Source: a virus. From it: DNA of 26,833 nucleotides. Positions within the stretch are counted from its first letter, which is position 1; the number at the start of each line of letters is the position of its first letter. Of this stretch, positions 1-26,833 are shown piece by piece. Under the pieces are notes generated by a model. It worked only from the letters and a program-made list of their open reading frames with translations. It was not told the DNA's origin and ran no database searches. Position numbers and translations under genes: made by a program. The stretch spans positions 1 to 26,833 of IMG/VR virus record IMGVR_UViG_3300024261_002662. One strand, 5' to 3'.

Positions 1-1193
1 AAAAGTACAGGGTTATAATGAGAGTCTTCCAAAAACATTGGATTATCGACTTCATGGGGCAGTCTCATCGCTTCTTTGTAGTTAGATATTTGAGTGTGCA
101 AACTATTGCCACTGTGATCTAAAGCTAGATTGTTGTTTGTATGTGATCCTGTTGGCTCATTAAACTTAAAGTAAAGTTTTAAGCTATCATGAGCAAATAT
201 ATTTCGGCGTGAATAGTAACTAACTTCGTCAAGATCTCTAATACCATGAAATAACCTGAATTCGTCTAGAGAGCCGCTGAATGTTGATGATTTATTGAAT
301 ACGAGGTTGTTATTTCCAGCATCTAAGTTTTCTCCATCACCAATTTTTAATTTTTGATTTCCTGTGTTGATAATACCATAATCGAAAAAATCGCTAGTAG
401 ATAAAACTGTTGAACCTGAGAGAATTTTTAGTGTTTGTTGTTCTGTCCTATTATCATACTGAAAAGATAAGTTATGCCACTTTCCTTTTTTTATTGTGTA
501 ACTAGCACTAGCGTAATTATAGCTGCCACTCATAAGAGCAAAATTAACTTTGCAGTTTTTTGACGATGCTGTTTGATTAAAAAAAACAGCATACCCAGAA
601 TTTTCGCCTGCCGTTGAATTTATACTATGAAACAAAAAGCTGTTTCCGTTAGATTCTTCAGGTAATCTTAAACAGCACTCTATAGAAAAGGAGTTATTTC
701 GAGGGTTAATATGAGATACGCCTTGTTCACCTTTTAATAGGGTTTGGCTATAATCGCCAGACTTATCTTTTACCTCAATGTATTGACTACTAGAAGAATC
801 AAAGGTCAAAAAACCTCTACTCTTTGGGAATTTATTAAACACATGTTTTTCGAGAGAAGATAAATTGTCTTCAAATGTTTCGATTTCTTCTAATGTTCCA
901 TCAAAGGGATATTCGTTAATAATTTTATTAAAAGCGACATTTATCTTTGCTTCAGCAGATCCAAAAAAAGTATTATTTTGAAAAAGAGAATTATCAACCG
1001 GGAGCTGCTGAGTTGAAATTAATCCATTGCCAGCTTCCTTTCTTTTAAAACTAGATTCGCTAGTGTTAACGCTGGTTTTTGTTAATTTTTTTTGATTTTG
1101 ATCTAAGAGTATCCCTGTTGTAGTTCTATACTTTCTGAGCATCTTCCTCGTAAAATACTTTACGTTATCGAATGTTCTTGTTCTTCTAGCCAT
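1..1193 (-). CDS. LamG-domain virion protein, partial (runs off left edge)
   Basis: The minus strand is open from an ATG at 1193 to the window edge without a stop, giving about 397 visible residues; the C-terminus is missing. The start overlaps the stop of the upstream gene (TAATG), as at many junctions here. The N-terminus is basic (MARRTRTFDN...), followed by a Glu-rich stretch near residues 90-118. From about residue 130 the pattern fits a laminin-G/concanavalin-A-like jelly roll: 'GFLTFDSSSSQYIEV', 'NSFSIECCLRLPE', 'GKWHNLSFQYDN', 'QKLKIGDGE' and 'FSGSLDEFRLFHG'. LamG domains bind carbohydrate or form structural sandwiches and are common in phage tail and baseplate proteins. The position at the end of the baseplate block suggests a tail, baseplate or fibre-associated protein. 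The domain call is good; the exact virion role is unknown. Confidence 0.8.
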   Translation of the reverse strand, partial: MARRTRTFDNVKYFTRKMLRKYRTTTGILLDQNQKKLTKTSVNTSESSFKRKEAGNGLISTQQLPVDNSLFQNNTFFGSAEAKINVAFNKIINEYPFDGTLEEIETFEDNLSSLEKHVFNKFPKSRGFLTFDSSSSQYIEVKDKSGDYSQTLLKGEQGVSHINPRNNSFSIECCLRLPEESNGNSFLFHSINSTAGENSGYAVFFNQTASSKNCKVNFALMSGSYNYASASYTIKKGKWHNLSFQYDNRTEQQTLKILSGSTVLSTSDFFDYGIINTGNQKLKIGDGENLDAGNNNLVFNKSSTFSGSLDEFRLFHGIRDLDEVSYYSRRNIFAHDSLKLYFKFNEPTGSHTNNNLALDHSGNSLHTQISNYKEAMRLPHEVDNPMFLEDSHYNPVL

Positions 1194-3091
1194 TATACTA
1201 CCTTAAAAACAAAGGATTCGTTAAAATCGGTTATTTCGTCGTTTATAATACTGAAAAATTCTATTTTATAAGAAAACCCAGTTAATAACGTCCCAGCTTT
1301 AATAGTCGCTGAATATTCGTCATCGTAGAAACTCATTTTCGTCGAAAAAGAAAAATCCCTATCAATCAACTCTTTATTAGAAATTAATTCAGATATTCTA
1401 TAATAGAGATTCCCATAGAAATAATCGGGGTCTTTCCTTAATTTGCTAGGAAGGTATTCTTTTCCGTTTATTGTAGCAGAGCATATTAGAGTTATATCTT
1501 CTTTCTCGGTATATTCTGGTTTTCTATTTTTCATTGCTAAAGAAATAGAAGATATATCAAAGTTAGAATAAGCATCATTATAAACTCTTGATTTTTTATT
1601 TAAAAAAGTAATTTCTCCATCAGAAGTTTGCCACTTTAATTCTACATCAAATCCAGAAGAATCAGCTTTTAGAGCTTTTTTAACATATGAATTATTTCCC
1701 GGGATAGTAAAACTAGCCTGATAAACTCCTGGTAATCTATTTCCGTTAGAAGATTTATCAACTTGGCTAAAACTAACAGAACTCGTAAAAGAACCAGAAA
1801 CTATTTTTAAAATGCCGCAATTGTTACCCGTTAGTTGCGCGTTAGAATTATCAAAAAGATTAGAATTAGTAAAGCCTTTTTTAACTTTAATGCATGCAGA
1901 AGATGCTTTATTAACAAATATCCTCCCGGTATCGTCAGATATAGAATCATCAAATACTATTCTCAATCTAGGCGTTATCAGTTTATTTTTAACGTGTCTC
2001 GAAGCGAATCGCTTTACGAAACGCGATTTGCTATCTGAGCTATACGAACCACTAAAGCCAATCCTGAAACCTTCACTGGGTATTAGTCCTTTCAAGCTAG
2101 CAGATACTGCATTTGTAATATCAAATATTAAATCCTGATTAGGATCATTGAGGTATGTAGAAGATCCTAAGTCTACTTTCGTAGTACCGAAGCTAGCGCT
2201 TGTTATGATGTCAATATGTTTTGTTGAATGGCCACCTTTAAATTTGATTGTAGTCAATCTAGTTGCTGCATTTGCTAAAGGCACTGCTGTATTACCCGTT
2301 AACCCCGAAATATCCTGTGAAAGATTAACTACAGAACTAGCATCAGGATCTATTGCTGTAATTTTTAAATCATTATTAGTTTTAGATAATGCAATTGCTT
2401 GAAATATTTTTCCAGCAATATGCGATGTCGTCGTGGTTCCGTTTATACCAAAAGTGTAGTTATTCGAATCAACCTTAGCGGGCGTAGCCGATGCTGGGTT
2501 TGCTAGAAAACTTATTGTATTAGTAGTATCGCTCAAAGAGAATCCAACTGTATTATCCCAACCTCCAATCCCAGTGATTGTGATCGATGCTTGAGCGAAA
2601 GTATTATCATTCCCGCCGGCAGCAGCTGCGCCTTCTGACTTCCATGTGATCGGGCTAGATCCTAAGTAAGATGAAGTTAAATAATTAGCCGATCCTATAT
2701 CGTCGAAATTACTAACATCAATCCCAAAACCCTCTTCGAAAGTTCTAGTAAGTGGATTGCAAATTGCGTCAAAATTAAAAGGCTTTTGTAAACCAGAACT
2801 TACATCTTGCAATTCTAAATAAGCTTTGAAGTCGGATTTATTTCGAATATCTAAGATACTAGAAGTTAAATTTCCAAGCGTCGAATAATCAAATTTAATT
2901 AGTAGCGCAGATTTTTCAGATATATTAGATGTTACGTAATTGCCAGATTCAACTACGCCAGATTCTTCAAAGAGTTTGAAAAGATCTAAAGTAGCGCTGT
3001 GGCCTGTATTAGCATTTTTCGATCTATATTTGTTATCAATTATTTTGTCTGTTATATAACAATCTTTGCTAGCTGAAATTATTAATTGCAT
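1193..3091 (-). CDS. large virion structural protein (baseplate-associated, unassigned)
   Basis: A 632-residue protein that starts with ATG overlapping the stop of the gp6-like gene by 1 nt and ends overlapping the next ATG. It has no signal peptide or membrane segment. The N-terminal 80 residues (ISASKDCYITDKI, then NTGHSATLDLFKL, then SALLIKFD) resemble the DNRLRE-type beta-sandwich of virion and surface proteins. Residues about 140-300 are rich in Ser, Thr, Gly and Asn. A conserved-looking segment around residue 365 contains 'KRFASRHVKNKLITPRLRI'. The C-terminal 200 residues look like Ig-like beta domains. Directly after gp6 it occupies the place where T4 has gp7, but I see no clear gp7 similarity. 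Structural role is likely; the specific function is not known. Confidence 0.7.
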   Translation of the reverse strand: MQLIISASKDCYITDKIIDNKYRSKNANTGHSATLDLFKLFEESGVVESGNYVTSNISEKSALLIKFDYSTLGNLTSSILDIRNKSDFKAYLELQDVSSGLQKPFNFDAICNPLTRTFEEGFGIDVSNFDDIGSANYLTSSYLGSSPITWKSEGAAAAGGNDNTFAQASITITGIGGWDNTVGFSLSDTTNTISFLANPASATPAKVDSNNYTFGINGTTTTSHIAGKIFQAIALSKTNNDLKITAIDPDASSVVNLSQDISGLTGNTAVPLANAATRLTTIKFKGGHSTKHIDIITSASFGTTKVDLGSSTYLNDPNQDLIFDITNAVSASLKGLIPSEGFRIGFSGSYSSDSKSRFVKRFASRHVKNKLITPRLRIVFDDSISDDTGRIFVNKASSACIKVKKGFTNSNLFDNSNAQLTGNNCGILKIVSGSFTSSVSFSQVDKSSNGNRLPGVYQASFTIPGNNSYVKKALKADSSGFDVELKWQTSDGEITFLNKKSRVYNDAYSNFDISSISLAMKNRKPEYTEKEDITLICSATINGKEYLPSKLRKDPDYFYGNLYYRISELISNKELIDRDFSFSTKMSFYDDEYSATIKAGTLLTGFSYKIEFFSIINDEITDFNESFVFKVV

Positions 3092-5004
3092 TATCTTACG
3101 CTCACTTTAATATCAAAATCCGGATATTTCATTTCAAAAATACCATTCTTTTTAGGGAATATATAACCTTTTTCAATTATGATATCAAAAGGTTCGCTTA
3201 GGGAATAGCCATATGAATTTACTCCGTCGCTATGCACACCTACTTTGGAAACTATAGTAATACCAGAAGTTCTTCCTCCTGGGCTAGAAGAATCGTGTAT
3301 CGAAGAAACTCCGTCTGAAGACATTACAGCATAGCTGATATCTCCCATTGCTAAAGGCTGATTTATATGAAAATTAGATAGTTTGAGGAGTTTCCTTAAG
3401 TTTGTTATTATAGACTGAACTACTATGGATTTTTGAGCTCCTGGTGTTGCGATTACATTTACGTTTAAACCAAAGTTGTGAATTGCAGCATCCATTATTA
3501 TATAGGAATCATTGATTAACCTAAAAGATTCTAAATAAGTCTTAAGGTTGAGCTTTAGATTATCTCCTGATACTTCTAGTGGCGAAGACGAAGATTGCAT
3601 TGAACCAAATTTGATTAAGTTGCCCGATTGGCCGCGGCTTATTAAAGCTATTTCTACATGGCCATTTGAGTCCGGGCTTTCTGAAACTGATGCTCTGTAT
3701 ATTCTCCCAAGGGGAGCTGGCAAAGAATATATTCGAGCTAATAAATCTTCTTTAGTTACAATTCTAGACTGTGAATTTCTAGCAATTGGGATTTGATCCC
3801 TAAATTCTTCTATCGATGGAGGAGGAGCACCACCAGAAGCTTTTTGTAGATTTCTTACGTCTAAACTAGCCCTAGTCGAAACAGCTTCTTCATGACTTAC
3901 GCCAGTGGGAAATGATAAATCTAAAAATTCTATTTGTCTTATAGAACCAACGCTTATGTTGTGATTTAAGCCGCCGCCGTGTCTATATTTAATTGACAAT
4001 GTAGTTTGTCTAGGAGCTACTCCTAAAGTATTCGTTTTTAGCAATGAATTTGGATCTAGAGAAAACCTAGAAAAAACTTTTTTTCCATATAGCGGGACGC
4101 TTAAATCTCCTGGATCCGGAAGTATGTCATCATCATCAGCTGTAGCATCACCACCGCCAAACTGGAGCGTGGTAGATAATGTTTGAGGATCAAACAACTT
4201 AGTGAATCTATATGGAGCCGGGGTTACAGATATAGATTTTTGGATAGACTGGCGACTCACATCTTTATTATCTACGATAGTAAAAACATTGTCTTGTGCC
4301 AAGTTATCAACTTCATAATAAATATTTCCGTCAGAATCTGACACACTTTCTATTAAACTTACATTTTGTTCTGATAACGTTATGTTTCTAAAAGGAGCAA
4401 AATTATCAGATATAGAAAATAGCTCTTCCCTAATTTCTCCAGAAACGCATAAACCACGTAAATTTATTATCTTTTTATTTCCTTGGTTTAAAGGAGCAGG
4501 ATTTGATTTTTTCCAAATGTAATCTCTTTCTTCACTATTTTCTCTAAGGGAAAAATCAATATCTTCCATTAGATTAAAAGTCACTCCGTTCCCAGAGATC
4601 AACCTAGTTCCTTTTTTTATCTTAGGCAATGATAGCACTGAGACTTTATTTTCTTCGGAGATAGGTACTTCTATATAGAAAGAAACATAAACAGTCGATG
4701 GAGCAGCACCATGAGTTTCGACACCAGCTAAATTAATATGTTTTTTAATGTTTTCTATTTCTACTGCGTCTGACCATCTTAGCTCATTAAACTGATGGTC
4801 TAGATAAAACGACATAGAGTCGCCGATATAAGAAATCATATCGACGAACATTCCGCCTAGTCCAGTTTCAGTAAAATCTTCTATATTATCCGGAAAAAAA
4901 GTCCTCGCATGTTGAATTAAGTTACTTTTAAAGCCATCAAAATCGCGAGCTAAATAAGACCTTTTTACAATTTTCTTTTGCCTATTTTTAATATCTTTTG
5001 CCAT
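3091..5004 (-). CDS. gp6: baseplate wedge subunit, T4 gp6-like (baseplate J family)
   Basis: A 637-residue protein, close to the size of T4 gp6 (660 aa), which in T4 forms the dimeric ring holding baseplate wedges together. The N-terminus carries the signature of T4-like gp6: 'YLARDFDGFKSNLIQHART' at about 18-36, then 'FFPDNIEDFTETGLGGM' and 'YIGDSMSFYLDHQFNELRW' at about 58-76. The middle region has a baseplate-J-like segment ('IPIARNSQSRIVTKEDLLARI', about 408-428). The ATG at 5004 overlaps the stop of the gp25 gene by 1 nt. This 25-6 pairing is typical of T4-like baseplate operons. The family assignment is firm. Confidence 0.92.
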   Translation of the reverse strand: MAKDIKNRQKKIVKRSYLARDFDGFKSNLIQHARTFFPDNIEDFTETGLGGMFVDMISYIGDSMSFYLDHQFNELRWSDAVEIENIKKHINLAGVETHGAAPSTVYVSFYIEVPISEENKVSVLSLPKIKKGTRLISGNGVTFNLMEDIDFSLRENSEERDYIWKKSNPAPLNQGNKKIINLRGLCVSGEIREELFSISDNFAPFRNITLSEQNVSLIESVSDSDGNIYYEVDNLAQDNVFTIVDNKDVSRQSIQKSISVTPAPYRFTKLFDPQTLSTTLQFGGGDATADDDDILPDPGDLSVPLYGKKVFSRFSLDPNSLLKTNTLGVAPRQTTLSIKYRHGGGLNHNISVGSIRQIEFLDLSFPTGVSHEEAVSTRASLDVRNLQKASGGAPPPSIEEFRDQIPIARNSQSRIVTKEDLLARIYSLPAPLGRIYRASVSESPDSNGHVEIALISRGQSGNLIKFGSMQSSSSPLEVSGDNLKLNLKTYLESFRLINDSYIIMDAAIHNFGLNVNVIATPGAQKSIVVQSIITNLRKLLKLSNFHINQPLAMGDISYAVMSSDGVSSIHDSSSPGGRTSGITIVSKVGVHSDGVNSYGYSLSEPFDIIIEKGYIFPKKNGIFEMKYPDFDIKVSVR

Positions 5005-5504
5005 TAACCTACCGCCCTTATTATTACTTCTATTGATTCATTGGAAACATTCAAACTAGGTATGGCATATAAGACCCTCACTCCGATATTAGCATGGTGT
5101 TCATTGTTATCACGATCTGTAAATGCTTCAAAGCTAGTCAACGAAATAAAAGGCATATAAACGCTAATAGCTTGATTAATCCTACTTATCGCTTCACTCT
5201 CTATATCATCGGATGCTAACTCAAATGCTAACTCTTCTAAATTTGCGCCGAAGTTATAGTTACCTAACCGCTCTCCCTTATTAGTCATAAGTAGATTTTT
5301 AAAGTTATCTTTAATTTGATCTTTTAAGTTTTTGTGCATCTTAAATAAACCGTCTCTATCCGAGCCAAGCTCTAATGGAGTTTTAATACCAATTAATTTT
5401 TGAAATTGGAAATCTCTCTTAGCTTTATCTACAACTGACTTTAATTGGCCGGCTGATTTGAATTTTATTTCACTTCTATTTTTTGTTCTATCTCTAGATG
5501 CCAT
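5004..5504 (-). CDS. gp25: baseplate wedge subunit, GPW/gp25 family
   Basis: A 166-residue protein of the gp25-like family, the wedge/sheath-initiator component of contractile tails. The conserved core is visible: 'LKDQIKDNFKNLLMTNKGER' (about 61-80) followed by 'LGNYNFGANLEELAFE', then a helix ending in 'AISRINQAISVYMPFISL' (about 104-121). The basic N-terminal extension 'MASRDRTKNRSEIKFKS' is usual in T4-like marine phages. The start is supported by a good Shine-Dalgarno, AGAGGT, five bases upstream of the ATG at 5504. It overlaps gp6 by 1 nt and is preceded by a 63-bp gap, one of the few real gaps here, with a possible late-promoter element. Confidence 0.92.
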   Translation of the reverse strand: MASRDRTKNRSEIKFKSAGQLKSVVDKAKRDFQFQKLIGIKTPLELGSDRDGLFKMHKNLKDQIKDNFKNLLMTNKGERLGNYNFGANLEELAFELASDDIESEAISRINQAISVYMPFISLTSFEAFTDRDNNEHHANIGVRVLYAIPSLNVSNESIEVIIRAVG

Positions 5505-5538
5505 GACATACCTCTGGTGTATAATTATCCACTAAAAA

Positions 5539-5546
5539 AATTTATC
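5539..5546 (-). promoter_or_regulatory. possible T4-type late promoter upstream of gp25
   Basis: The minus strand reads GATAAATT, a 7-of-8 match to the T4-like late -10 element (N)ATAAATA recognised by gp55-type sigma factors. It lies about 35 bases before the gp25 start, in one of the rare intergenic gaps. AT-rich DNA produces such matches by chance, so this is only a candidate. Confidence 0.3.
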
Positions 5547-5567
5547 GTTATTTTATGGAGTATAAAA

Positions 5568-5807
5568 TCACCACTTCCCCATGGGGCATGCTTTATCTGA
5601 GGCATATACTAACATTGGGTAATAACACCCGCAGTCTCCGCATTTTAGAAATTGGGTTTTACTCTTAACCAATTTTGGACATGTGTCGCAAATTTTTCTC
5701 CTTTGGTTTGCTAATTCTGCTGTTTTTTTGTCTAGCAATCCCATCATGTGCATCGAAAGTTTTGTCCACCCTTCTCCAATTTGAACGCATTCTTTGCATA
5801 TCGACAT
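5568..5807 (-). CDS. small zinc-ribbon-like protein
   Basis: A 79-residue protein with eight cysteines in paired knuckles: C4-x2-C7, C40-x2-C43, C56-x2-C59 with C61, and C74, ending in 'CPMGKW'. The C-terminal 40 residues (CDTCPKLVK..., CGDCGCYYP, ACPMGKW) match a small zinc-ribbon family often seen in phages that typically ends in CP(L/M)GKW. It probably binds one or two zinc ions. No catalytic motif is seen. The ATG at 5807 overlaps the stop of the preceding structural gene by 1 nt, so it is co-translated with the baseplate block. Its role (assembly factor, or minor virion or regulatory protein) is unknown. Confidence 0.75.
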   Translation of the reverse strand: MSICKECVQIGEGWTKLSMHMMGLLDKKTAELANQRRKICDTCPKLVKSKTQFLKCGDCGCYYPMLVYASDKACPMGKW

Positions 5808-7378
5808 TATACGCCTTTCTTCGGGGTTAGAACAGCAATTGGTTCAATTTCTGGAGCGACAGGTTGTGTCGGTACAACATTCGCTGGTGGAGGTTCTTCG
5901 ATATTCGCCACCTTATTAGTTGATTGCACCGCTTGAGCATCGTATCTAGGTATAACCTTAAGTATTGGAGGTAGACTATCGGCTACTTTTGGTTTACCAA
6001 TTTGAACGAAGGCTGCCATAACTTTTTTTACACCGCCAACTGTAACGTCGCAGTAAACTTCATGTAGCCCTTCATTTTCAAAGCTATGAATTAAGCTGCG
6101 GTCTGAGGATTGCGGTGGTACATCAGGCCCACCTTTGTTATTTTCCCTGCATATTCTTTCGCTTAAACTTTTAGGGTTTATTAGAGATTCTTTAAAGTTG
6201 TTAAAAGATTCGGCATAATTTTCCCTGCTTGGGCTCGAATTTGAGTTTTCTTCAATAGAACTATCAGGTTTATGAATTGTCCATTTGTAAGTTGCCGATT
6301 CGCTACTAATAACTCTTCCATTGTGTCTTACATTTGGTTCTTCTTGCTCGAGTATATCTTCTCCATCTTGGTGGATAAATTTACCAGGAAAAAGCTTATT
6401 TAGTTCAAAACCGGTTATAGTAAAAATAACTCTAACATTCGCTGAAGTTTTCTTAAAAATCATTAAGTTGCTTTCAGTTTCGTCACTTCGACTGTGAACT
6501 ATGCTTATTCTGGGCGGTGCGCTAACTAACGGATTGAGTTTGGTGCCAAAGTCTATGTTACCTTCGTCATCTTCAGTTAGCATCCCTTTTTCTTTCATAC
6601 CAAGTAAGATTACGAGAATTGGCATTACTATAAATAAGAAAAAAAGTAACATGCACATCCAACAAATAGCGATGTTTATCCCTATAGGTGGTATTTCAGG
6701 ACTACACTCGGCATCTGGTTTTATTAGTCCCTTAAATTTGGCTATAGCACACGGATCAAAATCGGGTATATCCGGAAGCTTAAGTTTAATAAGATCTAAG
6801 CCAAGTGATACTGGCTTTATTGACATATCCAAAAGAGGCATGCCCGGGAAAGGGGGCACATCTATAGTAAAAAAGTTTACGCCAGGAAAATTAGGTAATG
6901 GCAAGCCAGGCAATTCTAAACCTAAATCAATGCTAGGTATTAAAGGTAAAGCAACCGGTATAGATGGAAGTTTTAGACTTGGAACTCCAAATAAACTAAT
7001 GTCTAGATCGGGGGGCTTGGGAAGGCCGGGGGGAACATTCAAAATTGGCTCAAATGCGGCCGCAAATTGGAAATAAGGACCTCCAAATAGGGAGAGTTGA
7101 AGTCTTATTTGCTCGCACATACCTGCATATTCAGGTTCAGGTACCTCTACAGCAGCGCCTTTTCCGGGAGGTTGTGGATTTGTTTGAGGGCAACAAGGCA
7201 TGCCTTCCATCGTGCGGGCAGCTTGTTGCTCGTCTTTTTGAATTTGATTGCAATTTGCGGCGCAACAGCATCCTTCGAATATCTTGACCAGCAAGTCACC
7301 CGCAGCCGGAAAAGTTCCAGAGATTAAACCATCGGATTCACCGCTGGCCGTTAACTCAGTTCTTCCTTCTTCGCTCAT
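5807..7378 (-). CDS. virion-associated protein with Pro/Leu-rich repeat, membrane segment and PKD/Ig-like domain
   Basis: I do not recognise this 523-residue protein as a named family. Its parts are: a Cys-rich N-terminus (C37-C39, C43, C62, C63); a low-complexity region about 113-210 with Pro-Leu/Ile repeats (LPSIP, LPLIP, LPGLPLP, PPFPGMP, LPDIPDFDP); a strongly hydrophobic segment about 235-261 (IAICWMCMLLFFLFIVMPIL) that should span a membrane; an acidic linker; and a beta-rich region about 290-475 ending 'SFENEGLHEVYCDVTVGG', which resembles a PKD/Ig-like fold. The tail is Pro-rich. It sits between the gp5-like gene (4-nt overlap) and gp25, so a baseplate, tail-tip or host-membrane-contact role is plausible. 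A membrane helix inside a baseplate block is unusual. Confidence 0.6.
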   Translation of the reverse strand: MSEEGRTELTASGESDGLISGTFPAAGDLLVKIFEGCCCAANCNQIQKDEQQAARTMEGMPCCPQTNPQPPGKGAAVEVPEPEYAGMCEQIRLQLSLFGGPYFQFAAAFEPILNVPPGLPKPPDLDISLFGVPSLKLPSIPVALPLIPSIDLGLELPGLPLPNFPGVNFFTIDVPPFPGMPLLDMSIKPVSLGLDLIKLKLPDIPDFDPCAIAKFKGLIKPDAECSPEIPPIGINIAICWMCMLLFFLFIVMPILVILLGMKEKGMLTEDDEGNIDFGTKLNPLVSAPPRISIVHSRSDETESNLMIFKKTSANVRVIFTITGFELNKLFPGKFIHQDGEDILEQEEPNVRHNGRVISSESATYKWTIHKPDSSIEENSNSSPSRENYAESFNNFKESLINPKSLSERICRENNKGGPDVPPQSSDRSLIHSFENEGLHEVYCDVTVGGVKKVMAAFVQIGKPKVADSLPPILKVIPRYDAQAVQSTNKVANIEEPPPANVVPTQPVAPEIEPIAVLTPKKGV

Positions 7379-9237
7379 TTTATCTTAATTACCTTACTCA
7401 TACTTTTCAATAGATTAGACTTTAGATTATCTAAAACAGGCTGGGAACTAGTCGCGTTTATAATCGGGGCGCCGGAATTGCCAGTGGAAGCAATAGCTGC
7501 TGGAGATGGCATTTTTCCGCCAGATCCAAAGGACGCAGCATTTCCGCCAACAGCACCGTGCAGACGTAAGATATCTACCGCAAAAGCCATTAAGGTATCA
7601 GCTAGCTCTTCCGCAAGAAATATGCTATGTTGAGCATCATCTCCGCCAATATATATACTATCATTTGCTGTATATGGTTGATCCGCCGGCGATAAAGCTG
7701 CGCCAGACGCATAATTGTTGCCTAAAACAACACGAGGGCCATCTATTATTATTGTACCACTTGGCTCTATAGCTATTACAGCTCTTTCATTGTCGGGGGG
7801 CCCCGCAGTGTCATCGCCAGGCTCTTTCGGTATTCCCTCTTTTATTATTCTAATAGAACCATTAACCTTAGCATTGCCAGCTATATCATCTGGGTCTTTT
7901 CTAGCTATAATTCTTATATGATCTGATTTTACTACTACTGCTGCGCCGTCGAGTTCTGCTGGCGGATTAGCCGCAATAGGCATGTTAGTGAGCTGCTCAG
8001 TTAAACCAAAGTCTGCGTCAGGAGACGAATCGGCAGTCAAGTATATTCTAGAAGCATCATACCTAAAATCAGGGTCTCCTTCTATAGCGTGATCGAGTTG
8101 ATTATCTGTAACCTCCTCTATAAACCCTTGCGGATTTTTTGAAACTTCGACCATGTTTGCACCGCGGGCATCTTCCGGATTAACCGTTTTCTTAAGGCGA
8201 GGGAAAGTCGGTGGTTGTTCTGATTCTAAACCAGATAATTCAGTATCTATTGGAGAAACGTTGGGGCCAGAGTTTCCACTTCTCGTCCTTATTGATCTTC
8301 CGGCAACAATATCAATTGCTGCTGAGAGTTTGGTTAAATCTGGTGGCGATTCTGGGGTTGTAGGATCAACTATGGTTGCACTCGACCGAATCATTTTACC
8401 GCCCTTTTCTATCGCGGTGTCATTAATGTCTTTAATCCTGTCTGCTTCTGCGCGTGCAGCTGCAAAGCCTCCTTTATAACCTCTTGTAGTACCTAGCGTT
8501 ATGCTAGTATTATTCGATCCCTGCATAACCATATCACCAGGCATCTTTGTTAATCTAGGTACTGGTTCGAATTTAAAAGATTTATAAGCTAGCGAACCAG
8601 TAACATGTATATCATATTGGTTAGATTCTGTGCCAATTGTATAACCATCAGTAGACGCATTCCCATTTGGGAAACCGTACATTACTGAATCTTCTACATT
8701 TTCTGTTTTAGGGTTTTCACCATGAACTTTGTCGGAAGATTTTTGTTGATCTTTTTTGCCATCAACATAATGATGAATTCTATCTTCATGAGTATAATTT
8801 AAATCATCAACGTCTAGCCATGTCGGTACTCTACACATCCAATAGAAAACTTTTGCCCCTTTGCCTATAGGCGCTGGACTGATTAACCAAACATGCTCAC
8901 CAGGCTTTATAGGAAAACATAAGTGAGGCGGGAAAAAAGGTAAGCTAACAGTTTGCGTGGTAGTTCTTTTACCTTGGCCATCATTTAAAACACGAGCTAT
9001 GATAGAATTTCTTGGAGATCTTTTTATAAAGGCAAAATTGTCAACAGTAGTTTCATTGTATATATCATCAAAATCTTTTTGGCTTCGAAAAGCAGCAGGA
9101 TCTGTTATGACATCTATTACAATCGCTTTTTGAAAAACAGTGTCTAAAGTAGAGTTAGCTAAAGCCGGCTCTGATTTATCTCTAGCAACATCCTCGAAGG
9201 CTACATCATTAACATTGTCATCATAGGTATGGGCCAT
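7375..9237 (-). CDS. baseplate hub/spike protein with gp5-like OB fold
   Basis: A 620-residue protein. Residues about 75-145 read as an OB fold of the gp5/VgrG/gpV type: 'NSIIARVLND', 'TVSLPFFPPHLCFPIKPGEH', 'VWLISPAP' and 'VFYWMCRVPTW'. In that fold the ring supports the central spike that contacts the outer membrane. The middle (about 210-480) is Gly/Asp-rich with long acidic linkers. Near residue 490-540 come short beta stretches (AVIAIEPSGTIIIDGPRVVL, then SIYIGGDDA) resembling the repeats before a beta-helix. No lysozyme catalytic domain is apparent, unlike T4 gp5. It precedes gp25 and gp6 in the same transcription unit. The hub/spike role is likely but not proven. Confidence 0.65.
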   Translation of the reverse strand: MAHTYDDNVNDVAFEDVARDKSEPALANSTLDTVFQKAIVIDVITDPAAFRSQKDFDDIYNETTVDNFAFIKRSPRNSIIARVLNDGQGKRTTTQTVSLPFFPPHLCFPIKPGEHVWLISPAPIGKGAKVFYWMCRVPTWLDVDDLNYTHEDRIHHYVDGKKDQQKSSDKVHGENPKTENVEDSVMYGFPNGNASTDGYTIGTESNQYDIHVTGSLAYKSFKFEPVPRLTKMPGDMVMQGSNNTSITLGTTRGYKGGFAAARAEADRIKDINDTAIEKGGKMIRSSATIVDPTTPESPPDLTKLSAAIDIVAGRSIRTRSGNSGPNVSPIDTELSGLESEQPPTFPRLKKTVNPEDARGANMVEVSKNPQGFIEEVTDNQLDHAIEGDPDFRYDASRIYLTADSSPDADFGLTEQLTNMPIAANPPAELDGAAVVVKSDHIRIIARKDPDDIAGNAKVNGSIRIIKEGIPKEPGDDTAGPPDNERAVIAIEPSGTIIIDGPRVVLGNNYASGAALSPADQPYTANDSIYIGGDDAQHSIFLAEELADTLMAFAVDILRLHGAVGGNAASFGSGGKMPSPAAIASTGNSGAPIINATSSQPVLDNLKSNLLKSMSKVIKIK

Positions 9238-9239
9238 TA

Positions 9240-9602
9240 CTAATCCTTAATTTGAGAGAATAAATCGTCCGGATCAATCTTATTATTTTCAGCTTCAGCC
9301 CTAGCTATTACTTCAGCTAATTTTAATAATTGCTCATTTGATTTATTCATACGTTCGAGGTATTTTGAAAGTATTGCGCCGATAGCTGCATGTTCTGCAA
9401 TTCCGGTCCTCATTTGAGTGTAGGCTTCTACAAACAAGACATGCGCATTTTGGCGGTCAAGGTTTGCATTTTCGTATATTTCTTTCCACAAGAGCTTCTT
9501 TTTATCATCTGATGAAACTAGCTCAGAAAGCATTTCTTCAAATTTTTTAGTTTTTTCTTCTATTTTTTCTATTTTTTGTAGCGCCGAGGTTAGATTATCC
9601 AT
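9240..9602 (-). CDS. small coiled-coil protein of unknown function
   Basis: A 120-residue, highly charged, probably all-helical protein. Residues 1-28 have a heptad-like Lys/Glu/Leu pattern (LTSALQKIEKIEEKTKKFEE) suggesting a coiled coil, and a second helix runs about 80-110 (ILSKYLERMNKSNEQLLKL, then AEVIARAEAENN). There is no cysteine and no membrane segment. It sits between the gp55-like sigma factor (12-nt gap) and the gp5-like gene (2-nt gap), so it is in the late-control/structural operon. I do not recognise the family; an assembly chaperone or scaffold-type role would fit but is speculation. Confidence 0.65.
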   Translation of the reverse strand: MDNLTSALQKIEKIEEKTKKFEEMLSELVSSDDKKKLLWKEIYENANLDRQNAHVLFVEAYTQMRTGIAEHAAIGAILSKYLERMNKSNEQLLKLAEVIARAEAENNKIDPDDLFSQIKD

Positions 9603-9614
9603 AATATCTCCCGT

Positions 9615-10295
9615 TTAAAATATATCAACGATTCTTTTGTCATGTACTATATCACGATAATGTTTTCTTATAGATGACATCGAGACAGATAATTTCTTTG
9701 GAGTTAGCCCAGATATCTCTCTCACGTAAACATAAATAGCTCTCTTATTTAAAAAATCTAATTGTTCAATTTTATCAAAGACTGTGATAATAGCGCTAAT
9801 ACAAAGTTTTTCATTCTCCTTAGTAACTCTACTTTTTATTATTTCTAAAACTTTTATTATTTCGTTTTTTCTATTTGCATTAATGATAATTTTATCTGGA
9901 GATTCTATTATTTGAGAATATGCTATAGAGTTTCTGTCTTTTTTAGACAAAGAAGACATATCTGATAAGCTTACATTTCTTATAACATTTTTTCGGTGTT
10001 GTCTAGAATTAATTATTAGCCAGTTTTTAGCCACAACATTGAAATAAGAAAACGCTTTTGTTCCGCGATCTTCATCCCACTTATGTATTGTTTCATAAAG
10101 GAATGATACGCAGTCAGTTTTTATATTTTCTATTTGGTTAGATCCAGCTCTAAAACCATATACGAAGATAAGACTTGCAGCTAATTTCTCAAATGCAGGG
10201 TGGATTTGCTCATTGTATAATTTTTCCCGTTCTTTGGTTGCCTCTAACTGTTGAAACTCGACTATAGAAGCCTGAGTATCTTTATTAAAGTACAT
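9615..10295 (-). CDS. gp55: late-transcription sigma factor, T4 gp55-like
   Basis: A 226-residue protein whose centre carries a sigma-70 region-2-like signature, residues about 73-96: 'KWDEDRGTKAFSYFNVVAKN' followed by 'WLIIN', comparable to the 'FDpxxGxxFxxYAxxxIR' core-binding helix. T4 gp55 is 185 aa and directs host RNA polymerase to late promoters (TATAAATA). I chose the ATG at 10295, 25 nt after the stop of the upstream gene. The reading frame also extends to 10397, but that would overlap the upstream gene by 77 nt and add a low-complexity basic stretch (MLRLYLRMFLLRIL..KKKKK) that looks like out-of-frame translation. The Shine-Dalgarno at 10295 is weak and close (AAAAAGGAAT-ATG). The C-terminal half is a helical region with no clear match. 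Late-sigma role is likely. Confidence 0.75.
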   Translation of the reverse strand: MYFNKDTQASIVEFQQLEATKEREKLYNEQIHPAFEKLAASLIFVYGFRAGSNQIENIKTDCVSFLYETIHKWDEDRGTKAFSYFNVVAKNWLIINSRQHRKNVIRNVSLSDMSSLSKKDRNSIAYSQIIESPDKIIINANRKNEIIKVLEIIKSRVTKENEKLCISAIITVFDKIEQLDFLNKRAIYVYVREISGLTPKKLSVSMSSIRKHYRDIVHDKRIVDIF

Positions 10296-10320
10296 ATTCC
10301 TTTTTTGATTAGGATTTCTT

Positions 10321-10644
10321 CTAATTTTCTTCTTTTTCTTCAAAATAAGTTTCTCCAAAATTCTTAGAAGAAACATTCTTAGATAAAGCCTCAGCAACTG
10401 ATAATATAGATTCTTTACATTCCTCTATATCTGAATGGACTTGTCTTACTTCATTGCTATCGTAAAATAAAGGTATTTCTAAAATTGAAGATATAGAATC
10501 TTGCCTTTGTTCTAAAATATCAATGCTTTCCTCTAAAGCGTCTTCTACTTTTAATAATAATAACGCAAACTTTACCATAAAAAAACTAGAAAAGCATAAT
10601 AGAAGTGCTAGAACGCTTATGATAACGATAGCGGCAATACTCAT
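10321..10644 (-). CDS. small membrane-anchored protein
   Basis: A 107-residue protein with an N-terminal hydrophobic segment, about residues 4-34 (AAIVIISVLALLLCFSSFFM), followed by a soluble acidic helical tail with a coiled-coil look (VEDALEESIDILEQRQDSI). It ends in Glu-rich 'FEEKEEN'. It starts with an ATG overlapping the stop of the upstream glycosyltransferase gene (4-nt overlap) and is followed by the sigma factor. The topology suggests a single-pass inner-membrane protein with the tail in cytoplasm or periplasm. Function is unknown. Small membrane proteins of this kind occur in many T4-like marine phages. Confidence 0.65.
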   Translation of the reverse strand: MSIAAIVIISVLALLLCFSSFFMVKFALLLLKVEDALEESIDILEQRQDSISSILEIPLFYDSNEVRQVHSDIEECKESILSVAEALSKNVSSKNFGETYFEEKEEN

Positions 10645-11801
10645 GTTAATATATCACCCAAAACACTATCGTAAATTTTGTAAACTTCATGATTATTTAA
10701 CTTTTCGCGGAGGGTGCTTTTGCCATTATTAGCCCACTCTCTTGGGATAGAACAAGATTTTCTTATTTTGCTTAATTTCCTTTTAACATCTGACTCTTTC
10801 GGGTGAGCCCAGCGACTAGATTCAATAAAAATATTGTTATCTATGCGAGATTCGTGAACGTTGACTAAATCATAATCAAAGGGTGAAAATTTAATATTGC
10901 TTAAAAAATCCATATGGCCAGACCATTTTGTTGCCATCACCGGTAAGCCTGAAGCTGCGGCTTCTAAAAGAGGTAATCCATAACCTTCTCCTCGAGTAAA
11001 AGAAACTAGAGCATTGAGTTGTTCGCTTCTGTAGAATGCCGATATTTCATCATTAGTCATAAGCCCATGCGAAAGGTAAAATTTGGGATAAGAGCCATGG
11101 CGGACTTCGTCAACAACTTTAGTTAAAAGCCTTAGCGTATTCTCTCTATCGATTGCAGTCATTCTGCCTAAGCTGGTTTTTATAACGACACCAACGTCTG
11201 GATCATCCTTGAATGTTTCACAAAGCCATTTTATTCCATAGAATGTATTCTTTCTGTCAGCTTCTGCATTTTGACCTGTAATTAAGCCAAACATCAAAAA
11301 ATTAAAATTAGTAGAAACGTCTAATTCCATAGGATCAAGCTTTTGTTCTATTAACTCCGGTAAAATATACTCTGGAACAACACAGATCTGTGTAGTTATG
11401 TCTCCTGACCTTTCAAATGTAGATTTAGTAAATTTTGATGGAACAATGACTAAGTCCATAGAATTTACACAATCAACCCAGCTTTGAGAGCATTTATCAG
11501 TTTCCACGCCAGCCGTTATACCTACGTTATATTTTGCTACGTTAGGATCCCATTCATTAGGTAACTGGACTTGGAAAGATATATCGAAAGACTTTTCAGT
11601 TGGATGACTTGAATCAATTATTTTAGAAATAAGGCCATTGTCATATTCACCATTTAAATAGAAGGTACAAATTCCCCAAGGAGTTACTTGAGCATTTAAA
11701 GTTAGATTTTCTCTCTGTAATAGATAGCTAAAAACTTGCCTTGCATGAACTCCATATCCAGCTGAATTGAGCAAAGGGCCACGAACTAATATGTTTTTCA
11801 T
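10641..11801 (-). CDS. glycosyltransferase, GT-B fold (GT4-like)
   Basis: A 386-residue GT-B enzyme. The N-terminal Rossmann half begins 'NILVRGPLLNSAGYGVHARQ' with the Gly-rich acceptor-side loop at about 13-20. The C-terminal half contains the donor-binding EX7E motif 'GEGYGLPLLEAAASGLPVMA' (E272 and E280), typical of retaining GT4 enzymes that use nucleotide sugars. Donor and acceptor cannot be predicted. The ATG at 11801 overlaps the stop of the preceding glycosyltransferase gene (4 nt) and the two are probably co-translated. It lies outside the main glycan block, on the sigma-factor side of the nuclease gene. Confidence 0.85.
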   Translation of the reverse strand: MKNILVRGPLLNSAGYGVHARQVFSYLLQRENLTLNAQVTPWGICTFYLNGEYDNGLISKIIDSSHPTEKSFDISFQVQLPNEWDPNVAKYNVGITAGVETDKCSQSWVDCVNSMDLVIVPSKFTKSTFERSGDITTQICVVPEYILPELIEQKLDPMELDVSTNFNFLMFGLITGQNAEADRKNTFYGIKWLCETFKDDPDVGVVIKTSLGRMTAIDRENTLRLLTKVVDEVRHGSYPKFYLSHGLMTNDEISAFYRSEQLNALVSFTRGEGYGLPLLEAAASGLPVMATKWSGHMDFLSNIKFSPFDYDLVNVHESRIDNNIFIESSRWAHPKESDVKRKLSKIRKSCSIPREWANNGKSTLREKLNNHEVYKIYDSVLGDILT

Positions 11802-13051
11802 ATTTCTATTAACTCAAATCGAGTCGTAGTCGATTTGCCTTCCTTCCAGTTTTCAACTGTTTTAGCCAGTGTTGAATCCCAATCATCAATAGTCTTTTGA
11901 TGATTAAACTCAGATTTAGCGTAGTCTTCGCATTTTTTACTTAGCTTCGCTTTTTCTGCCGATGGCATTGTATACATTTTTAATATAGCGTCAGAAACAG
12001 TATCAGTAGAAACATAATCCTCATATATATAAGGAACGTTTTGTGAACCTACTAGAGAACTTAATTCAACTTCTAATGCAATGCCATTTTGTGACTCGTC
12101 TCTATGATCCACGACTTGTCTGGTTAATCCGCCTGTCTTAATAGCTATTATAGGTGTTCCAACTTGCAATGATTCTAAGGTTCCTAAACCGAAACCTTCA
12201 GCATAAGAAATATTTATAGAGCAATCAGCTACGTTATGCAAAATATTCATCTCTTGAAAACCTACTCTCTCAGTAGAAAAAATAACATTTTCAACAATTC
12301 CAAACATCTTAGCAACTTCCGTTAAGTCCGGGCCTTCTTGATCATAGGGATCAGTGTGCATTATTAAAGTTGCTGGTTTTCTTTCAGCAACATTATCAAT
12401 TTTATTTAAAAATTTTGACCAAGATTCTAAGATGTCTGCTGGTCTTTTTCTTTTAGCGTTTCTATTTACCCAAAATAAAACAAAATCATTAGCCTTGTTT
12501 TCTCCTAGAAGCTTAACTTTGTGCTGCTTCGTTGCCATAGGATCTAATCTATAAAAAACTTCACTAGGTAAAGAGTGAGGGATAAAGTTAGTTCTCTCTG
12601 GCCAGCGCTCTTTTACTTGAGTATATGTGTGGTGGCTATGACAATTAATCAAATCGGTAGACTTATAGAACATATCATTAAAATCTGGATACGGTTTATT
12701 ATCCCAAACATGCCAATATGCAATTGGACAAATTTGATGAATTTCATCCTCTATTTGCCAAAGCCAAACAAAAAATCTAGGATCAGTAAAAAGCAAAATA
12801 ATATCTGGTTTTTCACTAGCTAATAAAGACCTAATCATTTCTGGAGTTCCAAAACCATCAACAGGTTTTATTAAGAAATCTTCAGCAACTTTTGTTAACG
12901 AATAATCGTCGTGTTTAATAGCTGCGCCTAATTGTCTTACCGTCCAGCGACCTTTGTCAACCAAACCATTAGCTAAGAATCTAGATTGCACTCCAACTCC
13001 GGAAGGACTTAAAGCGTGATCAGAAAGCATTAATATTTTATATTTTTCCAT
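11798..13051 (-). CDS. glycosyltransferase, GT-B fold (GT4-like)
   Basis: A GT-B glycosyltransferase of 417 residues from the ATG at 13051 (MEKYKILMLSDHALSPSGVG), a usual GT4 N-terminus. The EX7E motif is 'AEGFGLGTLESLQVGTPIIA' (about E285 and E293), and the N-domain has 'SGVGVQSRFLANGL'. An in-frame TTG at 13072 would overlap the nuclease stop as TTGA and add seven residues. I prefer the ATG, but TTGA overlaps are used at two other junctions in this window, so the longer form remains possible. Paired with the next glycosyltransferase by a 4-nt overlap. Substrates are unknown. Confidence 0.85.
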   Translation of the reverse strand: MEKYKILMLSDHALSPSGVGVQSRFLANGLVDKGRWTVRQLGAAIKHDDYSLTKVAEDFLIKPVDGFGTPEMIRSLLASEKPDIILLFTDPRFFVWLWQIEDEIHQICPIAYWHVWDNKPYPDFNDMFYKSTDLINCHSHHTYTQVKERWPERTNFIPHSLPSEVFYRLDPMATKQHKVKLLGENKANDFVLFWVNRNAKRKRPADILESWSKFLNKIDNVAERKPATLIMHTDPYDQEGPDLTEVAKMFGIVENVIFSTERVGFQEMNILHNVADCSINISYAEGFGLGTLESLQVGTPIIAIKTGGLTRQVVDHRDESQNGIALEVELSSLVGSQNVPYIYEDYVSTDTVSDAILKMYTMPSAEKAKLSKKCEDYAKSEFNHQKTIDDWDSTLAKTVENWKEGKSTTTRFELIEI

Positions 13052-13068
13052 TATACCAAAACCTAAAA

Positions 13069-13947
13069 TCAACTACCAGTGCAGTGTTCAGTACCTTTAT
13101 AGTCACAAAATAAACAAGAGTTCCTATTTTTTAAAAATAAGCCTCTCTTCATAGATAAAACCATGCTTCTTAAAATAGAAGTACATTTATCTTCAGCTTT
13201 GGGGCCGACTGAAACTTTTATTAATTCGCAAGTTTTCCCTCGAGGCGCGCCTCTCTTTAAAAGCACAAAACCACATCTTACAGATTTTATATCGATATTG
13301 TTTTTTGTTCTCCAAAAATGCTTATAAAGAGCAATTTGTGCCCAAGTTAAAACGTCCCTTCTTTTGCTAGCGTACCAGCCTTTATCACCAGCAGTTTTCC
13401 AATCGATGACCCAATATACTTCATTACCTTTTTTGTCTTTTGTTTTTATAAGGGCGTCAATAAACCCTTTAAAATATGCTCCAACTGCGGGCACTGGTTC
13501 ATACAGTTGTTCCTCAGCAGAAATTACTTCATAATCACCAAATTCGTTTTTTAAAAAATCTGGTATTTCTTCCAAGCTGAGTTTGGCGTAGTCTAACCAA
13601 GTGTCTATATAAACATGTGACTTTGGTTTCCAGCCATTTGATGCCCTATGAGCTGCTTGCTTATCAATAAAGTCTTTTGAGTCAAATCCATGAGTTTTCC
13701 ACTCTTGCCTAATTTCTTGTAACGCAGAATCGACGTCCATTTTTCCTGTTAGTAAAAAATTCTCTATCCCATTATGTACAGCGGTACCATATGAAAGGTA
13801 GGGAGACATTTCAAACATATTGATCTTATCAATGTATGCTAGCTTATGGCGCCACGGACACTCTTTCCAGTTTCTAATCTCAGAGTATGATACGTGAGGT
13901 TTATGATTGGGTAATATTGGTAATTCGTTATTTTGTTCTATAGACAT
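13069..13947 (-). CDS. Cas4/RecB-like PD-(D/E)XK nuclease with probable Fe-S cluster
   Basis: A 292-residue nuclease. Visible PD-(D/E)XK motifs are H58 ('YGTAVHNGIE'), D164 ('KGFIDAL'), D182-x-K184 ('VIDWKTA') and Q204 ('WAQIALYKH'). One cysteine near the start (C30 in 'KECPWRHKL') and three at the end (C278, C281, C289; 'SCLFCDYKGTEHC') have the layout of the Fe-S cluster of Cas4 and AddB nucleases. Members of this family process DNA ends or single strands. No CRISPR array or Cas1/2 is nearby, so a role in phage DNA recombination, replication or host-DNA degradation is more likely. It sits among glycan genes, with a 15-nt gap after gmd. Confidence 0.85.
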   Translation of the reverse strand: MSIEQNNELPILPNHKPHVSYSEIRNWKECPWRHKLAYIDKINMFEMSPYLSYGTAVHNGIENFLLTGKMDVDSALQEIRQEWKTHGFDSKDFIDKQAAHRASNGWKPKSHVYIDTWLDYAKLSLEEIPDFLKNEFGDYEVISAEEQLYEPVPAVGAYFKGFIDALIKTKDKKGNEVYWVIDWKTAGDKGWYASKRRDVLTWAQIALYKHFWRTKNNIDIKSVRCGFVLLKRGAPRGKTCELIKVSVGPKAEDKCTSILRSMVLSMKRGLFLKNRNSCLFCDYKGTEHCTGS

Positions 13948-13962
13948 TAATTAATTATAACT

Positions 13963-14934
13963 CTATATTTTGCTTTTTACATAACTTAAGTCTGATTCGT
14001 ACATAATTTTAGCTAGAGATTTAAAATCAGTTTTAGCTTGCCAATTTAATATTTTTTTTGCTTTAGAAGCGTCTCCCAATAAGTGCGGGACTTCGTGGGG
14101 TCGAAATAATCTTTCATCAGTTTCCACAAAATCGCCTATAGAAAGATCAGCAATATCGAATACTTCTTCTAACCAGTTTTTTACTGTATGAGATTTACCA
14201 GTAGCTATAACATAATCGTCAGGCGTTGGATGCTGCATCATTAAGTGCATTGCTCTTACATAATCTTTTGCATATCCCCAGTCTCTCATAGCATCTAAGT
14301 TTCCTAAGCATAGTTTGTCCTGCAACCCTAACTTGATCCTAGCTGCGGCTAGAGTAATTTTTCTAGTTACAAAAGTCTCACCGCGTCGAGGAGATTCATG
14401 ATTGAATAATATTCCGCTACATGCGAATATATTATAAGACTCTCTATAATTTCTAGTAAGATGATGGGAATAAACTTTAGCACATGCGTATGGGCTAGCT
14501 GGTTGTAACTTAGTATTCTCGTTTTGGGGTACCTCGGGATTATCACCAAACATCTCTGAAGAACTTGCTTGATAGAATTTGATATTTCTATTTGTATTTC
14601 TAATAGCTTCAAGCACGTTCGTTACGCCAGTGACTATAGTATTAGTAGTAGATAATGGGGTGTCAAAACTAACGCGAACATGAGATTGAGCTGCTAAATT
14701 ATAGATTTCATCTGGATTATATTTATTGATAATTCGGTAAATTACGCCTGGATCATCTAATTCGAAGTATTCTAAATTAAAGTTTTTATGTGCGAATATG
14801 TGATCAATTCTATCAGTGCAAATTACGCTAGTTCTTCTCTTTAGACCAACAACCCTATATCCTATATTAATAAGATGCTCAGCTAAATAAGAGCCATCTT
14901 GTCCGGTTACGCCGGTTATAATCGCAGTCTTCAA
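13963..14934 (-). CDS. gmd: GDP-mannose 4,6-dehydratase
   Basis: A 323-residue short-chain dehydrogenase that converts GDP-D-mannose to GDP-4-keto-6-deoxymannose, the first step to GDP-L-fucose. The NADP-binding motif TGVTGQDG is at 7-14, the catalytic Ser/Thr-x-Glu at 125-127 ('ASSSEMFG') and the Tyr-x3-Lys pair at Y149/K153 ('PYACAK'). 'NHESPRRGETFVTRKI' is highly characteristic of Gmd. Length is close to normal (about 345-370). The start is a forced TTG at 14934: the protein begins right at the Rossmann motif, an AGGGG Shine-Dalgarno lies seven bases upstream, and it overlaps the fcl stop as TTGA. It directly follows fcl, its pathway partner. Confidence 0.95.
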   Translation of the reverse strand: MKTAIITGVTGQDGSYLAEHLINIGYRVVGLKRRTSVICTDRIDHIFAHKNFNLEYFELDDPGVIYRIINKYNPDEIYNLAAQSHVRVSFDTPLSTTNTIVTGVTNVLEAIRNTNRNIKFYQASSSEMFGDNPEVPQNENTKLQPASPYACAKVYSHHLTRNYRESYNIFACSGILFNHESPRRGETFVTRKITLAAARIKLGLQDKLCLGNLDAMRDWGYAKDYVRAMHLMMQHPTPDDYVIATGKSHTVKNWLEEVFDIADLSIGDFVETDERLFRPHEVPHLLGDASKAKKILNWQAKTDFKSLAKIMYESDLSYVKSKI

Positions 14935-15875
14935 TCAATTCCCCTAATTTTTGGATAGTTTTCTAAAAACCATTTTGTAGTCTTTTTTAAGCCCAGCCTA
15001 AGGTTTGTATAATTGGTATCATATTTTAAACTGTCCATTTTTTCAGAAGATGAGGGTTTTCTATCTTGACCATTCATTTTTTTTGATTCCCATTTTATCC
15101 TCAAATTTAGCTCTAAAATAGAGAGTATGTCGTTAGCAACTTCGCTTATCGAATATTCCCTGCTGCTATTGCCGATGTTGATTACACCTTCAATATTTTT
15201 TTTCTTTAACAAAAAAGCAATAATGTCAGGGATATCGTTAGCAAAAGTAAATTCTCGTTTAGGAGTACCATCTCCCCACAAACTTAAGACACGTTTATTT
15301 TTATTAGAAGCTTCATAAGCTTTTAAAATTATACCAGGTATCACGTGTGAATTGTTGGGATCAAAGTTGTCGTTTATTCCATATAAATTATTTGGAGATA
15401 CACAAAAGTAATTAAAACCTTTTTGTTTGCTAATCGCTTGTGAATGAATATCCAACATTCTTTTAGCGTAAGCATAAAACATATTAGATTTGTGAGGAGA
15501 ACCGTTATGAATATTCGATTCTTGCAACGGGTAAGTAGAATTATCTGGGTAGATGCATGTAGACAAAAAAGATATGCATTTTTTTATTTTTGCATTTTTA
15601 GCAGCATCTAATACATTGGTATTTATCTGGATATTTTCGCTATAAAATTCATGAGGATAAGTCATATTAGCCTTTATACCGCCAACTTTAGCAGCAGTAT
15701 GGACGACAGCATCTACTTTTTGAGAATTAAAAAATTCGAAAGTTTTTCTTCTGTCTAAAAAGTTAACGCCACCTTGCGATGGACTGGGTACTACCTCCCA
15801 ATCGAAACCTTTTATTTTGGAGCTAGAAAAAGCTGTGCCAACCAACCCTGAACCTCCTGTAACTAATACTTTCAT
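14931..15875 (-). CDS. fcl: GDP-L-fucose synthase (epimerase/reductase)
   Basis: A 314-residue enzyme that turns GDP-4-keto-6-deoxymannose into GDP-L-fucose. Its Rossmann motif is GGSGLVG at 7-13. The catalytic Ser and Cys sit in 'LSTCIYP' (S105, C107), the Tyr-x3-Lys pair at Y134/K138 ('FYAYAKRM'), and a conserved His at 177 ('SHVIPG'). The 'GDGTPKREFTFANDI' segment (about 201-215) is typical of GDP-fucose synthases. ATG at 15875 overlaps the cytidylyltransferase stop by 4 nt. Together with Gmd it supplies the donor for the GT11 fucosyltransferase at 22945-23727 in the same cassette. Confidence 0.93.
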   Translation of the reverse strand: MKVLVTGGSGLVGTAFSSSKIKGFDWEVVPSPSQGGVNFLDRRKTFEFFNSQKVDAVVHTAAKVGGIKANMTYPHEFYSENIQINTNVLDAAKNAKIKKCISFLSTCIYPDNSTYPLQESNIHNGSPHKSNMFYAYAKRMLDIHSQAISKQKGFNYFCVSPNNLYGINDNFDPNNSHVIPGIILKAYEASNKNKRVLSLWGDGTPKREFTFANDIPDIIAFLLKKKNIEGVINIGNSSREYSISEVANDILSILELNLRIKWESKKMNGQDRKPSSSEKMDSLKYDTNYTNLRLGLKKTTKWFLENYPKIRGID

Positions 15876-16522
15876 TTTGTTCTTCTTTCGTATAGCATTT
15901 CCGCGATTTCGAAGTCTATTTCTTCGTCAATATCTATCGCTTGAATATTATCGATAATATAGGGGTAGAAATTATTGCCTATAATGCTCTTTTTATTGAT
16001 TAAAATATCTTTAGGGATGACACTTACTGCGAAATTTAAACCCAAATATTCTGGTAAGTCTTGAGATCTAGGGTGGGATGTAGGATCATAATTCAGCGGC
16101 CGGCCCATATGCCACAAATATTCCCTAACAGTGTGCGTTGTTGATATGGAATCATATTTGGCTTCTAAATTATTCCAAAGACTGCATATGTCTTTATAAG
16201 TCTTATCCGTGACTAATGGATTAGTTACATTGACATACATTATTATATCTGAATCTATGTTTTCAGCCATGTTTTTCCAAACTTCGTTCATAGGTATGCT
16301 ACTGGAAGCATAGTAAGCATCCCTCTTAATAGGGGTTGCTCCTAATCTTTTAGCGACGCTCAGCATATAGTCACAATCTGAATTAACGCAAATTTCCTCA
16401 ATAGCATCAATCCTCTTTAACTGATTAATTTTTATCTCTAAGAGTGAAGAATTTGCAAAAGGTCGAATATTCTTATTCGTCACTCTTTGTGATCCCTGTC
16501 TTACTGGTATTAAGGCTTTCAT
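15872..16522 (-). CDS. acylneuraminate-type cytidylyltransferase (CMP-sugar synthetase)
   Basis: A 216-residue enzyme of the NeuA/PseF/LegF family, which joins CTP to a nonulosonic acid to give a CMP-sugar. The nucleotide-binding N-terminus is 'ALIPVRQGSQRVTNKNIRPF' (3-22), with R8 and R13. 'NSD' (47-49) replaces the usual S/T-D-D; 'NVTNPLVT' is at 98-105; and the C-terminal 'DIDEEIDFEIAEML' (197-210) carries the family's conserved acidic residues. Whether the substrate is sialic, legionaminic, pseudaminic or another acid cannot be told. No NeuB-type synthase is in the window, so the sugar acid may come from the host or from another locus. It overlaps the downstream fcl and the upstream GT29-like gene by 4 nt each. 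Confidence 0.85.
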   Translation of the reverse strand: MKALIPVRQGSQRVTNKNIRPFANSSLLEIKINQLKRIDAIEEICVNSDCDYMLSVAKRLGATPIKRDAYYASSSIPMNEVWKNMAENIDSDIIMYVNVTNPLVTDKTYKDICSLWNNLEAKYDSISTTHTVREYLWHMGRPLNYDPTSHPRSQDLPEYLGLNFAVSVIPKDILINKKSIIGNNFYPYIIDNIQAIDIDEEIDFEIAEMLYERRTK

Positions 16523-17313
16523 GATTGATTTAAAGACTCCTTAAAACTTTCATATTTTTTATCGCTTAAAAATTCTTTAAGCTTCTCGTCAACACAAATT
16601 CTATCGTCTTTTCTAAAAATGTTATACTTGAAATATTTGAATTGTAAATCTGGATTGTGTCGATCTAGCTTTCCTTCTGCAGTTTTTCCGTCATGTGTTT
16701 TTTCCCAATCTTCGATTGTTTCCTTAGAATAAAGCGAATTTAAATAGTTTTCCTTGTATAAGGAGCGATAAAAATCTATTCCCGTTATGTAGAGCTCTCG
16801 AAGAGGCAGACTAACTAAATCTATGATAGCAGAAAACCCCCCGTTGGGACGTAAAGTCTCTTTCCTTATTGACATATAGGGTTCATCCGGTAATATCCTG
16901 ACGTTTGCGTCTTGAGATATCTTTGCTAGGGGGTTAATAAATCTAGAAAAAAACCACTCCGCTTTTGGATAAGTAGAAACAACATACTTGACTTCATTTT
17001 TTAAAATATCTTCTCTTAGCTGAATCGAATTTTGACTCATGGATATTAGCCTTTTGTCGCCATCATCGATTATAATATCACCAGGTAAAACATCGTTAGT
17101 TTCATCATTGTCTGTATATAATACATCAACCCTCGAACCATAAAATTTCCTCATCTCTGGATGAACGTAGAAAGATTTAACTCGGCAAACTATATCATAG
17201 CTATCTATTAAATTTCCCTGTTCTATATCTTGGATAGATTTCGCTGGACCTACTAGAGCTACCTTTTTATCTCTTACGAATTCTACAAAATCTTCATTCC
17301 TAACCAGTGGCAT
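16519..17313 (-). CDS. GT29-like (sialyltransferase-like) glycosyltransferase
   Basis: A 264-residue protein with two segments resembling the GT29 sialyl motifs. Motif-L-like, about 17-66: 'KVALVGPAKSI', 'LIDSYDIVCRVK', 'YGSRVDVLY'. Motif-S-like, about 156-182: 'PNGGFSAIIDLVSLPLRELY' then 'ITGIDFY'. A later 'HNPDLQ' (H219) is in the place of the HxxxxE motif, with Q instead of E. GT29 enzymes use CMP-sialic acid. Here the gene lies between two CMP-sugar synthetase genes, KdsB-like before it and NeuA-like after it, which fits a CMP-sugar donor. It starts 1 nt from the KdsB stop. No membrane anchor is visible, unlike eukaryotic GT29. Confidence 0.7.
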   Translation of the reverse strand: MPLVRNEDFVEFVRDKKVALVGPAKSIQDIEQGNLIDSYDIVCRVKSFYVHPEMRKFYGSRVDVLYTDNDETNDVLPGDIIIDDGDKRLISMSQNSIQLREDILKNEVKYVVSTYPKAEWFFSRFINPLAKISQDANVRILPDEPYMSIRKETLRPNGGFSAIIDLVSLPLRELYITGIDFYRSLYKENYLNSLYSKETIEDWEKTHDGKTAEGKLDRHNPDLQFKYFKYNIFRKDDRICVDEKLKEFLSDKKYESFKESLNQS

Positions 17314-18062
17314 TAGATACTCCTAATTTTTTCTAGAAAAATTTTGTCTTTTTTTAGCTTTTCTTCTATTAACTTCAAATCGCTATAAGTGTCTAGTGAA
17401 ATACAATCATCTTCGACTATTTGACCGACTATTTTATAACCGTTTTCTAAAAGTCTTAAGTGTTCGTGATCTTCTATTTTTTCTAAACTAGTTTTTTCCA
17501 TGTTATAATAGTCTAAAATAGTCTCTTTTTTAAAAGCCATCAAGTGATAAGCTTTCAACATTGATTTAATCTTGTTCTTGGCATTAGAAGGTATATCATT
17601 TCTGGAAATGTACATTAGTTCCATTGCTTTATTAAAAACTACTTTAAAATCTGAAGGAGAATTAAATTTATCAAATTTAATCGCTAATATGCTAGCGGCT
17701 GCTTGTTTATTCCGCACTAAAACATTTATACTTTTTTGAATAGAATCTGGGTTTAAGAGTATTTCATCGCCATTTATTAGTACATAGTAATCATAGTCAC
17801 CATATGCTTTTACGACTTCGTACATTCTCTCTGTGCCGTTCTTATGCGATTTGCTAGTTAAGATAGAGTTTCCGCCAAAAGAATCTATTAAGTTAGAAAC
17901 TATGATGTCATCAGTGGCTACTACTAAATCGTCTAGCGAATTTGATAATTTTGCTCTCTTGTATACATGCTCTATTAAAGGAATTCCAAAAACTTTTTTC
18001 AAAGGCTTTTGTTTTATTCTGCTTGATTCTAACCTAGACGGTATTATTCCCAGTATTTTCAT
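17313..18062 (-). CDS. kdsB: 3-deoxy-manno-octulosonate cytidylyltransferase (KdsB-like)
   Basis: A 249-residue enzyme of the KdsB family, which makes CMP-Kdo or a related CMP-ulosonate from CTP. Conserved features are 'IIPSRLESSRIKQKPL' (6-21; R10, K19), 'DDLVVATDD' (44-52), 'SHKNGTERMYEV' (72-83), the metal-site 'NGDE' (97-100), 'LEKIEDHEHLRLLENGYKI' (about 191-209) and D224 in 'SLDTYSDL'. The length matches bacterial KdsB (about 248). It overlaps the upstream aldolase stop by 4 nt, which hints that the aldolase makes its substrate. The 'NGDE' segment replaces the usual 'QGDEP', so the substrate may differ from Kdo. Confidence 0.9.
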   Translation of the reverse strand: MKILGIIPSRLESSRIKQKPLKKVFGIPLIEHVYKRAKLSNSLDDLVVATDDIIVSNLIDSFGGNSILTSKSHKNGTERMYEVVKAYGDYDYYVLINGDEILLNPDSIQKSINVLVRNKQAAASILAIKFDKFNSPSDFKVVFNKAMELMYISRNDIPSNAKNKIKSMLKAYHLMAFKKETILDYYNMEKTSLEKIEDHEHLRLLENGYKIVGQIVEDDCISLDTYSDLKLIEEKLKKDKIFLEKIRSI

Positions 18063-19588
18063 GGTAGATAGTTAAAAACAGCATCTTGGACTAAAGGCTC
18101 ATATTTTGTTTGTGTAAGGGAAATCAAACTAATATTTTTATTTTCACCAAAGTTATAAAATATTTCTGTATTTTCTTCAAAGGATTCTAGTTCTTTTATA
18201 GAAAGGTTCTTTTCTTCATAACCATCATATCCAACAACAAATACATCTTCGGCTTTTACTTCTAATGCTATTTGAACTGCTATACCTGTATGAGATTTTC
18301 CATAGATTTTAGATATCGATCTCTGTTTTAAGAAGTAAGTTTTATCAAATGCTTTTTCCGGTACATATATTTCAATTTCGCTGGGCAGTGGTGCTAAGAT
18401 AAAACTTGAGTTTTTTATATCAATTTCATCTAAAATGCTTTCTATCCTTTTGCCTTCGTTACCAGCAATGCAAAAAAGCTGCTTATTATCAACTTTAGAG
18501 AATATCTTTGCATTTCTAGCAGAGGCGTGGATAATAACTGCTTTTGGATTATTTTTTAAAAAATTTAGAATTGATGACGCGTGGTCTTTCACGGATTTTC
18601 CACCCCCAACTAATAAAACTTGGTGATAAGTTTCAGGCTTGAAATCTTCGTATTTTTTTTCATAAATAAAGCCATTTTTTAAAGTCTTAATAATGGTACC
18701 AAAAGAATGCAAACCCTTAGTTATCCAATCCATTACTTTTTTTTGAGGGAAAGAATTAGCTCCGGAAAACATATAGGGTAAAGAAGTTCCCCAAGCATGT
18801 TCTTTTTTAAGGACATTAAAGTCAGAAACTATCTCGCTTAAGCTATCAAAATCAACTTCGAGGTTTTTCTTCTTGTTTAATACAGTCAATAATAATTCGG
18901 TAGATAAGTTACCCGCGCCTCTTCCCATACCCGTCATTGTAGAATCTACTATGCCGGCGCCATTGTCAATAGCTACGAGTGTGTTTGATAAACTCATCTC
19001 CATATTGTTATGGCCATGAAAACCAGCTGTAGATTTTGAAGTTATACTTTCGAAAACTTCGAAAACTTTTTTAACGTCAGCGGGAAACATACTTCCGTAA
19101 GAATCAACAAAATATATATACTCGCATAACTCGTCTAAAGAAGATAATCCCGAAATAAACTCTTTATCTTCTTTCCATTCAGAAGCATACATGATATTCA
19201 AAGCTAACTTAACATTGAATTTTTTTATCTCTTTAGCAATTAAAATGGTTTCTTCAATTTTATCCGGACTTACAGCTATTCTTACTAAATCTATATAGTT
19301 TTCTACCGGTTTTAATATAGAACTAACGTCATCTTTACTTATGCTTTTTTGATTTAACATTATAGATATTTTTTTGCAAGATTTATTTCTAATATCTCTA
19401 AGAACCTCTAAGTTACAAAAAAAATATTTTCCATGATATCCAGGAAGCTTAGGATTTCTATAACCTACTTCGATATAATCTATAGGCAAGTTGTTAGTAC
19501 AATGAATGTACCTTTCTACCAAAGAGTTACTAAAATCCCAGTTGGTATAATAACCACCATCTCTTAAAGTACAGTCAAGAATTTCCAC
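18059..19588 (-). CDS. DRE-TIM (HMG-CoA lyase/DmpG-like) aldolase fused to a C-terminal Rossmann-like domain
   Basis: A 509-residue two-domain protein. Residues 1-300 form an HMGL-like TIM barrel: 'DCTLRDGG' (5-12), 'YIEVGYR' (38-44), metal ligands H191 and H193 ('FHGHNNMEMSLSN') and 'DSTMTGMGRGAGNLSTE' (215-231). The DmpG branch of this superfamily does aldol chemistry on 2-keto acids with pyruvate. Residues about 322-509 begin 'HQVLLVGGGKSVKDHASSIL' and contain 'CIAGNEGKR', 'SHTGIAVQIALEV' and 'VFVVGYDGYEEK'. This looks like a Rossmann-type domain, of unknown role, related in style to sialyltransferase-like or MptE-like folds. A GTG start is forced, because the core motif begins at residue 3. 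Upstream is a GT29-like gene (1-nt overlap), downstream KdsB. The same architecture seems to occur in bacterial surface-polysaccharide loci (from memory). Confidence 0.8.
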   Translation of the reverse strand: MEILDCTLRDGGYYTNWDFSNSLVERYIHCTNNLPIDYIEVGYRNPKLPGYHGKYFFCNLEVLRDIRNKSCKKISIMLNQKSISKDDVSSILKPVENYIDLVRIAVSPDKIEETILIAKEIKKFNVKLALNIMYASEWKEDKEFISGLSSLDELCEYIYFVDSYGSMFPADVKKVFEVFESITSKSTAGFHGHNNMEMSLSNTLVAIDNGAGIVDSTMTGMGRGAGNLSTELLLTVLNKKKNLEVDFDSLSEIVSDFNVLKKEHAWGTSLPYMFSGANSFPQKKVMDWITKGLHSFGTIIKTLKNGFIYEKKYEDFKPETYHQVLLVGGGKSVKDHASSILNFLKNNPKAVIIHASARNAKIFSKVDNKQLFCIAGNEGKRIESILDEIDIKNSSFILAPLPSEIEIYVPEKAFDKTYFLKQRSISKIYGKSHTGIAVQIALEVKAEDVFVVGYDGYEEKNLSIKELESFEENTEIFYNFGENKNISLISLTQTKYEPLVQDAVFNYLP

Positions 19589-20277
19589 TAGTTTTTCCAG
19601 TTTACTAAATCTTTTTCGACAAGCTCTCTAATTATGATCATCTCGGTTTCTACTTCATGGCCCATAGCATTTACTTGTTCCCAACCAAAGCCATGTGAAT
19701 GGCCTTGACCCCAGAAATGTTGGTACTTATCTCCTAAAACATTATCAAACCCGTAAACATTGGGTTTGACGCCAGAATCTACACAGATTAAAATAGCCCT
19801 TAAGCCAATCCTAGGATGTACGCGATATTCTATTCCATGAGGTGGCCACTCTTCTCGATGAATCACTTTTAATACTTCTTCACTAAATTTAGTAGATATT
19901 CCTAGTTTTTCTAAAATTTTATTAGCCCATCTTGAATCACCTTTTTCATGATCTAAAGAAAAAACATTTTCGAAATTTTTCCAAACTTTTCTGCGCGGTG
20001 GGTGGTAAGCATGCTTGCCAAAGCAAATTATATCTTCAGAACTTGAACCAACATATTTATCATAGTTGGAATCATTCACTAATCTAACAGTTGTTTTTTC
20101 GCCTGTAATAGGAGTGCCAGTAGGGGCGTCATTGAATCTTATAATAGAATCGTGATTATCTATTTCCCTGCCCCTGAGTACCCTGTTAAGGGATGGGCCA
20201 GAACCAACAATAGCTACTGAATCTCCAACTGACAAAGAATTTTTATTTTCATTATCGATAATATGCTTTAATTTCAA
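19588..20277 (-). CDS. GT29-like sialyltransferase homologue
   Basis: A 229-residue protein with the cleaner of the two sialyltransferase signatures. Motif L is at about 20-70: 'SVAIVGSGPSLNRVLRGREI', 'DNHDSIIRFNDAPTGTP', 'GEKTTVRLVN'. Motif S is at about 154-178: 'HPRIGLRAILICVDSGVKPN' then 'VYGFD'. H187 in 'QHFWGQ' stands at motif III, and H195-x4-E200 ('HGFGWE') at motif VS. No transmembrane anchor is present. GT29 enzymes use CMP-sialic acid or a similar CMP-ulosonic acid. The start is a forced TTG at 20277 with an AGAGAG Shine-Dalgarno a few bases upstream. It sits between the SIS-HAD fusion and the aldolase. Confidence 0.8.
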   Translation of the reverse strand: MKLKHIIDNENKNSLSVGDSVAIVGSGPSLNRVLRGREIDNHDSIIRFNDAPTGTPITGEKTTVRLVNDSNYDKYVGSSSEDIICFGKHAYHPPRRKVWKNFENVFSLDHEKGDSRWANKILEKLGISTKFSEEVLKVIHREEWPPHGIEYRVHPRIGLRAILICVDSGVKPNVYGFDNVLGDKYQHFWGQGHSHGFGWEQVNAMGHEVETEMIIIRELVEKDLVNWKN

Positions 20278-20278
20278 A

Positions 20279-21253
20279 TTACTCTCTCAAACTTTCGATA
20301 TCACTTAAAACAGAATCCCAACTATTAAACCTTATAGCTTTATCATCTACATAAGCTACTGCTCTTGGTTTTTCTGCTGTGACTTTTGTGACAAAAGAAT
20401 CCATATCGTATTTTTCCAACCAGTCCCAAATTAGTTCAATCCCGGTTTTACCATTGATTAATCCGCGATCCGGCTTAGCCTTACAAGTGTAAACAATGAC
20501 GTTATATTCTTTAGATAACTTTTCTAGTGCGTCTCTAGAACCTTTTATTGGATTGTCATATATAGTTCCATCAAAAAATCCTTTTGAATTTTGATGAATA
20601 ACGCCATCGAAATCAATGCCTATATTGACACTTTCATCAGGAAATGCATGCATTCTGGTAGAACTAGATTTTCGATTAAGTTTTTCTAATTCTTCCGGAA
20701 TGTTTTTCCCTATTGGTGGGCATTCCCTACCAGAACCATGAGTTAGCTGATACTGCAGTAACAATGTTAAAACTTCGCATGTATGGTAATATTCTGTTTC
20801 TAATAAAACCGTAGTTAAGCCGGGAATCTTTGTAGACATTTGCTGGCCAGTTACTAAAGCAGTTTGCATACCATTATCAGATGCCCATTGTAGTGCTTTT
20901 ATGACATCATTAGATCTCCCCGAAGATGATATGCCATAAACCAATGATTGCTTCATATCAGATGAATTCTTATTTGTGGTGCGATGCTTTAACCAGCAAA
21001 CCATCCATTGATCAAAATTTGTATCATTGATCAAGCTAGTAGCAACGCATGCGCTACTTGGCGATTGCGCATTTTTTTGCCCGTTTGAAAGTCGGGTAAT
21101 ATCGACTGCGGTATGGTCAGCAATTGCTAAATTGCCTCCATGTCCCAAAACGTAGATATCGTGACAATTATTAAACTTTTCTTGAAACTGTTTCCAAGAA
21201 GAAGAGTTTACGGTTGTAGCAAATTTTTCTTCAATATTTTCGATATCTAGCAT
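20279..21253 (-). CDS. SIS sugar-phosphate isomerase (GmhA-like) fused to HAD-family phosphatase
   Basis: A 324-residue fusion. Residues 1-180 are a SIS domain resembling GmhA: 'YVLGHGGNLAIADHTAVDIT' (34-53), 'YGISSSGRSNDVIKAL' (106-121) and 'YYHTCEVLTLLLQYQL' (155-170). Such enzymes convert a ketose phosphate to an aldose phosphate. Residues 205-324 are a HAD domain: motif I 'IDFDGV' (D214, D216), motif II T256, motif III K295 in 'TAEKPRAVAYVDDKAIRF', and motif IV D303/D304. This HAD type is common as a stand-alone bacterial and phage protein of unknown substrate. Fused to an isomerase it would plausibly remove the phosphate from the isomerase product, as GmhB or KdsC do in their pathways. 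ATG start at 21253, 2 nt after the GT4 stop. Confidence 0.85.
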   Translation of the reverse strand: MLDIENIEEKFATTVNSSSWKQFQEKFNNCHDIYVLGHGGNLAIADHTAVDITRLSNGQKNAQSPSSACVATSLINDTNFDQWMVCWLKHRTTNKNSSDMKQSLVYGISSSGRSNDVIKALQWASDNGMQTALVTGQQMSTKIPGLTTVLLETEYYHTCEVLTLLLQYQLTHGSGRECPPIGKNIPEELEKLNRKSSSTRMHAFPDESVNIGIDFDGVIHQNSKGFFDGTIYDNPIKGSRDALEKLSKEYNVIVYTCKAKPDRGLINGKTGIELIWDWLEKYDMDSFVTKVTAEKPRAVAYVDDKAIRFNSWDSVLSDIESLRE

Positions 21254-21255
21254 TA

Positions 21256-22206
21256 TTAGCCCTTAGTAATTGATTCAATTGTAGGAATATATAAGTTTCT
21301 AACAACGTGCTCCCAATCGAAATTCAAACTATATTCCCTAATTTCTTTTCTCATCTTGTTAGAAATATCTCTATTCCTAGAAATAACTTCAGATATGTAT
21401 TCTTTATTATAAATGTCTTTCTCTTTAACTACATCTATAAATGGCAGCGTGGTATCTAAATTTGCTGCCGCGCACTCAGAGATTACTAACCCTAGGCCAG
21501 CAGCTAAAGCTTCCATACAAACTAAAGGATGAGCTTCGCCATCACTTAATAGTACCAAGTTGGAAAAATTAGTCAAGTTAGAATAAAGTTGTTCTTTAGT
21601 CATCTCCCCCAGATATCTGGGATGAGATTGAGGGAATCGCTCATCAGCAATTCTTCCTGCAAACCAAAGATTATCAATATCCATAAAATGATATTGTCTT
21701 TTTCTTTCATCTACTTTAGCTAAGTAGAGACTATCACTAGGACGAATACATTCTTCTGCAAATTTAAATAAATCAGTCCTTACTCCGTTATGAATAACAT
21801 GAAGCTTATTATCGTCTACACACGCATTTCTATAAACTTCTGCTATTCCCGGGGAAAGACAAAACATATGGACATCTGATATTGACGCCTTTAGAAAAAA
21901 CTTCTTATAATCATTATGCCATTTTGATCTATTTTCTAGATAACCAAAATGGCTAGTCATAGCAATATTTTTGCAATTTAACTTTTTAGCTAAATCTACA
22001 TGTTCATCATATTGGATATGTACAAAATCCGGGTCTAAACCGTTTATTATTAGAGAAGCTAAATTCATATCTCTGGTGTTAACTATGTCTACCTTATGAC
22101 CAAGTTTTTCTAAACTCTTCCTATAATCGTCAATCAATATTTCAACTGCTCCCCAACCTTTTGGTGGGATGGACAATATACCAGGCCCAACTATACAAAT
22201 TTTCAT
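21256..22206 (-). CDS. glycosyltransferase, GT4-like
   Basis: A 316-residue GT-B enzyme. N-terminal 'KICIVGPGILSIPPKGWGAV' with the acceptor-side Gly-rich loop, 'VIHNGVRTDLF' (about 137-147) at the inter-domain region, and the donor motif 'SDGEAHPLVCMEALAAGLGL' with E224 and E232 (EX7E). It is shorter than many GT4 proteins (about 350-400), but both halves are present. Start is an ATG at 22206, 1 nt after the GT6 stop. Donor and acceptor are unknown; it belongs to the cassette that also holds GT6 and GT11. Confidence 0.87.
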   Translation of the reverse strand: MKICIVGPGILSIPPKGWGAVEILIDDYRKSLEKLGHKVDIVNTRDMNLASLIINGLDPDFVHIQYDEHVDLAKKLNCKNIAMTSHFGYLENRSKWHNDYKKFFLKASISDVHMFCLSPGIAEVYRNACVDDNKLHVIHNGVRTDLFKFAEECIRPSDSLYLAKVDERKRQYHFMDIDNLWFAGRIADERFPQSHPRYLGEMTKEQLYSNLTNFSNLVLLSDGEAHPLVCMEALAAGLGLVISECAAANLDTTLPFIDVVKEKDIYNKEYISEVISRNRDISNKMRKEIREYSLNFDWEHVVRNLYIPTIESITKG

Positions 22207-22207
22207 G

Positions 22208-22948
22208 TTAATTACCGCTACCTTCGAATCGAGGAAATGTTTTTGGATCTTTATCTAAGTGAATCATTTTTACATCATAATAATTCCAAACAAAATCATA
22301 CCCGGGAGATTCTGGAGTTGCATATCCAGCGCCCATGGTTTTTACATCATCAATATTTTCTAAGAAAAATTTATTCATGTGAGACTCATCATGCCATTTT
22401 GCTATAATGTTATTCGAAGTATCTATATCTACGTTTTTACTACATTCAGAAACCATTGACAATATAGATTTCGTCTCTCCTCCCCAAAAACACCCTTGTC
22501 TATAAACTGAGATGTCATATCCTTCTTTAAAAGCGAAAGCGGTTGAATTAGCATTATCTTCAAAAGTTCCCTGTTTATCAATAAACCCTGGGTGTTGGAC
22601 TGATATGAACTTATATTCTTCTTCATCTTCAAAGAAATCGGAAAATTTCATTTCGTCTACTGGCCAGAGGTCAGCATCAATGAAAAATGTATAGTCATAT
22701 TTCTCAAGTTTACTCGAGATAGATTCGATAAATTTAAATCTATGTAATGTGATGTATGGCCAACCTACATGCTGGATTTCAATAGTTTCGATATCTGGGC
22801 TTTTTAAAGAAGGATCGTTTATTTGATCTGTAAAAGCAAATATCTTTTTTTCCAAATTTGGGCAAAAGAATTTATTGACGCGTCTTCTGAAGCCATCTAG
22901 AAATCCTATATAGGGACCGGTACCGATAAAAATTATTGCTATCTTCAA
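22208..22948 (-). CDS. glycosyltransferase family 6 (ABO/alpha-1,3-Gal/GalNAc transferase-like)
   Basis: A GT6-family retaining GT-A enzyme, 246 residues from a TTG at 22948 (then KIAIIFIGTGPYIGFL). Signatures: 'HVGWPYITLHRF' (about 60-71), 'FIDADLWP' with a DXD motif (91-93), 'QHPGF' (about 118-122), 'YRQGCFWGG' (about 149-157) and 'KWHDESHMNKFF' (about 184-195), the hallmark of ABO-type and alpha-1,3-galactosyltransferases. GT6 enzymes add Gal or GalNAc alpha-1,3 to a beta-galactoside, often one carrying alpha-1,2-fucose. The TTG overlaps the fucosyltransferase stop as TTGA, with GGGG seven bases upstream. The frame is open to 23011, but the extra 21 codons lie inside the upstream gene and look spurious. 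The DXD (rather than the NXN reported in several bacterial GT6) suggests metal dependence. Confidence 0.9.
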   Translation of the reverse strand: MKIAIIFIGTGPYIGFLDGFRRRVNKFFCPNLEKKIFAFTDQINDPSLKSPDIETIEIQHVGWPYITLHRFKFIESISSKLEKYDYTFFIDADLWPVDEMKFSDFFEDEEEYKFISVQHPGFIDKQGTFEDNANSTAFAFKEGYDISVYRQGCFWGGETKSILSMVSECSKNVDIDTSNNIIAKWHDESHMNKFFLENIDDVKTMGAGYATPESPGYDFVWNYYDVKMIHLDKDPKTFPRFEGSGN

Positions 22949-23727
22949 ATCAAACCCCAACCTTGAATATAAATTGTGTTCCATTCCTTTGGTCCATCCG
23001 GACCAAACCAATTGTGAGGTGCAATAACAGATTGATAGTTACCTAAAACAGCTCCCCACCAGGAAAAAGATGAATTAGAAATAATATGTGCTGCTGCTTT
23101 TGTCATCATACAAAGATCAATTTCAGGAGAGTTTCCTTCTACTAGAACAGAATTTTCGTTAACTAAGTTATCTCTTATCCATTGATGATCATCACCGAAC
23201 ATTATGAACTTGACATTGCCATTAGTTACTCGCATTATTTCACTTTTAGCTTTATTGTAGTAATCTAAGCTGCATGGAGGATGGTAATTACTTTTTTCTA
23301 AATAATCGCCTCTCCTAACGTGTAGAGAACATAAAGGACGTCCATCGAAATATTTTTGCATTTCAAACATCGCAGCAAGATTTATATCTTCTTTAAAGGT
23401 AAAAGTATTCTTAATCATTTCAAAACAGTTGCCAAAATAAACTGGAGATTGAAAATATCCTCTTAAATCGGTAAAGTCATCTACTAAAAATAGACTTGGA
23501 TGAAATTGAAAACTTGGCTCTTCGTAAACGAATTTAAGTTTATCGACATCTTTTTGAGTTAAAATATCAACATTATTCATGTTGAAAACTTTCCAAAGAT
23601 CTACATTTTCATTATTTTGTAAAGCCCAACTATATCCCCTCGTAAAAGCAGCTGTGGCTAAAGCAGCATATTGAAACATTTGATTTCCTAATCTACCATT
23701 TTGGCCGATTTGTAAACTAGTTAGCAT
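22945..23727 (-). CDS. alpha-1,2-fucosyltransferase (GT11)
   Basis: A 260-residue GT11 enzyme with all the main motifs: 'GRLGNQMFQYA' (11-21), the GDP-fucose-binding 'HVRRGDY' (136-142), 'MFGDDHQWI' (about 176-184) and 'ISNSSFSWWGA' (216-226). GT11 transfers L-fucose from GDP-fucose in alpha-1,2 linkage, usually to galactose, making H-antigen-like structures. Its donor can be made by Gmd and Fcl at the other end of the same cassette. The ATG at 23727 overlaps the GT2 gene by 11 nt, and its stop overlaps the GT6 start. No signal peptide or membrane anchor; a cytoplasmic soluble enzyme. Confidence 0.95.
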   Translation of the reverse strand: MLTSLQIGQNGRLGNQMFQYAALATAAFTRGYSWALQNNENVDLWKVFNMNNVDILTQKDVDKLKFVYEEPSFQFHPSLFLVDDFTDLRGYFQSPVYFGNCFEMIKNTFTFKEDINLAAMFEMQKYFDGRPLCSLHVRRGDYLEKSNYHPPCSLDYYNKAKSEIMRVTNGNVKFIMFGDDHQWIRDNLVNENSVLVEGNSPEIDLCMMTKAAAHIISNSSFSWWGAVLGNYQSVIAPHNWFGPDGPKEWNTIYIQGWGLI

Positions 23728-24424
23728 ATTTTACTATCCCCATGTACTGTAAAGCTTTAAATTGCGATTCTGAAGCTAATAGAGGAAACTTAGAATCATA
23801 GTCCGGATTGTGCGAAGAATTATAATCCACCAAAACTTCCCCTAGATTTTGAAAATTAAACCACTTAATGCATCTAAGCCACATATGATGATCTTCGGAA
23901 ATTGGGTAGGTATCGTCGTATCCACCCACTCTTAGTAGTATATTCCTTCTAAAAATAACGGAGGGATGGGCGATAGCGTTTTTCCCAGTCAATAACCAAG
24001 ACTTAATTGCGACGTCGTTAATTGGATACCTAAACTTATCATCAATGACATCACCTGCTATACTCACTAGTCTAATTTGAGTACCACAAATATCAACTTC
24101 TTTTTTATCATCAAGGACTTTTATTTGCTTTTCTAATTTTGTTGGATACCAAATATCATCGCCATCTTGCCTAGCGATTATTGGAGAGTTAGAATTATAG
24201 AGGCCTGTGTTGAGAGCTGGAACGATCCCAGGAGTTTCACATTTTATAATTTTAATTCTCTTATCATTGAAAGATTCAATTTTTTCGATAGTGCTATCGG
24301 AAGATATATTATCTACCACTATGATTTCGAAATCTTTAAAAGTTTGTTTGATAACTGAATCAATTGATTTTTCTATTGATTCACTACAGTTTTTCACTGG
24401 AATAACAATGGAAACTTTTGGCAA
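23717..24424 (-). CDS. glycosyltransferase family 2
   Basis: A 235-residue GT-A inverting glycosyltransferase. It begins 'PKVSIVIPVKNCSESIEKSI', followed by 'FEIIVVDNISSDST' (about 32-45) for the nucleotide-sugar site, then the DxD region 'IARQDGDDIWYP' (DGDD 87-90) and 'ISEDHHMWLRCIKW' near residue 185, whose Glu-Asp position matches the usual GT2 catalytic 'ED'. The protein starts with a forced TTG at 24424, backed by a GGAG Shine-Dalgarno seven bases upstream. It follows the bifunctional glycosyltransferase by 1 nt and overlaps the fucosyltransferase start by 11 nt. Substrates unknown. Confidence 0.88.
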   Translation of the reverse strand: MPKVSIVIPVKNCSESIEKSIDSVIKQTFKDFEIIVVDNISSDSTIEKIESFNDKRIKIIKCETPGIVPALNTGLYNSNSPIIARQDGDDIWYPTKLEKQIKVLDDKKEVDICGTQIRLVSIAGDVIDDKFRYPINDVAIKSWLLTGKNAIAHPSVIFRRNILLRVGGYDDTYPISEDHHMWLRCIKWFNFQNLGEVLVDYNSSHNPDYDSKFPLLASESQFKALQYMGIVKYAN

Positions 24425-24425
24425 T

Positions 24426-26318
24426 TTATTTCTCCAAAAACTCTTTGCAAGTGTGATTCACATGAATATGCGGAGTTTTAGCTTCCCAATCTACTTTGTT
24501 GTGAAACACCCATCCTCCCATTTCTGTTTTTAATTTTAAAGCTAAACTCTTTATTTCATCACTATTTACTTCAGACCACTTCTTATTAAAAAACATATTG
24601 TTTTCTGGAGTATCTTCTTGCGGAGTGTTATACTGCGATTGCCAAAATTTAGACCAATAATTTTTGTATAGTTTGATCTTACGTTCTAAATCAAACCAAG
24701 ACATATGATAAACTGTGGGAACACTCTTAGCAGCGGTATTAAACCACTCTTCGTACTTCGATAAACTTTCTAAGTTTCCGGAAAGCGCATTTCTTCTGTG
24801 TGTCTCTATTTCTTCAGAATAAAAAGCTATAAATTTTATTCTCTTATAGTTTTCTTTATGAATATAGTCGCATGTGTCACTTCCGGGTGCCGTATATAGG
24901 TTTCCATTTTCATCTTCTCTTCGCAACTCTAGAGGTATTCCATGGGTTATATAAGGCGAGTTCTTAGAGACTCTCCACTTCCACGGATTGACGTCGACGC
25001 GTACTTTATCATATCCACCCCAGAATTCTACGACTGGTAAAGCTACCAATTCAGTCAACTTAGGAAACCTCTTTACTAAATTTATAACTTTTTCGTAATC
25101 TTCTGGAAGGATGAATTCGTCACTATCCATTTGCCAGCAAAATTCAGAAGTACATTTAGACCGTGCATATGCTTTTTGCATGCCATCGCTGTGATAAGCA
25201 AACCTAGGATGATCCCAATCAATTGCGTTTTGCTCTATCACAAGTCGTGGCTCACTTTTAGACATGCTATTTAATTTTTCCCATGTTCCATCAGTCGAAC
25301 CGCCATCTACGACTACTACTTCATCACAAAACCCTAGCATTGATTCGATAGATTTTTCCCAGGGATATTCATTTTCATCGCAATTATAAACTGTTGTATA
25401 ACCTGAAATTGAAGGAGACCAATTCATCTTAGATATGATGCTATTCCAAAACCTCTCTCGAGATGCAAAAAGATAAGCATTAGTATCAAAGGGATCTTCA
25501 GTATTAAACCAAATCTCGTCTTTGTGCTGAACATATTCATTTAAAACTAGTTTGCAGCCAAGCATTTTAGCTTCTATCACTAGTCTAGGACATGTATCGC
25601 CACCTTTGGGTAAGTATACTAAGCCTTCAGCTGCCGATAATTTTTCAAGTACTTCGCTATGGGATAGACCAGATAATTTTTCGAAGCTCAAGTTATTATC
25701 TTGGCAATGCTTGATAGCATCATCTGTACCCTTAATCCAACTATTCGAATCTAAAACAAGCCAACCAGATCGATCCCTATCTTCTTTGTTAAGTTTTGAT
25801 ACTTCTATAAAAAATTTATCATCAAAAACTGAACTTAAAACTACAGACTCAGATTCAGCTAGGAATGGAAATCTGTCGACATACCTTTGTTCTTGGGCTT
25901 CTGACATCCACCATAAATTCTTTGCGCCTAAATAAAAAGCAGATATTAACTTGCCGTGAATTTCTTCATGACAATTACATGACGTGTTTTCAATATGACG
26001 GTGTTTTTCTATCGATCGATACTTACAAAATTTATAATCATATTCTATTACTGAGTAATCTAGGTTTGCTGCAGCAGTAGGGATTAAATTAAGATTCATT
26101 CCGGAGAAATTTGTAAAAATCCAGTAAGAGTCTTTGTATTTTTGCATTAACTCTATTGTAATATCTCGAGAATATAAAGCGGCTAAGTTAATATTATCTG
26201 GGCAACTATCGATGAGAGCTTGAGTAGTTAGTTCAGCTCCCCCCATTATGTCTCGCGCATAAAAGTCTGCAACAATTATAATATCAGGTTTTTTTTCTCT
26301 GAAAGGAGTTTCAAACAT
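24426..26318 (-). CDS. bifunctional glycosyltransferase: GT-B half plus GT2-like GT-A half
   Basis: A 630-residue fusion. Residues 1-290 are GT-B-like: a Rossmann start 'DIIIVADFYARDIMGGAELT' (about 12-31) and a donor-side segment 'LPKGGDTCPRLVIEAKMLGC' (about 236-255) near a GT4-type C-domain, though the N-domain is short. Residues about 300-630 are a GT2-like GT-A domain: 'YTTVYNCDENEYPWEKSIES', 'FCDEVVVVDGGSTDGT' (about 330-345) and a DxD, 'QMDSDEF' (D398, D400). The start ATG at 26318 has an AAGAGAG Shine-Dalgarno and lies just after the 188-bp gap, so it is the first gene of the glycan cassette. Two linked activities in one chain could add successive sugars. Specificities unknown. Confidence 0.82.
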   Translation of the reverse strand: MFETPFREKKPDIIIVADFYARDIMGGAELTTQALIDSCPDNINLAALYSRDITIELMQKYKDSYWIFTNFSGMNLNLIPTAAANLDYSVIEYDYKFCKYRSIEKHRHIENTSCNCHEEIHGKLISAFYLGAKNLWWMSEAQEQRYVDRFPFLAESESVVLSSVFDDKFFIEVSKLNKEDRDRSGWLVLDSNSWIKGTDDAIKHCQDNNLSFEKLSGLSHSEVLEKLSAAEGLVYLPKGGDTCPRLVIEAKMLGCKLVLNEYVQHKDEIWFNTEDPFDTNAYLFASRERFWNSIISKMNWSPSISGYTTVYNCDENEYPWEKSIESMLGFCDEVVVVDGGSTDGTWEKLNSMSKSEPRLVIEQNAIDWDHPRFAYHSDGMQKAYARSKCTSEFCWQMDSDEFILPEDYEKVINLVKRFPKLTELVALPVVEFWGGYDKVRVDVNPWKWRVSKNSPYITHGIPLELRREDENGNLYTAPGSDTCDYIHKENYKRIKFIAFYSEEIETHRRNALSGNLESLSKYEEWFNTAAKSVPTVYHMSWFDLERKIKLYKNYWSKFWQSQYNTPQEDTPENNMFFNKKWSEVNSDEIKSLALKLKTEMGGWVFHNKVDWEAKTPHIHVNHTCKEFLEK

Positions 26319-26506
26319 ATAAATCTCTCTTTAATTAAATGTTGTTTAAATTACAGTATTTCTAGAATAGATCTATAGTATAGTAATACAGATATATTAT
26401 AATAAGATAATAAAGAATATACAGAATTACTGTTAACTGAATAACAGAACAACAGATCTATATGTAAGAGTATTTTTGAGGATGTTCAGAATTTTTTTTA
26501 AAAAAA
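26319..26506 (-). promoter_or_regulatory. intergenic regulatory region before the glycan cassette; possible promoter
   Basis: This is the only gap of notable size in the window, very AT-rich. The minus strand holds sigma-70-like -10 candidates (TATAAT at 26396-26401, TATACT at 26377-26382), but I find no good -35 at the right spacing, so the call is weak. A 9-base direct repeat AGATCTATA occurs at 26369-26377 and 26454-26462, and the tetramer ACAG recurs several times on the plus strand. The region separates the tail-fibre gene from the glycan genes, so it is the natural place for a promoter and/or processing site. Confidence 0.35.
26430..26447. repeat. perfect 6-bp inverted repeat (hairpin or operator candidate)
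   Basis: CTGTTA, a six-base spacer, then TAACAG. It lies in the intergenic region between the tail-fibre stop and the glycan cassette. It could form a small RNA hairpin downstream of the fibre gene or act as a protein-binding site. There is no strong U-run right after it in the direction of transcription, so a classical terminator is not convincing. Confidence 0.5.
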
Positions 26507-26833
26507 TTAAATTTTAGACTCTAGAATTTCTAGACGATCTTTTATTTCCTTCATAGCTGATACTATATATGCGCAAAATCTATCGTACTCTAGAGATTTA
26601 TAATCTCCATCAGTTTCAGCTGGTATTACCAATTCCGGAAATTTATCTTCCACTTCATCAATAATAAAACCCGGTACCTTCTTATCATTTGGTGCCGCTT
26701 TCCAGTTGAACAAAACAGGAACTAAATTACATACACTCTCCAGGTCAACATTTAATTGTTCTATGTTCGTCTTAAGAATTCTTTCAGAGTTTGTATGGGT
26801 AGATCTCTGTACAGCTCCGCTCGAACTAATTGT
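26507..26833 (-). CDS. tail fibre/spike C-terminal intramolecular chaperone (peptidase S74), partial
   Basis: The minus-strand frame is open from the right edge to a TAA at 26507, giving the last 108 residues of a larger protein whose N-terminus lies outside the window. It carries the S74 autoprocessing chaperone pattern: 'NSERILKTNIEQL' holds a Ser and Lys five residues apart, as in the catalytic S-D-x-R-L-K motif; then 'LVPVLFNWK', 'VPGFIIDEVEDKFPELV', 'KSLEYDRFCAYIVSAMKEIK' and a terminal coiled coil. In such fibres the domain folds the trimer and then cuts itself off. A TTG at 26713 could be mistaken for a start, but the homology extends upstream of it. It is transcribed just before the glycan cassette. 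Confidence 0.88.
   Translation of the reverse strand, partial: TISSSGAVQRSTHTNSERILKTNIEQLNVDLESVCNLVPVLFNWKAAPNDKKVPGFIIDEVEDKFPELVIPAETDGDYKSLEYDRFCAYIVSAMKEIKDRLEILESKI

Follow-up and report, generated by a model that had tools for sequence, protein, structure and literature searches.

A gene pair of a virus and of Bacteroidota with a probable role in making and activating an unusual acidic sugar

How might a virus assemble a CMP-activated ulosonic acid with an aldolase in the condensing role? The textbook route to Kdo runs through KdsD, the PEP-dependent synthase KdsA, KdsC and KdsB. The DNA analysed here, a virus record of 26,833 nt with baseplate-like genes (IMG/VR IMGVR_UViG_3300024261_002662; hereafter the window), represents all the matching kinds of enzyme, namely a SIS isomerase, a condensing TIM barrel, a HAD phosphatase and a KdsB-family synthetase, but its condensing enzyme is an HMGL-type aldolase and not a PEP-dependent KdsA. 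The phosphatase, the CMP activation and an enzyme of the sialyltransferase family (GT29) also recall the routes to Kdn and other nonulosonic acids; those, however, use a PEP-dependent NeuB-type synthase, and none was recognised in the window. One baseplate-like gene has its nearest phage-collection matches in Flavobacterium phages, a Microcystis phage and an uncultured phage (28% identity). We consider it fairly probable that the aldolase and the KdsB-type protein form a two-enzyme unit that makes and activates a 3-deoxy-2-ulosonic acid, together with a HAD phosphatase and transferases.

Gene calls were simple ORF picks, and profile searches bore out the families that the first-pass annotation had assigned to four neighbouring genes, all on the minus strand. 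A 324-aa protein (20279-21253) joins a GmhA-like SIS isomerase domain to a HAD phosphatase domain, as judged from profiles and viral relatives. The GT29 family protein that follows (19588-20277; PF00777, E=2.5e-11) scores 43.9 bits against a Pfam cut-off of 23, above the threshold of the sialyltransferase profile, and is a candidate CMP-ulosonate transferase. The aldolase gene (18059-19588; HMGL PF00682, E=1.1e-20; HOA subfamily, E=8.7e-29) encodes an HMGL/HOA-like DRE-TIM aldolase domain (residues ~1-310, 18659-19588), delimited by PF00682, the match to the solved structure 3dxi and the alignment, and its stop codon overlaps the start of the synthetase gene by four bases (ATGA). That gene (17313-18062) encodes a 249-aa KdsB-type CMP-ulosonate synthetase (CTP_transf_3, PF02348, E=5e-42), which the tree places in a specialised clade. 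Among the island genes scanned, profile searches gave no kdsA match.

Directly after KdsB, and on the same strand, come a second GT29-like protein (cluster c6; 16519-17313), of which one bacterial relative matches PF00777 with E=4e-10, and another CMP-sugar synthetase, this one PseF-like (15872-16522; PF02348, E=1e-14; PseF TIGR03584, E=1.5e-19, under the equivalog cut-off). These two genes overlap (15872-17313), and both are retained, at 57-58% identity, in a sister island of another viral record, L136. The window also holds a GDP-mannose dehydratase (Gmd), a GDP-fucose-synthase-like gene and a family-6 glycosyltransferase (13963-15875 and 22208-23011), which point to a second activated-sugar route within the island.

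The pairing recurs in bacteria. A scan of bacterial genomes, with loci selected by similarity to the window aldolase, yielded 80 loci with near-full-length relatives, 39-47% identical and nearly all from Bacteroidota. All 80 have a CMP-sugar synthetase no more than three genes away from the aldolase, compared to a mean of 34 and a maximum of 49 in 1000 draws of a random gene from the same loci; clustering at 75% identity leaves 61 loci, again without exception. In 66 of the 80 the synthetase is directly downstream, with a gap of at most 20 bases in 60 and a median gap of 4 bases. The neighbourhood is not due to chance. The partner may be KdsB-like, PseF-like or of a third type, indicating that the partner's function is kept while its family changes. 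In 34 viral contigs, whose loci are related to each other, a single ORF of ~560 aa carries both an HMGL-type aldolase domain and a KdsB domain (L003:3897-5576, L005:4682-6364, L011:7998-9692 and others among L149-L182). Operon and gene fusion are thus two kinds of association that tie the aldolase to CMP synthetases. The coupling proposed in the first-pass annotation therefore recurs well outside the window, and at none of the bacterial loci do the aldolase homologues stand apart from a CMP-sugar synthetase. Near one viral fusion we also observe separate genes resembling the kinase and adenylyltransferase halves of HldE (L005:7015-8161).

The other neighbours of the bacterial aldolases bear on the rest of the pathway. 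A HAD gene lies within six genes in 62 of the 80 loci; 18 loci are without one, and six of these (L071, L072, L075, L076, L081 and L092) have a KDG-kinase-like PfkB gene. An HpcH/HpaI aldolase is present in nine of the 80. Both the KDG-kinase-like and the HpcH/HpaI neighbours belong to families that act on 2-keto-3-deoxy acids, and this favours a 3-deoxy-2-ulosonic acid as the product. No kdsA relative was seen in any of the 80 loci; kdsA is carried elsewhere in the genome by all eight of the genomes tested, so that the condensing enzyme could be encoded there. A NeuB-like gene is also found in 13 of the 80 loci, which likewise counts against our reading. The aldolase is patchy rather than universal, being present in 5 of 198 drawn Bacteroidota genomes, one of the five being the reference.

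The SIS-HAD protein fits this picture less tightly. Its SIS half matches PF01380 (E=1.8e-4, under the Pfam cut-off) and gmhA TIGR00441 (E=5e-8), and its HAD half matches phrog_1238 (E=1.6e-13), with DFD, T, K and DD motifs invariant in eight relatives. Viral relatives, 37-68% identical, lie beside CMP synthetases and HpcH/HpaI aldolases: of 41 dereplicated viral loci, 17 have an adjacent CMP synthetase, compared to 4.6 for random genes, and 17 an adjacent pyruvate-type aldolase, compared to 1.9, with none of 2000 draws as high in either case. This enrichment suggests that SIS-HAD belongs with CMP-ulosonate modules, of which it is a probable accessory. A recurrent viral gene order, GT29, PseF-like, HpcH/HpaI aldolase, SIS-HAD (L188, L192, L199, L207-L209, L215 and L235), forms a parallel module that employs another pyruvate-type aldolase, and outside the window the aldolase partner of SIS-HAD is of the HpcH/HpaI type. 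Apart from the window, no SIS-HAD fusion lies near an HMGL aldolase among the 41 loci, and in 23 of them no aldolase was recognised within four genes. We rejected the idea that an aldolase is a constant companion of SIS-HAD: 15 viral records that carry SIS-HAD with no aldolase close by, and that may be fragments, have no HpcH/HpaI or HMGL gene, and only two of them have NeuB. A role as a GmhA/GmhB heptose enzyme was rejected as well, given that the similarity to GmhA is weak and that L136 has a separate SIS gene, so that SIS-HAD is probably not the GmhA of that island. The separate gene lies beside transaldolase-family and GHMP-kinase genes (L136:10834-12957), a possible heptose-synthesis block.

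The first-pass annotation had considered that the isomerase and the phosphatase might act first, leaving a free aldose to the aldolase. We find no support for this: of the 80 bacterial aldolase loci, 79 gave no SIS match, and around the viral aldolase-KdsB fusions the HAD part turned up by itself (23 matches in 34 loci). SIS is therefore not an obligatory step, as opposed to its place in the Kdo pathway, and in the window it is fused to HAD. Of the proposed single route, the recurrent aldolase-KdsB pair is supported; SIS-HAD, found elsewhere beside PseF-like synthetases and HpcH/HpaI aldolases, may instead serve the PseF branch.

The alternative that survives best takes up this last point, with two overlapping pathways in the window: a Bacteroidota-like CMP-ulosonate unit would consist of the aldolase and KdsB, and a second CMP-sugar branch of SIS-HAD together with the PseF-like synthetase (15872-16522) and its GT29 protein. 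It is compatible with the core of our reading and differs from it on SIS-HAD. L136 speaks for it, having SIS-HAD, GT29-like and PseF-like genes while the HMGL aldolase is absent from its 66-kb record and KdsB from the 13 kb read, as does the PseF-like bias of SIS-HAD, whose CMP synthetase within four genes is PseF-like in 27 and KdsB-like in 2 of the 41 loci. On the other hand, the window's SIS-HAD is only two genes upstream of the aldolase, no other condensing enzyme is recognised in the 26.8-kb contig, and HAD-only relatives sit near the viral aldolase-KdsB fusions. We give this alternative a little less than an even chance. With L136 retaining SIS-HAD, GT29-like and PseF-like genes without the aldolase, the window has the appearance of a SIS-HAD/PseF island that received a Bacteroidota-like GT29-aldolase-KdsB block. 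The module is not virus-specific: its source is likely bacterial clusters, the window KdsB being 63% identical to the KdsB of a Bacteroidota MAG.

To return to the aldolase-KdsB unit, the synthetase itself appears specialised. A full-length KdsB match is present in 27/27 genomes checked, and the 30 KdsB loci recovered comprise 12 that are the cluster copies themselves and 18 canonical copies distinct from them. In the tree a single group (support 97/91) holds the 18 canonical copies, which come from the same genomes, and the cluster copies and the viral fusions fall outside it; the window copy, on a long branch, groups with four of the bacterial cluster copies (100/100). Unlike the KdsB of the Kdo pathway, the window protein thus lies outside the housekeeping clade and has an altered His site. 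The His of the KHxGIYAY motif, invariant in canonical KdsB, is replaced by Ala in the window protein (residue 171) and its group, and by Gln in the remaining cluster and fusion copies. The window protein retains K19, D99, E100, R154 and D224; K19, D99 and D224 have CTP and metal roles, with two metal-binding Asp and a conserved Lys, as described in PMC3149649. With these three residues and its PF02348 match the protein belongs to the KdsB/CMP-sugar synthetase family, although it passes only the subfamily model NF003952 and scores 135.3 bits against the 155.2 of the KdsB equivalog TIGR00466. The changed His falls in the C-terminal, Kdo-binding domain (PMC3149649), and this position suggests a role for it. 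The separate clade and the His change are what an altered sugar substrate would look like, short of proof, and they make it less likely that the enzyme accepts only Kdo. Among the viral contigs scanned with the window KdsB we found no relative.

The aldolase domain is closely related to a protein of solved structure. Over its first 305 residues it shares 48% identity with 3dxi (phmmer E=3e-98), the Bacteroides vulgatus 'putative aldolase' BVU_2661, a member of the same family whose function is unassigned. Residues R9, D10, H191 and H193 are invariant in the 30 sequences aligned and correspond to the Arg-Asp and HxH of 4-hydroxy-2-oxovalerate aldolases (HOA; DmpG/BphI, TIGR03217). With this Arg-Asp motif, the HxH metal ligands and the TIM barrel, the domain is a DRE-TIM metallolyase of the HMGL-like kind, and it shares the fold and the TLRDG and HxH motifs with DmpG/BphI and 3dxi. 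It differs from DmpG/BphI in having GGYYTN for GSH: where the catalytic His follows LRDGS in HOA, the family has an invariant Tyr13, and the score is far under the HOA equivalog (89 bits against 286). The family also differs in its setting, with a Maf-like C-terminal domain or a KdsB fusion and a glycan-locus context. With Tyr in place of His, the reaction might be something other than a pyruvate aldol. Pyruvate is the likely donor, the solved relatives listed by Foldseek being, as we take it, enzymes of 2-keto acids. Annotated phages searched for the aldolase gave weak HMGL matches at most.

The HOA-like sequence of the aldolase, and the Kdo that the likely hosts produce, would also suit a second alternative, in which the aldolase is degradative or makes a short, HOA-like keto acid while KdsB does no more than activate the host's Kdo for a surface glycan that the phage modifies. 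We judge this improbable, considering the synthetase neighbour at every bacterial locus, the fusion in the viral contigs, and a KdsB whose clade and site are unlike those of the canonical enzyme.

The aldolase further carries a C-terminal domain of ~200 aa that was absent from the first-pass annotation (residues ~310-509, 18059-18661, minus strand), delimited by an AlphaFold model and Foldseek. The model has a pLDDT of 93.6, and its best Foldseek match is the Maf flagellin glycosyltransferase 5mu5 (E=8e-5, TMq 0.65), followed by HPPK 8sd5 and MptE. The likeness to Maf is one of predicted fold, the domain being 12% identical and, in contrast to 5mu5, fused to an aldolase. Maf enzymes transfer nonulosonic acids, and one uses Neu5Ac and Kdo donors (PMC11339370). 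A transferase role for the domain is only a proposal, HPPK/MptE being the second fold match. That the protein is just a carrier of this transferase or kinase, its TIM barrel having no aldolase function, would agree with the replaced catalytic His and with several invariant sites in the C-terminal domain, but is very unlikely given that the metal-site and Arg residues are invariant in 30/30 sequences and that the viral fusions, with KdsB in place of the C-terminal domain, retain the R, D and HxH residues of the aldolase.

On the aldolase-KdsB reading, the metal-dependent DRE-TIM domain would join pyruvate to an aldose, which is probably phosphorylated, and so form a 3-deoxy-2-ulosonic acid. The phosphate would be taken off by a HAD phosphatase, perhaps the C-terminal half of the 20279-21253 product in the window and a separate HAD gene product in Bacteroidota. 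The specialised KdsB would put CMP from CTP onto the acid, and the GT29-like proteins, perhaps with the Maf-like domain of the aldolase, would move the activated sugar onto a surface glycan. The scheme rests on protein families, conserved catalytic residues, operon coupling, gene fusion, clade separation and the predicted C-terminal fold, from which we infer the pyruvate donor, the phosphorylation state, the order of steps, the role of SIS and the identity of the product. An aldol reaction with a C5 aldose would give a Kdo-like octulosonate, with a C6 aldose a Kdn-like nonulosonate and with glyceraldehyde a KDG-like hexulosonate. A phosphatase-first order that leaves a free aldose is possible, but one like that of KdsC, passing through a phosphorylated intermediate, is at least equally likely. 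That all four genes form one pathway is a weaker claim than the aldolase-KdsB core. For the broader view, that Bacteroidota and viruses have a distinct recurrent route in which pyruvate aldolases (HMGL, or HpcH/HpaI in related viral modules) replace PEP-dependent synthases and yield undescribed CMP-ulosonic acids, the aldolase being fused to an activating or transferring enzyme, we see evenly balanced chances.

To our knowledge, the CMP-ulosonic acids of known biosynthesis (Kdo, sialic acids and relatives) are all made by PEP-dependent synthases, and we found no description of an aldolase-based route in the open-access papers searched. The families are known and their logic is that of CMP-ulosonate synthesis; what would be new is the aldolase in the condensing role. 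In sum, the virus shares with surface-sugar clusters of Bacteroidota a gene pair whose products probably make an unusual acidic sugar and activate it. If this is true, the synthesis of CMP-ulosonic acids would have been solved in a different enzymatic way, by a conserved pyruvate-aldolase route, and the orphan family of 3dxi would gain a function. It would also predict unknown acidic sugars in the surface glycans of Bacteroidota, and would mean that viruses carry a ulosonate module, sometimes as a single fused protein.
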